A stretch of 64,000 nucleotides of DNA from Limnohabitans sp. (GTDB taxonomy: Bacteria; Bacteroidota; Bacteroidia; Flavobacteriales; Flavobacteriaceae): NCBI GenBank assembly GCA_030053945.1, contig JASGCW010000007.1:32119-96118 (forward strand). Reading direction: 5' to 3'. Below are positions 1-64,000 of this stretch, one piece after another (within the stretch, counting starts at the first letter, position 1; each line of letters starts with the position of its first letter). Position numbers and translations under genes: made by a program. The notes under the pieces are model-generated. The model did not search any database. It saw nothing but the letters and a program-made list of their open reading frames with translations, and was not told where the DNA came from.

Positions 1-651
1 GGAAATTTTGTGGATCAAGGTAAAATTTCAGATCATCCAAAAGATCAATCTTATACTTTATTAAGCGAAACAACAAAACTTGATAATCCAGTTTATATTA
101 ATTTTGATTTCACAGTCGATGGCAAACAGTTTCAATGCAAAACACGTTTAGTCATTACGCCACATTTCTCTTTTAATACAAATTTCTTACCACAATATCG
201 AATGAGTAGAACAGAATTTGACACACTTTCTCAACTACCAAATTTTTCAGATGCTATAACTATTGCAAATGGATTTACCATTTTACAAGAAGACACAAAA
301 AACAAATATGCATATCGTGAAATTCAATTACAAAATGATACTTACGAACAAAGTAGAGCCAATTTAAAACAAAATTACCCAGATTTATACAATACATTAG
401 AACCGTTTTATTACAATGCACACGAAATGATGTCATCGGTGTTGAATGATATGTATGATAAAGGTCAATTAACTTATGACGATACCAATAATTATTTAAA
501 CCGTACGGAAGGTGGTTGCAAATTTTGTGTGAATCAATATTGGCAATTTCCTGCTGGCTGCAAATATGGAAAACCTTCAGAAGCCAATGAAAGTGCTGCC
601 TTTTTAGAAAGTGTAGCTAATTATATCATTCAAAACGGAAGTACAAACTAA
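1..651 (+). CDS. Unknown protein, 5' end cut by window edge
   Basis: The reading frame is open from base 1 and the first in-window start-like codon is a GTG at 10, so the gene probably begins upstream. The visible 216 residues have no signal peptide or membrane segment. Near the C-terminus, around residues 170-190, is a run with three cysteines and several aromatics (GGCKFC, then QYWQFPAGCKYG), which could bind metal or form a disulfide. I do not recognise the family. It lies upstream of and in the same direction as the paralog pair, metallophosphoesterase and ferritin-like genes, so it may be the first visible member of that cluster. However, a long hairpin element separates it from the next gene. 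Confidence 0.6.
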   Translation, partial: GNFVDQGKISDHPKDQSYTLLSETTKLDNPVYINFDFTVDGKQFQCKTRLVITPHFSFNTNFLPQYRMSRTEFDTLSQLPNFSDAITIANGFTILQEDTKNKYAYREIQLQNDTYEQSRANLKQNYPDLYNTLEPFYYNAHEMMSSVLNDMYDKGQLTYDDTNNYLNRTEGGCKFCVNQYWQFPAGCKYGKPSEANESAAFLESVANYIIQNGSTN

Positions 652-695
652 AAATTAATATGAGGCTATCTGAAAAGTAGTAAATAAAAGTCTAG

Positions 696-768
696 CTTGT
701 CACTTCGACGATAGGAGAAGTCACATTATCAATATTATGTGATTTCTCTCGCTGGTCGAAATGACAAG
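696..768. repeat. REP-like long imperfect hairpin
   Basis: Two nested inverted pairs face each other. CTTGTCACTTCGAC (696-709) pairs with GTCGAAATGACAAG (755-768), and GAGAAGTCACATTAT (715-729) pairs with ATTATGTGATTTCTC (734-748). This resembles the intergenic palindromes widespread in Flavobacteriaceae genomes that carry a TGTCATTTCGAC-like core. It is not followed by a T-run, so it looks like a dispersed repeat rather than a classical terminator. Confidence 0.75.
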
Positions 769-813
769 ATTACGAGCTTTTCAAGCATCCTCTCTATCAA
801 ACAAACTAACTCA

Positions 814-1602
814 ATGGAATCAATAAATAAAGTACTAACCGCTCCAAACGCTGTGCGAGTATGGAGAGGTTTTAGATTACCTTCTCTACCATTAGATCAA
901 TTCTTTTCAAAACTGGGAACTGTATTCGTTCCTGCTACAGTTAAATTTCAAATTGATGCTGGTTTACATTCTTATACCCCATCAGTTCCAGCAGGATTAG
1001 AAGGAAAGCCTGATTATGTGCCAGACGAAACAGCCGTTTTGTTTTGGCAATCTGTAGAAACGTATTGGAACGGCTTTTCTCGTTTATCTGTGCGTACTTA
1101 TACGCTTACTCACAATGGCTGTTATGTAACTTCAGGACAACCATTAAGTCGTGCTGATTTTCCAGTTGAATTCGATAAAAATACAACACTCCAAGTTGAT
1201 CAACCTGTTTTTCTTTTTGATAAACCTGCCGACTGGATGACTGGAAACATTAAACACTTAGTAGCTGAACGTCCTAGAAATATTGAAATTGAAGATTTTA
1301 AAAAGGGTATCGCAAATATTCTTATTCAAATTCAGGCACTAACACCTCAACTCGATGCAGCCATAGCTTGTATTGGAGATGAGTATATCGTCTATTGGGA
1401 ATTAAGCCCAGCAGCTCCAGGAACGCAAAATCCTACTTCGGGAATAAAATTACTAACAGATTATTTAACTGGTTGGAAAGCAGTTTTTGCTCCAGCACCA
1501 ACATTTTTACCAATTGATATTTATGACATTTGGTCAGGAATGGACGTTCAAGCAGGGAGTAGCTTTAATATGCAGTTTGAACGAAATGAAGAAATAAAGT
1601 AA
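814..1602 (+). CDS. Uncharacterised protein, paralog A of a tandem pair
   Basis: A 262-residue cytoplasmic-looking protein with no signal peptide. I place the start at the ATG at 814 because the upstream in-frame extension runs through the hairpin repeat. It is clearly related to the next gene. Both carry an N-terminal VWRGF segment, then G-(T/S)-VFVP, a GL-x-x-Y-x-P stretch, PD-x-TA-x-x-FW, and the best-conserved block DWM-x-G-x-x-KHLVA-x-RP near residues 140-155. I do not recognise a named family. Its position suggests a shared pathway with the downstream metallophosphoesterase and ferritin-like enzyme. A substrate-binding or structural role is possible, but nothing in the sequence shows catalysis. 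Confidence 0.7.
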   Translation: MESINKVLTAPNAVRVWRGFRLPSLPLDQFFSKLGTVFVPATVKFQIDAGLHSYTPSVPAGLEGKPDYVPDETAVLFWQSVETYWNGFSRLSVRTYTLTHNGCYVTSGQPLSRADFPVEFDKNTTLQVDQPVFLFDKPADWMTGNIKHLVAERPRNIEIEDFKKGIANILIQIQALTPQLDAAIACIGDEYIVYWELSPAAPGTQNPTSGIKLLTDYLTGWKAVFAPAPTFLPIDIYDIWSGMDVQAGSSFNMQFERNEEIK

Positions 1603-1606
1603 ATCT

Positions 1607-1645
1607 TATACACTTGACAGGTTTTAGAAACCTGTCAAGTGTATA
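1607..1645. repeat. Perfect 18-bp inverted repeat with 3-nt loop
   Basis: TATACACTTGACAGGTTT (1607-1624) is followed by TAG and then its exact reverse complement (1628-1645). It fills the gap between the two paralogous genes and starts four bases after the upstream stop. No U-tract follows, so termination is doubtful. A repeat element or an mRNA-processing hairpin is more likely. Confidence 0.85.
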
Positions 1646-1664
1646 GTGATAATAAAACAAACAA

Positions 1665-2462
1665 ATGAAAAAAACAACTACATATCCAGTATTACCAAAT
1701 TCAGTGTATGTATGGAGAGGATTTAAAAGTTCTTCCGATTTTGAAAAATTTTATAATTTTCTGGGAAGTGTTTTTGTTCCTTCTTGCGCACTTTTACAAC
1801 CTAATGTAGGATTAAGAGCTTATTTACCTACGCTTATTCCGCAAACTAATAAACCAAATGCTGTCCCAGATCAAACGGCATTAATGTTTTGGGCAACACC
1901 TGAGTCACATGACGAGGCTAATGAAACGGTTGCTGTACGTGCTTATCAAAACCTTCATGGCGACGTGTATGATATGTCTCGCAGTCATTTGCCTGAAGTA
2001 CCAACGCTATTTCCAAAAAAAGTAACCGATATTCAAATCGAACAGCCTTATTTCTTATTTAAAAACAAAGCCGATTGGATGTTGGGAAGTGTAAAACATT
2101 TGGTTGCTGCACGTCCCGATACTATTTCTACAGGTGATTTTACACAGCTTATTTTTAATTGGGTTACTCAACTGCAAACTGCAAAAATTCCGACAATAGA
2201 TGCAGCTTTAGTTTGCAATGGAAATGATTATTTAGTAGTTTGGATTCACAGTACTAATGAAAAAATGGACTGGACAGGTATCGTACAAGACTTTGAAAGT
2301 CAACTTACAGTTCAATTAAATACAGTACTTCAAAACTTTGAAATGAAAACCACTTTATGGTCTAATTGGGCTGGCATTGATTATTCGAAAGAAGAAAATT
2401 ATGCGTTGAATATTCAGTTAAACAGACCACGATTTACTAAACCCAAAAAAGTTGGCCTATGA
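1665..2462 (+). CDS. Uncharacterised protein, paralog B of a tandem pair
   Basis: A 265-residue protein homologous along its length to the preceding gene (VYVWRGF, GSVFVP, PDQTALMFW, DWMLGSVKHLVAARP), so the pair arose by tandem duplication and then diverged strongly. It has no signal peptide or membrane segment. Its last codons overlap the metallophosphoesterase start by four bases (ATGA), which indicates translational coupling and a functional tie to that enzyme. Family not recognised. Confidence 0.72.
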   Translation: MKKTTTYPVLPNSVYVWRGFKSSSDFEKFYNFLGSVFVPSCALLQPNVGLRAYLPTLIPQTNKPNAVPDQTALMFWATPESHDEANETVAVRAYQNLHGDVYDMSRSHLPEVPTLFPKKVTDIQIEQPYFLFKNKADWMLGSVKHLVAARPDTISTGDFTQLIFNWVTQLQTAKIPTIDAALVCNGNDYLVVWIHSTNEKMDWTGIVQDFESQLTVQLNTVLQNFEMKTTLWSNWAGIDYSKEENYALNIQLNRPRFTKPKKVGL

Positions 2463-4072
2463 GTAATATAACCAATCCGCTTCTTGCATTATGGAAATCG
2501 AGTGTGGCTAAAGTTTTGGCACAATCAAAAAATAAAACACATTTAGGTGCTTTTAGTTCAGATGAAGTAGATGCTCTGTTTAAAGCAACTAACAACTATT
2601 GCAACTTAGTTGAAGCCAATCAAACTCCACAGGATCCAGGAAAAGATTCTGATGATGAGGAAAAAGTAAATACTTATTTATCGCATTTGTATCATATAAA
2701 AGCACATGCTAAAATTGATTCGAATGAAATAAAAGAAAAAGAACTCGAAGCTGAAATTGCCGAATATAAATTTGGAAACCCTCTTTGGCAACAAATGTTT
2801 ATAGAATATTACAAATACTATTGGGATTATCCACACCACAAAGGAGCAGTTCCACAATATCGTTCATGGAAAGATAGTTCTGGTGGTAATGGTGATATAA
2901 ATTATGGTGTCGTTCAATGGAAAATTCCTTCCAATGCTCGCATTGCAATTGTAGGAGATATTGGCACTGGAACTGAAGAAGCAAAAGCAGTACTTGCTGC
3001 TGCTTGTAAATTCAAGCCTGATGTTTTTTTACATTTAGGCGATATTTATTATTCAGGAACCGAGGAAGAAACCCAACAACGGTTAGTAAAAATGGTCAAA
3101 GAAGTACTCCAAAAAGAGAATTGCGAAGTTCCTTTTTACACTATTCCAGGTAACCACGAGTATTTTACAGGAAATGTTTCATTATTAAAAGCTCTAGATT
3201 CTAATGTTCTTGTTAACACAGAAGAACAACGCCAACAAACAAGTTATTTTTGTTTAAAGACAGAAGATGAAAGTTGGCAATTTCTAGGAATGGATACAGG
3301 CTATAACGGTCATTATATGAATGTAGAAAAAGGTGCCAATGCCAATACATTAAAACTTTTACATATTGACCAAGTAGACAATCCTCCTGCCAACTCTGAT
3401 GCACATTGGCCAAAAGATTATAATCCGTACTTCCCCGAAACACAAGAGAAAGCTAAAGATACGACTTCAAATGTTGCAATGATAACCATTAGAACTGATG
3501 AACAAGAATGGCATACTGATAAACTAAATTCGTTTAGCGGAAAAACAATTCTATTGTCACATCATCAGTTGTACTCGGCAAATAATACTTGTGGTGTAGC
3601 TCAAGAAAAAAAATCGGACGGAAGTGTAAATTCAAATGATCCTAATCGTCCTTGGGTGAATACTGCTTTATGGAAGCAATTTGGAAGTTTTCTAGGAGAC
3701 AAAGTTCCATTGTGGTTGTGGGGCCACGAGCATAATTTAGAAATCTTCAAAGATAATTACCGTCCAGAAGATTGGCCAACCGATACCGATTTTGCGAATA
3801 CCTATAAAAATCTGCCTAAAGGTCGTTGTGCAGGACACAGTGCCTTACCTGTCGAAAACACCGAAAATCCATATCAAGTAAATTACCCCGTTCCCCTACT
3901 CGATGAGAATTTAAAACTTGGAATGTCACAAGTAGGCGATAGTTTATGGTACAATCACGGTTTTCAATTATTGGAACTAAAAGGAAAAGATAATGCAGCT
4001 CGTTTAAGTTTTTTTGAAATAACCATTGCAGATAATACAGTATCTCCAATTCATGTGGAATACATAAAATAA
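2459..4072 (+). CDS. Calcineurin-like metallophosphoesterase
   Basis: A 537-residue protein with all signature blocks of the metallophosphoesterase fold: GDIGTG with D167, HLGD with H192 and D195, PGNHE with N232 and H233, SHH at 368-369, and GHEH with H423 and H425. These residues coordinate the two catalytic metals in this superfamily. About 150 residues precede the domain and may form a separate helical module. There is no signal peptide, so it should act in the cytoplasm. The substrate cannot be read from the sequence; phosphodiesters or phosphomonoesters are both possible. It is translationally coupled to paralog B and followed after 27 bases by the next gene, so it sits inside an operon. 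Confidence 0.88.
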   Translation: MSNITNPLLALWKSSVAKVLAQSKNKTHLGAFSSDEVDALFKATNNYCNLVEANQTPQDPGKDSDDEEKVNTYLSHLYHIKAHAKIDSNEIKEKELEAEIAEYKFGNPLWQQMFIEYYKYYWDYPHHKGAVPQYRSWKDSSGGNGDINYGVVQWKIPSNARIAIVGDIGTGTEEAKAVLAAACKFKPDVFLHLGDIYYSGTEEETQQRLVKMVKEVLQKENCEVPFYTIPGNHEYFTGNVSLLKALDSNVLVNTEEQRQQTSYFCLKTEDESWQFLGMDTGYNGHYMNVEKGANANTLKLLHIDQVDNPPANSDAHWPKDYNPYFPETQEKAKDTTSNVAMITIRTDEQEWHTDKLNSFSGKTILLSHHQLYSANNTCGVAQEKKSDGSVNSNDPNRPWVNTALWKQFGSFLGDKVPLWLWGHEHNLEIFKDNYRPEDWPTDTDFANTYKNLPKGRCAGHSALPVENTENPYQVNYPVPLLDENLKLGMSQVGDSLWYNHGFQLLELKGKDNAARLSFFEITIADNTVSPIHVEYIK

Positions 4073-4099
4073 AATAAACCAAACTAATCAAAATAAATT

Positions 4100-5026
4100 A
4101 TGGAACAAATTTTTTCAATTGTACCCAATGTACTCGATGTTAATCTTCAAAATGTTAAGTCAAATAACTCCCTACCTTCGGGTTATACAGCTATGGTAGC
4201 CACTGAAATAGAAGGTCAACATTTACTTTATGCCTTTAACAATCAAACATTATTGACAGATGTATATTCTTTAACTAACAGCAGTGATACTCTTGCTCCA
4301 GTATTGCAAGGTTATGATGGTTTGAACGGTAAAGCTTGGACAATTTTGCATCAATTTACTTTAGGAGATAAACCTTATTTAATGAGTTATGAAGCTACTG
4401 AAGGCAATTTAGCTTTTTACGAAATTAAATCAGATTATAGTTTAAGCAAGCCCTATATTTTTATGAACAAACGCAGTTGGCCTACACAAGGCTTTTCTGA
4501 AGTTACTCCTATAGTAATAACAGGTTTATTATATGTATTAGGCTATGACAAAAGCAAAGGAACAGTAGCAATTTTCAGTTTAGATGTCATCTCGAAATCA
4601 CCAGAAAAAGGCGTACCTCCACTTAATATGTTGAATGTATGGTACCATCAGTGGGCAGCAAAATGGGAAAATTTTGCTTTTTTTACTTTGGGACAATCCA
4701 ACTTTTTCTTTAAAATCAACAAAGGAAAACTAAATGTAAATATTGACCATATACTTGACAATCCATCAGTAGGTTCAGTAGAGATAGGAAGTTATTTACA
4801 GCATAAAATGCCTAATGCATTAGAAGTTATATTATCAGCAAGTATTCCTTGGGAAAACGGAGAGCCATATTTAGCAACTTTAGACGGAACAACAAATTTA
4901 TTAGACATTTATAGAATTCATGCAGATTGTCAAGGTTGGACAAAATTAGGAACAACACAAACAAATTCTGGTACTATAATGATTTCTTATCGTATTGAGG
5001 ATACTTCTTATATTTTACTTTATTAA
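4100..5026 (+). CDS. Uncharacterised protein, possibly beta-rich
   Basis: A 308-residue protein with no signal peptide. It contains repeated segments of the kind (Y/F)-x-(L/I)-x-x-(Y/F) followed by G-x-(A/P)-(W/Y), for example around GKAWTILHQFTLGDKPYLMSY, ENFAFFTLGQ and ENGEPYLATLDG. Such spacing suggests a beta-propeller or another repeated beta-sheet fold, but this is inference from pattern only. It lies between the metallophosphoesterase and the ferritin-like enzyme, in the same direction with short gaps. Function unknown. Confidence 0.6.
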   Translation: MEQIFSIVPNVLDVNLQNVKSNNSLPSGYTAMVATEIEGQHLLYAFNNQTLLTDVYSLTNSSDTLAPVLQGYDGLNGKAWTILHQFTLGDKPYLMSYEATEGNLAFYEIKSDYSLSKPYIFMNKRSWPTQGFSEVTPIVITGLLYVLGYDKSKGTVAIFSLDVISKSPEKGVPPLNMLNVWYHQWAAKWENFAFFTLGQSNFFFKINKGKLNVNIDHILDNPSVGSVEIGSYLQHKMPNALEVILSASIPWENGEPYLATLDGTTNLLDIYRIHADCQGWTKLGTTQTNSGTIMISYRIEDTSYILLY

Positions 5027-5085
5027 AATACACATAAATTAAACCTAAAAGGATTTAGAGACTGTTAGATGTAAAACATAAAACT

Positions 5086-6225
5086 ATGACAACAAATACA
5101 AACATACAGCTACGAGATATCGCTTGGATTAAAACCAATTTACAATCAGCTATCGAATTAGAATTTTCAACATTGCCATTATATTTATCAGCAATGTTTT
5201 CGTTAGAAATTCAAAACTATTCGGCTTATAACCTTATAAGAAGTGTAGCTATGGAAGAAATGGTTCATATGGCTATCGCTTGTAATATGCTTGCGGCTTT
5301 AGGCGGTACTCCAAACATTAAAAACATCCAAGTAAAATACCCTACTCAAGGTTTACCTGGAGGTGCTGAACCAGATTTAAACATAGGATTAGCACAATTA
5401 AGTAAAAACCAAATTCTAAACTTTATGCGCATTGAATGTCCGCTATATCTGTTGGACAAAAACGATTTAGGTGAAGAATACCCTACAATTTCAGTATTTT
5501 ATAACCAAATAAAACAAGCTATTATTGATAATGCTGATGAAGTTCGTGAATTAATCAAAAAAGGAGGAACATCAAATCAAGTAGGTGATGATATAGGTTT
5601 TACAACTTTTGCTTATCAAGAAGGACTTGATCCTGTAAAAATGTTATGTGCAGGTATCGATGAAATCTTAGAACAAGGAGAAGGAAAAGAAAAGGGAGAT
5701 TTAATAACAAGTTCAGAATACGAATATGAAGAATCTCATTATGCTAAATTTGCAGCTTTATACTATGGTAAAGATTATAAAACCCCCGAAGAAAATATTC
5801 CTTTAACAAAAGAAAATGAGCCTAAATTCTTCACTGGAAATCCTATAGGATGGCCGGAAGTAGTTAATACTTTATATGTGCCATCTGATGGTTATGAAAA
5901 ACTACTTACTATAGACCCTAATGGTACCACAATGAAAACAGCCATCGAACAATTTGACACAACTTTTGCAGAAATGTTAACTAATTTAGACTTGGTTTGG
6001 AATGGTTCACAATCTGTCAGTTGGCCTTCTTTTGGAAAAGCAGTACACGGAATGGTAGATTTTAGAGTATTATCTTGTTTCAATATTATGCGTACACAAA
6101 TTGCTGATGAAGTTGTTAAACAAATACCTCAACTTTATCCTGATGAAATTGAAACAATTAAAAAATATACAGATTTAACTAAACCTTTATTTTATGGACC
6201 AAGGTTTATAAATACTAATCAATAA
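5086..6225 (+). CDS. Ferritin-like enzyme of the VioB/RebD (iminophenyl-pyruvate dimer synthase) type
   Basis: A 379-residue protein whose N-terminal half matches the ferritin-like domain found at the end of VioB and RebD. An opening helix reads LRDIAWIKTNL, then IELEFSTLPLYL with E24 or E26 as likely metal ligand, then the first ExxH at E58-H61 (MEEMVHM), then a second ExxH at E215-H218 (YEESHY). These form a carboxylate-bridged di-iron site in the fold. VioB and RebD join oxidised tryptophan units, but many stand-alone members have unknown substrates, so that reaction should not be assumed here. It is the last gene of the 1-6225 cluster and is followed by a strong hairpin. Confidence 0.82.
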   Translation: MTTNTNIQLRDIAWIKTNLQSAIELEFSTLPLYLSAMFSLEIQNYSAYNLIRSVAMEEMVHMAIACNMLAALGGTPNIKNIQVKYPTQGLPGGAEPDLNIGLAQLSKNQILNFMRIECPLYLLDKNDLGEEYPTISVFYNQIKQAIIDNADEVRELIKKGGTSNQVGDDIGFTTFAYQEGLDPVKMLCAGIDEILEQGEGKEKGDLITSSEYEYEESHYAKFAALYYGKDYKTPEENIPLTKENEPKFFTGNPIGWPEVVNTLYVPSDGYEKLLTIDPNGTTMKTAIEQFDTTFAEMLTNLDLVWNGSQSVSWPSFGKAVHGMVDFRVLSCFNIMRTQIADEVVKQIPQLYPDEIETIKKYTDLTKPLFYGPRFINTNQ

Positions 6226-6241
6226 TTTTCACTTTTTCATA

Positions 6242-6275
6242 AGCTACACAAATTACACTAAGCATTTGTGTAGCT
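6242..6275 (+). terminator. Perfect 12-bp hairpin after the ferritin-like gene
   Basis: AGCTACACAAAT (6242-6253) and its exact reverse complement (6264-6275) flank a 10-nt loop, 17 bases after the stop. The downstream tract is AT-rich but not a pure T-run, so this is a likely transcript end or 3' stabiliser rather than a textbook terminator. Confidence 0.55.
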
Positions 6276-6433
6276 ATAATCCAGATTAGTTTTCATCTTT
6301 TAACGAAGTGAAAAGACAATTAAAAATGGCTTTGAATTTAAAAAAGTACTCATTTTATCTTATTTATCTTTTTCATATTCTTAACAAGGTCTAAAAACGT
6401 AATCTTGATTTTAAACAACTTAACAAAAAAATT

Positions 6434-7213
6434 ATGTTTTGGATTTACGAAATGCCTTCTTGGCTATTCTTTATATTTTGTAACTTGTTTTTCATTGTAG
6501 TATCATTACAAATAAGAAATTATGTTCAAAAAAAATTAATTTCTAAATTTAATGTAACAGAAAAACACAATGATTTATTAAACTATTTTGTCATCGCTCT
6601 GGGTGCCTTTTATAGTATAACATTAGGGTTAATAGCTGTTGATACTTGGGAATATTTCAAAGACAGTAATCAACTTATACATAATGAAGCAGCTAATATT
6701 TCAGCTCTTTATAAGGATTTAAACTATTATCCCGAAGAAATTTGTGACAAATTACAAACTAATTTAAAAGACTATACTTCAACAATAATTAACGAAGAAT
6801 GGGGTTCACAACAAAGAGGAATTATTCCAACACAAGCTGATTTACCTCTAAAAAAATTTCAGAATCAACTTTACAATTTCAACCCTATAAACATCAAGTC
6901 ACAAATAATTCATAGTGTAGCAATATCAAAATTTAATGATTTAGTTAAACTTAGATCAAATCGTTTAAACAGTATCACGGAAGGATTACCAAGAGAATTA
7001 TGGTTGGTCATTTTTACTGAAGCGCTACTAATGATTTTTTTATTTAGTTTTTTTGTAGAAAAAAATGCAAAAATTCACAAACTATTAATAGTAAGTTTAG
7101 GAATTGTTATTGGAACAACTATTTTTTTAGTGGCTGTTATGAACTTTCCTTACAGAGGACATTTCAGTGTTAATCCTGAAGCATACAAATTGGTATTAAA
7201 CAATATGAACTAA
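6434..7213 (+). CDS. DUF4239 (bestrophin-like) membrane protein
   Basis: A 259-residue protein with four predicted hydrophobic segments: residues about 5-28 and 52-75, then about 190-210 and 215-235. Between them lies a soluble loop with the family's typical line HNEAANISALYKDLNYYP, followed by LKDYTSTIINEEW. This topology and motif match DUF4239 proteins, which are grouped with bestrophin-like domains. The function is unknown; a channel role is a family-level suggestion only. It is monocistronic, with 208 bases upstream that hold only the hairpin described above. Confidence 0.72.
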   Translation: MFWIYEMPSWLFFIFCNLFFIVVSLQIRNYVQKKLISKFNVTEKHNDLLNYFVIALGAFYSITLGLIAVDTWEYFKDSNQLIHNEAANISALYKDLNYYPEEICDKLQTNLKDYTSTIINEEWGSQQRGIIPTQADLPLKKFQNQLYNFNPINIKSQIIHSVAISKFNDLVKLRSNRLNSITEGLPRELWLVIFTEALLMIFLFSFFVEKNAKIHKLLIVSLGIVIGTTIFLVAVMNFPYRGHFSVNPEAYKLVLNNMN

Positions 7214-7276
7214 AATATGCATCAATAAAAATTATAGCTTAAAAAATTATGGAAATCAAATACATAGTAAAAATGA

Positions 7277-7690
7277 ATGAATATGTCTTGGAAAATTACT
7301 TTTAACATAATTGGTGACAAATTTAGTCCAAAAAATATTCCAGTAAAGTTCTTTGAACAAAACGAACCAAATGATATAGCTGACTTTGGACTATTTAAAG
7401 GTAAACAATACAACTATGGAAGTGCAACCTATCTAGTAGATAAAGACATTCCTCATTCTGAAAAATTTAAACATTTAGCTGATACTTTCGAACCTTTACT
7501 CGATGATCTAAAAAAATATGGCGCAGAAAATTGGCACATTTTAATAGAACGACTCTATTTTAGCCAATGTAATGAAGAGTTAGACTTCAATGAAATACAA
7601 GAAATTTCAAGATTGAAATGTTCAATAGCTTATTCAGCTTATAATGTTAGTGAAATAGAGGAAAAGGAAGGTTTTATTTATTTTGAATAA
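7277..7690 (+). CDS. Small hypothetical protein, DUF4279-like
   Basis: A 137-residue cytoplasmic protein. The line W-x-I-x-F-x-I-x-G-D at the start, and LYFSQCNEELDFNEIQEIS followed by IAYSAYNV near the end, recall DUF4279 proteins. That family is often found near polymorphic toxins as immunity proteins. The resemblance is loose and I could not confirm it. Several ATGs cluster at 7273, 7277 and 7283; the chosen one keeps the full conserved start. Confidence 0.5.
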   Translation: MNMSWKITFNIIGDKFSPKNIPVKFFEQNEPNDIADFGLFKGKQYNYGSATYLVDKDIPHSEKFKHLADTFEPLLDDLKKYGAENWHILIERLYFSQCNEELDFNEIQEISRLKCSIAYSAYNVSEIEEKEGFIYFE

Positions 7691-7744
7691 ATCTTCTGAT
7701 TTGTAACAGAAAATATTCCTTTAAGGTATAAATAAAAAAATACT

Positions 7745-7896
7745 ATGACAATAATTGAAATTCAAATAGAAGAAAAAGCTAAAATTCTTAAAGGGCTTGA
7801 AAAAGCTTAAGAAAGACTTTTAGAGTTTAAAAAAATAAAAACAGTGACTTAGTCGTTTTACGTGATAATAAAATAGTAAAAATTAAACCTGTGTAA
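7745..7896 (+). pseudogene. Broken small gene (stop codon plus frameshift)
   Basis: Translation from the ATG at 7745 gives an acidic-basic helical peptide of 21 codons that ends in TAA at 7808. Reading through that stop continues sensibly (ERLLEFKK). A one-base frame change near 7838-7843 then restores SDLVVLRDNKIVKIKPV and a stop at 7894-7896. Coding character resuming on both sides points to a decayed gene of about 50 codons, perhaps an antitoxin-like or DNA-binding small protein. No intact copy is present in the window. Confidence 0.55.
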
Positions 7897-7949
7897 TAAT
7901 CACTTCACAGCTTAAATGCTCTAAAAAAGTTTACCTAAATATATAAGAT

Positions 7950-8285
7950 ATGACTGAAAATGAATTACGTAGATTAGCAGAAAAAGAACACAAACTTTCT
8001 GGAGTTGAATTAGAAAATAAAATAACCGAACTAAAATCTTTAAATTGTAGCATTTTAGAATGCATTATCTATGTTAGAACCAATCAGGAATGTTCTTTAT
8101 CTATAGCAAAAGAATTAGTTTTAAATTCGTTAGCTTGGAAAGAAAAAAAAGAAGAATTTATCAACCATCAAATTGAACAGATGAATGAGTTTCTTGAAGC
8201 TGGCAAAGATGATATTAAATCAATAGAACAAACTTTTTACTCAGACAAAACTGATATTAATATCACCTTTACCAAAAAAAGCTAA
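7950..8285 (+). CDS. Small hypothetical protein with L7/L12-like helical motif
   Basis: A 111-residue, charged, mostly helical protein without signal or membrane segment. The central line SILECIIYVRTNQECSLSIA, continuing KELVLNS, has the spacing of the ribosomal protein L7/L12 C-terminal fold, where a helix is followed by a G/S-L-x-x-A-K-x-L-V helix. Stand-alone versions of this pattern occur in uncharacterised bacterial proteins. No function can be assigned. It has its own upstream gap and no obvious operon partner. Confidence 0.5.
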   Translation: MTENELRRLAEKEHKLSGVELENKITELKSLNCSILECIIYVRTNQECSLSIAKELVLNSLAWKEKKEEFINHQIEQMNEFLEAGKDDIKSIEQTFYSDKTDINITFTKKS

Positions 8286-8366
8286 AATTATTTCAACTCT
8301 AGTTTCAATTAACTTTAAAACAAAGAGATTCTGCAGATTTGAAGTTTAGTAATAAAAACATCTTAT

Positions 8367-9008
8367 ATGAAGCATAAATTTGAATTACTTTTCTTAGTAC
8401 CCCTAATTTTTTATTTTACTAGTTGTAACAACAAAATTGAAAAAAATGTTACTGGAAAAAGTGAGTTAGCACTTCAGGAAGTACCAGAAAATGTTATTTT
8501 TCAACAAGTTTTAGTTAATCATTCAAGAGGGGATAATTGTTTGGTACAATTTGAGTTAAAAGATAGTCTAAAACTCAAGCATATTAAAAATCAATTTTAC
8601 AAGAGTACGACAGGGCATTTATATCAAAAAACTGTTGCTCAAAGAGAGGTAAATGGTCATTTAGCAGATGTCATTTATTTTAATGGCTATTTTTCACAAG
8701 AAATAGATCCTTTATCTTTTGAAGAGCTTGATGGATGGTATGCGAAAGATCTAAATAATGTTTATTATTATAGACCAACTAGTGGTGGAATGCTAATTGT
8801 AAAATTAGAAAAGGCAGATGTTAAAAGTTTTAAAATACTTGATGGACATTATAAATATGCTTCTGATAAAAATAATTTTTATAACGAAACTGAGATTATA
8901 GAGGGATTTAAACCTAACCAAACAATTCTGACTTTAGACAAAAAGAAACGTGTAAGGAAAATGCTATGTGGAAATAAGAAGTATAAATTTGAAGTTGTAA
9001 ATGAATAA
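8367..9008 (+). CDS. DKNYY-domain lipoprotein
   Basis: A 213-residue protein with a lipoprotein signal (hydrophobic residues 5-19 ending FTSC, cleavage before the cysteine), so it should be anchored in a membrane. The second half has the DKNYY-type repeats: WYAKDLNNVYYYRP around residue 125, then YKYASDKNNFYNETEII around residue 170. In that family, proteins display aligned D-K-N-x-(V/F)-Y units of unknown purpose. It stands alone between other small genes. Confidence 0.7.
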   Translation: MKHKFELLFLVPLIFYFTSCNNKIEKNVTGKSELALQEVPENVIFQQVLVNHSRGDNCLVQFELKDSLKLKHIKNQFYKSTTGHLYQKTVAQREVNGHLADVIYFNGYFSQEIDPLSFEELDGWYAKDLNNVYYYRPTSGGMLIVKLEKADVKSFKILDGHYKYASDKNNFYNETEIIEGFKPNQTILTLDKKKRVRKMLCGNKKYKFEVVNE

Positions 9009-9071
9009 AAAGTCGGATAGATTCACAGTTTTAAAAATAAGTAAAAAGATTCCTTTAAAAAATAAAACCTA

Positions 9072-9350
9072 ATGAATTTAAAAAAATACAAACCTACTTT
9101 TGTAGCTGTACTCGCCGTTTTCGGAATTATTTTCGGAATTCCCTTTGGTGCTTATTGTTTAACGTTAACAGGAGGAGCTAGTTTAGGTGGTGTAGTTGTT
9201 TTCGGAATTGTATTTGTACTAGCAATATTATTGGCATTTGACAGACTATTAGTCTCGTGTTTTGATACTAAAAAAGTATCAATAGTTGAGCTCGTACTAT
9301 TTACTCTAGGCTTGATTATCTATTATCTAGATGACTTATTTTCAAAATAA
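9072..9350 (+). CDS. Small integral membrane protein
   Basis: A 92-residue protein with three hydrophobic stretches (about 9-29, 36-56 and 70-86), separated by short charged loops. The first loop begins with glycine-rich TGGASLGG. No family was recognised. It is on its own, 63 bases after the DKNYY lipoprotein gene and in the same direction, so cotranscription is possible. Confidence 0.55.
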   Translation: MNLKKYKPTFVAVLAVFGIIFGIPFGAYCLTLTGGASLGGVVVFGIVFVLAILLAFDRLLVSCFDTKKVSIVELVLFTLGLIIYYLDDLFSK

Positions 9351-9416
9351 GCTTTTGGTCCAATTTAAATTTAGATAAGAATTTTTAAAATATATCTATT
9401 GAACTACCTATTTACT

Positions 9417-10358
9417 ATGAAAAAAACAGCCTTACTCTTACTATTTCTTATAGCAATTGTTTTTAAGTCTAATGCGCATAAAGATATTTCGGTATATGAA
9501 AAGTACGGGAATGTAAAAGTTTATCTGAGGACAGGATTCAACTATTCTGATATTGAAAAAATTAAAATTATAGGTAAATTATCTGAAAAACTATGTGCAA
9601 AACTTACGTTTAAGGATACTTTATTTGTAGAATATATTCAGGATTATGTAGATAATTATTCTAAGGATATTTACAAATTTGAGAATAATACTAATTGGTC
9701 ATTCAGAAATGGATTAGACTCCATTTCCAACTCTGATAGTATTACTTCTGGAATTTCACTTCGAATCATTGCCGATAAAATTAATATTTCCAATGTATTA
9801 TCACTTGTTGAATATGCAATCACTCATCAAAATGACTTGTCAAAAAAACTAATGTTCCAAAATGTAATAGATCGTTGGAGCTATAATGAACAAGAGAAAG
9901 AAATTAAATTAAAAGCTATTCCTGACGACTTACTTGCTCAAATATTCACATACAAATCAGTACTTCTTCAAGAAATAATTTCACTACCTATCTATATAAA
10001 GACTGAAGAATTCATAGGTATTCAAACCTATTGGAAGAATGATAAATTTACTTTTGAATATAAATTTCACGATGAACCTCTTGAGAAATTGTTTGAAATT
10101 GAAGATTATTTTTATAGCATAAATTTAAATAATGAATCTATGTTAATTTTTATTAGTCAAAACCAATTTTATTATATAAAACCAAGCGATGATAATAATA
10201 GTAAACTTTTGGAAGTAAAATGTACTACTTATGTTCCTTTTACAGCTTATAACATATTTAGAGATAAAATTGTACTGTACAATGGACGAAATGATCCTAC
10301 TGAGGATTTTTACATTTTGTTGAAAGATAAAAGAAAAATTATTTCAAAATTTGAATGA
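9417..10358 (+). CDS. Secreted hypothetical protein
   Basis: A 313-residue protein. The ATG at 9417 gives a clean signal peptide (MKKTALLLLFLIAIVFKSNA). An in-frame TTG 18 bases earlier would add six residues and weaken it. No cysteine follows the signal, so it is a soluble periplasmic or surface protein rather than a lipoprotein. The mature part has alternating charged and aromatic segments and no motif I recognise. It is flanked by unrelated small genes. Confidence 0.6.
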   Translation: MKKTALLLLFLIAIVFKSNAHKDISVYEKYGNVKVYLRTGFNYSDIEKIKIIGKLSEKLCAKLTFKDTLFVEYIQDYVDNYSKDIYKFENNTNWSFRNGLDSISNSDSITSGISLRIIADKINISNVLSLVEYAITHQNDLSKKLMFQNVIDRWSYNEQEKEIKLKAIPDDLLAQIFTYKSVLLQEIISLPIYIKTEEFIGIQTYWKNDKFTFEYKFHDEPLEKLFEIEDYFYSINLNNESMLIFISQNQFYYIKPSDDNNSKLLEVKCTTYVPFTAYNIFRDKIVLYNGRNDPTEDFYILLKDKRKIISKFE

Positions 10359-10531
10359 TGTTAACTAAATTGATAAAATTTATTTGACAGTAAAACTTGC
10401 TTTGAAATGTCTTTCCTAAAATAAGATTCAAATACCCTTTCAAGAAAATACTCACAAAAAAAGTAAAACATCATAGAAATTATAGTCTGCTTTTTTGTAA
10501 CATTTAAAAAAAAGCGAATACTTATTTAGTT

Positions 10532-11122
10532 ATGATACACGATGCAATTTTTAATTATTACAGAAATAAAATTGGTGATACTTATACAGTAATGGATATA
10601 GATAAAGAACTTTTCTATAACTATTTTGAGTATTATGAACTTCCTAAAAATACTTTATATCAAAAACAAGGAGAGATACCTGAATTTCAAAATTTTGTAG
10701 TATCTGGTTTTATGAGAAAATTTTATACAGATGACAATGGTGACGAAGTAACAGTTGAGATAAACCGAGAACCTCGTTTTATGTCTTCATACTCAAGCTT
10801 AATCGAACGAATACCAGCAACCGAAAGTTTACAAAGTATAACAGAATGCAAAATTTTGAGAATCAAAAGAGATGATTTGGAAAAAGTTTTTGAAAATAGT
10901 ACTACTGTAAAACAATATACAGTGCAGTTATTTCAAAAAATTATTGAAGAAAAATCAAAAAAAGTACTCGAATTAGCTACGCTGAGCGGGGAAGAACGAT
11001 ACCTTAAATTAATGAAAGAATCTCCCGATTTAATTAAAAATGTTCCTTTACAATATATTGCTTCATTTTTAGGGATGAAGCCAGAAAGCTTAAGCAGAAT
11101 CAGAAAAAAAGTGAGTAAATAA
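10532..11122 (+). CDS. Crp/Fnr-family transcriptional regulator
   Basis: A 196-residue regulator. Residues about 25-110 form the cyclic-nucleotide-binding-like beta roll. A long dimer helix follows, then a C-terminal helix-turn-helix (VPLQYIASFLGMKPESLSRIRK, residues about 172-193). The phosphate-binding cassette arginine/serine pair of true cAMP receptors is not evident, so the ligand is unknown. Flavobacteriaceae carry many such short regulators next to their targets. The next gene has a motif of Crp/Fnr geometry in its promoter (11161-11176), which makes this protein a candidate for binding it. Confidence 0.82.
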   Translation: MIHDAIFNYYRNKIGDTYTVMDIDKELFYNYFEYYELPKNTLYQKQGEIPEFQNFVVSGFMRKFYTDDNGDEVTVEINREPRFMSSYSSLIERIPATESLQSITECKILRIKRDDLEKVFENSTTVKQYTVQLFQKIIEEKSKKVLELATLSGEERYLKLMKESPDLIKNVPLQYIASFLGMKPESLSRIRKKVSK

Positions 11123-11126
11123 TATT

Positions 11127-11160
11127 AAAATCTTCTAAATTTTTTAGGAGATTTTTTTTT
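11127..11160 (+). terminator. Rho-independent terminator after the Crp/Fnr gene
   Basis: AAAATCTTCTAAA and a near-complementary TTTAGGAGATTTT form a hairpin that runs into a stretch of T residues, five bases after the stop codon. Confidence 0.75.
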
Positions 11161-11206
11161 CTTAACAAAAGTCAAGTGTTTTTTACTGGAAACTAAACCA
11201 ATTTTG
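11157..11206 (+). promoter_or_regulatory. Predicted promoter with Crp/Fnr-like motif, copy 1
   Basis: CTTAACAAAAGTCAAG (11161-11176) is a near-palindrome with six-base half-sites and a four-base centre. A -7-like box CAATTTTG lies at 11199-11206, with its first base 42 bases after 11157. The same 22-base block (11157-11178) recurs exactly at 12943-12964 with the same offset to an identical -7-like box. The centre falls near -42 of the expected start, the position used by class II Crp/Fnr activators. Confidence 0.6.
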
Positions 11207-11287
11207 TGCTAGACTAATTCTCAAGTTTTATAAATAAATCTATTATCAATCATTAAATAGGATTAAATTTTAATAGCACATACAATT

Positions 11288-12916
11288 ATGAAAAATTTAT
11301 TCAAATTATTTTTTTTTAGCTTGTTATTCTTTACTTATAAAAATAGTGCACAAGCTCCTAAAACTGATACAATCAAAACTTATAAAGGAGATTTGATTAT
11401 TCAACCAATATTTCACGGCGCAATGGTTTTGAAATGGAAACAAAAAACAATTTACATAGATCCATATAATGGAAAATGGGCTTATAATGGCTTACCTAAA
11501 CCTGATTTCATATTGATTACCCATATCCATCAAGATCATATGGATATCAATACTTTAAATGAACTTGACTTGATAAAAGCAAAATTAATTGTACCACAAG
11601 CTGTCGCTGATTTACTCCCAATTAAATGGAAGAACAAAGAAGTTGTGCTTAATAATAACAAGACTTTTACGACTTCTGATATATCAATAACAGCAGTTCC
11701 AATGTATGATTTACCGCAGGATAGCAATTCAAGACATAAAAAAGGTGAAGGTAATGGTTACATTATAGAATTGGGAGGTAAACGCATATATATTTCAGGA
11801 GATACTGATGATATTCCTGAAATGAGAACTCTAAAAAATATTGATGTGGCATTTGTTTGTATGAATGAACCTTTTACTATGACAATACAACAAGCAGCAA
11901 GTGCAGTACTTGAATTCAAACCAAAAATTATTTACCCATATCACTATAGAAACAAAAATGGATTTACTGATATACTTGCTTTTGGTAACATAATAAATAC
12001 AAAAAATAACAATATTGAGGTTAGAACTAGAAATTGGTATAATGAGGTATCTTCAGCTAATAAAGTAACAAAAATAGAAAATGTTAGTTACAGAAGGGTA
12101 TCTGGAATTTCATTGACAATGGATGTTTATAAACCGGAAAAATCAAATAATATAGGAATAATTGCGATTGATGGAGGTGCTTTTGGTTATGCCTATGCTC
12201 CTGAATATAGTCCTACAGCACTTACTAGAAATTTTGCGAAAGACACAACCTATTTTGGTAAATACGGGAAGAATTTGGTTGAAAAAGGATATACACTATT
12301 TGTTATAAATCATCGTTTTGCACCTCAATTTCACTACCAAGATATTATTTCAGATTGTCAAAGAGCCGTTCGTTTTGTGAGGTTCAATGCAAAAAAATAT
12401 GGCATAGATCCAGCTAATATTGGAGCATTTGGCTATTCTTCAGGAGGAACATTATGCGCAATGTTAGGAGTTACAGATTTAGATAATAAAGCAAACCTTA
12501 ACGAGATAGATTCTGTGAGTTCAAGAGTACAATCAGTAATTGCCCTAGCTGCTCGCTTTGATTTAGCCGATTTCAATAAAAAAGAAGATACTACTATTCA
12601 TAATACTGTTGTTTCTAAAGTACTTTTAAACTACATAGGGGAATTACCAAAGATAGAAAATGGGGAGTATGTTTTGACTGATAAATATGCAGCTGCATCA
12701 CCTATATCATATGTAGATAAAGAAGATGCCCCTTTTTTAATTTACTGTTCTAATGATGATCCTTTTATGCCTTTAAGACAAGAGAATAATATGTATCTCA
12801 AACTGCAAACTAATGGTGTTGATTCAAAATTGAATATAAAGAACAAAGAGGGTCATACTCCCATTCCTGATATTGAAGAAATGGATAAGTGGCTTTTAAA
12901 ATATCTTAAAAAATGA
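11288..12916 (+). CDS. Secreted metallo-beta-lactamase-fold / alpha-beta hydrolase fusion
   Basis: A 542-residue exported protein with two enzyme domains. After a signal peptide (about 1-22) comes a metallo-beta-lactamase-fold domain (about 30-245) of the UlaG-like kind, with HIHQDH at 79-84 and further D/H ligands (GDTDD near 172, PYHY near 218). From about residue 275 to the end it reads as an alpha/beta hydrolase. The nucleophile S384 is in GYSSGG, the acid is probably D490 or D491, and H523 completes the triad. The second domain lacks its own signal, so the fusion looks genuine rather than a sequencing artefact. Substrates are unknown; one possibility is sequential cleavage of a lactone or ester. 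The promoter carries a Crp/Fnr-like motif. Confidence 0.82.
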   Translation: MKNLFKLFFFSLLFFTYKNSAQAPKTDTIKTYKGDLIIQPIFHGAMVLKWKQKTIYIDPYNGKWAYNGLPKPDFILITHIHQDHMDINTLNELDLIKAKLIVPQAVADLLPIKWKNKEVVLNNNKTFTTSDISITAVPMYDLPQDSNSRHKKGEGNGYIIELGGKRIYISGDTDDIPEMRTLKNIDVAFVCMNEPFTMTIQQAASAVLEFKPKIIYPYHYRNKNGFTDILAFGNIINTKNNNIEVRTRNWYNEVSSANKVTKIENVSYRRVSGISLTMDVYKPEKSNNIGIIAIDGGAFGYAYAPEYSPTALTRNFAKDTTYFGKYGKNLVEKGYTLFVINHRFAPQFHYQDIISDCQRAVRFVRFNAKKYGIDPANIGAFGYSSGGTLCAMLGVTDLDNKANLNEIDSVSSRVQSVIALAARFDLADFNKKEDTTIHNTVVSKVLLNYIGELPKIENGEYVLTDKYAAASPISYVDKEDAPFLIYCSNDDPFMPLRQENNMYLKLQTNGVDSKLNIKNKEGHTPIPDIEEMDKWLLKYLKK

Positions 12917-12942
12917 TTGGTAAAATTTGCTTTCAGAATAAG

Positions 12943-12992
12943 TTTTCTTAACAAAAGTCAAGTGATTCAAATGCTAATTTATTACAATTTTG
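12943..12992 (+). promoter_or_regulatory. Predicted promoter with Crp/Fnr-like motif, copy 2
   Basis: An exact 22-base copy (12943-12964) of the block upstream of the fusion hydrolase, again centred on CTTAACAAAAGTCAAG. A CAATTTTG box lies at 12985-12992, at exactly the same 42-base offset. It precedes the DUF4395 gene by about 100 bases. Confidence 0.6.
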
Positions 12993-13089
12993 TAAGTAAT
13001 TTAAAATAGTAAACACAAGTATATAAATAATATAACTACCAGCCTCAATTTATTGCAATCTAACCTATAATATATAAAATTTCATACCT

Positions 13090-13722
13090 ATGCTAAACAA
13101 TCAATTTGGAGAAAAAGTAGATGGTTATACAATAACCGTATTTAACAATCGTGAAATAAGAGCTACAGCAGGCATAATGTTTCTTATGGCATTTATTTCT
13201 TTAATTTTAATTTTGAGTAACGGAAATTTTGTCCCTGTCAAATATGTGCTTTCTATTTTTGTTTTAGAATTCTTTACTCGTTTATTTATTAATCCTAGAT
13301 ATGCTCCGCTGTTGATTATAGGGAGATTAATTGTAAGAAATCAAAACCCCGAGTTTGTTGGCGCAGGACAAAAAAAGTTTGCTTGGTATATTGGTTTTAC
13401 GATTTCAACAATTATGTTTTTCCTTTTAGTTATTATGAATGCTTTTAGTCCTATTACAGGAATAGCTTGTCTAATATGCTTGCTATTGATGTTTTCTGAA
13501 TCATCTTTTGGAATTTGCTTCGGATGCAAGTTATATGGTTTAATCAAAAAAGATAAGGCACAATATTGTCCAGGAGAAATTTGTGATACTAAACAAAAAC
13601 ATCCTATTCAAAAAATAACAATAAAACATTTTTTTGCCTTACTAGGCCTTTTTATATTCATTATTATGTTATTTATTTTATGTCAAGAAACCTTTGCTAT
13701 AAAAGCTCATAGACTTTTTTAA
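13090..13722 (+). CDS. DUF4395 membrane protein
   Basis: A 210-residue integral membrane protein with hydrophobic segments near 30-46, 53-70, 97-118, 122-140 and 178-198. It has the DUF4395 hallmarks: the early N-x-REIRATAG segment, FINPRYAPL-x-x-(I/L)-G-R and, before the C-terminal part, ESSFGICFGCKLY followed by QYCPGEICD with its cysteine pairs. Family function is unknown; the cysteines suggest redox or metal handling. It shares its promoter motif with the upstream fusion hydrolase gene, so the two are probably co-regulated. Confidence 0.78.
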   Translation: MLNNQFGEKVDGYTITVFNNREIRATAGIMFLMAFISLILILSNGNFVPVKYVLSIFVLEFFTRLFINPRYAPLLIIGRLIVRNQNPEFVGAGQKKFAWYIGFTISTIMFFLLVIMNAFSPITGIACLICLLLMFSESSFGICFGCKLYGLIKKDKAQYCPGEICDTKQKHPIQKITIKHFFALLGLFIFIIMLFILCQETFAIKAHRLF

Positions 13723-13724
13723 TT

Positions 13725-13868
13725 ATGATGACAAAGTATAAACTGAAAATTTTGACTATAAAAAATTCATTCTTTTCAATTTACATTTCACTATGTTTCA
13801 ATAATTATTTTAGTACTAGAAAACGACATATTTCTTTTGTAAAAACAATTTTAGGTATATTTGAATAA
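13725..13868 (+). CDS. Possible 47-residue basic small protein
   Basis: An ATG three bases after the DUF4395 stop opens a 47-codon frame with a central hydrophobic/aromatic stretch and a basic tail (STRKRHISFVKTILGIFE). Such a run without stops is unusual in DNA this AT-rich, and the spacing suits translational reinitiation. I see no homology, and it may be chance. Confidence 0.28.
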   Translation: MMTKYKLKILTIKNSFFSIYISLCFNNYFSTRKRHISFVKTILGIFE

Positions 13869-13929
13869 TTTACGAAAACTTAAAAAATTATCGTAAAGAA
13901 TACCCATTTCTAAAACTGTTACAAAACAT

Positions 13930-14859
13930 ATGTTTTCATTTTTTAATAGGAAAAACAATAATGAAGAAGTTCCTAGTTGGGCTTCATTTTTTAATCATTC
14001 AGAATACATAACATTCATTTATGAAATTGAACAATATTTTAGCAAATTAGATATTCCTTTTGAAATAGCTGATGGGATAATAACTTTAGTAGATAATGAA
14101 TTTGGGTTAAACAATTTAGGACTAAATAATGTTGCGCAAAATTGCAAACAAAATAAACCTAAAGATTATAAAGAAATTATTTGTGACCATTTTAATTTAT
14201 TAATAGAAGCAAATAAATTTGCAGAAGAATTTGATCTAATTGCAAACAAATTTGAAGATGTAAAAAAATATATTGCGGTCCGATTATACAATAAAGACTA
14301 TGTAGATTATATAGGTGAAGAATTTGCTATAGGAAGAAAATTTGAAGGCGATATTTATGCTATGATTGTTTTTGATCTTCCGTATAGCATTACTAATATA
14401 AGTCCTGATCAGCTAAAAAAATGGGGAAAAACTGAAAATGAACTGTTTGAAATTGGAATACAAAATATAAAAGAAAATTATCCTCAAACAATAACCAAAG
14501 AAAAATTTGGATTCTTTGATATCTGGTTTGCAAATGCCGATCATTTCTTTACCCCTAATATAGTTTATGATTTAGAAAATCACAAAGAACTATCAGGAAG
14601 TAAAGGTTTATTAATAGGCATTCCACACCGTCATACGGCGATTATTTATCCCATCGAAAATCTTGAAGTTGTAAAAGCAATGAACGGGATTTTACCCGCA
14701 ATTTACAATATGAATATTGAAGGTCCAGGTTCATTAAGCAATAAAGTGTTTTGGTATAACAACGGTGTTTTTACTGAAATTCCATACAAAATAGAAGATG
14801 GAAGATTAATTATAATTCCACCTGAAAGTTTTTTAGATTTATTAAATGAATTATGTTGA
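13930..14859 (+). CDS. DUF1444-like protein
   Basis: A 309-residue soluble protein. The stretch VFDLPYSITNISPDQLKKWG, then a helix and NIKENYP, has the pattern of DUF1444 (YtpQ) proteins, in which D-x-P-x-x-(I/V) is followed by L-x-x-WG and N-L/I-x-x. The later part includes PHRHTAIIYPI (around residues 234-244). Function of the family is unknown. It overlaps the following gene by seven bases, so the two are probably translationally coupled. Confidence 0.62.
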   Translation: MFSFFNRKNNNEEVPSWASFFNHSEYITFIYEIEQYFSKLDIPFEIADGIITLVDNEFGLNNLGLNNVAQNCKQNKPKDYKEIICDHFNLLIEANKFAEEFDLIANKFEDVKKYIAVRLYNKDYVDYIGEEFAIGRKFEGDIYAMIVFDLPYSITNISPDQLKKWGKTENELFEIGIQNIKENYPQTITKEKFGFFDIWFANADHFFTPNIVYDLENHKELSGSKGLLIGIPHRHTAIIYPIENLEVVKAMNGILPAIYNMNIEGPGSLSNKVFWYNNGVFTEIPYKIEDGRLIIIPPESFLDLLNELC

Positions 14860-15170
14860 TACTTTTTAAAATCTTAGGCATCATCATACTGCTCATTGCA
14901 ATTCTATTTATCTATGGATTTGTAGTAGAAAAAATAAGTAAAAAAAAGCACAATGATTTCAAGAAAACACTTGAAGGAAAATCATTATATATAAGCACAA
15001 ACAAACGAGATTTTCAAAAATTAAATCATAAAGTAATACATACACTTAATGCAGATATCATTTGTGTGGAATTAGCAGGAGGAAAAGTAAAATCTATATA
15101 TGATACAGATAAAATTCATCGTTTTATTAATTATGAACAATTAAAAAATTCCCTATTGCCCTTAAAGTGA
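14853..15170 (+). CDS. Small membrane-anchored protein
   Basis: A 105-residue protein with a single N-terminal membrane anchor (about 3-26, leucine/isoleucine-rich) and a charged soluble tail. The frame overlaps the DUF1444-like gene by seven bases and runs into the next small frame through TGATG. I do not recognise it. Membrane topology predicts the tail on the cytoplasmic side because of the following lysines. Confidence 0.55.
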   Translation: MLILFKILGIIILLIAILFIYGFVVEKISKKKHNDFKKTLEGKSLYISTNKRDFQKLNHKVIHTLNADIICVELAGGKVKSIYDTDKIHRFINYEQLKNSLLPLK

Positions 15171-15286
15171 TGAATAATAAAGTTATCTATAAAAGCTTCT
15201 ACAATGATTTTAAAGCAGCTTCTAAAGAAGATGGTGATGAAACTTTAGTTATTTCTAAAATAGTGAATTGGTATAAACAAAATTAA
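15170..15286 (+). CDS. Possible coupled 38-residue protein
   Basis: The start overlaps the previous stop (TGATG), which is the usual layout for coupled translation. It encodes 38 residues ending DETLVISKIVNWYKQN. Alternatively it is the C-terminal remnant of a longer degraded gene. Confidence 0.35.
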   Translation: MNNKVIYKSFYNDFKAASKEDGDETLVISKIVNWYKQN

Positions 15287-15417
15287 CTAGTTAGATTTCC
15301 ATATGTTAAAACACTATTAAAATGTATTTATCTGTTTAAAAGCTATAAAATATACTTTTATTTTTGTTTAAAATCTAGAGAAGTAAAGCATAATTTCTCA
15401 TTCGTAAAAAAATAAAA

Positions 15418-15921
15418 ATGGAACTTTACAAAATTCAAATTGTAGAAACAACTTTAGTCCTTGTAAGTTACCTTGCAATTAGGTACATAACAAATATATT
15501 TGTTAATAATACTTTAAAACAAACTCCTCTTCAAAGAGGTAGAAGAAAAATGATAATTAAAGCCATTCATTTGTTATCATTTATAACATCATTAGTTTTA
15601 TTATCAGCAATTTGGGGGCTAAACCAAAATGAAATTGCTGTTTTTGCAGGAACACTTTTAACAGCTTTAGGTATTGCTTTTTTTGCACAATGGTCTTTAC
15701 TATCAAATATCACATCAAGTATCTTGTTATTTTTTTATCACCCCTTAAAAATAGGTGATACAATAAAAGTATTAGATAAGGATTACCCTTTTGAAGGCGA
15801 AGTAAATGATTTGACTTATTTTTTTGTTCATTTAAAAACAGATAAAGGTGAAATCATAACAATTCCTAACTCCCTATTATTACAAAAATCAATTTCTGTA
15901 ACTGAAAATAATACTCTTTAA
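15418..15921 (+). CDS. Small MscS-type mechanosensitive channel
   Basis: A 167-residue protein with membrane segments near 8-28, 45-65 and 70-105. The third is the pore-lining helix typical of MscS (GTLLTALGIAFFAQWSLLSN), followed by the beta-domain start (HPLKIGDTIKV) and the ITIPN-(S/N) line. It lacks the large C-terminal vestibule, so it is a minimal member. Such channels open on membrane tension and release osmolytes. It is monocistronic, 247 bases after the previous named gene. Confidence 0.8.
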   Translation: MELYKIQIVETTLVLVSYLAIRYITNIFVNNTLKQTPLQRGRRKMIIKAIHLLSFITSLVLLSAIWGLNQNEIAVFAGTLLTALGIAFFAQWSLLSNITSSILLFFYHPLKIGDTIKVLDKDYPFEGEVNDLTYFFVHLKTDKGEIITIPNSLLLQKSISVTENNTL

Positions 15922-15965
15922 AACATTTACTATTAGTATTGGATAAAAAATAAACAAACAACATT

Positions 15966-17396
15966 ATGGGACTATTTGACTTTTTTAAAAAGAAAACTGA
16001 AACAAAATTCTCTTCTTCTGTATCAGAAAAAGAATTAAATAACAATAAAACTAATACCGAACCAATACTATCTTCGCAGGAAAAATCAAACCGAATTACC
16101 ACCTCGACATTTAATTCGGTAGATTTTCAAACTGAGGCCTGTGCTATAGCCTTGTGGAAAATAAAAGAAAATAATTATAGGAGAGATCCTGCAATCAGGG
16201 AACTTGAAAACATAGGTTTAGATAACAATCAAGTAAGAATAATAATGGATAAGGTAACTTTCTTTGTCAATGAAGACTTAAACGAGAAATTTACTGCAAA
16301 TATTGGAATCACTCCTACTCTTTTTGACAGCGAGAACTATCAAAATCAAATTTTAGTAAAAGCTGAAAATTGGTACCAAGAAGAGCTAACCAACTATGGA
16401 TTTGTAAAATTTAAACTTTTAGAAGAAGATTTGAATATAACACAAGCAGACTTAGTTATTTCTAAACTCTCTCTAAAAGTAGCCGAAATGGTTAAAAATT
16501 TCCAAAGCGAATTAGATTCGGGATTTATTTCAGAAATCAAAATTCAACCAAATCCAGAACATAAAAAAGGTAATGTAGATAAAGAACAAATTGATAAATA
16601 TATTGGTTATGGTGCCTATCAAATGGATAGAGGTGATTTAGAGAATGCATTAGAATTATTTGACAAAGCAATAGAACTTGATGAAAAGGCTACCTTAGCT
16701 TATGCTAATAAAGGCAAGCTATATTCCTTACAAAACGACAATGATAAAGCGCTATATTTCATTAACAAAGCCCTTGAAATTGAACCTAATCATCCACAAA
16801 TTTTAAATAATAAAGTAGATATTTTGTTTGATTTACTAACGGAAAACAAAATCACAGAAGCGGAATTCATTAGTATAATTAAAGAAATTCTTAGCAAGGA
16901 TTCAGAAAATCCAAATGCTTTAATTTATATAATTCAATATTATTTAGGGCAAAAGGAAATTGATAATGCAAAAGCTTCGGCAAAAAAATTATTTAAAAAT
17001 TACTATACAGAACAAATTTCAACACAATTATTATTAAGTACATTCGCTGTACTTCCTATAGAAGATGCTTTACAAGAATTTGAGATATTTGAAAAAGAAC
17101 TAAATGAAGATGCAAAATACCAACTTAACTATGCCAAAGGATTATATTTGAAGGGAATGGGTAAGTTTGAAGATGCTATAAATTTATACAACACTTTGAA
17201 TAAACTTCACCCCTTTTCTTGGAATTATTATCAAATAGCCATAATGAAAAATCTACAAGGAAAAACAGATGAATGTTTTCAATTTTTAAAACAAACCTTC
17301 AATTTAGAACCCGAATTAAAAGAAGATGCTAAACACTATTATGAACTTCAAAATCTAAGTAACCATTCAGAATTTATTCAACTAACAAAAGTATAA
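15966..17396 (+). CDS. TPR protein
   Basis: A 476-residue protein that starts MGLFDFFKKK, a short amphipathic opening common on stand-alone cytoplasmic Bacteroidota proteins. A helical domain spans about 50-200. Tetratricopeptide repeats follow from about 215 onward (for instance AYQMDRGDLENALELFDKAI, then AYANKGKLYSLQNDNDKALY). TPRs mediate protein contacts; no catalytic motif is present. It lies in a run of orphan small genes, and a role as chaperone or immunity-type partner is only conjecture. Confidence 0.75.
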   Translation: MGLFDFFKKKTETKFSSSVSEKELNNNKTNTEPILSSQEKSNRITTSTFNSVDFQTEACAIALWKIKENNYRRDPAIRELENIGLDNNQVRIIMDKVTFFVNEDLNEKFTANIGITPTLFDSENYQNQILVKAENWYQEELTNYGFVKFKLLEEDLNITQADLVISKLSLKVAEMVKNFQSELDSGFISEIKIQPNPEHKKGNVDKEQIDKYIGYGAYQMDRGDLENALELFDKAIELDEKATLAYANKGKLYSLQNDNDKALYFINKALEIEPNHPQILNNKVDILFDLLTENKITEAEFISIIKEILSKDSENPNALIYIIQYYLGQKEIDNAKASAKKLFKNYYTEQISTQLLLSTFAVLPIEDALQEFEIFEKELNEDAKYQLNYAKGLYLKGMGKFEDAINLYNTLNKLHPFSWNYYQIAIMKNLQGKTDECFQFLKQTFNLEPELKEDAKHYYELQNLSNHSEFIQLTKV

Positions 17397-17434
17397 ACCC
17401 TACATTATGCTAAAAAAATTATATAGTAGAATAA

Positions 17435-18007
17435 ATGTCATATAATATCAAAGATAAAGTCATTATAAAAGACGAATCATACACTTTTATAAGATGTACT
17501 GAAACTAAATTGTTTACTCCGCAAGATTTTGGAATCAAACCCATTTATTATGGCTCGATGCTAATGAGTGGTTACTGTAGTGTTTATAAAGTAAATGAGG
17601 ATTTAGATTTTGTTTTGGATAAACTTTATGTTAACGCATCAATGAATCAAGATATAAAAGTAATAAATGGTTGTAGTCCTAGTAATTTTTCAAAAACAGA
17701 TTTCGATTCAAAAACTACTTTCTATGAGTATAAGAATTTAAATTTAGTTGCCCCTCTTTCTGGTTTTGTACTAGTAGGCAATGATTACATAGACGCTCTT
17801 AAATATCGATTCTATGATGAAAGTTTGTATAAAATTACTTTAGAATTAGAAGTAAAAAATGGAAAAATTGCTGCAATTAAAGATTGTAGTAAACTAATGG
17901 AACAATACAGAGAAAAATTTAATAAAGGTGATTTAGCTAAAAAACTAGATAAGAGAACTATTGATAAAGAAATAAGGAAATGGTTTAATTTTAAAACAAT
18001 ATATTAA
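17435..18007 (+). CDS. Hypothetical protein
   Basis: A 190-residue soluble protein without signal. It begins with a beta-rich part (MSYNIKDKVIIKDESYTFIR) and ends with a basic helical tail (KKLDKRTIDKEIRKWFNF). I do not recognise a family. It follows the TPR gene by 38 bases in the same direction and may be cotranscribed. Confidence 0.55.
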   Translation: MSYNIKDKVIIKDESYTFIRCTETKLFTPQDFGIKPIYYGSMLMSGYCSVYKVNEDLDFVLDKLYVNASMNQDIKVINGCSPSNFSKTDFDSKTTFYEYKNLNLVAPLSGFVLVGNDYIDALKYRFYDESLYKITLELEVKNGKIAAIKDCSKLMEQYREKFNKGDLAKKLDKRTIDKEIRKWFNFKTIY

Positions 18008-18051
18008 TAACTTTGTTTGACCATTAAGATTAATCAAAAAAAAGAGCGAAT

Positions 18052-18501
18052 TTGATAAATTCAATAGTAAATTTCTTTTATAAAATATGGATTTGGGGAC
18101 TATTTCTCAAATACAGAAATTCTTTACCCACTACATCTGAAATTGTAAATCCAAAAATGGAATATGAATTTTTTTCAGGAACATTTCTTTGGGAAGATGA
18201 AGGATTACTAGAAGCAAATTATCAATTAGGAAATGCTTTTAAAAGCGTCTTAGCCCATAGAATGAAACTAATTGCAGGTGAAAGTTATGATTTGGGTCAA
18301 TTTAAATCGGCTAGGTTTAATAAACGCATTTTTATTATGGCAAAACGGTATTTTCCAAACTGGATAGGTTTTCAAGAATCGAGATGCAATTATAATCCAG
18401 AGTTGGCTAAAAGAATGATGCGTATCGAAAAAGTATCCTATTGGCGTTTTGAAAAAAGTTTGGATGAATATGATTCACAAAATAATAAGTCTTTTTTATA
18501 A
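18052..18501 (+). CDS. Hypothetical protein with TTG start
   Basis: A 149-residue protein. The best start is TTG at 18052, preceded by an AAAGAG stretch; the first ATG inside would remove the hydrophobic, aromatic N-terminus (INSIVNFFYKIWIWGLFLKY). The remainder is rich in aromatic and basic residues (KRYFPNWIGFQESRC). No family was recognised. It is the last rightward gene before the zinc island. Confidence 0.5.
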   Translation: MINSIVNFFYKIWIWGLFLKYRNSLPTTSEIVNPKMEYEFFSGTFLWEDEGLLEANYQLGNAFKSVLAHRMKLIAGESYDLGQFKSARFNKRIFIMAKRYFPNWIGFQESRCNYNPELAKRMMRIEKVSYWRFEKSLDEYDSQNNKSFL

Positions 18502-18562
18502 ATAAACCAGTTAAGAATAATTTTCAGAATTATTTATAATATTGAAGATATCTAAAAATTCT

Positions 18563-18940
18563 TTAAGAGCATTCAGGGCATAACCCTGAAATAATGAAAT
18601 TTACTTCACTTATCTTATAATTACTTGGCAAAGAAAAACTTGGTTGAACATCTACAATACAAGTAACGGCTTTACACTTCTTACAGCTAAAATGAATATG
18701 ACTATGATTATGGTTTGCGCTGCAACTATTACAACTTGCATACTTAACTACTCCATCTATAGTAGTTACTTTGTGAACGTATCCTTCTTCAACTAACCTA
18801 TCCAATACCCTATAAATAGTTACTCTGTCACACAATCCATCTAACATGAATTGAATTTCCGAGTGTGATAAGGCTACATCAGATTTAGTTATCAAACTAA
18901 TTATCTCAGTTTTAGCGATTGTATTTCTCGATTGTTTCAT
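18563..18940 (-). CDS. Fur-family repressor, Zur-like
   Basis: A 125-residue Fur-superfamily protein. The start at 18940 (MKQSRNTIAKTEI) is preferred over the upstream in-frame ATGs because those lie inside the operator. A winged helix (ALSHSEIQFMLDGLCDRVTIYRVLDRL) precedes the metal-binding half, with the two structural-zinc CxxC pairs at SCKKC and GLCPEC and a histidine-rich NHNHSHIHF segment for the sensory site. A cysteine/histidine-rich make-up together with a divergent COG0523 GTPase points to zinc rather than iron. It is probably autoregulated, since a palindrome lies within its own promoter. Confidence 0.82.
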   Translation of the reverse strand: MKQSRNTIAKTEIISLITKSDVALSHSEIQFMLDGLCDRVTIYRVLDRLVEEGYVHKVTTIDGVVKYASCNSCSANHNHSHIHFSCKKCKAVTCIVDVQPSFSLPSNYKISEVNFIISGLCPECS

Positions 18941-18949
18941 AAAATTAGC

Positions 18950-19013
18950 GAAAGATATAATGCAACAATATTGCATATGCAAAGATAATAATTATATTTG
19001 CAACATTGTTGCA
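18950..19013. promoter_or_regulatory. Divergent promoter with two Zur-like boxes
   Basis: Rightward promoter: TTG at 18971-18973, 19-base gap, TATATTTG at 18993-19000, a full match to the Bacteroidota consensus. Leftward: TTG complement at 18980-18982 and TATCTTTC complement at 18950-18957. Box 1 TGCAACAATATTGCA (18961-18975) covers the rightward -33 and lies inside the leftward promoter. Box 2 TGCAACATTGTTGCA (18999-19013), a perfect 7-1-7 palindrome, covers the end of the rightward -7. Binding at both would block transcription in both directions. Confidence 0.78.
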
Positions 19014-19033
19014 TTAAAATATAATGAAAAGAA

Positions 19034-19393
19034 GTGAAATATAATAAAAGTATTTATACAGATAGCATTGGCATTATAAGTTCAACACTTTGCTTAGTTC
19101 ATTGCATAGCTACTCCCCTTTTGATAGCATTAGGATTTGGGTATTTTAGCACCCCATTTATTACTTATATTTTTTTAATAATAGCCTTTATTGCCATATA
19201 TAAAACAACTAAAAATAATAAACATATAAAAAACAGCAGTTTCCTTTGGACTTCCTTTTGGGGATTTGTATTTTCAAATTTGCTCAAAGAAGAGTTTGAA
19301 TTTCTACATTATTTTGAATACTTTTTTGGGTTTTTGATTATAATTGGTCACATAAATAATATAAGAATTTGTAAAAAATGCAATACTGAATAA
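19034..19393 (+). CDS. MerC-domain membrane protein
   Basis: A 119-residue protein with four hydrophobic segments and the MerC-type LCLVHCIATPLL line (residues about 19-30), whose two cysteines/histidine can carry a soft metal. A KKC ending gives further ligand options. The reading frame has no internal methionine, so GTG at 19034 is the start. A six-codon ATG frame (19024-19044) overlaps it and may help initiation. Its place under the Zur-like boxes suggests a zinc or related metal role, not mercury resistance, for which merA and merR are missing. Confidence 0.72.
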   Translation: MKYNKSIYTDSIGIISSTLCLVHCIATPLLIALGFGYFSTPFITYIFLIIAFIAIYKTTKNNKHIKNSSFLWTSFWGFVFSNLLKEEFEFLHYFEYFFGFLIIIGHINNIRICKKCNTE

Positions 19394-19504
19394 TTTACTT
19401 TTAATTAAATAATAATTGAATTAAAACCCTATAAAATAGCAATTTACGCACACAAGCACTAATAATTAAAACGAGGTACTTAATTCAAAAAAAAATGTAA
19501 ACCT

Positions 19505-19813
19505 ATGAAAAAAATTATTACAACTTTAGTTATAACAATTTCATTTATATCCTGTAATAAAAAAACAGAAGAAACTAGAAAAATAAATAAAGAAAAAGAA
19601 GATGCTCTAGTAATTTATAAAATTCCGAAAGCTCGTTGTGAAAATTGCCAAAATGTAATTGAAGCTGGATTACTTAGTGAAAAAGGAATCAAACAATCTA
19701 TACTCAATTTGAATACGAAAGAGGTTTCTATAGTTTATAATCCCAATCTAATTGATTATAAAAAAATTGATAACAGAGTAAAATATTTGGCAACACAAAT
19801 TCCTTGCAAATAA
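19505..19813 (+). CDS. HMA-domain lipoprotein
   Basis: A 102-residue protein with a lipoprotein signal (MKKIITTLVITISFISC) and a single heavy-metal-associated domain (about 34-100) carrying the metal-binding pair in ARCENCQ. It therefore holds a soft metal ion outside the cytoplasm, a rarer location for HMA domains. It lies between the MerC-like gene and the COG0523 GTPase in the same direction, so transport or delivery of zinc or another divalent ion across the envelope is plausible. Confidence 0.75.
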   Translation: MKKIITTLVITISFISCNKKTEETRKINKEKEDALVIYKIPKARCENCQNVIEAGLLSEKGIKQSILNLNTKEVSIVYNPNLIDYKKIDNRVKYLATQIPCK

Positions 19814-19833
19814 TTACAAAATAAACATCTAAT

Positions 19834-21036
19834 ATGACTAAGAAATTACCTGTTACTGTTCTAAGTGGCTTTCTTGGAGCTGGTAAAACAACATTATTAA
19901 ACCATATCTTACATAATAAAGAAGGTTTACGAGTAGCTGTTATCGTTAACGATATGAGTGAAATAAATGTAGATGCAAGATTGGTTAACGAACAGAATGT
20001 ACTTTCTCGCACCGAAGAAAAGCTGGTTGAAATGAGTAATGGTTGCATTTGTTGCACATTACGAGAAGATTTGATGATCGAGGTCGAAAAATTAGCTCGT
20101 GAAGACAAATTTGATTACTTACTTATTGAAAGTACTGGAATTAGTGAACCTGTACCCGTTGCACAAACCTTTAGCTTTATTGACGAAGAAAAAGGCATAG
20201 ATCTTTCTCAATTTAGTTACATAGATACAATGGTAACAGTGGTTGATTGTTTTAATTTTTTTAAAGACTTTGGCACAAATGAATTATTATTAGATAGAGA
20301 ATTAACAGATATTGAAGGTGATTATAGAACGATTGTCAATTTACTTACAGATCAAATTGAATTTGCTAACGTAATCATACTCAATAAAACTGATTTAGTG
20401 GATCAATATACATTAGGAGTACTAAAGGCAGCCATTCAAAAACTTAATCCATCCGCAAAAATTGTAAATTCAACATTTAGCAAAGTCGATCCTAAAGAAA
20501 TTTTGAATACAAAATTATTCGATTTTGAAGAAGCGCAACTTTCTGCGGGCTGGCAAAAAGAACTAGAAAACGAACATCATTCTCCAGAAACAGAAGAATA
20601 TGGCATATCCTCTTTTGTTTTTAGAGATCAATCGCCATTTCATCCAGAACGATTATGGAACTATCTAAATGAAGATTATCCAACTGGAGTAATAAGAGCT
20701 AAAGGTTTATTTTGGTTGGCTTCAAGACCAGATGATGCTTTAAATTTTAGCCAAGCTGGTGGTTCTTCTCGTCTGGAAAGAGCTGGTGTTTGGTGGACAA
20801 GTATGTCACTTAATGAACGAATACAATACCAATCATTTATAGATAATCAACAATTTATAGAGGAAAAGTGGGATAAAAAATGGGGAGATCGAATGAATGA
20901 ACTCGTTTTTATTGGGCAAAACATCGATAAAGAAAAAATGATAACCGATTTAAAAAAATGTCTTTTACAAGAAAACGAGCATACGTTATTTGAGAATAAA
21001 AAACATTTTAATGATCCATTTCCTGTAGAGATATAA
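19834..21036 (+). CDS. COG0523 GTPase, zinc metallochaperone type
   Basis: A 400-residue G3E-family GTPase with Walker [10 protein letters not shown] (12-20), the metal-binding GCICC motif (C71, C73, C74), an ESTGISEP switch and the NKTD guanine-specificity motif near residue 187. The C-terminal CobW-like domain runs from about 250. Zur-regulated members of COG0523 (ZigA/YciC/ZagA kinds) hand zinc to essential enzymes when zinc is scarce. The Zur-like operator upstream of this operon fits that assignment. The gene is followed by a long inverted repeat. Confidence 0.85.
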
Positions 21037-21054
21037 TCCTTTTCAATTTCCATT

Positions 21055-21106
21055 TCGAGTCTGTAGAAACATTTTTAAATTTTTATATATTTTTCTACCG
21101 ACTCGA
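21055..21106. repeat. Long inverted repeat after the GTPase gene
   Basis: TCGAGTCTGTAGAAA (21055-21069) and TTTCTACCGACTCGA (21092-21106) are complementary at 14 of 15 positions, with an AT-rich 22-base loop. It may end the zinc operon transcript in this gap, or be another of the dispersed palindromes. Confidence 0.65.
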
Positions 21107-21187
21107 TAATATCTTCGTTTGAGGCTAATGAGAAATTTAGATGAAATACATTAACTTTGTAATCAATCATCAATCAAAATAAGAATT

Positions 21188-21769
21188 ATGCAAAACATCT
21201 TATTAGACTTTATATCCAAATATATAATACTGACAGAAGAGGAAAAAAATGCATTGCTTTCATTAAATTTATTTCAGACGGTTAAAAAAGGAACTACTTT
21301 ACTGAAAGAAGGAGACAAATCAAATGAAACTTACTTCGTTTTAAAAGGGTGTATTCGTACCTATTACATCATTGATGGAGAAGAAAAAACAACTGGTTTT
21401 TATACCGAAATGGAAGGCGTAACACCTCCTAGTGTAATTACAAAAACACCGTCTGACTATTTTGTAAGTTGTGTTGAGGACTCCATACTTACGGTAACTA
21501 ATGCTGAAATGGAAGCTGAAATGAATCATAAATTCCCGAAGTTTGAAATTATGTGTCGAAAATTATCGGAAGAATTATTGGCTAAAAAACAAATCGATTT
21601 TGATGCTTTTAAAACCTCATCACCTGAACAACGCTACCTAGATTTAATCCAAAAAAGACCCGATTTAGTACAACGAGTTCCGCAACATCAATTGGCTAGT
21701 TTTTTAGGTATCAAACCACAGTCTCTTAGCCGACTTAGAGCTAGAATTATTGATAAAGAAAAAAGTTAA
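21188..21769 (+). CDS. Crp/Fnr-family transcriptional regulator
   Basis: A 193-residue regulator with a cyclic-nucleotide-binding-like roll (about 22-110) and a C-terminal helix-turn-helix (VPQHQLASFLGIKPQSLSRLRA, about 165-186). A consensus -7 box TAACTTTG (21152-21159) lies upstream. It is 42 bases ahead of a second, diverged regulator of the same family, which suggests either dimer-partner diversification or sequential duplication. Ligand unknown. Confidence 0.82.
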   Translation: MQNILLDFISKYIILTEEEKNALLSLNLFQTVKKGTTLLKEGDKSNETYFVLKGCIRTYYIIDGEEKTTGFYTEMEGVTPPSVITKTPSDYFVSCVEDSILTVTNAEMEAEMNHKFPKFEIMCRKLSEELLAKKQIDFDAFKTSSPEQRYLDLIQKRPDLVQRVPQHQLASFLGIKPQSLSRLRARIIDKEKS

Positions 21770-21811
21770 TCTAACGCTATACTAAACTCTTCCCATCCGC
21801 TTTCTAAAACT

Positions 21812-22390
21812 ATGACTAATGAACAAATCTTACAAAATATAGAAACGCATTATATACCACTTACTGAAGCATGTAAAACTGAACTAATTAAATCTTCGAA
21901 AGTTTTATTTATTAGTGATAAAGATACAATAATTGTAAATGAAGGAGATTATGCTGATAAATCTTATTTCATTGCTAAAGGTGTTGCTAGAGCATATTAT
22001 TTGAAAGATGGAAAAGATGTGACTGACTGGTTTGCTTTTGAAAATGATTTTATTTGTTCAATTAATAGCTTTTTCATGGATATTCCAAGCCCGCACTATA
22101 TTGAAGTTTTAGAGGAAAGTGTTTTATTGGAAATTTCGAGAGATAATGTAAGTTTTTTGTCCGAAAAATATATTGATTTTGATAGATTAAATAAAATGGT
22201 TATTATCAAAACAATGCTTCAACAACAACATCGTATTGTTTCTCTTCAATTTGAAACTGCTTTACAGAAGTACCATAATCTTTTAAAAACTAGACCCGAC
22301 ATAACGCAAAGAGTACCTCTTACTCATATCGCCTCATATTTAGGAATTACTTTAGAAACACTAAGTCGAATACGTAACCCTAAATATTGA
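21812..22390 (+). CDS. Crp/Fnr-family transcriptional regulator
   Basis: A 192-residue regulator with the same order of domains as its upstream neighbour: roll (about 25-112), linker helix and HTH (VPLTHIASYLGITLETLSRIRN, about 167-188). The two share the design but their rolls differ considerably, so they are not a recent duplicate. The glycosyltransferase starting 67 bases downstream in the same direction may be its target. Confidence 0.82.
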   Translation: MTNEQILQNIETHYIPLTEACKTELIKSSKVLFISDKDTIIVNEGDYADKSYFIAKGVARAYYLKDGKDVTDWFAFENDFICSINSFFMDIPSPHYIEVLEESVLLEISRDNVSFLSEKYIDFDRLNKMVIIKTMLQQQHRIVSLQFETALQKYHNLLKTRPDITQRVPLTHIASYLGITLETLSRIRNPKY

Positions 22391-22457
22391 TTTTGATTTA
22401 TGTCAAATGAAATATACTAAGTGTGATTTAAATTTGTATGTATTAAAAAGTAAATTA

Positions 22458-23687
22458 ATGAAAATAGCATTATTGGCACTTGGAACTAGAGGAGATATTC
22501 AACCTTATGCAGTTTTAGGACAAGCATTACAGCAACGTGGTCACCAAGTAACTCTTTCAACAGCAAAAAATTTTGAGAGTTTAGTCTTATCGTACGGTAT
22601 AAACTTTATTCCTGTTGAAGCTGATTTTCAAGCCATATTAGACTCTGATGAGGGTAAGAAAATGATGAAAGGAAATCCTTTTGCCATTAGACGAAATCTA
22701 CATACTTGGATTTATCCATTAATCACAAATTCGCTAATTGAATTTTATAAATTAGCTAAAGAAAGCGATTTAGTTTTATTTCACGTTAAAACATTAGCTG
22801 ATAGTTTTGCCGACCAATTTCCAGAGAAAATGATACGTGCTTCTGTTTTACCAATTGTTGAACCAACAACTCAATTTGCAAATCCATCATTTAGTGGTTT
22901 GCCTTTACCAAAGTTTTTAAATAGGTTAAGTTACACGCTTTCCAATTTAAGTATTAAATTATTATCTGGACCTATTGGAAAATTTAGAACAACATTCGAT
23001 TTACCAAAAAAATATAAAGTTCCTCAAGTAAAAAACATCTATGGCTTGAGTCCAAGTTTTTTGACTGTACCAAAAGATTTTTCCAGTCAATCTACTTTTA
23101 ATGGTTTTTGGTTTGGATATTCAAGTGAATTATTACCAAATGACCTCTTAGATTTTATAAAAAATGGAGAGGCTCCTTTACTTTTAACTTTTGGAAGTAT
23201 GCCATTCAAAAGTAAATTTGATCTGCAAACAGCAATTATAAAGCTTACAGAACAACTCGACACTAAAATTATTGTCGTAAAAGGTTGGGGACTAGATCAA
23301 ACAGAAAAACTTGACAATAATCCAAAAATAAAAGTGATACAATCTGCTCCTTATGAAAAACTTTTCCCATTAACAAAAGCAATTATTCATCATGGCGGTA
23401 TAGGAACTACTGCAGAATGTTTAAGAGCAGGAAAACCCTTCTTTATTTGTCCCATTCTGCATCCTATTGGAGACCAACAATTTTGGGGCCAAGTAGGCTA
23501 TAAAAAAGGAATTTCCATAAAACCAATTCCACTTAGTAAAGTGACAGAAGAAAAGTTTATAAATAGTGTCAATGAATTATTGTCAAATAAAGAATTGTAT
23601 AAAAATGCACTTGAAATGAAAAAATTAATTGATAGTGAAAATGGAATAGAAAAAACAATTGATCAAATAGAAAGAATCCATAACTAA
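22458..23687 (+). CDS. GT1-family glycosyltransferase (UGT/MGT-like)
   Basis: A 409-residue GT-B enzyme. The ATG at 22458 begins the fold exactly at MKIALLALGTRGDIQPY; an earlier ATG would add a non-conserved 17-residue tail. The N-terminal domain has the G-T-R-G-D-x-x-P motif of sterol/macrolide glucosyltransferases. The C-terminal donor-binding domain has APYEKLFP followed by IIHHGGIGTTAE and later HPIGDQQFW, where H, G and D/Q contact the nucleotide sugar. The acceptor may be a lipid, terpenoid or small natural product. No neighbour settles this. Confidence 0.82.
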   Translation: MKIALLALGTRGDIQPYAVLGQALQQRGHQVTLSTAKNFESLVLSYGINFIPVEADFQAILDSDEGKKMMKGNPFAIRRNLHTWIYPLITNSLIEFYKLAKESDLVLFHVKTLADSFADQFPEKMIRASVLPIVEPTTQFANPSFSGLPLPKFLNRLSYTLSNLSIKLLSGPIGKFRTTFDLPKKYKVPQVKNIYGLSPSFLTVPKDFSSQSTFNGFWFGYSSELLPNDLLDFIKNGEAPLLLTFGSMPFKSKFDLQTAIIKLTEQLDTKIIVVKGWGLDQTEKLDNNPKIKVIQSAPYEKLFPLTKAIIHHGGIGTTAECLRAGKPFFICPILHPIGDQQFWGQVGYKKGISIKPIPLSKVTEEKFINSVNELLSNKELYKNALEMKKLIDSENGIEKTIDQIERIHN

Positions 23688-23753
23688 ACAAAATTTTAAC
23701 AAACCCTTTGAGCGTTGTTAATCCGATAATTACAATAAACAATTAAAGCTATC

Positions 23754-24365
23754 ATGAAAAAAATTCATTACCTATCAGGAATAACAATCTCAATCTTTAT
23801 AGCATTACATTTGATCAATCATTGCGCTAGCGTATTTGGAGCTGAAACGCATATCGAAATAATGAAAACATTTCGTCTTTTTTACCGCAATGCTTTTTTT
23901 GAGACTATCTTATTCTTATCAGTTGCCACCCAAATTTATTCTGGAATAAAACTTTTCTACACCTACAGAAGAAATGCTCAAACTTTTTTTGATAAATTAC
24001 AAGTTTGGACAGGTCTTTATTTAGCTATATTCTTCCTAATACATTTGGGGGCAGTTGTAATTGGAAGATCTATTCTAAAACTCGATACGAACTTTTATTT
24101 TGGAGTAGCAGGACTTAATTCATTTCCATCCAACTTATTTTTTATACCTTATTATGGAATCGCTATACTTTCATTCTTTGGGCACATAGCTTCTATTCAT
24201 AGTAAAAAAATGAAAGGGAATATTTTTGAATTCTCACCAAATTCCCAAGCAAAAATCATCTTATTTTTAGGTTTTTGCCTAACTCTTATCCTCTTTTATG
24301 GTCTTACCAATCATTTTAAAGGAGTCACTATTCCAAAAGCATACAACATACTAATTGGTAAGTAA
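23754..24365 (+). CDS. Membrane protein, cytochrome b-like helices
   Basis: A 203-residue integral membrane protein with about five hydrophobic segments. Histidines sit in or at the edge of helices: LHLINH (18-23), FLIHLGAVV (around 98) and FGHIASIH (around 144-151). This arrangement resembles the succinate dehydrogenase/fumarate reductase membrane anchors that ligate heme b. No partner genes for such a complex lie nearby, so the role is unresolved. Confidence 0.5.
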   Translation: MKKIHYLSGITISIFIALHLINHCASVFGAETHIEIMKTFRLFYRNAFFETILFLSVATQIYSGIKLFYTYRRNAQTFFDKLQVWTGLYLAIFFLIHLGAVVIGRSILKLDTNFYFGVAGLNSFPSNLFFIPYYGIAILSFFGHIASIHSKKMKGNIFEFSPNSQAKIILFLGFCLTLILFYGLTNHFKGVTIPKAYNILIGK

Positions 24366-24424
24366 CTAAATGTCAAGAATTCTTATGACAGATTATATCA
24401 TTTTCACTTTAGTTTTATAAAAAA

Positions 24425-24925
24425 ATGAATATCATAAACATCCATAAAAGAATTTTGAGTCAACCCATTTCGAAAGTTGGTACACTATTAAATACTTTAG
24501 CGACTAACAACGATAGGATTTTAGCAACAGACAAATGGTCACCAATGAAACTTGACCAAGGATTAAAAATTGGTTCAAAAGGAGGACATGGTCCAATTAA
24601 ATATTTCGTAATAGATTATCAACCTGAAAAATCAATCACTATTCAGTTTGATATGAAGGGATTTAATGGTTTTCATCGATTTGAGATAGAGGAATTAGAT
24701 ACCAATCAAACTAAAATTTCACATTGCATCCATATGAAAACAACTGGAGCTGCTACTTTAAAATGGATATTGGCTATCCGATGGTTACACGATGCTTATA
24801 TTGAAGATGCCTTTGATAAAGTTGAGAACCATTTTTCAAGACATAAAAAAAATAGTACGTGGAGTTTATGGGTAAAAATATTGAGAAAAATAATGAAACC
24901 TAAAAGAAGAAAAATTATTTATTAG
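24425..24925 (+). CDS. SRPBCC-like protein
   Basis: A 166-residue protein with the profile of the START/polyketide-cyclase superfamily: an N-terminal strand-helix (INIHKRILSQPISKVGTLL), central beta strands (ITIQFDMKGFNGFHRFEIEE, then ISHCIHMKTTG) and a final long helix (AIRWLHDAYIEDAFDKVENHF). Members bind hydrophobic ligands in a cavity. It lies between a membrane protein and a secreted protein, all in one direction. Confidence 0.65.
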   Translation: MNIINIHKRILSQPISKVGTLLNTLATNNDRILATDKWSPMKLDQGLKIGSKGGHGPIKYFVIDYQPEKSITIQFDMKGFNGFHRFEIEELDTNQTKISHCIHMKTTGAATLKWILAIRWLHDAYIEDAFDKVENHFSRHKKNSTWSLWVKILRKIMKPKRRKIIY

Positions 24926-24942
24926 AAACTTCAATCTCCAAT

Positions 24943-24992
24943 ATTTCTTAACTAAAGTGAACAATTTTAAACAACTGCACTTTCTAATTTCG
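24943..24992 (+). promoter_or_regulatory. Predicted promoter with diverged Crp/Fnr-like motif, copy 3
   Basis: TTTCTTAACTAAAGTGA (24944-24960) differs at two of 17 positions from the block upstream of the fusion hydrolase and DUF4395 genes. TAATTTCG (24985-24992) sits at the same offset as the -7-like boxes there. It would serve the secreted protein gene at 25016. Confidence 0.45.
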
Positions 24993-25015
24993 CTATATCA
25001 TTTAAAACTAATGCT

Positions 25016-25639
25016 ATGCGAAAAACACTTTTATTATTTGGATTTTTATTGCTTTTTTCAATAAATCAACCATTACAAGCCCAATATGAAAAGACTGACA
25101 CTTCTTATAAAAAGTGTTTCGTAGGTAGTACGCTGTTTTTATTGGGTAATTTTTCTAAAGTCAACCCACCAGGATTTGCACAACTCAATTTAGGCTATCG
25201 CATTACAAGGAAAGATGTTCTTTCTCTAGAATTGATTACATGGAAACACGCTTGGCCTTTGGGAATCAATCCTTTTTACAATAAAAACTATGGAAAACCA
25301 GAAGAAAAATTCCCCGGTTACATAAGAGAATATGGTGTTGGACTAGCCTATCAAAGATATCTATGGAAAGGGCTTTATGTAGCCATACATGCCACTTCCA
25401 TGTGGCAAACTTTCAAAAATGAAAATGGTACTAAAATTGACAATGGTTTTATTATTTTCAACACCAATCGTGTAGGGTATCACATCAAACTCTTCAAAGA
25501 TAAGTTTTTTATTGAACCTTCACTTGGTGTTGCGGGGCGAGCTTACTATACAGAGATGCCAGCTGGATTCAAGGAAAAAGATGACAAGTGGCCCAAATGG
25601 ACACCAGAACCTGGATTGCATTTTGGGTATAATTTTTAA
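25016..25639 (+). CDS. Secreted protein, probable outer-membrane beta-barrel
   Basis: A 207-residue protein with a signal peptide (1-23, ending LQAQ). The mature part alternates hydrophobic strands with aromatic girdle residues (FAQLNLGYRITRKDVLSLEL, FIEPSLGVAGRAYYT) and ends in GLHFGYNF, a terminal aromatic as in outer-membrane barrels. Length suits an eight-stranded barrel. Family not named. Its promoter has the third copy of the Crp/Fnr-like motif. Confidence 0.65.
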   Translation: MRKTLLLFGFLLLFSINQPLQAQYEKTDTSYKKCFVGSTLFLLGNFSKVNPPGFAQLNLGYRITRKDVLSLELITWKHAWPLGINPFYNKNYGKPEEKFPGYIREYGVGLAYQRYLWKGLYVAIHATSMWQTFKNENGTKIDNGFIIFNTNRVGYHIKLFKDKFFIEPSLGVAGRAYYTEMPAGFKEKDDKWPKWTPEPGLHFGYNF

Positions 25640-25651
25640 AAATAAAATATT

Positions 25652-26065
25652 ATGGATACTCAAAATACATTCGAAGAAATCAAAATTAATGTAAAAATAA
25701 AACTGGCCAGTCTTTGGACGAGTTTTATGTTTCTCTATATTTATGTGGATTACTTTCATTTGTATATACCTCATACTTTGAAAGATATTCAAATAGGAAA
25801 GGTATTTGTATTTGACATTACACAAGGATTCCTTTTAAGAGGATTAACTTTAGTATCCATACCTGCACTTATGATTTTTCTTTCCGTTGTACTTCCAGCC
25901 AAAATAAATCGATGGACAAACATAACTATAGCCACACTATATATTCCTTTTACTTTATTCAACTTGGCGGGTGAAGCTTGGATACATATGTATTTTGGCG
26001 CTGTTGTGGAGGTTATATTGCTAATTTTTATTATTTATTATGCTTGGAAAAGTGTGAGTGAGTGA
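25652..26065 (+). CDS. DUF6326-like small membrane protein
   Basis: A 137-residue protein with four hydrophobic segments. The opening KIKLASLWTSFMFLYIYVDYFHLY has the pattern of DUF6326 proteins, of unknown function. It starts 12 bases after the beta-barrel gene, so the two are likely cotranscribed. Confidence 0.65.
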   Translation: MDTQNTFEEIKINVKIKLASLWTSFMFLYIYVDYFHLYIPHTLKDIQIGKVFVFDITQGFLLRGLTLVSIPALMIFLSVVLPAKINRWTNITIATLYIPFTLFNLAGEAWIHMYFGAVVEVILLIFIIYYAWKSVSE

Positions 26066-26190
26066 CCTAGCTGTCAATATTTTATTTTATTTGATTATGA
26101 ATAACTTAACTTTTATCAATTTGGCATTGTATCTGGTAGATTGATTTTCAGTAGTATAAAATATGCTGAAAATGTGATTTAAAAAGCAAA

Positions 26191-26215
26191 AGGGCGGTCA
26201 AATATAAACCGCCCT
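26191..26215 (-). terminator. Hairpin after the YdcH-like gene
   Basis: AGGGCGGT (26191-26198) pairs with ACCGCCCT (26208-26215), a GC-rich stem in AT-rich DNA. It lies just beyond the leftward gene and is followed on that strand by TTTTGCTTTTT. Confidence 0.75.
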
Positions 26216-26220
26216 ATCAT

Positions 26221-26451
26221 TTAATTTCGTAACATCGCAAAGATTTCATCTTTTAAAAACAAAAGCTTAGCTTTCAATTCATGCATATGCTCATCGGTTG
26301 TTGCTTCTGCTCCAGAATTATATTTGTGAATTTCGTGTTCTACTTCGTGATATTCATCAAATAATTTTCTGAAATGATTATCAGTTGTTTTTAATTCGTG
26401 AATTTTTGTTGCAAATTCAGGGAATTCATTTAATAAATTGTGTCTTTCCAT
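26221..26451 (-). CDS. YdcH/DUF465 family small protein
   Basis: A 76-residue, highly charged helical hairpin: LLNEFPEFATKIHELKTTDNHF, then a long coiled-coil ending in LKAKLLFLKDEIFAMLR. This is the DUF465 pattern. No enzyme role is known for the family. It stands as a single leftward gene between the DUF6326-like gene and the oxidase locus, and ends at a strong hairpin. Confidence 0.75.
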   Translation of the reverse strand: MERHNLLNEFPEFATKIHELKTTDNHFRKLFDEYHEVEHEIHKYNSGAEATTDEHMHELKAKLLFLKDEIFAMLRN

Positions 26452-26564
26452 AATTATATATTTGTTTAAAGTTATTTTTATTTTTTTGTTTCAAGTCTTT
26501 TTAACCACGAAGATCACAAGGAAGGCACTAAGCACACTAAGATTATTAAACTTTGAGCAAAACT

Positions 26565-27266
26565 TCACCTACAATGAGGAGTGTTTTGCACAAATAAACT
26601 CATTGTACTTGGAGAAAGAAAAGGAATATCCAATCCCATTCCTCTCAAAATAAACAACATTCCTACTCCAACTACCATTATTGGTATAATTTTTTGAATT
26701 TTATTCCTAACTGGTAAAGTCAATACATTAGAAACATATACCACAACGGTCATCATTGGTATAGTACCTAGTCCGTATAATGCCATATAGCTCATACTAA
26801 GTGATAGATTTTGCATTGCAATAGCCCCAAAAAGAGCGATATATACTAATCCGCAAGGCAAAAAACCATTAAGTATTCCTATGGTGAATATTGCGCTATA
26901 TGTTTTCTTTTTGAACTGTTGTCCTAATGCTGATTTGAACTGGCTAATTATTCTAAAAACTGGTTTAGAAAAATTAAGTTGGGAGAAGGCTTTTTCTGGA
27001 ACTAAAACTACTACTATCATTAAAATGCCAACCCAGATTGACATTTTTTGCTGAAAACCAGCAAGAAAAAACCCTCTACCCAACAAACCAAAAAACAATC
27101 CTAAAATGGAATAGGATGTTATTCTTCCTATATGATATGTTAAAATTTGCGTAACTCTTTTAGCTTCATTAGATCTATCTACAGGTAGCATCATTGCTAT
27201 AGGACCACACATTCCTATACAATGTAAGCTGCTTATTAAACCTAATATTAATGCTGTGTATATCAT
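26565..27266 (-). CDS. TauE/SafE-type membrane protein of the cbb3 locus
   Basis: A 233-residue protein with about six hydrophobic segments. It starts MIYTALILGLISSLHCIGMC and has the GMCGPIA line and cysteine/histidine of the subgroup that appears beside ccoG and fixH in Bacteroidota. In that context the protein is thought to take part in copper supply for oxidase assembly; the transported species is not proven. It is the last gene of the leftward cbb3 set. Confidence 0.78.
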   Translation of the reverse strand: MIYTALILGLISSLHCIGMCGPIAMMLPVDRSNEAKRVTQILTYHIGRITSYSILGLFFGLLGRGFFLAGFQQKMSIWVGILMIVVVLVPEKAFSQLNFSKPVFRIISQFKSALGQQFKKKTYSAIFTIGILNGFLPCGLVYIALFGAIAMQNLSLSMSYMALYGLGTIPMMTVVVYVSNVLTLPVRNKIQKIIPIMVVGVGMLFILRGMGLDIPFLSPSTMSLFVQNTPHCR

Positions 27267-27304
27267 TTTTTTTTTAGTGACAAGTGATTAGTAATTAGTG
27301 ATAA

Positions 27305-27356
27305 GCTTTTTACTTTTTACTTTTTACTTTTTACTTTTTACTTTTTACTTTTTACT
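27305..27356. repeat. Tandem 7-bp repeat (CTTTTTA)
   Basis: About seven direct copies of a seven-base unit stand in the gap between the safE-like and fixH genes. Every copy is the same length, so unit-number slippage between strains is expected. On the transcribed strand it reads TAAAAAG repeats. Confidence 0.9.
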
Positions 27357-27801
27357 AAAGATTCACCTTCTCCTTATTCAAATAGTCTTTATTTTCATAA
27401 TTCCAATCGATAATAATGTCCCAACGACCGCCCACCAACTTTGTTTTAGGTATGAGCAAACTGTAAGAAGATAACGATATGGGCATATCGAAATCTAATT
27501 TCTGGCTGGACGGTCTGTACAGGGACACTTTTCCTGTTATCTTAGAATAGTCAAATGATTTAGGGAAAGCTATTAGCAATCCTTCATTTTTTGTTTCAAT
27601 TGTTACTTTTTCAAACAAATCGTGAGCATTTTGTTCTTTATTTAATTGTTCTTGATAGCCTATTTCTTTTTTATAATATTCTTCAGTAACCATTTCGTGG
27701 TCATACTTCATATCGCCTTGCACTTTGAAAACAAAGTATAAAATGAATGTAATAAACAAACCAAATGCTATTATTATTCCTGTTCCCCAATTTGCTTTCA
27801 T
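27355..27801 (-). CDS. fixH: FixH-family cbb3 assembly protein
   Basis: A 148-residue membrane-anchored protein. The start at 27801 (MKANWGTGIIIAFGLF) is chosen because the longer frame runs into a TTTCAAG-type repeat. One transmembrane segment (about 6-28) is followed by YDHEMVTEEYYKKEIGYQEQLN, the FixH signature, and a periplasmic beta domain that ends near LVGGRWDIIIDW. FixH works with CcoG and CcoI in maturing the copper centre of cbb3 oxidase. It sits between ccoG and the safE-like gene. Confidence 0.85.
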   Translation of the reverse strand: MKANWGTGIIIAFGLFITFILYFVFKVQGDMKYDHEMVTEEYYKKEIGYQEQLNKEQNAHDLFEKVTIETKNEGLLIAFPKSFDYSKITGKVSLYRPSSQKLDFDMPISLSSYSLLIPKTKLVGGRWDIIIDWNYENKDYLNKEKVNL

Positions 27802-27937
27802 ATTTTTATTGTTTTTATTGTTTTCAAGTTTCAAGTTTCAAGTTTCAAGTTTTTTTAAACCACTAAGGACGCAATGAAGGTACAAAGTACACTAAGAAAC
27901 TTGACTATTAAACTTTAAACCTTGAACTATTAAACTC

Positions 27938-29359
27938 CTAATCAAATCTCCTAGGTCCTAAAAAATTAGTATCTGTTGTTTCGATTAATTTATGTCCGTT
28001 ATAAACTTCTATTTTGATTTCAGTTTTATCTCCTTCAAGAAACGTTGGATTGATTTCGACAAACAAAGTCCCTTGGGCTAAACTGTCTTTTTTAATTTGA
28101 ATATTTTGTTTACCTACCATTTCAACCTTTCCTTTTATTCCTACCAACTTAAATGTAACATCATCAAAATCTTCCATAGTTTTATTAACTACTTTATACG
28201 TAAACACATTACTGATGTTTTCACCTTTATGTTCAAATAATTGTCCAGGTAATCGTAAAACAGTTGCTTCAACATCATTTCGTAAGAATAACATTCCTAT
28301 GAAAATTCCAATCAAAATACTCAACACCGCTACATATCCTTTCATCCTAGTGGTGAAAACGAATTTTTCTTTTTTAACTATTTCGTCCTCGCTAGCATAA
28401 CGAATTAAATTTATTGGCAAATTGACGCTTTGCATAATGCTATTACATTCGTCTATGCAAGCAGTACAATTCACACATTCTAATTGCGTTCCATTACGAA
28501 TATCAATTCCAGTTGGGCAAACATTCACACATTGGTGGCAATCAATACAATCTCCTTTCCCAGCAAGGGTTCTGTCTTCTCCTTTTTTAAATTTTGCTCT
28601 TCCGTTTTCTCCTTCACCACGCACATGATCATAAGCTACATTTATTGTTTTATTGTCTAATAATACGCCTTGCATACGACCATAAGGACAAGCTATAATA
28701 CAAACCTGTTCTCTAAACCAAGCAAACACAAAATAGAAAACATAGGTAAAAATGATTAGAGCTATCAAAGTATTTGTGTTGTAAAAAGGCCCTTGACGCA
28801 CCATATCTAAAACATGATCACTACCCACTAAATAGGCCAAAAAAACATTAGCAATAAGAAAAGAAACCACATAAAACACAAACCATTTTGTTACTTTCTT
28901 TCTGATTTTTTCCGCATTCCATTCTTGCTTTGCCAACTTTATTTGAGCACCTCGGTCACCTTCAATCCAGTATTCTATTCGTCTGAAAACCATTTCCAAA
29001 AAAATGGTTTGTGGACAAACCCAACCGCAAAATATACGACCAAATGCGACTGTAAACAAAGCCAATCCTACCACTCCAATTATCATCGATATAACAACTA
29101 GATGAAAGTCTTGTGGCCAAAATGGAAATCCGAAAATAGAAAACTTACGTTCTAAAACATTAAATAATAAGAACTGATTACCATTTATTTTAATGAATGG
29201 TGCCGAAAATAAAGAGGCTAATAAAAAATAACTTACTAGCTTTCTTTTATCATATAACTTTCCACTTGGTTTTTTAGGAAATATCCATACTCTTTTTCCT
29301 TGCTCATCTATCGTTGCAATGGTATCTCTAAAATCATCTGATGGTGTATGACCTGCCAT
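27938..29359 (-). CDS. ccoG: CcoG, cbb3 oxidase accessory Fe-S protein
   Basis: A 473-residue protein, a typical CcoG length. Several membrane segments (about 40-60, 90-112, 155-178, 190-212, 335-355) surround two ferredoxin-like cysteine clusters: GDCIDCHQCVNVCPTGIDIRNG and LECVNCTACIDECN, around residues 265-305. More cysteines occur in GRIFCGWVCPQT and CIIACPYGR. The C-terminal part is an Ig-like periplasmic domain. CcoG is thought to reduce copper for delivery to the oxidase. It is the gene after ccoP. Confidence 0.93.
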   Translation of the reverse strand: MAGHTPSDDFRDTIATIDEQGKRVWIFPKKPSGKLYDKRKLVSYFLLASLFSAPFIKINGNQFLLFNVLERKFSIFGFPFWPQDFHLVVISMIIGVVGLALFTVAFGRIFCGWVCPQTIFLEMVFRRIEYWIEGDRGAQIKLAKQEWNAEKIRKKVTKWFVFYVVSFLIANVFLAYLVGSDHVLDMVRQGPFYNTNTLIALIIFTYVFYFVFAWFREQVCIIACPYGRMQGVLLDNKTINVAYDHVRGEGENGRAKFKKGEDRTLAGKGDCIDCHQCVNVCPTGIDIRNGTQLECVNCTACIDECNSIMQSVNLPINLIRYASEDEIVKKEKFVFTTRMKGYVAVLSILIGIFIGMLFLRNDVEATVLRLPGQLFEHKGENISNVFTYKVVNKTMEDFDDVTFKLVGIKGKVEMVGKQNIQIKKDSLAQGTLFVEINPTFLEGDKTEIKIEVYNGHKLIETTDTNFLGPRRFD

Positions 29360-29465
29360 AATTTTTTATTTTGTCTTGTTACTACTTTGTGTAACTCTTT
29401 AAATAAATCTCATAAAAAAGTTACACAAAGTCGCACAAAGTATCACGGAGTATTCGAAATACGTT

Positions 29466-30398
29466 TTACTTGGTTTTGGTACTATCTACAGCAGTTGCTG
29501 GAGTTGCTGAAGCTGTTGCGCCCTCCTCTTTCCACTCATCTCCTTCAGGTGCTTTTCCTCCTGCTGGATTTGTACCTTGAAGACTCAATACATAACTTGC
29601 TACTTTTTGAATATCAGATGGTTTTATTTGATCTTTCCAAGAAATCATACCTTTCCCAGCTCTACCACCTTCCATAATAGTATTGAAAACATTTTTGATT
29701 CCTCCGCCGTTTATCCAAAATTTATCGGTCAAATTAGGTCCAATTGCTCCACCTCCATCTGCTTTATGACAAGCAACACAGTTGGTTTGAAAAATTGCCT
29801 TACCAGCATTAATACTTACTGCATCTGTTAACAGAGTCACTTTATCTTTATCCATTAAATCTGGAGCCGTTTTCTTGTATTCTTCTACTTGAATTTTAGC
29901 AGCAGCCATTTCTTTATCAAATTCGGTTTTTTGATCATCATAACCTAAAACATGATATCGTACTAAATAAACACCTGAAAAAATGATACAGATATAGAAT
30001 AAATATACCCACCACGGAGGCAATACATTGTCTAATTCTTGAATTCCATCATAATTATGATTCATAATTAAATCGTTCTCTTCTTCAATTTTTCGAGTAC
30101 GAGTTAATTTCTGCATTATATTCTTGAAAAAAGCTTGCTCTGTAATAGGTAAACTTTCTTCTAATTCTTTTGCTTTTCTTTGTTCGTCAGTCAAAAGTGT
30201 ATCTAAGACTTTATTTGTCGCTAATAATACTAATTCAACGGCAACTAATATTAATATGAAAATCAACAAAATAAGGTTTAAAATTGGATATTTAATAAAC
30301 GCTGGTCTATCTCCAGAGTCTATAAAGAATTCTAATGCAATAAAAAACAAAGCAAAAAAGACTGGAATTCGAACGTATATAGGGAATAACTTTTTCAT
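29466..30398 (-). CDS. ccoP: cbb3 cytochrome oxidase subunit CcoP (one heme c)
   Basis: A 310-residue protein with N-terminal hydrophobic segments (about 10-25, 38-58, 125-150) and one cytochrome c domain carrying CVACH at 207-211 and a distal methionine in GKGMISW. Proteobacterial CcoP has two hemes; here only one CxxCH is present, although the extra N-terminal length is kept. It conveys electrons to the catalytic CcoN core. A low-complexity alanine/threonine/proline tail ends the protein. Confidence 0.92.
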   Translation of the reverse strand: MKKLFPIYVRIPVFFALFFIALEFFIDSGDRPAFIKYPILNLILLIFILILVAVELVLLATNKVLDTLLTDEQRKAKELEESLPITEQAFFKNIMQKLTRTRKIEEENDLIMNHNYDGIQELDNVLPPWWVYLFYICIIFSGVYLVRYHVLGYDDQKTEFDKEMAAAKIQVEEYKKTAPDLMDKDKVTLLTDAVSINAGKAIFQTNCVACHKADGGGAIGPNLTDKFWINGGGIKNVFNTIMEGGRAGKGMISWKDQIKPSDIQKVASYVLSLQGTNPAGGKAPEGDEWKEEGATASATPATAVDSTKTK

Positions 30399-30403
30399 TT
30401 TTC

Positions 30404-30598
30404 TTAAGTATTTAAAAATTCGTCGGTTGTTCCTTCGGAAAAAGGAAGATTACTCAATTGATTAATTTTTTCTTTTTTATAAGTAAATACCCAGAAATAC
30501 AATCCTACAAAGAAGAAGAAAAAAATCAATAATGAAATGATAGGATATATCTCAATTCCAGCGATATTTTCCATAGTGTGTTTTACAAACTTTAGCAT
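30404..30598 (-). CDS. ccoQ: CcoQ-like small subunit
   Basis: A 64-residue protein with one membrane helix (about 17-40: ISLLIFFFFFVGLYFWVFTY) followed by a basic, then acidic tail. Size, topology and position between ccoNO and ccoP identify CcoQ, which stabilises the oxidase. The start at 30598 leaves a six-base gap to ccoNO; the second methionine at residue 9 is a possible alternative. Confidence 0.85.
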   Translation of the reverse strand: MLKFVKHTMENIAGIEIYPIISLLIFFFFFVGLYFWVFTYKKEKINQLSNLPFSEGTTDEFLNT

Positions 30599-30604
30599 AA
30601 CATA

Positions 30605-32797
30605 TTAGTTTTGAGTTTGAGAATCTTTAACTTTAATATCTGTTCCTAAACGTTGCAGATAAGCAATTAAAGCAACTATTTCACGATCTTTCATAGGAAT
30701 AAATTGTTCGCCACGTGTTTTAGCATTTTTCTCACTTTCAGAATAGCTTTTTACAAAATCTGGATCATTTTTCAAACTAGCTTCTATTTTTGCCGATTGC
30801 TCTGCAATAGCATTTTTAGCATTTTTGATTTCCTCTTCTGTATAAGGAACACCTAAAGTTTGCATTACACTCATTTTTTTCTCAATTTGGGAATAATCAG
30901 CAGCTTTGTTATCAAATAACCATTTATAACCTGGCATAATAGAACCTGATGAAGTACTTTGTGGATCCCACATATGATTAAAGTGCCAATTGTCGTTATA
31001 CTTACCTCCTACGCGCATTAAGTCTGGACCTGTACGTTTAGAACCCCATAAAAACGGATGATCATACACATATTCTCCTGATTTAGAATATTCTCCATAT
31101 CGAGCCACTTCAGAACGGAAAGGGCGAATCATTTGAGAGTGACAACCTACACAACCTTCACGGATGTATAAATCACGTCCTTCTAATTCTAACGGAGTGT
31201 AAGGTTTAACACTTGATATAGTTGGAATATTAGATTTTACCACTATTGTTGGGATAATTTGTACAATACCGCCAATTAAAATCGCTATGGTTGCTAAAAC
31301 TGTCATCTGAACAGGTTTTCTTTCTAACCAAGCGTGGAATTTCTCGTTTTTCAATCGATAAGGAGCAATAGTCGTTAAAGCTGGTGCTTCTGCTAATTCA
31401 TCTTCTACCGTTTGACCAGCAGAAACTGTTTTGAATGCATTATAAACCATTACTAACATACCTATTAAGTACATTGTACCTCCTATAGCACGCATAGCAT
31501 ACATAGGCATAATTTGAGTAACTGTTTCTAGAAAATTACCATAAACTAAAGAACCATCAGGGTTAAATTGTTTCCACATTGACGCTTGTGTAAATCCAGC
31601 AACATACATAGGTAACGCATACATAATGATACCTAAAGTTCCTATCCAAAAATGGAAATTAGCTAACTTTTGAGAATATAATTGTGTTTTTGTTAATCTA
31701 GGCAATAACCAATAAATAATACCAAAAGTCATAAATCCGTTCCAAGCTAAGGCTCCCACGTGCACGTGTGCTACAATCCAATCGGTAAAGTGTGCAATTG
31801 CATTTACATTTTTCAAAGACAACATTGGTCCTTCAAAAGTTGCCATACCATACCCAGTAATTGCAACTACAAAGAATTTCAATACTACATCAGTACGTAC
31901 TTTGTCCCAAACTCCTCTTAAGGTTAACAAACCGTTAATCATACCACCCCAAGATGGAGCAATTAACATTACAGAGAAAACTACACCTAAATTTTGAGCC
32001 CAGTCTGGTAAAGAAGTGTATAATAAGTGGTGTGGCCCAGCCCAGATATATAAGAAGATTAAAGACCAGAAGTGAATAATTGATAATCGATAAGAATAAA
32101 CGGGGCGGTTTGCCGCTTTTGGCATAAAGTAATACATTAATCCTAAGAATGGTGTCGTTAAGAAAAATGCCACGGCATTATGTCCGTACCACCATTGTAC
32201 TAAGGCATCTTGTACCCCAGCATAAACAGAGTACGATTTCATTCCATTTACTGGTAATTCTAAACTGTTAAAAATATGTAATACTGCTACTGTAATAAAA
32301 GTTGCGATATAAAACCAAATAGCCACATAAAGGTGTCTTTCACGACGACGTAAAATGGTCATAATCATATTAACCCCAAATACTACCCATATTAATGCTA
32401 TAGCAATATCAATAGGCCATTCCAACTCAGCATATTCTTTTGAAGTTGTGTAACCTAAAGGCAAAGAAATAGCCGCAGCAACAATAATTAACTGCCATCC
32501 CCAGAAGTTAAGGTTACTCATAAAGTCACTGTACATTCTGGTTTTTAATAAACGCTGGATAGAATAATAATAACCAGCAAACATTGCGTTACCTACAAAG
32601 GCAAAAATTACCGCATTAGTGTGTAACGGTCGTAAACGTCCGTAGCTCAACCACGAGATACCATCTGTAAGGTTTGGAAATAAATACATTGTAGCTAATA
32701 AAAGCCCAACTAACATTCCCACAACCCCAAAAACAATAGTCGCGTATATGAACTTGTTTACAATTTTGTTGTCATAATAAAATTGTTGCATCTCCAT
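30605..32797 (-). CDS. ccoNO: Fused CcoN-CcoO cbb3 oxidase core
   Basis: A 730-residue fusion of the heme-copper catalytic subunit (CcoN, about 1-475, twelve membrane helices, with VQWWYGHNAVAFFLT and HVHVGALAWNG histidines for the heme and copper centre) and the monoheme cytochrome CcoO (about 480-720), whose heme c site CVGCH starts near residue 548. In Proteobacteria these are separate genes; fusion is usual in Bacteroidota. The enzyme reduces oxygen with high affinity. It is preceded by ccoS, with a two-base gap. Confidence 0.95.
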   Translation of the reverse strand: MEMQQFYYDNKIVNKFIYATIVFGVVGMLVGLLLATMYLFPNLTDGISWLSYGRLRPLHTNAVIFAFVGNAMFAGYYYSIQRLLKTRMYSDFMSNLNFWGWQLIIVAAAISLPLGYTTSKEYAELEWPIDIAIALIWVVFGVNMIMTILRRRERHLYVAIWFYIATFITVAVLHIFNSLELPVNGMKSYSVYAGVQDALVQWWYGHNAVAFFLTTPFLGLMYYFMPKAANRPVYSYRLSIIHFWSLIFLYIWAGPHHLLYTSLPDWAQNLGVVFSVMLIAPSWGGMINGLLTLRGVWDKVRTDVVLKFFVVAITGYGMATFEGPMLSLKNVNAIAHFTDWIVAHVHVGALAWNGFMTFGIIYWLLPRLTKTQLYSQKLANFHFWIGTLGIIMYALPMYVAGFTQASMWKQFNPDGSLVYGNFLETVTQIMPMYAMRAIGGTMYLIGMLVMVYNAFKTVSAGQTVEDELAEAPALTTIAPYRLKNEKFHAWLERKPVQMTVLATIAILIGGIVQIIPTIVVKSNIPTISSVKPYTPLELEGRDLYIREGCVGCHSQMIRPFRSEVARYGEYSKSGEYVYDHPFLWGSKRTGPDLMRVGGKYNDNWHFNHMWDPQSTSSGSIMPGYKWLFDNKAADYSQIEKKMSVMQTLGVPYTEEEIKNAKNAIAEQSAKIEASLKNDPDFVKSYSESEKNAKTRGEQFIPMKDREIVALIAYLQRLGTDIKVKDSQTQN

Positions 32798-32799
32798 AA

Positions 32800-32988
32800 T
32801 TACTCTTGATTTTCTGAATTTATATTTGTTTTGGGTTTACTTTTTTTAATTTCATCTTCAAATAACATTCGCACTGAAGGCGTATAGTCATCGTCAAACT
32901 GACCACTTCTAACTGCCCGAATAAAGACATATAGAAAAGTCACAGCCAGCACGATGCTGATGCAGATTAATAGATAAATAACACTCAT
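32800..32988 (-). CDS. ccoS: CcoS cbb3 maturation protein
   Basis: A 62-residue protein with one N-terminal membrane helix and the CcoS pattern (a short helix, then FDDDYTPSVRMLFEDE with the conserved D-D-x-x-x-P). CcoS is needed to insert heme b and copper in the oxidase. It heads the leftward oxidase genes. Its promoter shows TAACTTTG (complement at 33007-33014) and a TATGA-N6-TCATA palindrome. Confidence 0.9.
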   Translation of the reverse strand: MSVIYLLICISIVLAVTFLYVFIRAVRSGQFDDDYTPSVRMLFEDEIKKSKPKTNINSENQE

Positions 32989-33006
32989 ACCTTAAATTTT
33001 ATATTT

Positions 33007-33052
33007 CAAAGTTACCTTGACAAAGCGGGATAAAATATGATATTTGTCATAC
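33007..33052 (-). promoter_or_regulatory. ccoS promoter with FNR-like palindrome
   Basis: The -7 box TAACTTTG is the complement of 33007-33014. The palindrome TATGA-TATTTG-TCATA spans 33036-33051. Centre-to-box-end distance is 36.5 bases, which puts the site near -42, the class II activator position. The 17-base block 33036-33052 recurs exactly at 35677-35693. Confidence 0.72.
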
Positions 33053-33120
33053 ATCATTTTTTAGTAATTAGTAATTAGTGATAAGTAATTAGCTTTTTAA
33101 AAAACTGATTATTAACCAAC

Positions 33121-33253
33121 AATTCACTATATTACTTTACTTTTCACTTTTCACTCTTCACTTTTCACTCTTCACTTTTCACTTTTCACTCTTCACTTTT
33201 CACTCTTCACTCTTCACTTTTCACTCTTCACTCTTCACTTTTCACTCTTCACT
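33121..33253. repeat. Tandem CACTTTTCA/CACTCTTCA-type repeat
   Basis: A run of about twenty near-identical short units (TTCACTTTTCAC and TTCACTCTTCAC variants) fills the gap between ccoS and ccoI. On the coding strand of the oxidase genes it reads as GAAAAGTGAAGAGTG units, upstream of ccoS and beyond the ccoI stop. It is preceded by TAGTAATTAGTGATAAG-type sequence (from about 33062), also met at 27285 and 47732. Confidence 0.9.
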
Positions 33254-35624
33254 ATCTTCTCGCATAAAAATTACTCATCAAAGTCACAAAGCTCACAATT
33301 GTAACCGTACTTAATGGCATAATAATAGCTGCTACGATAGGCAATAAATTTCCTGTTATTGCATAACTTAACCCTACCACGTTATAGAGTAAAGACAATA
33401 CAAAACTCATATAGATGGTTTTCATCGCATTTTTTGAGAAACGAAGGAAATAATCAATTTTTGAAAATTGGGAGGCATCTAAAATTCCGTCGCAAGCTGG
33501 TGAAAACACATTCACATTCTCAGAAATTGAAATTCCTACATTACTTTGTGCTAAAGCACCTGCGTCATTCAATCCGTCGCCTATCATCATTACATTTTTC
33601 CCTTGTTTTTGAAGCCTTTCTATGTATTCTAATTTTTGCTCAGGTTTTTGATTAAAAACTAAAGTGGTTGATGGAGGTAACATCTTTTCTAGTATTTTCC
33701 TTTCTCCATCATTATCACCAGAAAGCACTACTAGATTATACTTCTTCGCTAAGTTTTCAAACAACTTTTCTAAACCTTCCCTATATTGATTATTAAACAC
33801 ATAACTTCCTTTATACTCCCCATCAATTTCTACGTGTACTTTAGTTTTCTTATGGGTGTTTTCGCTCATATGTTGCAGAAATTGAGACGAACCTAATTTT
33901 ACGGAATGCCCATCGATTTCGGCAAAAATTCCTTTTCCTGTGATTTCTTCAAAATGCGTCAGTTCTAACTTATCCTGATTAGGAATAAAATCATATAATC
34001 TTCTACTTAAAGGATGATTTGAACCTCGAAGTACATTTTTTAGTACTTTTAATTCTAAAGAATTTAATTCGGTGCCTTCATACGAAATCGCTGTTTTTTT
34101 ATTGGTTGTAATCGTTCCTGTTTTATCAAAAACTAAGGTATCTACTTTGGCAAATTGTTCAATAACAGTAGCATTTTTCAAATAGAGTTTTTTATATCCC
34201 ATAATTCGGAGGACATTTCCTAAGGTAAATGGAGCAGTTAAAGCTAATGCACACGGACAAGCGACTATTAAAATTGCTGTTAAAACATTAAATGCCGTTG
34301 CTACATCTTTAAAAATCCAAAATCCGAAAGACACAAAGCCCAATAATAGCAATGCTGGTGTGAAATAGCGACTAATAGTATCAGTTATATTTTTATACTT
34401 CTGCTCTACTCTTTTTTGGAAAACATCATTACTCCATAGTTGAGTTAGATAACTTTGTGAAACAGAATTAAGGACTTCCATTTCGATAATTTTGCCTATT
34501 TGCTTTCCCCCTGCATATACTTTATCACCTGATTTCTTTTTTATGACTACTGCCTCACCCGTTACGAAACTATAATCGATAGAAGCTTCGGGCGAAATAA
34601 GAATACCATCTACAGGAATCAATTCTTGGTTTCTGATTAACAATCGGTCGCCTTTTGCAATCTCATACACTTGAATAGGTTCTTCTGTTCCATCAGAACT
34701 AATTTTGGTAATGGCAATAGGAAAATAGGATTTGTAATCTCGCTCGAAGGATAAAAAGTTGTAGGTTTTTTGTTGGAATAACTTTCCTAATAACATAAAG
34801 AAAATCAATCCGCACATACTGTCAAAAAAACCTTGACCGTAATCGAAAATAATATCTACTGTACTTCGTACAAACATCACCACGATTCCTAAAGCAATAG
34901 GAATATCGATGTTTAACATTTTAGATTTGATACTTTTCCAAGCCGAAACATAGTATCCAAATGCCGAATAAAAAAATGGAGGTAATGCTAAGGCAAAAAT
35001 CAACCAACGGAAAAAACCTTTGTATTGTTCTATCCAAAACTCCCCTACTTCAAAATATTCGGGAAAAGACAATAACATTATATTTCCAAAAGAGAAAAAT
35101 GCTACTCCTATTTTGTAAATCAATGTTCTATCGATTGCTTGCTTTTTGTTTTCGTAGTTTTCTAAGCTAATGTAAGGCTCATAACCTATTGCGCTTAGCA
35201 GCTCTACAATATTCTTTAAGCTGGTATCGTATGGATTATAAGTAATTCTTACTTTCTTTTCGTGGAAATTAACTTGTGAAGAAACTATTCCTTTGTCAAG
35301 CTTTTGTAAATTTTCCAAAATCCAAATACACGAGCTACAGTGTATATGTGGTATGTACAATGAAACAATATGTGTTCCTTGTTCTTCAAAATCTAATAAT
35401 TTAGAAACAATTTTCTCATCATTTAAAAAGTCGTATTTTCCTTTAATGTCTTGTGGAGTAGCTCCAGGTGATTTTTCAAAATCATAGTAACACGTTAAAT
35501 CATTTTGACTAAAAATCTCATATACTGTTTTACAGCCCACACAGCAAAAAGATTTTGAATCAAAAACAACTTGGTCACGCTTTACAACCTCGTTACCACA
35601 ATGGAAACAATTTTGTGCACTCAT
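33252..35624 (-). CDS. ccoI: CcoI copper-translocating P-type ATPase
   Basis: A 790-residue heavy-metal P-type ATPase. The N-terminus has a zinc-ribbon-like cysteine cluster (CFHCG, SFCCVGC) and an HMA domain with C96 and C99 (HCSSC). The transport site is CPCAL near residue 455, the phosphorylated aspartate about D497 (DKTGTITT), and the hinge GDGLNDAGAL is near 690. CcoI/FixI pumps copper outward for the oxidase's CuB centre. Its place in the cbb3 locus argues for this, not for general copper resistance. A large tandem repeat separates it from ccoS. Confidence 0.92.
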   Translation of the reverse strand: MSAQNCFHCGNEVVKRDQVVFDSKSFCCVGCKTVYEIFSQNDLTCYYDFEKSPGATPQDIKGKYDFLNDEKIVSKLLDFEEQGTHIVSLYIPHIHCSSCIWILENLQKLDKGIVSSQVNFHEKKVRITYNPYDTSLKNIVELLSAIGYEPYISLENYENKKQAIDRTLIYKIGVAFFSFGNIMLLSFPEYFEVGEFWIEQYKGFFRWLIFALALPPFFYSAFGYYVSAWKSIKSKMLNIDIPIALGIVVMFVRSTVDIIFDYGQGFFDSMCGLIFFMLLGKLFQQKTYNFLSFERDYKSYFPIAITKISSDGTEEPIQVYEIAKGDRLLIRNQELIPVDGILISPEASIDYSFVTGEAVVIKKKSGDKVYAGGKQIGKIIEMEVLNSVSQSYLTQLWSNDVFQKRVEQKYKNITDTISRYFTPALLLLGFVSFGFWIFKDVATAFNVLTAILIVACPCALALTAPFTLGNVLRIMGYKKLYLKNATVIEQFAKVDTLVFDKTGTITTNKKTAISYEGTELNSLELKVLKNVLRGSNHPLSRRLYDFIPNQDKLELTHFEEITGKGIFAEIDGHSVKLGSSQFLQHMSENTHKKTKVHVEIDGEYKGSYVFNNQYREGLEKLFENLAKKYNLVVLSGDNDGERKILEKMLPPSTTLVFNQKPEQKLEYIERLQKQGKNVMMIGDGLNDAGALAQSNVGISISENVNVFSPACDGILDASQFSKIDYFLRFSKNAMKTIYMSFVLSLLYNVVGLSYAITGNLLPIVAAIIMPLSTVTIVSFVTLMSNFYARR

Positions 35625-35647
35625 AAAATTTGCTCATTTACCTGTAA

Positions 35648-35707
35648 CAAAGGTCATCTTATATTGAACTTTAAACTATGATATTTGTCATACTTTGAAT
35701 ATCTTTG
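35648..35707. promoter_or_regulatory. Divergent ccoI / FNR-like promoter with palindrome
   Basis: Leftward -7 box GACCTTTG (complement of 35648-35655), with TATGA-TATTTG-TCATA at 35677-35692, centre again 36.5 bases from the box end, as at ccoS. Rightward -7 box TATCTTTG at 35700-35707 serves the regulator gene, where the same palindrome lies closer (centre about -29), a place suited to repression or autoregulation. Confidence 0.72.
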
Positions 35708-35726
35708 CACTACCAATTACTGCACT

Positions 35727-36407
35727 ATGAGCAAATGCGAACAATGTATAGTTAGACAATTCAGTTCTTTAAAAGCATTAACAAAAGACGAGCTATTACG
35801 TATGGCAGATTGTAAAACGTCATACATCATCAAAAAAGGCGAACCTATCTTTGAAGAAGGCGAAATGACAAACGGTATATTTTGCGTAAAAGATGGTATT
35901 TGCAAAATGACAAAACTGAGTGCTAACGGAAAAGATCAAATCGTAAAATTAGCTAAAGCTGGTGAGCTATTAGGTCAACGCTCTATGATTAGTGAAGAGC
36001 CTGCTAATTTGAGTGCTGTTGCACTAGAGGATATGGAAGTCTGTTTTGTGCCAAAAAGCGAAATATTGAAATTCTTCAATCAAAACAATCAATTTTCGAT
36101 GAATGTGATGAAAACCATTTGTGGAGATTTGAAAGAAGCTGATGATCATATGGTTTCAATGGCACAAAAAAGTGTGAAAGAACGTTTAGCTGAAACGTTG
36201 ATTTACCTTGAAGAATCATTTGGTAACAATGAAGATGGTTCTTTACGAATACAACTCTCAAGAGAAGAACTCGCTGGGATGATTGGAACTGCTACAGAAA
36301 GCTGCATTCGTTTACTTTCTGAATTAAACAAGCAAGAACTTATAAGTTTATCTGGCAAAAAAATCACTATTAAGAATAAAAATCAATTGAAAAGAATATC
36401 AGAGTAA
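35727..36407 (+). CDS. FNR-like Crp-family regulator
   Basis: A 226-residue regulator. The ATG at 35727 is preferred over the earlier in-frame ATG, which would put the start inside the operator. Cysteines C4 and C7 in a CxxC, then C29, plus others in the roll (GIFCVKDGIC) could hold an oxygen-sensing Fe-S cluster as in FNR. The HTH reads LSREELAGMIGTATESCIRLLSEL; its recognition helix keeps the E and R of TGA-reading members. The gene diverges from ccoI and shares the palindrome with it and with ccoS, which makes it the probable oxygen-linked activator of the oxidase set. Confidence 0.85.
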   Translation: MSKCEQCIVRQFSSLKALTKDELLRMADCKTSYIIKKGEPIFEEGEMTNGIFCVKDGICKMTKLSANGKDQIVKLAKAGELLGQRSMISEEPANLSAVALEDMEVCFVPKSEILKFFNQNNQFSMNVMKTICGDLKEADDHMVSMAQKSVKERLAETLIYLEESFGNNEDGSLRIQLSREELAGMIGTATESCIRLLSELNKQELISLSGKKITIKNKNQLKRISE

Positions 36408-36416
36408 TATAACGAA

Positions 36417-36956
36417 ATGATGCTTATTCAAAAACATTCTGAAAATTGGAAATCAGATTTTGAAACTTTAAAACAAATACTAGAAGATAGTATTTCGCTT
36501 GTAAAAATTTCAGTAGAGCATATTGGCAGTACTTCTGTACCTAATCTTGACGCAAAAGCAATTATTGATATAGACTTAGTTTATTATACTACGACCGATT
36601 TTGAATTTATAAAAAGCCAACTTGTAAAAATAGGTTATTATCACAATGGCAATCAAGGAATAGAAGGCAGAGAAGTTTTTAAAAGAGTAAAATTTAAAAA
36701 TCATAAAATATTAGACAATATCACTCATCATCTCTATGTGTGTCATATAGATTGTCAAGAATTACAAAAACATCTTCTTTTCAGGAATTATCTTCAGAAT
36801 AACGAAATTGCCAGAATTGAATACCAAAATTTAAAATATAAAATCGCTATCGAAGCTGATCAGGATAAAAAAAAATATGCTCAGCTTAAAGAAAATCAAG
36901 CTAAGCATTTTATTAATGATATTATTTCAAAAGCTACAAAAGAAGCAACTTTATAA
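36417..36956 (+). CDS. GrpB/UPF0157 family protein
   Basis: A 179-residue protein of the nucleotidyltransferase-like GrpB family. It shows VEHIGSTSVPNLDAKAIIDID (residues about 37-57), the G-S-T-x-V core and metal-binding D-x-D, then HLYVCH further on. The biochemical function is not established in this family. It starts ten bases after the FNR-like gene's stop and its end overlaps the convergent GNAT gene by six bases. Confidence 0.85.
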   Translation: MMLIQKHSENWKSDFETLKQILEDSISLVKISVEHIGSTSVPNLDAKAIIDIDLVYYTTTDFEFIKSQLVKIGYYHNGNQGIEGREVFKRVKFKNHKILDNITHHLYVCHIDCQELQKHLLFRNYLQNNEIARIEYQNLKYKIAIEADQDKKKYAQLKENQAKHFINDIISKATKEATL

Positions 36957-37448
36957 AGATTTCTCCATCACATAATCATCCATAATATAATCATTACCAA
37001 TAGGAATAACTTCTTCTTGCGTAATTAAAAACCCTTTATTTTCATAAAACTTTTGGGCTTTATTATATTTGTTCACATTCAGAAACAAAATAGAATTTCC
37101 AGCCTGTTTTGCTCTATCTTCAACCTCTTCTAAAAGAAATTTCCCAACACCTTTACCTTGAGTATTAGGCATTACATAAATTTTGTGCAATTTAGTTTTA
37201 CCTATAGCTTTACAATTTATTTCATAGGAGGCAAAACCTAAATACTGACCGTTTTCTTCTGCTAACAAAAAAATATGTCCATTTTCAAACTGATTTTCTA
37301 ATGAAGCGATTGAATAAAAATTTTCTAACATATAATCTAACTGCGCCTCCGAAAGAATTTCAGCATATGCATCTGGCCATATTTTATAAGCTAAATCTTG
37401 AATAATCTTTAATTGAGGTTTTGTTGTAAGAATAATTTGCATAGTCAT
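36951..37448 (-). CDS. GNAT acetyltransferase
   Basis: A 165-residue N-acetyltransferase. The acetyl-CoA binding loop reads VMPNTQGKGVGKFLL with the Q/R-x-x-G-x-G/A core, followed by a helix and the final FYENKGF-(L) strand of the fold. The start is taken at 37448; another ATG lies six bases downstream. Substrate unknown. It is leftward, flanked by the GrpB and mini-GrpE genes. Confidence 0.82.
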   Translation of the reverse strand: MTMQIILTTKPQLKIIQDLAYKIWPDAYAEILSEAQLDYMLENFYSIASLENQFENGHIFLLAEENGQYLGFASYEINCKAIGKTKLHKIYVMPNTQGKGVGKFLLEEVEDRAKQAGNSILFLNVNKYNKAQKFYENKGFLITQEEVIPIGNDYIMDDYVMEKSL

Positions 37449-37499
37449 AGATTTAAATATATTTGCAAAAAAGTAATTTATTTTAAACACCTAAATAAT

Positions 37500-37790
37500 A
37501 TGATTATTATCATAAATCAACTATTTGAGATAGAAAAAAAAGCCAAAGATAATGATTTAAGCCTTTTTGATAGAAATTTTGATAGAATCCATTCGGAAAT
37601 TGAAGAAATGGGATATATAATAAATAATCCTTTAGGAAAAAAATATGATGAACGTGATACTTCTATTGAGGCAAGTTTAGTAGGTAACTCAACATCACTC
37701 ACGATAACAAAGGTTTTAAGACCTATAATTTTCTTTAAAGAAGGAGATCAAATAACGTTAGTTCAAAAAGGAATTGTAATCGCTGAATAA
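37500..37790 (+). CDS. Miniature GrpE-like protein
   Basis: A 96-residue protein. After a short helix (IEKKAKDNDLSLFDRNFDRIH) comes a stretch with the order of GrpE's C-terminal beta-wing: GYIINNPLGKKYDERDTSIEAS, a valine/threonine-rich strand, then VLRPIIFFKEGDQITLVQKGIVIAE. GrpE has a long dimerising helix before this domain; here it is almost absent. The stop is three bases ahead of the Hsp70 start, so it is a natural partner, probably a reduced nucleotide-exchange factor. An earlier in-frame ATG lies in the GNAT gene's 5' region and is less likely. Confidence 0.6.
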   Translation: MIIIINQLFEIEKKAKDNDLSLFDRNFDRIHSEIEEMGYIINNPLGKKYDERDTSIEASLVGNSTSLTITKVLRPIIFFKEGDQITLVQKGIVIAE

Positions 37791-37792
37791 CT

Positions 37793-40285
37793 ATGGAAAA
37801 TATAAACTTCGGAATTGATTTAGGGACCACAAATTCAGGAATTTGCAAATTTGAAGATGGAAAAATTCAAATCTTTAAAAACCCTGTTGGATTTTCAGAT
37901 ACATTACCCTCTGCTATTTCTTTTAGAAAAAGTCGTATAAGTATAGGTGGTAAAGCTAGAGAAATGATGGGTAAAACTAATACAGATGTTTTTACTGCAT
38001 TTAAAAGAAAAATGGGTACAGACCATCAATATTTGATTAGCGAAACAAACGAATCAAAATCTGCTATAGATCTATCAGCGATGATTCTAAAAGAATTATC
38101 AAGTTTTGTAACTGATGAAAAAATTGAATCAGTAATAATTACTATACCTGCTTCCTTTGACACCATTCAATCTAATGCGACAAAAAAAGCTGGACATCAA
38201 GCTGGTTTTTCTGAAGTAGTTTTATTACAAGAACCTATAGCCGCTTGTTTAGCTTATGCTAATTACCACGAACAAGAAAATCAGGTTGAAAAAAACTGGT
38301 TAGTATATGATTTTGGAGGTGGAACTTTTGATACAGCTTTAGTTAAAATTAACGAAAGAGAACTAAAAGTAATAGACCATCAAGGAAATAATTTTTTAGG
38401 CGGTGTTGATTTAGATCATTTACTTATTGAAAAGTTAATTACACCAAGTATCGAAGATTTTTTAGGAGAATCAGATCTTTACAAAAAGATGATGTCAAGT
38501 ACAGATTCTTCTTATCATAAATTATATTATGAATTACTCTATAAAGCCGAAGAAATAAAAAAAGAATTATCCATAAAAGAATCTGTCACAACTGAATTAG
38601 AACTAAATGATGGAGATGACTTAATTGAATTTACCGTTACAAGGAAAGATTTTAACGAAGCAATCCATAAAAAAGTAGAAGAATCAATCGAATTAATTCA
38701 CAAACTACTTTTTGAAAATGAAAAATCAATAACAGATATTGAAAGAATAATTCTTGTAGGTGGTACAACTTATATACCTTATATTAGAGAACGACTAAAA
38801 GAAGTTTTTAATATAACGGTAGATAATTCTATAGATCCTACTACTGCTGTAATGGTAGGTGCTGCTTACTATGCTGGTAGTAAAGCCAAAGAAGTAAGTT
38901 TGAATAAATTACAAGAAATCCAACAAGAAACACCCAATATTGAAAACACAGCAAATTTTCAAGTCATTTATGAAACAAACACACAGGATAATGATGAACT
39001 AATATCGGTTATTTCTAATTCGGAAGCCCAATTTTTTTATAGAATAATACGCAAAGATGGAGGGTTTGATACAGGTATTACTTCATTTCAAGGAAAATTT
39101 AACGAATTTGTAAAAATTTTACCAAAATCAAGAAATCAGTTCTTTTTGACCATTTTTGATCAAAATCAAAATATGATTTATGAAAATAAAACTATTTTTA
39201 TAAATCATGGAGTTTATAATATTTCTGGTCAACCATTACCTAATGATATTTGTCTAGAAGTAGATGATAGTTTTGGAGAGACTTATTTAGAAAAAATATT
39301 TTCTAAAAATGATATTTTACCATTATCTAAAACAATATACAAGACCACTTCTAAAAATTTTATTAAAGACTCAAACGATAAATTAATTATCAATGTTACA
39401 GAAGGTAAATCAGGCACACTACCCGGTAGTAACATGACTATAGGTTATATAGAGATTAATAGCAAAGAGATGCCTCATAACCTATTAAAAGGAATGGATA
39501 TTGAAATTAAATTTGCTATAAGTGAGTCTAGAGATTTAACAGTTTCGGTATATATAAGTTCGATTGATTTTGAGATTAAAGAGGTTTTTAATCCACATTC
39601 TAAGAGTATCAATAAAAACAAATTCCTTAAAGACATTGATATAACCATTAGAGAAATTGATACTGAATTAGATAATGCTGAATTTGATGAAGATAATTAT
39701 GCTTACTATGGACAACTTAAGAAAATTAAAGACGAACTAGTTAAAATAGATTTGGAATTAATCGAAGTAGAGGAAAATGAATCAACAGAAAGAATTTTTC
39801 AGCTAGATGAACGTAAAAGAACAGCTTTGCAGCAATATGATGGTCTTATGAGGCATAAAGCTGTTATTGCTGAGATTGAAGAATATAACATTTCTAAAGC
39901 AAGCTTAATTACCATTTTAGACGATGCATCTCCCAGACAGGCCGAACAATTTCAAAAAATAGTAAAAAACGAAAAATATATTCTAGAATCTAACGAAAAA
40001 TCAATAATAAAAGGAAAAATCAAAGAACTTGATTTGTTGTATCGTGATATATATTATAAAAAAGACGAATCCTATGCTAATTTATATTATCACTATAAAT
40101 ATAAATCAGCTAACGAATATTCTAACCCACTTAAATTGAACCAATTAATTGAAGCTGGTGACAAAGCAATAGAACAGGGTAATTTTAAAGAAGTAAAATA
40201 CATTGTTTATGAAATGTATAATTTACTGATTGTAAAACCAAAAGATAGTTTTGAAGATAAAGATGGAAATTTAGGTTTAAAGTAG
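37793..40285 (+). CDS. Atypical Hsp70 with an inserted domain and long helical tail
   Basis: An 830-residue Hsp70-type ATPase. The nucleotide-binding domain (about 1-375) has IDLGTTNSG (8-16), the VYDFGGGTFD phosphate-2 loop near 171, and the VGGTTYIP adenosine motif near 323. Between it and a recognisable substrate-binding beta domain (about 480-605, with LPLSKTIYKTT and INVTEGKSGT) lies an extra segment (about 380-475) with strand-like make-up. The tail (605-830) is highly charged and mostly helical, unlike the short DnaK lid. It is adjacent to the mini-GrpE gene and lacks a DnaJ neighbour. The client is unknown. Confidence 0.82.
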   Translation: MENINFGIDLGTTNSGICKFEDGKIQIFKNPVGFSDTLPSAISFRKSRISIGGKAREMMGKTNTDVFTAFKRKMGTDHQYLISETNESKSAIDLSAMILKELSSFVTDEKIESVIITIPASFDTIQSNATKKAGHQAGFSEVVLLQEPIAACLAYANYHEQENQVEKNWLVYDFGGGTFDTALVKINERELKVIDHQGNNFLGGVDLDHLLIEKLITPSIEDFLGESDLYKKMMSSTDSSYHKLYYELLYKAEEIKKELSIKESVTTELELNDGDDLIEFTVTRKDFNEAIHKKVEESIELIHKLLFENEKSITDIERIILVGGTTYIPYIRERLKEVFNITVDNSIDPTTAVMVGAAYYAGSKAKEVSLNKLQEIQQETPNIENTANFQVIYETNTQDNDELISVISNSEAQFFYRIIRKDGGFDTGITSFQGKFNEFVKILPKSRNQFFLTIFDQNQNMIYENKTIFINHGVYNISGQPLPNDICLEVDDSFGETYLEKIFSKNDILPLSKTIYKTTSKNFIKDSNDKLIINVTEGKSGTLPGSNMTIGYIEINSKEMPHNLLKGMDIEIKFAISESRDLTVSVYISSIDFEIKEVFNPHSKSINKNKFLKDIDITIREIDTELDNAEFDEDNYAYYGQLKKIKDELVKIDLELIEVEENESTERIFQLDERKRTALQQYDGLMRHKAVIAEIEEYNISKASLITILDDASPRQAEQFQKIVKNEKYILESNEKSIIKGKIKELDLLYRDIYYKKDESYANLYYHYKYKSANEYSNPLKLNQLIEAGDKAIEQGNFKEVKYIVYEMYNLLIVKPKDSFEDKDGNLGLK

Positions 40286-40292
40286 TTATCCA

Positions 40293-40614
40293 TTACGAAT
40301 GAAAATCTCTTTTAATCTCATAACTCCTAAACCACATTATTAAAATCAAAATAAAAAATAAGATTTGATGAATTAAGTAATCATACTTGTGACCATAAAA
40401 TGATTGAATAAAAGTCCTAAGTAGAGGCATTACTAATAAAGGAGGGATAAATAATAAAAGTACAAACTTTCCATTTTTATTTTCTTGAGTTAAATTAGTT
40501 CCTATAACTAATTTTTTTTGAAGGTAAACATTAGTTGCCTCTGTTAAAGAGTTAAAACTCGCCGAAGCAACTAATATTTTACCTATATAATATTGTTTTT
40601 TTAAATCTTGAATT
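40293..40614 (-). pseudogene. Leftward open frame without a start codon, membrane-like
   Basis: From a stop at 40615-40617 (complement), an uninterrupted frame of about 106 codons runs to the stop at 40293-40295. It has no ATG, GTG or TTG before residue about 66 (MPLLRTF). The translation reads like a real protein: polar N-terminus (DLKKQYYIGKILVASASFNS), then two hydrophobic stretches (FVLLLFIPPLLVMPLL and ILFFILILIMW). It looks like a fragment whose 5' end has been lost, or uses an unusual start. The 371-base gap between the Hsp70 and ferredoxin genes otherwise holds nothing that I can see. Confidence 0.45.
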
Positions 40615-40656
40615 TATTTTGAAAAAGGGAACCAAAACTTTTGACACCTCTTTTAA

Positions 40657-41007
40657 TTATTCATTATGTAAAAAAGCTTGTCTATTTAGAAGTGTTTCTT
40701 CACTTTCTACGTGATTATCGTCGGGTACACAACAATCTACTGGGCATACTGCTGCGCATTGCGGTTCTTCGTGAAAACCTTTACATTCTGTACACTTTCC
40801 TGGTACTATATAATAGATATCATCTGAAACAGGTGTTTGAGCAGCATCTGCATCAACTTCTGTACCATTTGGTAAAATTATTTTTCCTGATAATTTTGTT
40901 CCATCTTTCCATCTCCAATCATCAGCTCCTTCATAAATTGCTGTATTTGGACACTCTGGCTCACACGCTCCACAGTTTATACACTCGTCTGTAATTATAA
41001 TAGCCAT
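40657..41007 (-). CDS. 4Fe-4S dicluster ferredoxin
   Basis: A 116-residue ferredoxin with two clusters. The first has [12 protein letters not shown] at residues about 9-20. The second has [13 protein letters not shown]...CP, near 73-91, with the long insertion between cysteines that typifies 2[4Fe-4S] ferredoxins of the Alvin type. It carries low-potential electrons. It is divergent from the acyl-CoA reductase gene across a 101-base gap, and this pairing recurs in Flavobacteriaceae. Confidence 0.88.
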
Positions 41008-41108
41008 TTTATTATTTGATTTTAGATATTAGATTTCAGATATTATGAAAATGAAATCATTATTTTTGTACAAAATTACATTGTAAACCACATATAAGCA
41101 AATAACTG

Positions 41109-42167
41109 ATGTCACAAATAAATAAAATTAAAGCTTTTATTGAATTAGGGAATTTTTTACGTCAATTTTCTTTAACTGAAAACAAAAAAAATCCTGATGT
41201 AAAAGGAAATGAAATTTATTTTGATGCGTTTATAGATTTAATCCAATTATCACAATCACATAATGGTTGGTTTACACCAGAACAAGTTTATTTTTCAATT
41301 CAATCTTGGGCAGAAGCATTAACAGAAACAAATCTTACTGAGTGGCTGTCTAAATATTCGTTTACCAACACTAATCCAAAAACCGTTGGATTAATACTCG
41401 CTGGAAACATTCCTCTTGTAGGGTTTCACGATTTTCTTTCAGTTATAATTTCAGGTCATAAAGCATTAGTTAAGCTTTCATCAAACGATCAAAAATTATT
41501 ACCTTTTTTAGCAAAATATTTAATTGAGTTAGAACCTGAACTAAAAAACTATATCCAATTTACAGAAGGTAAATTAGAGAATTTTGATGCTGTTATTGCA
41601 ACGGGAAGTAATAATACAGCTCGTTATTTTGAATTCTATTTCAAGGATAAACCAAGCATAATTAGAAAAAACAGAAACTCGGTAGCTATTTTAACAGGAA
41701 ACGAAAGCAAAGAAGATTTAGAAAACCTCGGTGAAGATATTTTCAGGTATTTTGGTTTAGGTTGTCGTAATGTATCTAAATTATTTTTGCCAAGAAATTA
41801 CGATTTTAAATTGTTTTTTGAAGCAATTTATAAATATGGGGATGTAATTCATTATGAAAAATACGCTAACAATTATGATTATAATAAAGCTGTTTTTTTA
41901 ATGAGTTTATTTCCATTGCTTGACAATGAGTTTTTAACTTTAAAAGAAGATTCAAGCTACTCCTCTCCTATTTCATCTTTATTTTATGAATATTATGACA
42001 ATCTTGATACCATTACATCACGATTAATTTCTGATAAAGATTTAATACAATGTATAGTCTCAACTAATCTAGTAGAAAACAGTATTCCGTTTGGGCAAAC
42101 CCAAAAACCAAAACTATGGGATTATGCAGATAATGTAGATACCATACAATTTTTATTAGGAATATAA
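41109..42167 (+). CDS. LuxC-like acyl-CoA reductase
   Basis: A 352-residue aldehyde-dehydrogenase-superfamily protein of the LuxC-like acyl-CoA reductase branch. The N-terminal half has the dinucleotide region (VGLILAGNIPLVGFHDFLSV), and the catalytic cysteine is C219 in FGLGCRNVSKL. Such enzymes reduce acyl-CoA or acyl groups to aldehydes. It is divergent from ferredoxin and precedes serC. The physiological substrate in Bacteroidota is not known. Confidence 0.85.
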   Translation: MSQINKIKAFIELGNFLRQFSLTENKKNPDVKGNEIYFDAFIDLIQLSQSHNGWFTPEQVYFSIQSWAEALTETNLTEWLSKYSFTNTNPKTVGLILAGNIPLVGFHDFLSVIISGHKALVKLSSNDQKLLPFLAKYLIELEPELKNYIQFTEGKLENFDAVIATGSNNTARYFEFYFKDKPSIIRKNRNSVAILTGNESKEDLENLGEDIFRYFGLGCRNVSKLFLPRNYDFKLFFEAIYKYGDVIHYEKYANNYDYNKAVFLMSLFPLLDNEFLTLKEDSSYSSPISSLFYEYYDNLDTITSRLISDKDLIQCIVSTNLVENSIPFGQTQKPKLWDYADNVDTIQFLLGI

Positions 42168-42170
42168 TTT

Positions 42171-42186
42171 ACGAAAACGTTATCGT
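42171..42186. promoter_or_regulatory. Imperfect CG-centred palindrome ahead of serC
   Basis: ACGAAAACGTTATCGT is complementary to itself at 14 of 16 positions. It has the CG-centred AACGTT core typical of LacI-family operators. It lies three bases after the acyl-CoA reductase stop and about 180 bases before serC. Confidence 0.3.
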
Positions 42187-42366
42187 TAATAAAGCGTGTA
42201 AGTATGTTCAAAACTAAATAAGCAATTGTTTTTTCGAATTCACGAAATTTGCATTGAATTAATCACACAAATCATAATCCTAATCAAACACTAACGCTAT
42301 CTATACCATAGGTAATTGAGTATTTGATTTTAATAAATAAGAATCAGATTTTAAAAGTAAACAATA

Positions 42367-43437
42367 ATGAAAATACATAATTATAGTGCAGGTCCTTGTA
42401 TATTACCACAAGAAGTATTTAAAAAATCATCTGAAGCTATTCTAGATTTTAACGGAATGGGATTATCTCTTTTAGAAATCTCACACAGAAGTAAAGATTT
42501 TGTTGCAGTTATTGAAGAAGCAAGAGCATTGGTTTTAGAACTTTTAAACTTACAAGGCAAAGGTTATCAGGCATTATTTTTACACGGAGGTGCTAGTTTA
42601 GAGTTTTTGATGGTACCCTACAACTTAATGAAAGAGAATGGTAAAGCGGCGTACTTAGATACTGGAACTTGGGCAAGTGGCGCAATTAAAGAAGCAAAAC
42701 ATTTTGGAGAAACAATCATAGTTGCTTCCTCAAAAGAAGACAACTATAGTTACATTCCTAAAGATTATGTAATTCCATCTGATGCAAATTACTTTCATTG
42801 TACTAGTAACAACACCATTTATGGAACACAAATGAAATCTTTTCCAACTATAGATTTACCTCTTGTTTGTGATATGAGTTCAGACATATTTTCGAGAACT
42901 TTAGATTTTTCAAAATTTGATTTAATTTATGCAGGTGCTCAAAAGAATATGGGTCCAGCAGGTGCTACTTTAGTGGTTGTAAAAGAAGAAATACTTGGAA
43001 AAACAGGGCGTTATATTCCTTCAATGTTAGATTATCAACAACATATTTTAAAAGAAAGTATGTATAACACTCCTCCTGTTTTCCCTATTTACGCTTCCTT
43101 ACTAACACTACAGTGGTTAAAAGCACAAGGTGGAATTGCTACCATAGAAAAAGTAAATGAAGCAAAAGCTGCATTGTTATATAATGAAATTGACAGAAAC
43201 CCATTGTTTACTGGAAAAGCTCAAAAAGAGGATAGAAGTATTATGAATGCAACTTTTGTTTTAAATGATGAATCACATACAGGTATTTTTGATGCTATTT
43301 GGAAATCGGCTGGAATTTCTGGACTAACAGGTTACCGTACAGTGGGCGGCTATCGTGCTTCAATGTACAACGCGCTACCACTTGAAAGTGTACAAGTTCT
43401 AGTTGATTGTATGAAAGAATTAGAAAGTAAAATTTAA
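42367..43437 (+). CDS. serC: Phosphoserine aminotransferase
   Basis: A 356-residue class V aminotransferase with the SerC pattern: HNYSAGPCILPQ start, HGGASLEF near residue 75 and the PLP-binding lysine K193 in AGAQKN-M-GPAG. It makes 3-phosphoserine from 3-phosphohydroxypyruvate and glutamate, the second step of serine synthesis. The dehydrogenase gene follows after 42 bases, so the two serine genes form an operon. Confidence 0.95.
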   Translation: MKIHNYSAGPCILPQEVFKKSSEAILDFNGMGLSLLEISHRSKDFVAVIEEARALVLELLNLQGKGYQALFLHGGASLEFLMVPYNLMKENGKAAYLDTGTWASGAIKEAKHFGETIIVASSKEDNYSYIPKDYVIPSDANYFHCTSNNTIYGTQMKSFPTIDLPLVCDMSSDIFSRTLDFSKFDLIYAGAQKNMGPAGATLVVVKEEILGKTGRYIPSMLDYQQHILKESMYNTPPVFPIYASLLTLQWLKAQGGIATIEKVNEAKAALLYNEIDRNPLFTGKAQKEDRSIMNATFVLNDESHTGIFDAIWKSAGISGLTGYRTVGGYRASMYNALPLESVQVLVDCMKELESKI

Positions 43438-43479
43438 ACTTTTACCAACAAAAAATTCAAGAGTAAACAAAATAAAAAA

Positions 43480-44439
43480 ATGAAGATTTTAGCTAACGAC
43501 GGAATATCAAATGATGGTATAACCCTTTTGCAAAATGCAGGTTTTGAAGTTATAACAACAAAAGTCGCACAAGAACAACTGGCTAATTTTATAAATATCC
43601 ATCAAATAGCTGTATTGCTAGTTAGAAGTGCTACCAAAGTTAGAAAAGAATTAATAGATGCTTGTCCCTCTTTAAAAATTATAGGTCGTGGCGGTGTAGG
43701 AAAAGATAATGTAGATGTAGATTATGCTATTTCAAAAAACATACAGTTTATTAATACTCCAGAGTCTTCATCAAATTCTGTTGCCGAATTAGTTTTTGCA
43801 CATCTTTTTTCGGGTGTTCGTTATCTGTATGACTCTAATAGAAATATGCCTCTAGAAGGCGATTCAAATTTCGAACAATTAAAAAAAGCCTATGCTAATG
43901 GGATTGAACTTAGAGGCAAAACTATAGGTATTGTAGGTTTTGGTCGCATTGGTCAAGCAGTCGCAAAAATTGCCTTGGGACTAGGTATGAAAATTATCGC
44001 TACAGATAAGAATGTTGAAAAAGCTACTATCAAAATAGAATTTTATAATAACCAAAGCATCGATTTAGAAATTACTACAAAACCTCTTGAAGTTTTATTA
44101 AAAAATTCAGATTTTATCACGCTTCACGTACCTTCTCAGGAAGGCTACTTAATTGCTAAAGCTCAATTTGAGAAAATGAAAGATGGTGTAGGTATCATAA
44201 ATTGCTCGCGTGGTGGAATTATTAACGAAGTAGATTTAGTTGAAGCGTTAGATTCAAAAAAAGTAGCTTTTGCTGGACTTGATGTTTTTATGGATGAGCC
44301 AACTCCCGCAGTACAACTTTTAATGCATCCTAACATCTCATTAACACCGCATATAGGTGCAGCAACAATTGAGGCACAAAATAGAATTGGCACAGAACTT
44401 GCTGAGCAAATTATCACATTATTAAGACACGAAATTTAA
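43480..44439 (+). CDS. serA: D-3-phosphoglycerate dehydrogenase
   Basis: A 319-residue D-2-hydroxyacid dehydrogenase. The NAD-binding motif [10 protein letters not shown] is near residue 158, the catalytic arginine in NCSRGG near 245, and the catalytic histidine in LTPHIGAAT near 290. It is a short type with no ACT regulatory domain, so feedback control by serine through that domain is absent. Its place after serC gives it the first step of serine synthesis. Confidence 0.9.
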
Positions 44440-44485
44440 AAAAAATTGTATCTTTAAAAGATAATTTAAAACAAAACTAAAAACA

Positions 44486-45127
44486 ATGGCTGGAATCTTA
44501 GACTTAATTAATAGTGATTTGGGTAAACAAATCATTGGTGGTATTAGTAACCAAGTAGGAACTTCTGAAAGCGAAACTTCCTCTGTACTTACAAGTGCAT
44601 TACCAACACTAGTTAATGCAATGCAAAATAATTCTCAAACAGAACAAGGTGCAGGAGGATTATTAGGTGCCTTACTAGGTGGTAAACACGATGGTGGAAT
44701 ATTAGATAATCTTGGAGGATTATTTGGAGGTGGTGGAATTGACACCGAAGATGGTGGAAAAATACTTGGTCACGTACTTGGTGGTAATCAAGCCGATGTA
44801 CAAAATGGATTAAGCCAGCAAACTGGAGTTAGCACTGATAAAATTGGTATGATTTTAAAAATGGCAGCACCCATCCTTATGTCATATTTAGCTGGTCAAG
44901 CTAAATCAAGTAATGTTCAAAATGGAACTGATTTAGGTGGTTTATTAGGTGGTTTATTAGGTGGTGGTCAATCTCAAAGTCAACCTTCTTCAACAGGTGG
45001 ATCAATATTAACTTCTATGTTAGATCAAGATGGCGATGGTCAACTAGGTGTTGGCGATGCTGTTGCAGCTGTTACAAAAAAAGGAGGTTTAGGTGGATTA
45101 TTAGGAAATCTTTTTGGAAAAAAATAA
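44486..45127 (+). CDS. DUF937 protein with an EF-hand-like loop
   Basis: A 213-residue, glycine-rich protein of the DUF937 kind. Helical N-terminal repeats (GISNQVGTSESETSSVLTSALP and GLSQQTGVSTDKIGMILKMAAP) alternate with glycine/leucine stretches (GGLLGGLLGGG). The C-terminal LDQDGDGQLGVGDAV matches a calcium-binding EF-hand loop. There is no signal peptide. Function unknown. It is 46 bases after serA and ends at a hairpin terminator. Confidence 0.82.
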   Translation: MAGILDLINSDLGKQIIGGISNQVGTSESETSSVLTSALPTLVNAMQNNSQTEQGAGGLLGALLGGKHDGGILDNLGGLFGGGGIDTEDGGKILGHVLGGNQADVQNGLSQQTGVSTDKIGMILKMAAPILMSYLAGQAKSSNVQNGTDLGGLLGGLLGGGQSQSQPSSTGGSILTSMLDQDGDGQLGVGDAVAAVTKKGGLGGLLGNLFGKK

Positions 45128-45135
45128 TTTTTTAT

Positions 45136-45161
45136 AAAACCATGCTTTCGGGCATGGTTTT
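45136..45161 (+). terminator. Rho-independent terminator after DUF937 gene
   Basis: AAAACCATGC (45136-45145) pairs with GCATGGTTTT (45152-45161), six-base loop, with more T residues following. Confidence 0.9.
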
Positions 45162-45179
45162 TACTTTATAAGAATTGTT

Positions 45180-45614
45180 ATGAAAAAATTACTCACTTTC
45201 CTATTGTTAGTTTTAGTTGCATCTTGCAAAACAAAATCATTTGAAGAAAATTCAAACAAAGAAGCTAATGCTAAAGTAATCAAAGGCGATACAGTCAAAA
45301 TTGCTAATGAAGATATAGAATATGAAGTAACAATTATAGATGCAGGATTTACAACCTGGCTTTATACTAGAGCATTTCCTAGAGGCTATCATTCGCTAAC
45401 TTTTCTTGAAAGTAAAAATCAGATGTATGTGCAAGAATGGAATGCTAGAGTACTTCAACCACAGCGATATGATTCTTCTTTATATGAAATGCAAATTAAT
45501 TATGACCCAACCATTAGATATGGTTATGAAGTAAATTATTTGATTTACAACTATATGATTTATTTTCAAAATACCTATAAACAGAGACTTTGGGGTATTG
45601 TTCCTTCAAGGTAA
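45180..45614 (+). CDS. DUF6146-like lipoprotein
   Basis: A 144-residue lipoprotein with signal and lipobox (LLVLVASC, residues about 9-16). The mature part matches the flavobacterial DUF6146 pattern: YEVTIIDAGFTTWLYTRA, then RGYHSLTFLE and the closing YNYMIYFQNTYKQRLWG. Function unknown. The next gene's start lies 17 bases after its stop. Confidence 0.8.
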   Translation: MKKLLTFLLLVLVASCKTKSFEENSNKEANAKVIKGDTVKIANEDIEYEVTIIDAGFTTWLYTRAFPRGYHSLTFLESKNQMYVQEWNARVLQPQRYDSSLYEMQINYDPTIRYGYEVNYLIYNYMIYFQNTYKQRLWGIVPSR

Positions 45615-45631
45615 TAGTGTATATTTGTCTT

Positions 45632-45934
45632 ATGAAAAAATTAAAAGACCGTTGGGGAATTCAATCTAATTGGCAATTAGTTGTCATTTTTATTGTCTTT
45701 GCCATCAATGGTTCGCTTTCTGCTAAAATTTCAGCTTATTTAATGGGAATTTTAGGCCTAAGTAAAGATAATCTTAATATTATTATTTACTATATAGTTC
45801 TTTTAGTTTTAGTTCTTCCACTCTATCCATTTATGCTTATGGGATTTGGTTACCTTTTTGGTCAATCAAAATTTTTTGTACCCTTTTCAAAAAAAATGAT
45901 AAAATCTATTGGCTTAGGATTTATTTTCAAATAA
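45632..45934 (+). CDS. DUF6787-like membrane protein
   Basis: A 100-residue protein with two membrane segments (about 17-36 and 47-72). The ATG at 45632 starts MKKLKDRWGIQSNWQLVVIF, the conserved opening of DUF6787 proteins. An ATG 42 bases upstream lies inside the DUF6146 gene and gives a non-conserved extension. It is probably coexpressed with that lipoprotein. Confidence 0.8.
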   Translation: MKKLKDRWGIQSNWQLVVIFIVFAINGSLSAKISAYLMGILGLSKDNLNIIIYYIVLLVLVLPLYPFMLMGFGYLFGQSKFFVPFSKKMIKSIGLGFIFK

Positions 45935-46036
45935 ACCACTAGGACTAAAAGTCCGCATTTGAAGAAACTTAAATTTTGCCACAGATTTCACAGATTGTAA
46001 CTATTTTTTTGACACCAATACAATCCAATTATAAAA

Positions 46037-46066
46037 AAAAGCTCCAACAAATTTGCTAGAGCTTTT
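46037..46066 (-). terminator. Terminator after the ABC-F gene
   Basis: AAAAGCTC (46037-46044) pairs with GAGCTTTT (46059-46066). On the leftward strand it is followed by T-rich sequence (TTTTTTTTAT). Confidence 0.8.
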
Positions 46067-46071
46067 AGTTA

Positions 46072-47694
<1,623 letters not shown>

Positions 47695-47795
47695 TTATTT
47701 TTTTATAAAAGTGTTGCAAAAGTACTAATTAGTAATTAGTAAACAGTAATTAGTAATTAGTTTTTTATAAATTGCATCAAAACCTATTACTACTA

Positions 47796-48542
47796 ATGAA
47801 TATCCCTTTTGAAAATGCCCCTCTATACCATTATATTTTAGAAGTTTTAGCTTTTTTTATTGGAGTACGTTTGTATTATTTTCTAAAAAGAAAAAACAAT
47901 ATTATTTCAGACAACAACAGACTCTGGATACTTTTAGGTGCAATGATAGGTGCATTGTTGGGCTCTAGAATAATTGCAGCTTTTGAAACACCTCAAGAAC
48001 TACCACAGCTGACCCTTTTAAAGTTTTACCAAGCAAAAACTGTCGCAGGTGGTTTTTTTGGTGGATTATTTGGAGTTGAACTGATAAAAAAAATAATTGG
48101 CGAAAAAAAAGCTTCTGGGGATTTATATGTTTATCCAATTCTTGTTGCATTAATCATTGGAAGAATAGGTTGTTTTGGAATGGGAATTACCGAACCTACT
48201 TTCGGGTTAGAGACTTCTTTTTTCACAGGAATGGATTTAGGCGATGGTAAACTAAGACATCCTGTTGCTTTATATGAAATATTTTTCTGCTTCATATTGC
48301 TATTTTTATTTTATTCAATTAGAAAAATAGATTTAGTTAATGGAGACCGATTTAAACTATTTATGCTTTTTTATTTCTTGTATCGTTTTTTGGTTGAATT
48401 CATAAAACCTAATAATTCGTTAATATTTGGTTTAAGCATCATTAATATTATTTCAATATTTATATTTGTTTATTACTATAAATTTATTTTTAGATTCATA
48501 AATTCTAAAATATTATTTACAACTTACAGTCAAAATTCTTAA
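47796..48542 (+). CDS. Divergent Lgt-like membrane protein
   Basis: A 248-residue membrane protein with the overall fold of prolipoprotein diacylglyceryl transferase: seven or so helices, KTVAGGFFGG, IGRIGCF, RHPVALYE and YRFLVEFIKPN. Two key points of bona fide Lgt differ: the H-x-G of the second motif is missing (GGFFGG instead of a histidine-containing line), and the usual GRxGNF asparagine is cysteine (GRIGCF). It may be a related transferase using another acceptor or lipid. The ATG at 47796 is preferred over an upstream TTG. It heads a set with a radical SAM enzyme. Confidence 0.75.
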   Translation: MNIPFENAPLYHYILEVLAFFIGVRLYYFLKRKNNIISDNNRLWILLGAMIGALLGSRIIAAFETPQELPQLTLLKFYQAKTVAGGFFGGLFGVELIKKIIGEKKASGDLYVYPILVALIIGRIGCFGMGITEPTFGLETSFFTGMDLGDGKLRHPVALYEIFFCFILLFLFYSIRKIDLVNGDRFKLFMLFYFLYRFLVEFIKPNNSLIFGLSIINIISIFIFVYYYKFIFRFINSKILFTTYSQNS

Positions 48543-48544
48543 AA

Positions 48545-48664
48545 ATGAAGAATAAAATTATAAAAAGGCTCCTTATAATTATTTTTATAATCATAGTCTT
48601 TTGTATTTTTCATTTACTGGGTGGTGGAAGCATTTTAGATTGGAATTTAGGAAGAATAAAATGA
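48545..48664 (+). CDS. Small 39-residue membrane protein
   Basis: An ATG two bases after the Lgt-like stop encodes a basic start (MKNKIIKRLL), one hydrophobic helix (IIIFIIIVFCIFHLL) and a short tail (GGGSILDWNLGRIK). Its end is seven bases before the radical SAM start, so all three are probably one transcript. No family was recognised. Confidence 0.6.
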   Translation: MKNKIIKRLLIIIFIIIVFCIFHLLGGGSILDWNLGRIK

Positions 48665-48671
48665 GATAAAT

Positions 48672-50057
48672 ATGCCTAATAGAGATTATATATACTACGA
48701 TTATACTAAAAGTGTTTGTCCAGAATGTTTACACTTATGTGATGCCAAAATAGTTTTTCAAGATGATAAAGTTTGGATGCTCAAACATTGTAAAACTCAC
48801 GGTGATTCTAAAGTGATGATTGCTGATGATGTAGAATATTATCGTCAAATCAGAAACTACAACAAACAATCGGAAGTCCCTTTGAAGTTTAATACTAAAG
48901 TACATTATGGTTGTCCATATGATTGCGGTTTGTGTACTGATCACGAACAACATTCCTGCCTATCTATAGTAGAAGTAACCGATAGATGCAACCTTGCTTG
49001 TCCAACTTGCTATGCTTCTTCTGCACCCAATTATGGTAATCATAGAACATTAGAAGAAATTGAAAAAATGTTTGATGCAGTTGTAGCTAATGAAGGCGAG
49101 CCTGACGTAGTTCAAATTTCTGGAGGTGAACCTACAGTACATCCGCAGTTTTTTGAAATTTTAGATATTGCCAAATCAAAACCTATTAAGCATTTAATGG
49201 TAAATACCAACGGAATTCGAATTGCAAAAGACATTCAGTTTGTTGAAAAATTAGCTTCCTATATGCCAGATTTTGAGATTTATCTACAATTTGACAGTTT
49301 TAAACCAGAAGTTCTGAAAAAATTACGAGGTGAAGACTTAACTGAAATCCGTAAAAAAGCCATTGAAAATCTAAATCAATTCAATTTATCTACAACATTG
49401 GTTATTACGCTTCAAAAAGGAGAAAATGATGATGAAATCGGTGAAATTTTAGAATATGCAATCCAGCAAAAATGTGTTCGTGGCGTTACTTTTCAACCTA
49501 CACAAGTGGCTGGAAGAAATGAAAATTACGATGATAACCAAGGTAGAATAACACTTACGGAAGTTCGTCGTAAAATCTATGAGCAGTTTCCAACATTCAC
49601 ACCGCAAGATTTAATTCCAGTTCCTTGTAATCCAGATGCGCTATGTATGGCGTATGCGCTTAAAGTAGATGGAGGAGTTTTCCCAATGACTCATTTGATA
49701 AATCCTGAGGACTTATTAAACAATTCTAAAAATACTATTGTTTTTGAAAGTGATGAAAAACTGAAAAATCATATGTTAAATCTTTTTAGTACTGGAATTT
49801 CTGTAGATTGTGCCGAAGAAGAATTTGGAGAACTAATGTGTTGTTTACCTAGAGTGAAATCCGATAATTTGCATTATGAAAATCTATTCAGAATTATCAT
49901 TATGAATTTTATGGATGCTCACGACTTTGATGTAAGAGCTGTAAAAAAATCGTGTGTTCATATTGTAGATAAACGTGGAAAAATTGTACCTTTTGAAACT
50001 ATGAATCTATTTTATAGAGATAATAAAATTGAAGAAATTCGAAAAAAATTAAATTAA
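48672..50057 (+). CDS. Radical SAM enzyme, MJ0619/Tes-like
   Basis: A 461-residue radical SAM protein with many cysteines. An N-terminal cluster (VCPECLHLCD, HCKTHG) looks rubredoxin-like. A second is GCPYDCGLCTDHEQHSC. The SAM-binding CxxxCxxC (CNLACPTC) is near residue 110, followed by SGGEP. C-terminal cysteines (CNPDALC, CCLP, SC) can hold further clusters. This order matches COG1964, whose archaeal member MJ0619 is Tes, the enzyme coupling lipid tails in tetraether lipids. A role in lipid remodelling is inferred from that and from the Lgt-like neighbour; it has not been shown for this branch. Confidence 0.82.
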   Translation: MPNRDYIYYDYTKSVCPECLHLCDAKIVFQDDKVWMLKHCKTHGDSKVMIADDVEYYRQIRNYNKQSEVPLKFNTKVHYGCPYDCGLCTDHEQHSCLSIVEVTDRCNLACPTCYASSAPNYGNHRTLEEIEKMFDAVVANEGEPDVVQISGGEPTVHPQFFEILDIAKSKPIKHLMVNTNGIRIAKDIQFVEKLASYMPDFEIYLQFDSFKPEVLKKLRGEDLTEIRKKAIENLNQFNLSTTLVITLQKGENDDEIGEILEYAIQQKCVRGVTFQPTQVAGRNENYDDNQGRITLTEVRRKIYEQFPTFTPQDLIPVPCNPDALCMAYALKVDGGVFPMTHLINPEDLLNNSKNTIVFESDEKLKNHMLNLFSTGISVDCAEEEFGELMCCLPRVKSDNLHYENLFRIIIMNFMDAHDFDVRAVKKSCVHIVDKRGKIVPFETMNLFYRDNKIEEIRKKLN

Positions 50058-50059
50058 TT

Positions 50060-50257
50060 ATGGGAGATGTTTTAGCCTCAATAGGAGCTATAATCGCTTT
50101 TATTTGTCCATTCCTATTTTTAGTAGGGTTAATGATATTGTTAGTATCAGCCAAAAAAAGACAAATAGGAATAAAACTAATTGTCATTTCTATCATAGGG
50201 TTTATTATAGGTTTTGGAACTTGTTTAGCGAATCTAAGCCTCGGCGGAATGCATTAA
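50060..50257 (+). CDS. Small membrane protein, twin A
   Basis: A 65-residue protein with two hydrophobic helices (about 8-31 and 37-57) and a final line GFIIGFGTCLANLSLGGMH. It starts three bases after the radical SAM stop. The GFGTCL segment is repeated in the next gene. No family was recognised. Confidence 0.6.
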   Translation: MGDVLASIGAIIAFICPFLFLVGLMILLVSAKKRQIGIKLIVISIIGFIIGFGTCLANLSLGGMH

Positions 50258-50260
50258 ATT

Positions 50261-50449
50261 ATGGACATATTAATCAATTTTATCTTCGCTATTCAAAAGC
50301 TATGTTTAATCACATTAGCTATTGGTATAATAATGTATTTTTTATCTAAAACTGAAAAATATGATGAGTTATCAAAAAAGATAATGCTCTACTCTATAAT
50401 GATAATTTTAATTGGATTTGGAACTTGTTTAGGTAGTTTTTTGTTTTAA
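50261..50449 (+). CDS. Small membrane protein, twin B
   Basis: A 62-residue protein with two hydrophobic helices and the same ending as twin A (ILIGFGTCLGSFLF). It starts four bases after twin A's stop, so they are coexpressed and perhaps form a heteromer. Their helices differ otherwise. Confidence 0.6.
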   Translation: MDILINFIFAIQKLCLITLAIGIIMYFLSKTEKYDELSKKIMLYSIMIILIGFGTCLGSFLF

Positions 50450-50522
50450 AACTAATTTTTAACTGTCTATTAACAAACTTGTATAACATATAAAAATATA
50501 TTTGTTAGGAAATAATAAAAAT

Positions 50523-51914
50523 ATGGTTGCCTATTCAAAAAAAATACTCTTTACTACTACTACTCTAATTTCACTTTTACTCATTTCTTGCGAACTTACG
50601 AAGAAAGATAAAACGTGTTATTTTGGGGGTGAAATTATAAATCCTAACTCAAAGTATATGTACTTATGTAAAGATAATGTCATCATTGATACTATTGAGT
50701 TAGATAAAAACAATCGTTTTTTTCAGAAATACGATACCTTATCTGAAGGAATGTACACTTTTAGGCACGAACCAGAATACCAGTACATTTATTTTGCTCC
50801 TGGTGATAGTTTAATGATTCGGTTGAATACGAATGATTTTGATAATTCCCTTGCTTTTTGTGGTCGGGGTGATCAAAAAAACAATTTTTTAATCGAGTTA
50901 TTTTTAAAAAATGAGGATGTAAAAAACTCTTCTTTTGAAATTTATGATAAAGATTTCAATAAGTTTTCAAAATCGATTGAAACTTCATACGAGAAAAATA
51001 AGACTTTTTACGAAAGAAGAAAAAAAGAAATAGATTGGTCTGATGATTTCGATTTGTATGCCAAAAATATGTTGGATATGCCCTATTTAGCCCAAAAAGA
51101 AATGTATCCACGCATTCATCAAAAGAGAACAGGTGATGATGTATGTGAACTTTTACCTACAGACTATTATTCCTTTAGAAAGAATATCGACTTTAATAAT
51201 GAAAAATTAATGACCTACTCTCCATTTTTGAAATATCTAACTTCAATGTTAGAAAATACAACTCAAAAATGTGAAGATGAGCATCAAAACGTTTTAGAAA
51301 GTAATATTAATAAACTTAAAGTAGCTGATACTATTTTTACAAATAAAAAAATTAAAAATGCTATTTTAAACAACATTGCATTTATGTATCTCCTAGAAGA
51401 TCAAAATGCAGCTAATAACCAATCTTTTATAAAAGAATATTTAAAATTTTCCTCAGATAAAATAAAACAAAAGGATATTATCAAAATATGCGAATCAACA
51501 CAAATGTTATCAACTGGTAAATATTTGAAAGATGTGTCCTTGATAGATAAAGAAAGTAAAAAATATACCAACAGCGAAATTTTCAAAAGAAATACTATAC
51601 TTTTCTTTTGGGTTTCTGATGCCAAATCCCATATGGAGATGGCTCATAAAAGAGCTAATGAATTAAAAGCAAAGCATCCAAATTGGGATTTTGTAGCAAT
51701 TAATATTGACAAATCTACTAAAAAATGGAAAGAAAGTTTGTCAAAACTCAATTGCAACTATATTCTTGAATTACATTCAAATAATTTTGATGATATAAAA
51801 GATAAATGGGTAATTACAAAAATACAAAGAACAATGTTGATTGAAAATGGCGGAAAAATCAAAAATGGATTTGTAAGTTTATTTGATGCAAATTTTGAAT
51901 CTTACTTAAAATAA
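50523..51914 (+). CDS. Lipoprotein with thioredoxin-like C-terminal domain
   Basis: A 463-residue lipoprotein: signal (9-25) with lipobox LLLISC. The region about 30-130 resembles the DUF4369-like N-terminal domain seen on TlpA-type Bacteroidota proteins. The C-terminal third (about 315-460) has the thioredoxin-fold order (LKDVSLIDKESKKYTNSEIF, then TILFFWVSDAKSHMEM). The usual CxxC is replaced by SDAK, so it cannot do thiol redox in the normal way. It ends at a bidirectional terminator. Confidence 0.68.
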   Translation: MVAYSKKILFTTTTLISLLLISCELTKKDKTCYFGGEIINPNSKYMYLCKDNVIIDTIELDKNNRFFQKYDTLSEGMYTFRHEPEYQYIYFAPGDSLMIRLNTNDFDNSLAFCGRGDQKNNFLIELFLKNEDVKNSSFEIYDKDFNKFSKSIETSYEKNKTFYERRKKEIDWSDDFDLYAKNMLDMPYLAQKEMYPRIHQKRTGDDVCELLPTDYYSFRKNIDFNNEKLMTYSPFLKYLTSMLENTTQKCEDEHQNVLESNINKLKVADTIFTNKKIKNAILNNIAFMYLLEDQNAANNQSFIKEYLKFSSDKIKQKDIIKICESTQMLSTGKYLKDVSLIDKESKKYTNSEIFKRNTILFFWVSDAKSHMEMAHKRANELKAKHPNWDFVAINIDKSTKKWKESLSKLNCNYILELHSNNFDDIKDKWVITKIQRTMLIENGGKIKNGFVSLFDANFESYLK

Positions 51915-51931
51915 AAGCCAAAACCAAACGA

Positions 51932-51967
51932 AAAAGCGGCAATCTATATTTTAGAGAGCCGCTTTTT
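51932..51967. terminator. Bidirectional terminator
   Basis: AAAAGCGGC (51932-51940) and GCCGCTTTTT (51958-51967) form a stem between the converging lipoprotein and transaldolase genes, with T-rich sequence on both sides. Confidence 0.85.
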
Positions 51968-51988
51968 TATTTTATTGAATGGAATAAA

Positions 51989-52645
51989 TTATTTATTTCC
52001 TTTCTCAAAATCAGCTACAAATTGAGCTATACCGATATCTGTTAGAGGATGCTTTAATAATCCTGTAATTGCTGATAAAGGTCCAGTCATTACATCGGCA
52101 CCTATTTTAGAACAATTAACTATATGCATTGTATGACGTACAGAAGCTGCTAAAATTTGAGTTTCGAAACCATAATTATCATAAATATCTCTGATTTCTT
52201 GAATAAGATTCAACCCATCAGTAGATACATCATCAAGGCGACCTAAAAATGGAGAAACATAAGTAGCTCCTGCTTTAGCAGCTAATAATGCCTGCCCAGC
52301 CGAAAATACTAAAGTTACATTAGTTCTAATTCCTCTATCTGAAAAATATTTACAAGCTTTTACACCTTCTTTAGTCATTGGTAATTTTACCACTATTTGT
52401 TCGTGTAATTCAGCTAACTCTTCTCCTTCTTTAATCATTCCTGCAAGTTCAAGCGCATTTACTTCAGCACTTACATCCCCTTCAACAATGTTACAGATGT
52501 CAACATAATGCTTTAAGATATTATTCTTACCTGTAATTCCCTCTTTTGCCATTAGCGATGGATTAGTCGTAACCCCATCTAATATTCCTAATGCTTGTGC
52601 TTCTTTAATTTGCTCTAAATTAGCTGTGTCAATAAAAAACTTCAT
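51989..52645 (-). CDS. Transaldolase, short TalC/fructose-6-phosphate aldolase type
   Basis: A 218-residue single-domain transaldolase. [13 protein letters not shown] at the start and GVTTNPSL near residue 24 are the family signs. The Schiff-base lysine is K87 (IVVKLPMT), with [15 protein letters not shown] phosphate contacts further on. It acts in the non-oxidative pentose phosphate pathway. It is leftward and monocistronic. Confidence 0.92.
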
Positions 52646-52704
52646 ATTTTTTTTCCTCTATTAAATTTTAATTGTTGTGTTTAGGACAAAATTACAATTA
52701 AAAA

Positions 52705-52884
52705 CTATTTTTTTGAATTTAATTCCTTCAATTGTTCCTTTATCTCTTGCAATTCTTTTATAATTGCGTCTTGCTTAGTAAGCAATTGATTCATAGGATT
52801 TGATTTTTTCATTTTTCGCATCATAAAAATCCAAAACGCTATCAGTACAACAATAGGTAATATTGTTATTAATAAGTCCTCCAT
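52705..52884 (-). CDS. Small membrane protein, FtsH-N-like
   Basis: A 59-residue protein with one helix (LLITILPIVVLIAFWIFMM), a basic stretch (RKMKKSNP) and a charged coiled-coil tail. The helix plus RKM pattern recalls the beginning of FtsH, but there is no ATPase. It starts 11 bases from the stop of the SDR gene and follows it leftward, so it is likely coexpressed. Function unknown. Confidence 0.6.
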   Translation of the reverse strand: MEDLLITILPIVVLIAFWIFMMRKMKKSNPMNQLLTKQDAIIKELQEIKEQLKELNSKK

Positions 52885-52895
52885 ACTAATTAATT

Positions 52896-53699
52896 TTACA
52901 GTTTATAATGATTCATCAGCATTTTTTCATAAATCTTATCTGGCAAAATACGTTTTAAAACAATGGAAAACTTCTGCATAAAAGCGCCTACTTTGTAATG
53001 AATCTTCGGATTTTGAGTTTGAATAATTTTGAAAACGACCTCCGCCATCAAGTTAGGATTACTTCCACTATCAACGTGCGAGTTCATTTCGTTAAGTGTA
53101 TTTCCATAAGGAATTTCATAAGCTGAACCTTTGATCACAGGTGCGTGATAACGCCCTGCTGCAATATTTGTAGCAAAATCACCAGGCGCTATGTTGGTTA
53201 TTTGAATTCCGAACGATTTGGTTTCCATACGTAACGCTTCGGTAATGAGTTCTAAAGCCCCTTTTGATGCCGAATAAATCCCTCTATATGGCAATCCCAT
53301 ATAACCAGCAATAGAAGTAACGTTGATAATCAATCCTGATTTTTGACTTCTCATCTGCGGAAGCACGGCTTTCATCATTTCGATTGGTCCAAATAAATTG
53401 GTTTCAAAATTATTCTTAATTTCCTGAGTCGGGATTTCTTCAATTGGTCCAGTAATACCGACACCAGCATTATTAATAAGAATATCAATTTTTCCTGATT
53501 TAGCTATAATTTCACCTACAGCTTTGTATATAGAGCTTGTATCTCTAACATCTAAGGATATTAATGGAAAGATAGAGTCTTCGACTCTTTCTGGATTTCT
53601 ACTAGTTCCGTAAACTGTAAATCCTTTTTTATGCAAATATTCTCCAATACTCTTTCCTATACCTGAAGAACCTCCTGTAATTAAAACAACTTTATTCAT
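52896..53699 (-). CDS. Short-chain dehydrogenase/reductase
   Basis: A 267-residue classical SDR. Cofactor loop TGGSSGIGKSIG (8-19), NNAG line (ILINNAGVG), and catalytic Y-x-x-x-K in YSASKGALEL. The aspartate or arginine after the second strand was not clear, so NADH or NADPH preference is open. Substrate unknown. It is three bases from the epimerase gene, so the two are in one unit. Confidence 0.88.
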   Translation of the reverse strand: MNKVVLITGGSSGIGKSIGEYLHKKGFTVYGTSRNPERVEDSIFPLISLDVRDTSSIYKAVGEIIAKSGKIDILINNAGVGITGPIEEIPTQEIKNNFETNLFGPIEMMKAVLPQMRSQKSGLIINVTSIAGYMGLPYRGIYSASKGALELITEALRMETKSFGIQITNIAPGDFATNIAAGRYHAPVIKGSAYEIPYGNTLNEMNSHVDSGSNPNLMAEVVFKIIQTQNPKIHYKVGAFMQKFSIVLKRILPDKIYEKMLMNHYKL

Positions 53700-53702
53700 T
53701 TT

Positions 53703-54695
53703 TTATTTGATTGAAATACCTAAACCTGGCAACTGAGAAATTTCTATTTTACCATTTATAATTCTACTTCCGTTAGCTATATCGTTTGAGATCAGATTTG
53801 CACCATCTAAATCGGCATAATCAACTAAAGGTGCCAGTATTGCTCCAGCTGAAATTCCTATGGTGCTTTCGGTCATACAGCCTATCATAATTTTAAAACC
53901 TAAAGCCCTAGCTGCACTAATTAATTCCAAGGCAGGTGTTAATCCACCACATTTGACTAATTTTACATTTATGCTTTCGTAATATGGTTGTAAAGAACGC
54001 AAATTTATTTGACTCTGACAATCTTCATCTGCCATCCAATTTGCAAATTTATTTCTGCTTAGATGCTCGTAATGTGAAGGTTTCATAGGTTGTTCCCAAT
54101 AAGAAAAATTCTTAGAAAACTCCTGATTTTCAATCCAATTACAATCTTCAGCTGTAAAACTAGCATTAGAATCAATAGCAATACTATACGGCAAATTCGA
54201 TAGTTTTTCGATAGCTACTTTGTCTAAACCTTTGCATTTTACTTTAAACTTATTCCAACTTGAATTTTCAATTTTTTTGATTTGTTCTTCAACATTTGCA
54301 ACACTAATTGTTAAAGAAGATTCAATATGAGTAAAAGAATTGAAATTATTGAGTTCAACAAAGCTCTTGCTCTCTAATTTTCCAAACAAATCCCAATAGG
54401 CGCAATCTAAAGCAGAAGTTAAAAATGTACCTAAATTAAGGCCTAAAATAATTTTATAAAATTCTGTAGGATAAAGTATTTGTTGGTTTTCTATTAAGTT
54501 TTTAATTGAACTAATTTTACGTTCTAAATCATCAATTTTAATTCCGTAATAATCTATAGCGGTACATTCGCCATAACCAATAATATTTTTGTACGATAAA
54601 GTAACTATTAAAGCTTCACGATACGAGTAACTTCCGTAGGAAATTGAAAATGTTTCTTTGAGTTGAAGTTTTACTTTTTGCCAAGAAAGCTGCAT
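53703..54695 (-). CDS. Dipeptide epimerase (L-Ala-D/L-Glu type)
   Basis: A 330-residue enolase-superfamily protein. The K-x-K base motif lies in FKVKCKG, the metal ligands are D in IAIDSNAS, E in YWEQP and D in ADEDC, and the second lysine is in VNVKLVKCGG. The closing DLDG aspartate motif that binds the dipeptide amino group marks the dipeptide-epimerase subgroup. These recycle cell-wall peptides by inverting L-Ala-D-Glu. A different dipeptide is possible. It comes first in its leftward unit, in front of the SDR gene. Confidence 0.85.
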   Translation of the reverse strand: MQLSWQKVKLQLKETFSISYGSYSYREALIVTLSYKNIIGYGECTAIDYYGIKIDDLERKISSIKNLIENQQILYPTEFYKIILGLNLGTFLTSALDCAYWDLFGKLESKSFVELNNFNSFTHIESSLTISVANVEEQIKKIENSSWNKFKVKCKGLDKVAIEKLSNLPYSIAIDSNASFTAEDCNWIENQEFSKNFSYWEQPMKPSHYEHLSRNKFANWMADEDCQSQINLRSLQPYYESINVKLVKCGGLTPALELISAARALGFKIMIGCMTESTIGISAGAILAPLVDYADLDGANLISNDIANGSRIINGKIEISQLPGLGISIK

Positions 54696-54804
54696 TGAAA
54701 ATAATTTGGCTAAAAATAAAAAAATCTCCTTAGAAATGGAGATAAAACTGATGATTTAATTTTGAATTGAAAAAGATTGCTTCACTTTGTTCGCAATTAC
54801 TAAA

Positions 54805-54907
54805 AAATGGCAAGCGACCTACATCGCACCGCTACAACCACATACCTTTGCTGCGTTCCCACCCTGGAGGAGTCTGCAGGAGCTGGTCGTGTAGGACTTG
54901 CCGCTGC
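54805..54907 (-). ncRNA. ffs: Signal recognition particle RNA (small bacterial type)
   Basis: On the leftward strand the sequence carries the conserved SRP apex (CTCCAGGGTGGGAACGCAGC, then AAAGGTA). The flanking arms close the stem: GGCAAG...CCTACA near 54809-54823 pairs with TGTAGG...CTTGCC near 54889-54903. It binds Ffh to target membrane proteins. Coordinates of the ends are estimates. An upstream promoter matches the consensus exactly. Any protein frame over this stretch is spurious. Confidence 0.85.
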
Positions 54908-54936
54908 AAATATACAATCTTTTTGTATTTTTGCAA
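54907..54936 (-). promoter_or_regulatory. SRP RNA promoter
   Basis: TTG (complement of 54934-54936), a 19-base gap and TATATTTG (complement of 54907-54914) form a full Bacteroidota -33/-7 promoter that starts transcription at about the RNA's 5' end. Confidence 0.75.
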
Positions 54937-54991
54937 GCACATTTGTTAATCAAAAACTCATTTGTATATTGTAATAGTAAATAATTTTAAA

Positions 54992-56029
54992 ATGAAAAAA
55001 CATAACATCTTAGCAATCACATCATTAGTTTTAATAGCAGCTAGTTGTGAAGGCGATAAAAAAAATTTATTTTCCATAGATGATTCACAATTTAAAGCAA
55101 TGTATCATAGTGGTGATGCTATTTCTTTAAATATAACCAATAAAAAAGATAGAACTATAGACTCGGTTGCTTACTTCAATAACGATAAAAGAATTGGAAG
55201 TGTAAAAGGAAATGAGAGTTTAAACTATAAACTTGAAAGTGAAAAATTAGGATATCAAAACATAAAAGCTGTCATTTATTTTGAAGGAGAGAAACAAGAA
55301 ACCGAAACAAGAGTAGAGATGGTTTCGAATGTAGAGCCAAAAGTTATGAAATACACTATTGTGAACACTTATCCACACGATAAAGGAGCTTTTACTGAAG
55401 GATTAGAATTTTATAAAGGTTTTTTATATGAAAGTACAGGACAAAATGGGAATTCAAATTTTAGAAAAACCGATTACAAAACTGGCAAAGTACTACAACA
55501 AGTAGATTTAGATTCAAAGTATTTTGGTGAAGGAATTACATTTATAAATGGTAAATTGTTTCAACTGACTTGGCAAGATGGTATAGGATTTATTTACAAT
55601 GCTGAAACTCTAAAACTTGAAAAAACTTTCAACTATGACAAAAAAATTGAAGGTTGGGGAATGACAAATGATGGCAAAAACATTTATCATTCTGATGGTA
55701 CAGAAAAAATTTGGAGAATGAATCCAGATAATCAAAAAATGATTGACTACATCAATATATATACTAATAATAACAAAATAAAACAAATCAATGAACTAGA
55801 ATGGATTGATGGGAAAATTTATGCAAACGTATGGCAAAAAGATGCTATTATGGTAGTAAATCCAACAACTGGAGCTGTAGAAATTGTTGTAGATTTATCA
55901 GAATTGCGAAGTAAAACTAGCGCAACACCAGACGACACACTAAATGGTATAGCATATAATCCAGCCACAAAAACCATATTTGTGACTGGAAAAAATTGGG
56001 ACAAAATGTTTGAGATAAAAATTAATTAA
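54992..56029 (+). CDS. Glutaminyl-peptide cyclotransferase lipoprotein
   Basis: A 345-residue lipoprotein with lipobox LIAASC and a C-terminal beta-propeller of the glutamine-cyclotransferase family: NTYPHDKGAFTEGLEFYKGFLYESTG, then YFGEGITFINGKLFQLTW and YNYDKKIEGWG-type blades. It turns N-terminal glutamine into pyroglutamate on exported proteins. The ATG at 54992 gives the proper signal; the earlier ATG is 30 bases upstream. It ends at a hairpin. Confidence 0.88.
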   Translation: MKKHNILAITSLVLIAASCEGDKKNLFSIDDSQFKAMYHSGDAISLNITNKKDRTIDSVAYFNNDKRIGSVKGNESLNYKLESEKLGYQNIKAVIYFEGEKQETETRVEMVSNVEPKVMKYTIVNTYPHDKGAFTEGLEFYKGFLYESTGQNGNSNFRKTDYKTGKVLQQVDLDSKYFGEGITFINGKLFQLTWQDGIGFIYNAETLKLEKTFNYDKKIEGWGMTNDGKNIYHSDGTEKIWRMNPDNQKMIDYINIYTNNNKIKQINELEWIDGKIYANVWQKDAIMVVNPTTGAVEIVVDLSELRSKTSATPDDTLNGIAYNPATKTIFVTGKNWDKMFEIKIN

Positions 56030-56051
56030 CTCCTCTCCCAACCTTTTTATT

Positions 56052-56085
56052 AAAAATGGTCTCTATGTATATAAAGACCATTTTT
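56052..56085 (+). terminator. Terminator after the cyclotransferase gene
   Basis: AAAAATGGTCT (56052-56062) pairs with AGACCATTTTT (56075-56085), a 12-base loop, with a T-run ending the stem. Confidence 0.88.
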
Positions 56086-56097
56086 AATTTTAGAGCT

Positions 56098-56784
56098 ATG
56101 ACAACGAAAATAAACATCACAATCCCTAAACCGTGTCACGAAAACTGGAACGCAATGACTCCTGTAGAAAAAGGAAGATTTTGCAGTATGTGTGAGAAAA
56201 AAGTATTAGACTTTACTAATGCTACCAATAAACAAATCATTGAAGCCTATAATCAAGATAAAAATTTATGTGGGAGATTTTTAAAATCACAACTTGGTAG
56301 AGATTTAGAAACACCCAAAGAAAAAAAGTCTATTTGGTTAGCTTCCGTCTTTTTTGGTTTATTAAGCCTTTCAAATGCAAAAGTTAATGCACAAGAAAAA
56401 CCTAAAACGGAACAAGCTCCTATACAACCTGAAATAATGGGTAAAATGATTGCAATACAAGAAAAAGATACCTTACAAAAAACTATTTCTGGAATTGTAA
56501 ATGACGAACAAGGACCTATCCCTGGAGCTAATATTACTATAGAAGGAACGGCAATACATACTGCAACAGATTTGCAAGGAAAATATACAATCAATGCAAA
56601 AAAAGGGGACGTTTTGATTTTTTCCTTTATGGGAATGAATGAAGTTTCTAAAACAATAGGTGAATCAAATATAATAAATACAATTTTAACAAATCAACAA
56701 CATCTTTTAGGGGAAGTAGTTTATATCCGTAAAAAAACATTTCTTGGCAGACAGTTTAAGAAAATTAAAAATTGGTTTAGATAA
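56098..56784 (+). CDS. Cysteine-rich N-terminal domain plus carboxypeptidase-regulatory-like domain
   Basis: A 228-residue protein. Residues 1-60 have a C-H-x4-M-x8-G-R-F-C-x2-C-x4 block (KPCHENWNAMT, GRFCSMCEKKVLDF), common in Bacteroidota and possibly zinc-binding. One membrane segment (about 78-97, ending in SNAKVNAQ) precedes a linker and a CarboxypepD_reg-like domain (about 134-200: ISGIVNDEQGPIPGANITIEG). Topology puts the cysteine domain inside and the other outside. It may be a membrane signalling or assembly adaptor; no enzyme motif is visible. Confidence 0.72.
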   Translation: MTTKINITIPKPCHENWNAMTPVEKGRFCSMCEKKVLDFTNATNKQIIEAYNQDKNLCGRFLKSQLGRDLETPKEKKSIWLASVFFGLLSLSNAKVNAQEKPKTEQAPIQPEIMGKMIAIQEKDTLQKTISGIVNDEQGPIPGANITIEGTAIHTATDLQGKYTINAKKGDVLIFSFMGMNEVSKTIGESNIINTILTNQQHLLGEVVYIRKKTFLGRQFKKIKNWFR

Positions 56785-56803
56785 AACATTGAAATATAAA
56801 AAC

Positions 56804-56834
56804 AAAATAGGCTACCTAAAAGGCAGCCTATTTT
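56804..56834. terminator. Bidirectional terminator ahead of ettA end
   Basis: AAAATAGGCT (56804-56813) pairs with AGCCTATTTT (56825-56834), 11-base loop, A-rich and T-rich flanks. It sits between the converging cysteine-domain and ettA genes. Confidence 0.88.
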
Positions 56835-56838
56835 CGTT

Positions 56839-58527
56839 TTATCGAACTAATTTTTTGTACTTAATTCTTGTTGGAATAATATCCCCTAAACGTTTTTTAC
56901 GATTTTCCTCATAATCTGAGAAACCACCTTCAAAATAATATACTTGTGAATCCCCTTCAAAAGCTAAAATATGAGTACAAACTCTATCTAAAAACCAACG
57001 GTCGTGAGAAATAATTACTGCACATCCTGCAAAATTCTCTAAACCTTCTTCTAATGCACGAAGCGTGTTGATATCTAAATCATTTGTAGGCTCATCCAAT
57101 AACAAAACATTTCCTTCTTCACGTAATGTCATTGCCAAATGCAAACGATTACGTTCTCCTCCAGAAAGAGTACTCACTTTTTTGTTTTGTTCGCTTCCTC
57201 CAAAGTTAAACTTTGATAAATAAGCTCTGGAATTCACCTGACGGCCACCCATCATAATTAACTCTTGTCCATCACAGAAATTTTCCCAAATTGATTTTTC
57301 TGGATCAATATTAGAGTGTGATTGATCAACATAGGCAATTTTTACTGTATCTCCTATTTCGAAAGTACCATCATCTGCTGTTTGCTCTTCCATTATCATT
57401 CTGAAAATAGTTGATTTACCAGCACCATTTGGACCAATAATCCCCACAATTCCTGCTTGAGGCAATGTAAAGTTCAAATTATCATATAACAATTTGTCAC
57501 CAAAAGCCTTTGCTACACCTTTAGCTTCAATTACATTCGTTCCTAAACGAGGACCATTCGGGATGTATAGCTCTAGTTTCTCCTCTAGTTGTTTTTGGTC
57601 TTCATTTAATAATCTATCATAATTTTGAAGACGTGCTTTTTGTTTTGTCTGACGGCCTTTTGCTCCTTGTCGTACCCAATCTAACTCTCGTTCTAATGTT
57701 TTACGACGTTTTGAAGCTGTTTTTTCTTCTTGTTCTAAACGTTTTGATTTCTGATCTAACCAAGAAGAATAATTTCCTTTCCAAGGAATACCTTCTCCTC
57801 TATCTAATTCAAGAATCCAACCAGCTACATTATCCAAGAAATAACGGTCGTGCGTAACTGCAATAATTGTTCCTTTATATTGTTGCAAATGGTGCTCTAA
57901 CCAGTGAACCGATTCAGCATCTAAGTGGTTTGTAGGCTCATCTAATAATAATACATCCGGTTCTTGTAATAACAAACGACATAAAGCTACTCGACGACGT
58001 TCCCCTCCAGATAAAACGTTGATTGGGGTATCTGCATCAGGACATCGAAGTGCGTCCATTGCTACTTCTAATTTATTATCTAATTCCCAAGCACCACAAG
58101 CATCAATTTTATCTTGCAATTCCGCTTGACGATCCATAAGTTTTTGCATTTTATCTGCATCTTCATACACTTCTGGTAAGCCAAATTGGTCATTTATGGT
58201 ATTGAATTCTTCTAATAATTTTACAGCTTCTGCAGCCCCTTCACGAACAATTTCAATAACTGTTTTATTTTCGTCAAGTTGAGGCTCTTGTTCTAAATAG
58301 CCTACTGTATAACCTGGTGCAAAAACCACATCACCTTGATAGTTTTTATCTACCCCTGCAATGATTTTTAACAATGATGATTTACCTGAACCGTTTAAAC
58401 CTAGGATACCAATTTTAGCACCATAGAAAAAACTCAAATAAATATCCTTTAATACAGTTTTGTTTGTGGAAGAATAAGTCTTACTTACCTTCGACATTGA
58501 AAATATTACTTTCTTATCGTCTGACAT
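56839..58527 (-). CDS. ettA: EttA, energy-dependent translational throttle
   Basis: A 562-residue ABC-F protein with two intact cassettes: GLNGSGKSS and GPNGAGKST Walker A motifs, SGGERRR and SGGERNR signatures, and two DEPTN(H/D)LD Walker B motifs. The EttA-type arm and P-site linker (WILELDRGEGIPWKGNYSSW, then the basic RRKTLERELDWVRQGAKGR) are recognisable. It gates initiating ribosomes by energy charge in E. coli. It is monocistronic and leftward. Confidence 0.92.
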   Translation of the reverse strand: MSDDKKVIFSMSKVSKTYSSTNKTVLKDIYLSFFYGAKIGILGLNGSGKSSLLKIIAGVDKNYQGDVVFAPGYTVGYLEQEPQLDENKTVIEIVREGAAEAVKLLEEFNTINDQFGLPEVYEDADKMQKLMDRQAELQDKIDACGAWELDNKLEVAMDALRCPDADTPINVLSGGERRRVALCRLLLQEPDVLLLDEPTNHLDAESVHWLEHHLQQYKGTIIAVTHDRYFLDNVAGWILELDRGEGIPWKGNYSSWLDQKSKRLEQEEKTASKRRKTLERELDWVRQGAKGRQTKQKARLQNYDRLLNEDQKQLEEKLELYIPNGPRLGTNVIEAKGVAKAFGDKLLYDNLNFTLPQAGIVGIIGPNGAGKSTIFRMIMEEQTADDGTFEIGDTVKIAYVDQSHSNIDPEKSIWENFCDGQELIMMGGRQVNSRAYLSKFNFGGSEQNKKVSTLSGGERNRLHLAMTLREEGNVLLLDEPTNDLDINTLRALEEGLENFAGCAVIISHDRWFLDRVCTHILAFEGDSQVYYFEGGFSDYEENRKKRLGDIIPTRIKYKKLVR

Positions 58528-58701
58528 TTTATAATATAATTTTTAATCAAGTCACAAATATACATAATCGACAGATATTTTGTTGTATAAGTGTTTTCAA
58601 TTAAACTTCATTTTATCCAAGTTTAAAAAACAAGTACCAAAAACATAACTATTATTAAATTAATGCCTTAACTTTAATAACAAATCTATTTAAACAAAAA
58701 A

Positions 58702-59262
58702 ATGAAACTATATATTAAACATATGGTAAGTTTGCATTGCAAAATGTCTGTAAAGGCAATTCTTGAAGAGCTTGGGGTTGATTATGTATATATTGATTTG
58801 GGAGAAATTGAAATCAAAGAAAACACAAATAGCATTGATTTAAATATGCTAAAATCAGCATTACACAATTGTGGATTAGAATTAATGGATGACAAAAAAG
58901 CTATTCTGACTGAAAAAATAAAAAATATTATTGTCGAAATGATACATTATGAAAACTATATTCCTAAGGTTAAAAATTCAGAGTACATTAGTGAGAAAAT
59001 GAACTATGATTACAATTATTTATCAACCTTATTTTCTGAAGTTACTGGAATTACCATTGAGCATTCTATAATTTTAAACAAAATAGAACGAGCTAAAGAA
59101 TTATTACTTTATGATGAACTTTCTTTAACACAAATTGCAGACAAACTTAACTACAGTGGAGTTGCTCATCTTTCAAATCAGTTTAAAAAAGTAACTGGTC
59201 TAACACCATCTTTCTTCAAAAAACTCAAATTAAAAAAAAGAGTTTCATTAGAGGATATTTAA
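58702..59262 (+). CDS. AraC-family regulator with HMA-like N-terminus
   Basis: A 186-residue regulator. The C-terminal AraC HTH spans about 85-178 (YISEKMNYDYNYLSTLFSEVTG, then ELLLYDELSLTQIADKLNYS and AHLSNQFKKVTGLTPSFFK). The first 70 residues (MKLYIKHMVSLHCKMSVKAILEEL) have the order of a ferredoxin-like HMA fold with a single cysteine (C14) rather than CxxC. This architecture is common in Bacteroidota and no ligand is known. Confidence 0.82.
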   Translation: MKLYIKHMVSLHCKMSVKAILEELGVDYVYIDLGEIEIKENTNSIDLNMLKSALHNCGLELMDDKKAILTEKIKNIIVEMIHYENYIPKVKNSEYISEKMNYDYNYLSTLFSEVTGITIEHSIILNKIERAKELLLYDELSLTQIADKLNYSGVAHLSNQFKKVTGLTPSFFKKLKLKKRVSLEDI

Positions 59263-59370
59263 GAATACAAGGAATTATACAACATTCTTAATTTATTATG
59301 TAACAAATTATAACGGTACTATAACGTACTTTGTATTGTAGCAAATCTGCTATACTTAATAATAAATGTT

Positions 59371-59577
59371 ATGGAAAATTCAAAACAAACACCAGTCGTT
59401 TCACCGCCTGCTAACAATTGGAAAGAACAAAAAGGGAAATTAAAAGCTAAATTTTCATCATTGACAGATGCTGATTTACATTTTGATGAAGGAAAAAAAG
59501 AAGAGATGTTAAGCAGAGTACAAGTTAAATTAGGCAAAACTAAAGAAGAATTTACCTCAATTATAGCTCAACTCTAA
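59371..59577 (+). CDS. CsbD-like stress protein
   Basis: A 68-residue protein of the CsbD kind: NWKEQKGKLKAKFSSLTDAD, then DEGKKEEMLSRVQVKLGKT with the K-G-K/L-x pattern. Such small charged proteins are induced by general stress in other bacteria; the mechanism is unknown. It is monocistronic and ends at a strong hairpin. Confidence 0.85.
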   Translation: MENSKQTPVVSPPANNWKEQKGKLKAKFSSLTDADLHFDEGKKEEMLSRVQVKLGKTKEEFTSIIAQL

Positions 59578-59586
59578 TCTAAAAAA

Positions 59587-59618
59587 ATAATCGTTGGGTT
59601 TTTTAACTCAACGATTAT
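59587..59618 (+). terminator. Terminator after the CsbD-like gene
   Basis: ATAATCGTTG (59587-59596) and CAACGATTAT (59609-59618) are exact complements, with a 12-base T-rich loop and TATTTTT following. Confidence 0.9.
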
Positions 59619-59798
59619 GCTATTTTTATGAAATCGCCACTAACAACAGGTTTGTTGAAAACAATTGAAAAATCATCGAACACCGATAAAAATAAATTCA
59701 ATGTGAGATAAACACCAATGAAGATAAGGCGACACGAGACGAAGTCGAACTGGCGAAGCATACCATATGACAATTAAAAAACAAATAATTATCTACAT

Positions 59799-59963
59799 AT
59801 GAAATATATTATATATTATATGTGCGCTTCTGGTATCCTTGGATGGATAGTTTGTATTTCATTATTTAATACAAATTCACTTATATATCAATTCATCTCA
59901 ATAAGTAGTATTTTAATTTTAGCAACTATAGTCTTTAGAAATAAAGTAAGTAGAAAAATATGA
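59799..59963 (+). CDS. Possible small membrane protein
   Basis: A 54-codon frame with two hydrophobic stretches (YIIYYMCASGILGWIVCISLF and FISISSILILATIVF) and a basic end (RNKVSRKI), the usual make-up of a small inner-membrane protein. No clear ribosome site precedes it. Its stop lies one base from the end of the convergent CAL67264-type gene. The stretch 59619-59798 before it holds no gene that I can see. Confidence 0.4.
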   Translation: MKYIIYYMCASGILGWIVCISLFNTNSLIYQFISISSILILATIVFRNKVSRKI

Positions 59964-59964
59964 G

Positions 59965-60153
59965 TTAAACTCTCCCTTTCAAAGCATTAAATACCCAAGC
60001 ATTTAGTAAAAAACCAAAACCTACAGTTGCAAATCCCCATCCAGCGACATCAGCATATCTATAAGCGCCTAAACCTATTAATAATAAACCCATAATTATC
60101 ATTACGAAAGTTGCCCAACCTAAAACAGTATTTTTATTCATCCCTACACTCAT
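59965..60153 (-). CDS. CAL67264-family membrane protein
   Basis: A 62-residue protein with two helices. The conserved opening MNKNTVLGWATFVMII, the central GLGAYRYADVAGWGFA and the end AWVFNALKGRV match the CAL67264 family of Flavobacteriaceae. Function unknown. A second ATG at residue 5 (MNKN) may be the true start. Confidence 0.82.
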   Translation of the reverse strand: MSVGMNKNTVLGWATFVMIIMGLLLIGLGAYRYADVAGWGFATVGFGFLLNAWVFNALKGRV

Positions 60154-60262
60154 ACAATTTGATTTAGTTAAAAAATTTTAGTTATCAAATATCGAAATAA
60201 TTAACCTAAGTTAAAAACTTATTGTATTTAAGTGCTGATAATAAAAGAAAAGTATCATAAAA

Positions 60263-62440
60263 TTAAATACAATAAATCGTTAATATTTCAAATAATTCAT
60301 CAAGATTTATAGGCTTATTTAAAACTTTAGTGATTCCAACTTGTCTAAATTTATCAATATGTATATTTTCAGAAATTGATGTCAATGCAATTACAGGCAA
60401 ATCTGGTTTTAATTCTTTTATATATTTTGTTGCTTCAAAACCATCCATAATAGGCATCATAATATCCATAAATACCAAACAATAATCCCTTTTTTTGATC
60501 ATTTCTATTGCTACCAATCCATTTTCAGCTATTTCGCAATCAAATCCTTTTGAGTTTACTATTTTTTTTGTTATTATCTGATTTAATTTATTATCTTCTA
60601 CAACTAGAATAAATTTATTGTCAGATTTTTTTTTACTATCAATTTCGATTTTCTCAGACTTTTCAAAATTTACGATATATTCTGTTTCGAATTCAATAAT
60701 AACTCTCGTTCCTCTTCCAACTTCAGATTGTATATCTATAGTTCCTTCCAATAATTCTATGCTTTTCTTAGCCAAACCTAAACCTAAACCATTACCTCCA
60801 TACCTAAGATACATTTCATTTGATCCTTGATTAAACATATCAAATACTGAAATTAAACTTTCTTTTGGAATTCCAATTCCTGAATCTTCTACAATTATTG
60901 TTATTTTTTCTTTGTCACTATTTAAAGTTTTAGATTCAATTTGGATTAAAACCAATCCATTCTCTGTATATTTTAATGCATTATCAATCACACAATGCAA
61001 AATCTGTTCAAAGCGATATTTATCTGTATAAATTTGAGAATGAAAATTCTTATTTATATTTAATGTGATTGAATTATTATTTTGTCTTAAATTTCGAGTA
61101 CTCTCAACAATTTTCTCTATACTTTCTCTAACATCGAAAGCAACCTTATTAACAATTATACTGTTATTTTCAATCTCGTTATAATCAATTATATTTTTTG
61201 TTAACATAATCAATTGATTTACAGCTCTTTCTATTACTGAAATACTTTCATTTTTTAATTCTGTATTATAATTTATATTTTTCTTAAACAAATAAATATC
61301 TCCTTTCATTATATTGAGAGGAGTACGCAATTCGTGTGATATAGAATCGAATAATTTATTTTTTATAGAAAGTGCGTTAGCTAATTGATTGTTTTTCTCT
61401 TCGAGAGTTTTATTTCTATCAATCTTATATAGATAAAATTTAGCCCCTATTACAACTACAACTATTAAAAAAAACAATATAACAAAAAGAAAAATTCTTA
61501 TACTTTTCTGGTATTCTACTTCTTTTTGACTAAACTTCAGTTTGGATTTGAGAATATCTAATTGATAGTTCAACTTATTTCGCTCATTCTCTAAATTATA
61601 ATTTTGAAATATTTGTTTAATTTGTGAGTTATTATCAATTGTCCTAAAACTATCTGATACAATTAAGTTTGCAATTGCTATATCATTATTGTTCTCTTTT
61701 ATTGCTATCAAAGATTTTATGTTATATAAATGAGCTTTAACTTTATTAAACTCATTAAATTTGATTTGCTTTGCAAAACTTCTATTCTCAACTTCATTTA
61801 GTAATTTTTTTGCTTTTTGTATCTGATTTGTATGTACGTAAGCATACATAATCAATATATCAGTCATTTTATTATCATAACTATTAAAATACTTAATTCT
61901 AATTTCCTTAGATTTTATAGCATTTATTAAAACATTTGGATAATCTTTTAAATCAAAATAAAACCTAGACAAATTATAATATAAATCTTTTCTTTCAAAA
62001 ATAGGATTGTAATGTTCTAAATAATATTTGGACTTAAAAAGATATTTAGCTCTATTAGTATTATTTTCGTAATTGATAAGAAATTTTAATTCATATTCTC
62101 TTCCCAAACACTTAAATATCTTATTCTTATGAGCTATATGGATAGCTTTATCTAAATACTTATTTGTTTTTAAATAGTCTTTTTGATAATAAAAAATGGT
62201 AGCTAAATTAAAATAGTAAGCATTTATATGATCAATTTTTTTAGAATCTAAAATTTCTTTTTCAAGTTTTTCTATCGCCTCAATCGCATTAAAGTAACTT
62301 TTATTATTCTTTGAAGTTATTAATTTTACAGACTCTTTGAAAATACTATTATACCCTTCATTTTTAAAAGGGATAAAATCATCCGTTTGGGAATACAAAA
62401 AAAAGGGTATAAGTAAAAAAATAAAAATATTTTTTTTCAT
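60263..62440 (-). CDS. Hybrid histidine kinase with TPR-type sensor
   Basis: A 725-residue protein. It has a signal peptide (1-17) and a tetratricopeptide-type helical sensor region (about 35-310) outside the cytoplasm. One transmembrane helix (about 316-338) and a short coiled-coil precede the HisKA domain with phosphoacceptor H369 (SHELRTPLN). The ATPase domain has NALKYTENG, DSGIGIP and GGNGLGLGLAKK. A receiver domain at the end has phosphoacceptor D659 (FMDIMMP). With phosphoryl transfer inside one chain, it still lacks a DNA-binding output here, so a partner is needed. It is monocistronic. Confidence 0.9.
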   Translation of the reverse strand: MKKNIFIFLLIPFFLYSQTDDFIPFKNEGYNSIFKESVKLITSKNNKSYFNAIEAIEKLEKEILDSKKIDHINAYYFNLATIFYYQKDYLKTNKYLDKAIHIAHKNKIFKCLGREYELKFLINYENNTNRAKYLFKSKYYLEHYNPIFERKDLYYNLSRFYFDLKDYPNVLINAIKSKEIRIKYFNSYDNKMTDILIMYAYVHTNQIQKAKKLLNEVENRSFAKQIKFNEFNKVKAHLYNIKSLIAIKENNNDIAIANLIVSDSFRTIDNNSQIKQIFQNYNLENERNKLNYQLDILKSKLKFSQKEVEYQKSIRIFLFVILFFLIVVVVIGAKFYLYKIDRNKTLEEKNNQLANALSIKNKLFDSISHELRTPLNIMKGDIYLFKKNINYNTELKNESISVIERAVNQLIMLTKNIIDYNEIENNSIIVNKVAFDVRESIEKIVESTRNLRQNNNSITLNINKNFHSQIYTDKYRFEQILHCVIDNALKYTENGLVLIQIESKTLNSDKEKITIIVEDSGIGIPKESLISVFDMFNQGSNEMYLRYGGNGLGLGLAKKSIELLEGTIDIQSEVGRGTRVIIEFETEYIVNFEKSEKIEIDSKKKSDNKFILVVEDNKLNQIITKKIVNSKGFDCEIAENGLVAIEMIKKRDYCLVFMDIMMPIMDGFEATKYIKELKPDLPVIALTSISENIHIDKFRQVGITKVLNKPINLDELFEILTIYCI

Positions 62441-62678
62441 ATGTGCAAAATTTATTTGTCATAGATCAAATATGGTATCGCTTTTTATTCATTTGTGTTT
62501 ACTTCACTAAGCATTTATTTTTATAGGTGTTCAGTGAATATATTTGCATACGCTAAATTGCTAGTTTATGAGGATTTCATAAATATAGTTCCAATAAATT
62601 ATATTCGCTTATTAAAGTCATCTCTAGAAAACGAAAGATAAATTGATTTATTTTTGAGATAGTGATATTTTTTCAATT

Positions 62679-63683
62679 TTAATTAAAAATCTTAACTAAC
62701 ATCTCCTTCAACAAGTCTGATTGAGATAAATTTGAAGCTCCAACACCTTTACTTTTTAAATCAATATCCTTTAAAGTCGCTACTATTCCACTCACTTTTT
62801 TCATAGGATAATTGCGTGCTGCTAATTCATAATCTTTTACAAAATATGGATTTACTTTTAATACCGAAGCTACATTCTTAGGATTTTTATCTTTTAATCC
62901 GTGATATTGTAATAACTGAGAAAAAAAACTAAAAACCAAACCTATAGTGAGTACGATAGGATTGTCTTTAGGATTATTAGCAAAATAATCAGCAATTTTA
63001 TAAGCTTGTAATTGATTTCGTTCCCCGATTGCTTTACGCAGTTCAAAAGGATTAAAATCTTTACTAAAACCAATATTCTCCTCAATAATAGCAGGAGTAA
63101 TAGTTTCACCAGGTTTTAGAATAATGGCTAGTTTATCTATTTCATTTGCTATTCTACTCAAATCCGTCCCAAGGAAATCAACAAACATTTGGACAGCTTT
63201 AGGCTCAATAGTTAACTTTTTGCCCGATAAAACTCTCTTCAACCAATCTCCAACTTGATTTTCGTATAATTTTTTGCTTTCAAAAACAACTCCTTTTTTT
63301 TCTAAAACTTTAGTTACTTTTTTGCGTTTATCTAGTGTTTTATACTTGTAACAAATAACTAAAACTGTGGTTTCTTGAGGATTTTCGGCATAAGACTCTA
63401 ATTTATCAATAGTTCTTGATAATTCTTGAGCTTCTTTTACTATCACAACCTGACGATCGGCCATCATTGGATAACGTTTAGCATTACCTACAATATCTTC
63501 TACCGTTATATCACGCCCATACAACACCGTTTGATTAAAATCGCGCTCGTGTTCTTGTAATACATTTTGCTCTATATATTCAGAAAGTTTATCAATATAA
63601 TAAGGTTCTTCACCCATCAAAAAATAGATAGGCTTTATATTTCCTGATTGTATATCTTTTATAATACGTAAGACTTCGTCCAT
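62679..63683 (-). CDS. holA: DNA polymerase III delta subunit
   Basis: A 334-residue clamp-loader subunit. The N-terminal AAA-like domain has YFLMGEEPYYIDKL near residue 20, followed by the family's FNQTVLYGRD and VIVKEAQEL lines. The C-terminal collar contains GTDLSRIANEIDKL and FSKDFNPFELRKAI. It opens the sliding clamp during replication. It is divergent from the HsdR_N gene at the window edge. Confidence 0.9.
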   Translation of the reverse strand: MDEVLRIIKDIQSGNIKPIYFLMGEEPYYIDKLSEYIEQNVLQEHERDFNQTVLYGRDITVEDIVGNAKRYPMMADRQVVIVKEAQELSRTIDKLESYAENPQETTVLVICYKYKTLDKRKKVTKVLEKKGVVFESKKLYENQVGDWLKRVLSGKKLTIEPKAVQMFVDFLGTDLSRIANEIDKLAIILKPGETITPAIIEENIGFSKDFNPFELRKAIGERNQLQAYKIADYFANNPKDNPIVLTIGLVFSFFSQLLQYHGLKDKNPKNVASVLKVNPYFVKDYELAARNYPMKKVSGIVATLKDIDLKSKGVGASNLSQSDLLKEMLVKIFN

Positions 63684-63768
63684 TCTTTTTAAATTTCAAG
63701 TTCAAAGTTTCAAATTCAAAATTTCCAAATAACTTGAAACCTGAAACTAAAAAAACTATTTTTGGAGG

Positions 63769-64000
63769 ATGATTACATTGAATTTTCCAACATATTCATT
63801 TCGGTTCAAAAATAGCGAAAATAAAGTATCTATTTTTGATGAAATACGTAAAAAGTTTGTGATTCTCACACCTGAAGAATGGGTTCGTCAGCACGTTGTA
63901 AAATATTTGATAGAAGAAAAAAAATATCCCAAATCCTACATTAATGTTGAAAAATTAATTAAAATAAACGATTTAAGTAAACGTTATGATATTGTAGTTT
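63769..64000 (+). CDS. HsdR_N-domain protein, 3' end cut by window edge
   Basis: The ATG at 63769, or the in-frame TTG at 63778, opens a frame that runs off the window (77 codons visible). It reads NFPTYSFRFKNSENKVSIFD, then EEWVRQHVVKYLIEEKKYP and KRYDIVV. This matches the N-terminal domain of type I restriction R subunits (HsdR_N_2), which also occurs alone next to holA in Bacteroidota. It is probably not part of a restriction system, but that cannot be settled from this window. Confidence 0.75.
   Translation, partial: MITLNFPTYSFRFKNSENKVSIFDEIRKKFVILTPEEWVRQHVVKYLIEEKKYPKSYINVEKLIKINDLSKRYDIVV

Follow-up and report, generated by a model that had tools for sequence, protein, structure and literature searches.

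Lgt transfers diacylglyceryl groups and Tes joins alkyl chains of archaeal lipids; what does an operon do that encodes relatives of both next to a pair of small membrane proteins? We considered this for one operon in the window, by which we mean the whole stretch of 64,000 nucleotides that was analysed. The window belongs to contig C287 of genome G000, which is Flavobacterium-like to judge by its closest relatives. Positions 47796-50449 comprise lgtX, an ORF of 39 residues, a Tes/TrsS-like radical SAM (rSAM) gene and two small membrane twins, separated in that order by gaps of 2, 7, 2 and 3 bases (Table 1). The ORFs confirm the gene set and the gaps of 2-7 bases that an initial annotation had given, although that annotation went further, reading the locus as a bacterial membrane-lipid modification system, perhaps one that cross-links lipid chains or attaches lipid to an acceptor other than lipoproteins. 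Translation of lgtX could also begin at a TTG at 47772, but several relatives start at an ATG that matches 47796.

Table 1. Features of the operon, in positions of the window
Feature	Position	Strand	Description
lgtX	47796-48542	+	Lgt-fold membrane protein, 248 aa
39-aa ORF	48545-48664	+	One hydrophobic stretch
rSAM gene	48672-50057	+	461 aa, Tes/TrsS-like; N-terminal zinc-ribbon/rubredoxin motif, auxiliary cluster motifs
Small membrane protein 1	50060-50257	+	65 aa, two predicted helices, IGFGTC near C-terminus
Cys55 codon (tgt) of small protein 1	50222-50224	+	Predicted lipid acceptor (from sequence and aligned Cys column)
Small membrane protein 2	50261-50449	+	62 aa, IGFGTC near C-terminus
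Cys56 codon (tgt) of small protein 2	50426-50428	+	Predicted lipid acceptor (from sequence)

Conservation of the unit

The initial annotation had suggested checking whether the gene pair is conserved, and we found that the rSAM gene and lgtX are conserved as a unit. In a sample of 199 genomes of the family, run with cut-offs fixed beforehand (4 of its 28 positive genomes are also in the phylum sample described below), the rSAM gene was found in 28 genomes and lgtX in the same 28, while about 4 joint occurrences are expected under independence. All 28 pairs lie on one contig, no more than 1.3 kb apart. In every one of the 26 freshly fetched family loci, the lgtX and rSAM frames are open (lgtX, 240-265 aa) and a small cysteine protein starts within 35 bases after the end of the rSAM gene; the remaining two genomes (G000 and G182) also carry a small cysteine protein. 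Four lgtX matches were flagged with one internal stop, which leaves the reading frame intact.

A sample of 247 genomes of the phylum gave a similar picture with cut-offs that were set after the lists were seen (rSAM, E ≤ 1e-100; lgtX, E ≤ 1e-30). The rSAM protein matched at E ≤ 1e-40 in 22 genomes, 20 of them at E ≤ 1e-100, and all 20 of these have lgtX, on the same contig in 19. A few genomes depart from the pattern: the two enzymes lie on different contigs in G034; G017 (L113:5653-6498) is the sole genome of the 247 with lgtX at E ≤ 1e-30 and no rSAM match at E ≤ 1e-40; and G096 has a weak, adjacent pair. At E ≤ 1e-10 the lgtX profile matched 62 of the 247 genomes, and several of the weaker matches, where fetched, resemble ordinary Lgts. 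A small cysteine protein lies beside the rSAM gene in 19 of the 22 genomes (18 by the criterion given below and G096 by reading); it was not found in G034 or G066, and in G212 the contig ends there.

We also compared 80 loci from named genomes (L003-L082), the best 80 of 340, in which lgtX matched 76 times, including a fragment at a contig end in L006 and two ORFs in L008. The four loci with no lgtX match are L014, L069 and L076, which are cut by a contig end, and L067, an exception in which the rSAM gene and a twin are present and lgtX is absent within 8 kb. In L008 (7289-7979; Flavobacterium davisii), the gene split over two ORFs may be broken. An extra ORF, presumably a RhuM-type gene, lies between lgtX and the rSAM gene at L024:7002-8000 and L012:5742-6050, with the unit order still kept. 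Among viral contigs, 13 pattern matches were seen and none is a relative.

Some neighbours do not belong to the conserved set. The initial annotation had counted in the 39-residue membrane protein; the ORF exists, but it has no match in the 80 related loci (0/80) and its only match is the locus of its own genome (L002). Thus, we rejected it as a conserved component; it is probably specific to the window genome and outside the unit. This ORF carries one cysteine. A thioredoxin-like lipoprotein downstream (50526-51914) was likewise rejected as a member, being matched in 19 of the 80 loci, none of them Pedobacter. Elsewhere in the window, the gene run 1-6225 includes a protein (5086-6225) resembling a ferritin-like domain, which we take to be of the VioB/RebD type.

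The two enzymes

LgtX has an Lgt fold in its structural model and matches PF01790 at 67.5 bits (cut-off 24.9); it falls far under the NCBIfam Lgt equivalog cut-offs (best 32.1 bits versus 334). As the initial annotation had noted, the catalytic histidine, that of the HGGL motif, is absent: the two possible equivalents of H103 are A84 and F88, depending on the alignment, and by either alignment this residue is His in none of 23 LgtX rows. It is A, I, L, V, M or F in these rows, or T in L106 (first alignment) and L121 (second alignment). Other positions are kept, namely the equivalents of the donor-binding arginines R143 and R239 in 23/23 rows and of E243 in 22/23, while Y26 is replaced by H in 20/23 rows and N146 by C in all 23. 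The 23 rows, which come from both Bacteroidota and Actinomycetota, cluster with one odd row, apart from seven of eight other Lgts (98/99). The replacement of GRxGNF by GRIGCF, to which attention had been drawn earlier, is present in LgtX but is not special, since the same cysteine occurs in five of the eight other Lgt rows; we therefore rejected it as a diagnostic signature.

The loss of the histidine bears on whether LgtX is an enzyme at all. In the parts of the papers available to us, H103 is described as essential in E. coli Lgt (PMC4728403; PMC13251419), and because of this LgtX may, by analogy, transfer nothing. The same partial text reports N146C and H103 changes in other Lgts and some accepted Lgts without H103 (PMC13251419). 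The initial annotation would also have lost ground if lgtX were the only lgt of its genome; a second, canonical lgt is present on another contig, C305 (186.3 bits; motifs SHG and RLGNF).

For the rSAM protein, the two best NCBIfam models are TrsS (NF045646; 325.7 bits) and Tes (NF045702; 286.9 bits), both below their cut-offs (490 and 450, respectively). With a profile of 15 relatives, positions 12-455 align to the Tes structure 7tol (E = 2.4e-75). The metal-binding order is that of MJ0619/Tes, as the initial annotation had read it, with C16-x2-C19-x20-C40-x2-H43 followed by C81/C85/C88 with H91 and by the radical SAM motif C106-x3-C110-x2-C113 (CX3CX2C); the rubredoxin, N-cluster and radical SAM motifs are all present. 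The Tes ligands used for comparison come from the accessible portion of PMC9433317, according to which Tyr459 variants of Tes remain active and the residue is not essential. M411 of the rSAM protein aligns with Tes Met439, and I431 stands at the Tyr459 position.

In a tree of 34 proteins, whose deep forks are unsure given an arbitrary root and several long branches, the 22 window-type rSAM rows cluster with two distant rows (95/88), a second group (95/85) comprises Tes, L108 and four methyltransferase-linked proteins, and four actinobacterial-type rows lie far from both. Cross-linking of bulk membrane lipids is thus not supported as the main reading, as the rSAM protein lies below the Tes cut-off and outside the Tes group. 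The two enzyme families do suggest the link to lipids that the proposed membrane-lipid modification system implies. Flavobacteria are not known for archaeal-type lipids.

The small membrane proteins and their cysteine

ORFs matching the twins number 147 and occur in 78 of the 80 named-genome loci, with one to four copies per locus. We aligned 149 twin rows, including those of the window, that were not selected for cysteine: of the 148 rows with a letter in the column, 147 have Cys, and 147 of 148 rows have Gly six columns before it. The pattern G-x-[GS]-x-C is found in 145 of the 149. The claim that the cysteine is conserved rests on these unselected rows and not on alignment A4, in which only G51 and C55 are invariant in 61 rows but the rows were chosen for the motif. 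Across the small proteins, the last helix and its cysteine are retained, and most of the other sequence varies.

A twin is modelled, with modest confidence (pLDDT 74.9), as a hairpin of two helices, and this model has no PDB neighbour at E ≤ 0.001. The loop between the helices is basic and the tail is not (290 K/R in 145 loops versus 34 in 145 tails), and these charge counts suggest that both ends are outside and the loop inside. The cysteine site matches the classical lipobox [LVI][ASTVIG][GAS]C in 10 of 145 rows and in 0 of 39 rows of a second set (42 ORFs, of which 3 without [GS]-x-[GS]-x-C were left out), the residue at -2 being G or S in every row by choice of pattern; the lipobox pattern found both lipoproteins of the window that were used as controls. 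Judged from these sequences, the site is mostly not a classical lipobox. An ordinary Lgt and signal peptidase II would therefore be unlikely to process it, and this offers a rationale for a specialised Lgt. The earlier idea of lipid transfer to an acceptor other than lipoproteins fits well here, because a candidate acceptor with a conserved, mostly non-lipobox cysteine is encoded in the operon itself.

To recognise such proteins more widely, we used a criterion set after seeing the twins, namely a hydrophobic helix, a basic start and a cysteine no more than 20 residues from the end. All 76 loci with sufficient downstream sequence contain matches, 144 ORFs in total, compared to 0.11 chance matches per equal-length stretch in other parts of these loci. 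L105, L106, L109, L110, L115, L117 and L118 also have small proteins whose last helix is followed by a cysteine. The criterion missed those of L107, L121 and L123, which were found by reading the ORFs or annotated genes. Since profile A4 matches only 5 of the 247 phylum genomes, 3 of them weakly, the distant small proteins rest on the helix-plus-cysteine criterion and on reading by eye; what they share is that feature, and they may or may not be homologous in sequence. An ICMT/PEMT-type membrane methyltransferase (PF04140) directly follows the rSAM gene at L105:6883-7497 and L106:4784-5377; we rejected it as a general component, since it was seen in these two loci only.

A more divergent trio occurs in Mycobacterium and Nonomuraea records. 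Ten plasmid records had a match and eight were examined (L118-L123, L131 and L132, with H5 and H10 left out). In those of Mycobacterium branderi (L120) and M. avium (L123) the order is an Lgt-like gene, two small proteins and the rSAM gene; in that of Nonomuraea (L121) it is a proline-rich membrane protein, an Lgt-like gene and the rSAM gene. All 68 database relatives of one mycobacterial small protein, known here from their own sequences and not from their gene neighbourhoods, keep G-x-C-T at the end of the last helix, and their best-kept part is the block from G-L-M-I-G-W-A to C-T. The actinobacterial-type rSAM protein is very distant from the window type and has no GCPYDCGLC stretch, and for this reason the two types may differ in reaction. 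Four others of the eight records (L119, L122, L131 and L132, from haloarchaea and Mycolicibacterium) have a methyltransferase beside the rSAM relative, DUF547, DUF3179, redoxin or CcdA genes nearby and no annotated lgtX within the examined 3-8 kb on each side. These are presumably TrsS-like.

What the unit may do

We propose, with a probability of roughly 0.4, that the operon is a three-part unit that lipidates its own small membrane proteins, with the rSAM protein altering the lipid. In this model, a phosphatidylglycerol-type donor would supply a lipid group, which LgtX would place on the conserved G-x-C cysteine of each small protein; the Tes-like enzyme would change this lipid either ahead of the transfer or in the course of it. 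The cysteine is a likely acceptor because it is near-constant in otherwise variable proteins, because it would lie at the membrane face that holds the Lgt active site if the topology is right, and because all 28 family genomes encode it beside an Lgt-fold enzyme. The histidine absent from LgtX is the one proposed to handle the lipobox peptide. The weakest step is the role of the rSAM protein, whose substrate would be a lipid chain and not a peptide by analogy with Tes. Against the model, Lgt acts outside the membrane, whereas Tes-like enzymes are expected inside.

We considered that the unit might instead modify free lipid, with the rSAM protein joining or altering membrane lipid chains, LgtX serving a non-protein acceptor or only binding lipid, and the small proteins acting as scaffolds that hold the enzymes at the membrane. 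The relationship of the rSAM protein to Tes fits this idea and the predicted hairpins could be scaffold subunits, but it leaves the near-invariant cysteine of variable proteins unexplained, the rSAM protein and Tes fall into different groups of the tree, and G066, which has a Tes-clade relative, shows no lgtX at E ≤ 1e-10; we consider it unlikely. Slightly less likely still is a modified-peptide system, in which the small proteins would serve as precursors that receive a bond within the peptide from the rSAM enzyme (for example, between the Cys and a nearby Gly) and a lipid from LgtX, giving a lipopeptide or a membrane-active peptide. In its favour, the radical enzyme has one to four precursor-like genes in tandem next to it, a conserved Gly is close to a conserved Cys, and the available part of PMC12636315 describes peptides lipidated via the lipoprotein pathway. 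However, the ORFs beside the unit, read by eye, show no recognised leader peptide, peptidase or exporter, the two best models of the rSAM protein are not peptide maturases, and the suggested topology would place the conserved site at the outer end of a membrane helix, whereas the rSAM protein is presumably a soluble protein of the cytosol.

Two readings deny LgtX its place in this scheme. It might not be a transferase at all, its cavity cysteine C126 forming a disulfide or a metal site together with the small-protein cysteine, so that the unit senses redox or handles metal. Both proteins do have conserved cysteines, which the suggested topology would put at similar depths in the membrane, and the catalytic histidine is missing; yet the donor-binding arginines are kept, and the cavity cysteine also occurs in Lgt rows outside the unit and, in the accessible text, in PMC13251419, which makes this reading improbable. 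Least probable of all is that LgtX is a second, weak lipoprotein Lgt and the rSAM gene an unrelated neighbour. Its model would be MSMEG_5408, which carries Y26H and N146C and is presumed to have low activity (PMC13251419, in part), and LgtX has the same changes in 20/23 and 23/23 rows, respectively; however, lgtX and the rSAM gene are shared all-or-none in 28/28 genomes, and the window genome already has a canonical lgt.

If the lipidation unit is real, it would be a second bacterial route to lipidated proteins besides the general Lgt-Lsp-Lnt pathway, and the names 'prolipoprotein diacylglyceryl transferase' and '7,8-dihydro-6-hydroxymethylpterin dimethyltransferase' would be wrong for the proteins in these units. 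A group of Tes relatives is here tied to a transferase and a candidate protein acceptor, so that its role can be tested by ordinary mass spectrometry. A bolder version, which we think unlikely, is an unnamed protein-lipidation pathway in two phyla, with a C-terminal helix plus G-x-C as its tag, a dedicated offshoot of Lgt and a lipid rebuilt by the Tes-like enzyme (chains cross-linked or otherwise) into a special, perhaps membrane-spanning, anchor. In the open PMC literature, which most subscription journals lie outside, the pair, the trio and the parts in this unit are undescribed in the titles and abstract openings among the matches listed. That Tes homologues of bacteria produce branched tetraether lipids has been suggested, though not proved by experiment, as far as the available parts of these papers go (PMC8941075; PMC11868695).

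Among known systems, the DAG-RiPPs (DybA; PMC12636315) have in common with the unit a small gene-encoded peptide, a modifying metalloenzyme and a lipid on Cys, but theirs is the general lipoprotein pathway with a signal peptide, and the term radical SAM is absent from the available part of that text. Compared to E. coli Lgt (PF01790; 5AZB), LgtX has no H103, mostly H for Y26 and C for N146, and its candidate acceptor mostly does not belong to the classical lipobox proteins. The rSAM protein scores best with TrsS (NF045646), yet below the cut-off of 490. With Tes/GDGT-MAS (MJ0619; 7TOL) it shares the order and spacing of the rubredoxin, N-cluster and radical SAM motifs, and it differs from Tes in its score below the cut-off, in I431 at the Tyr459 position, in its separate clade and in having lgtX alongside.
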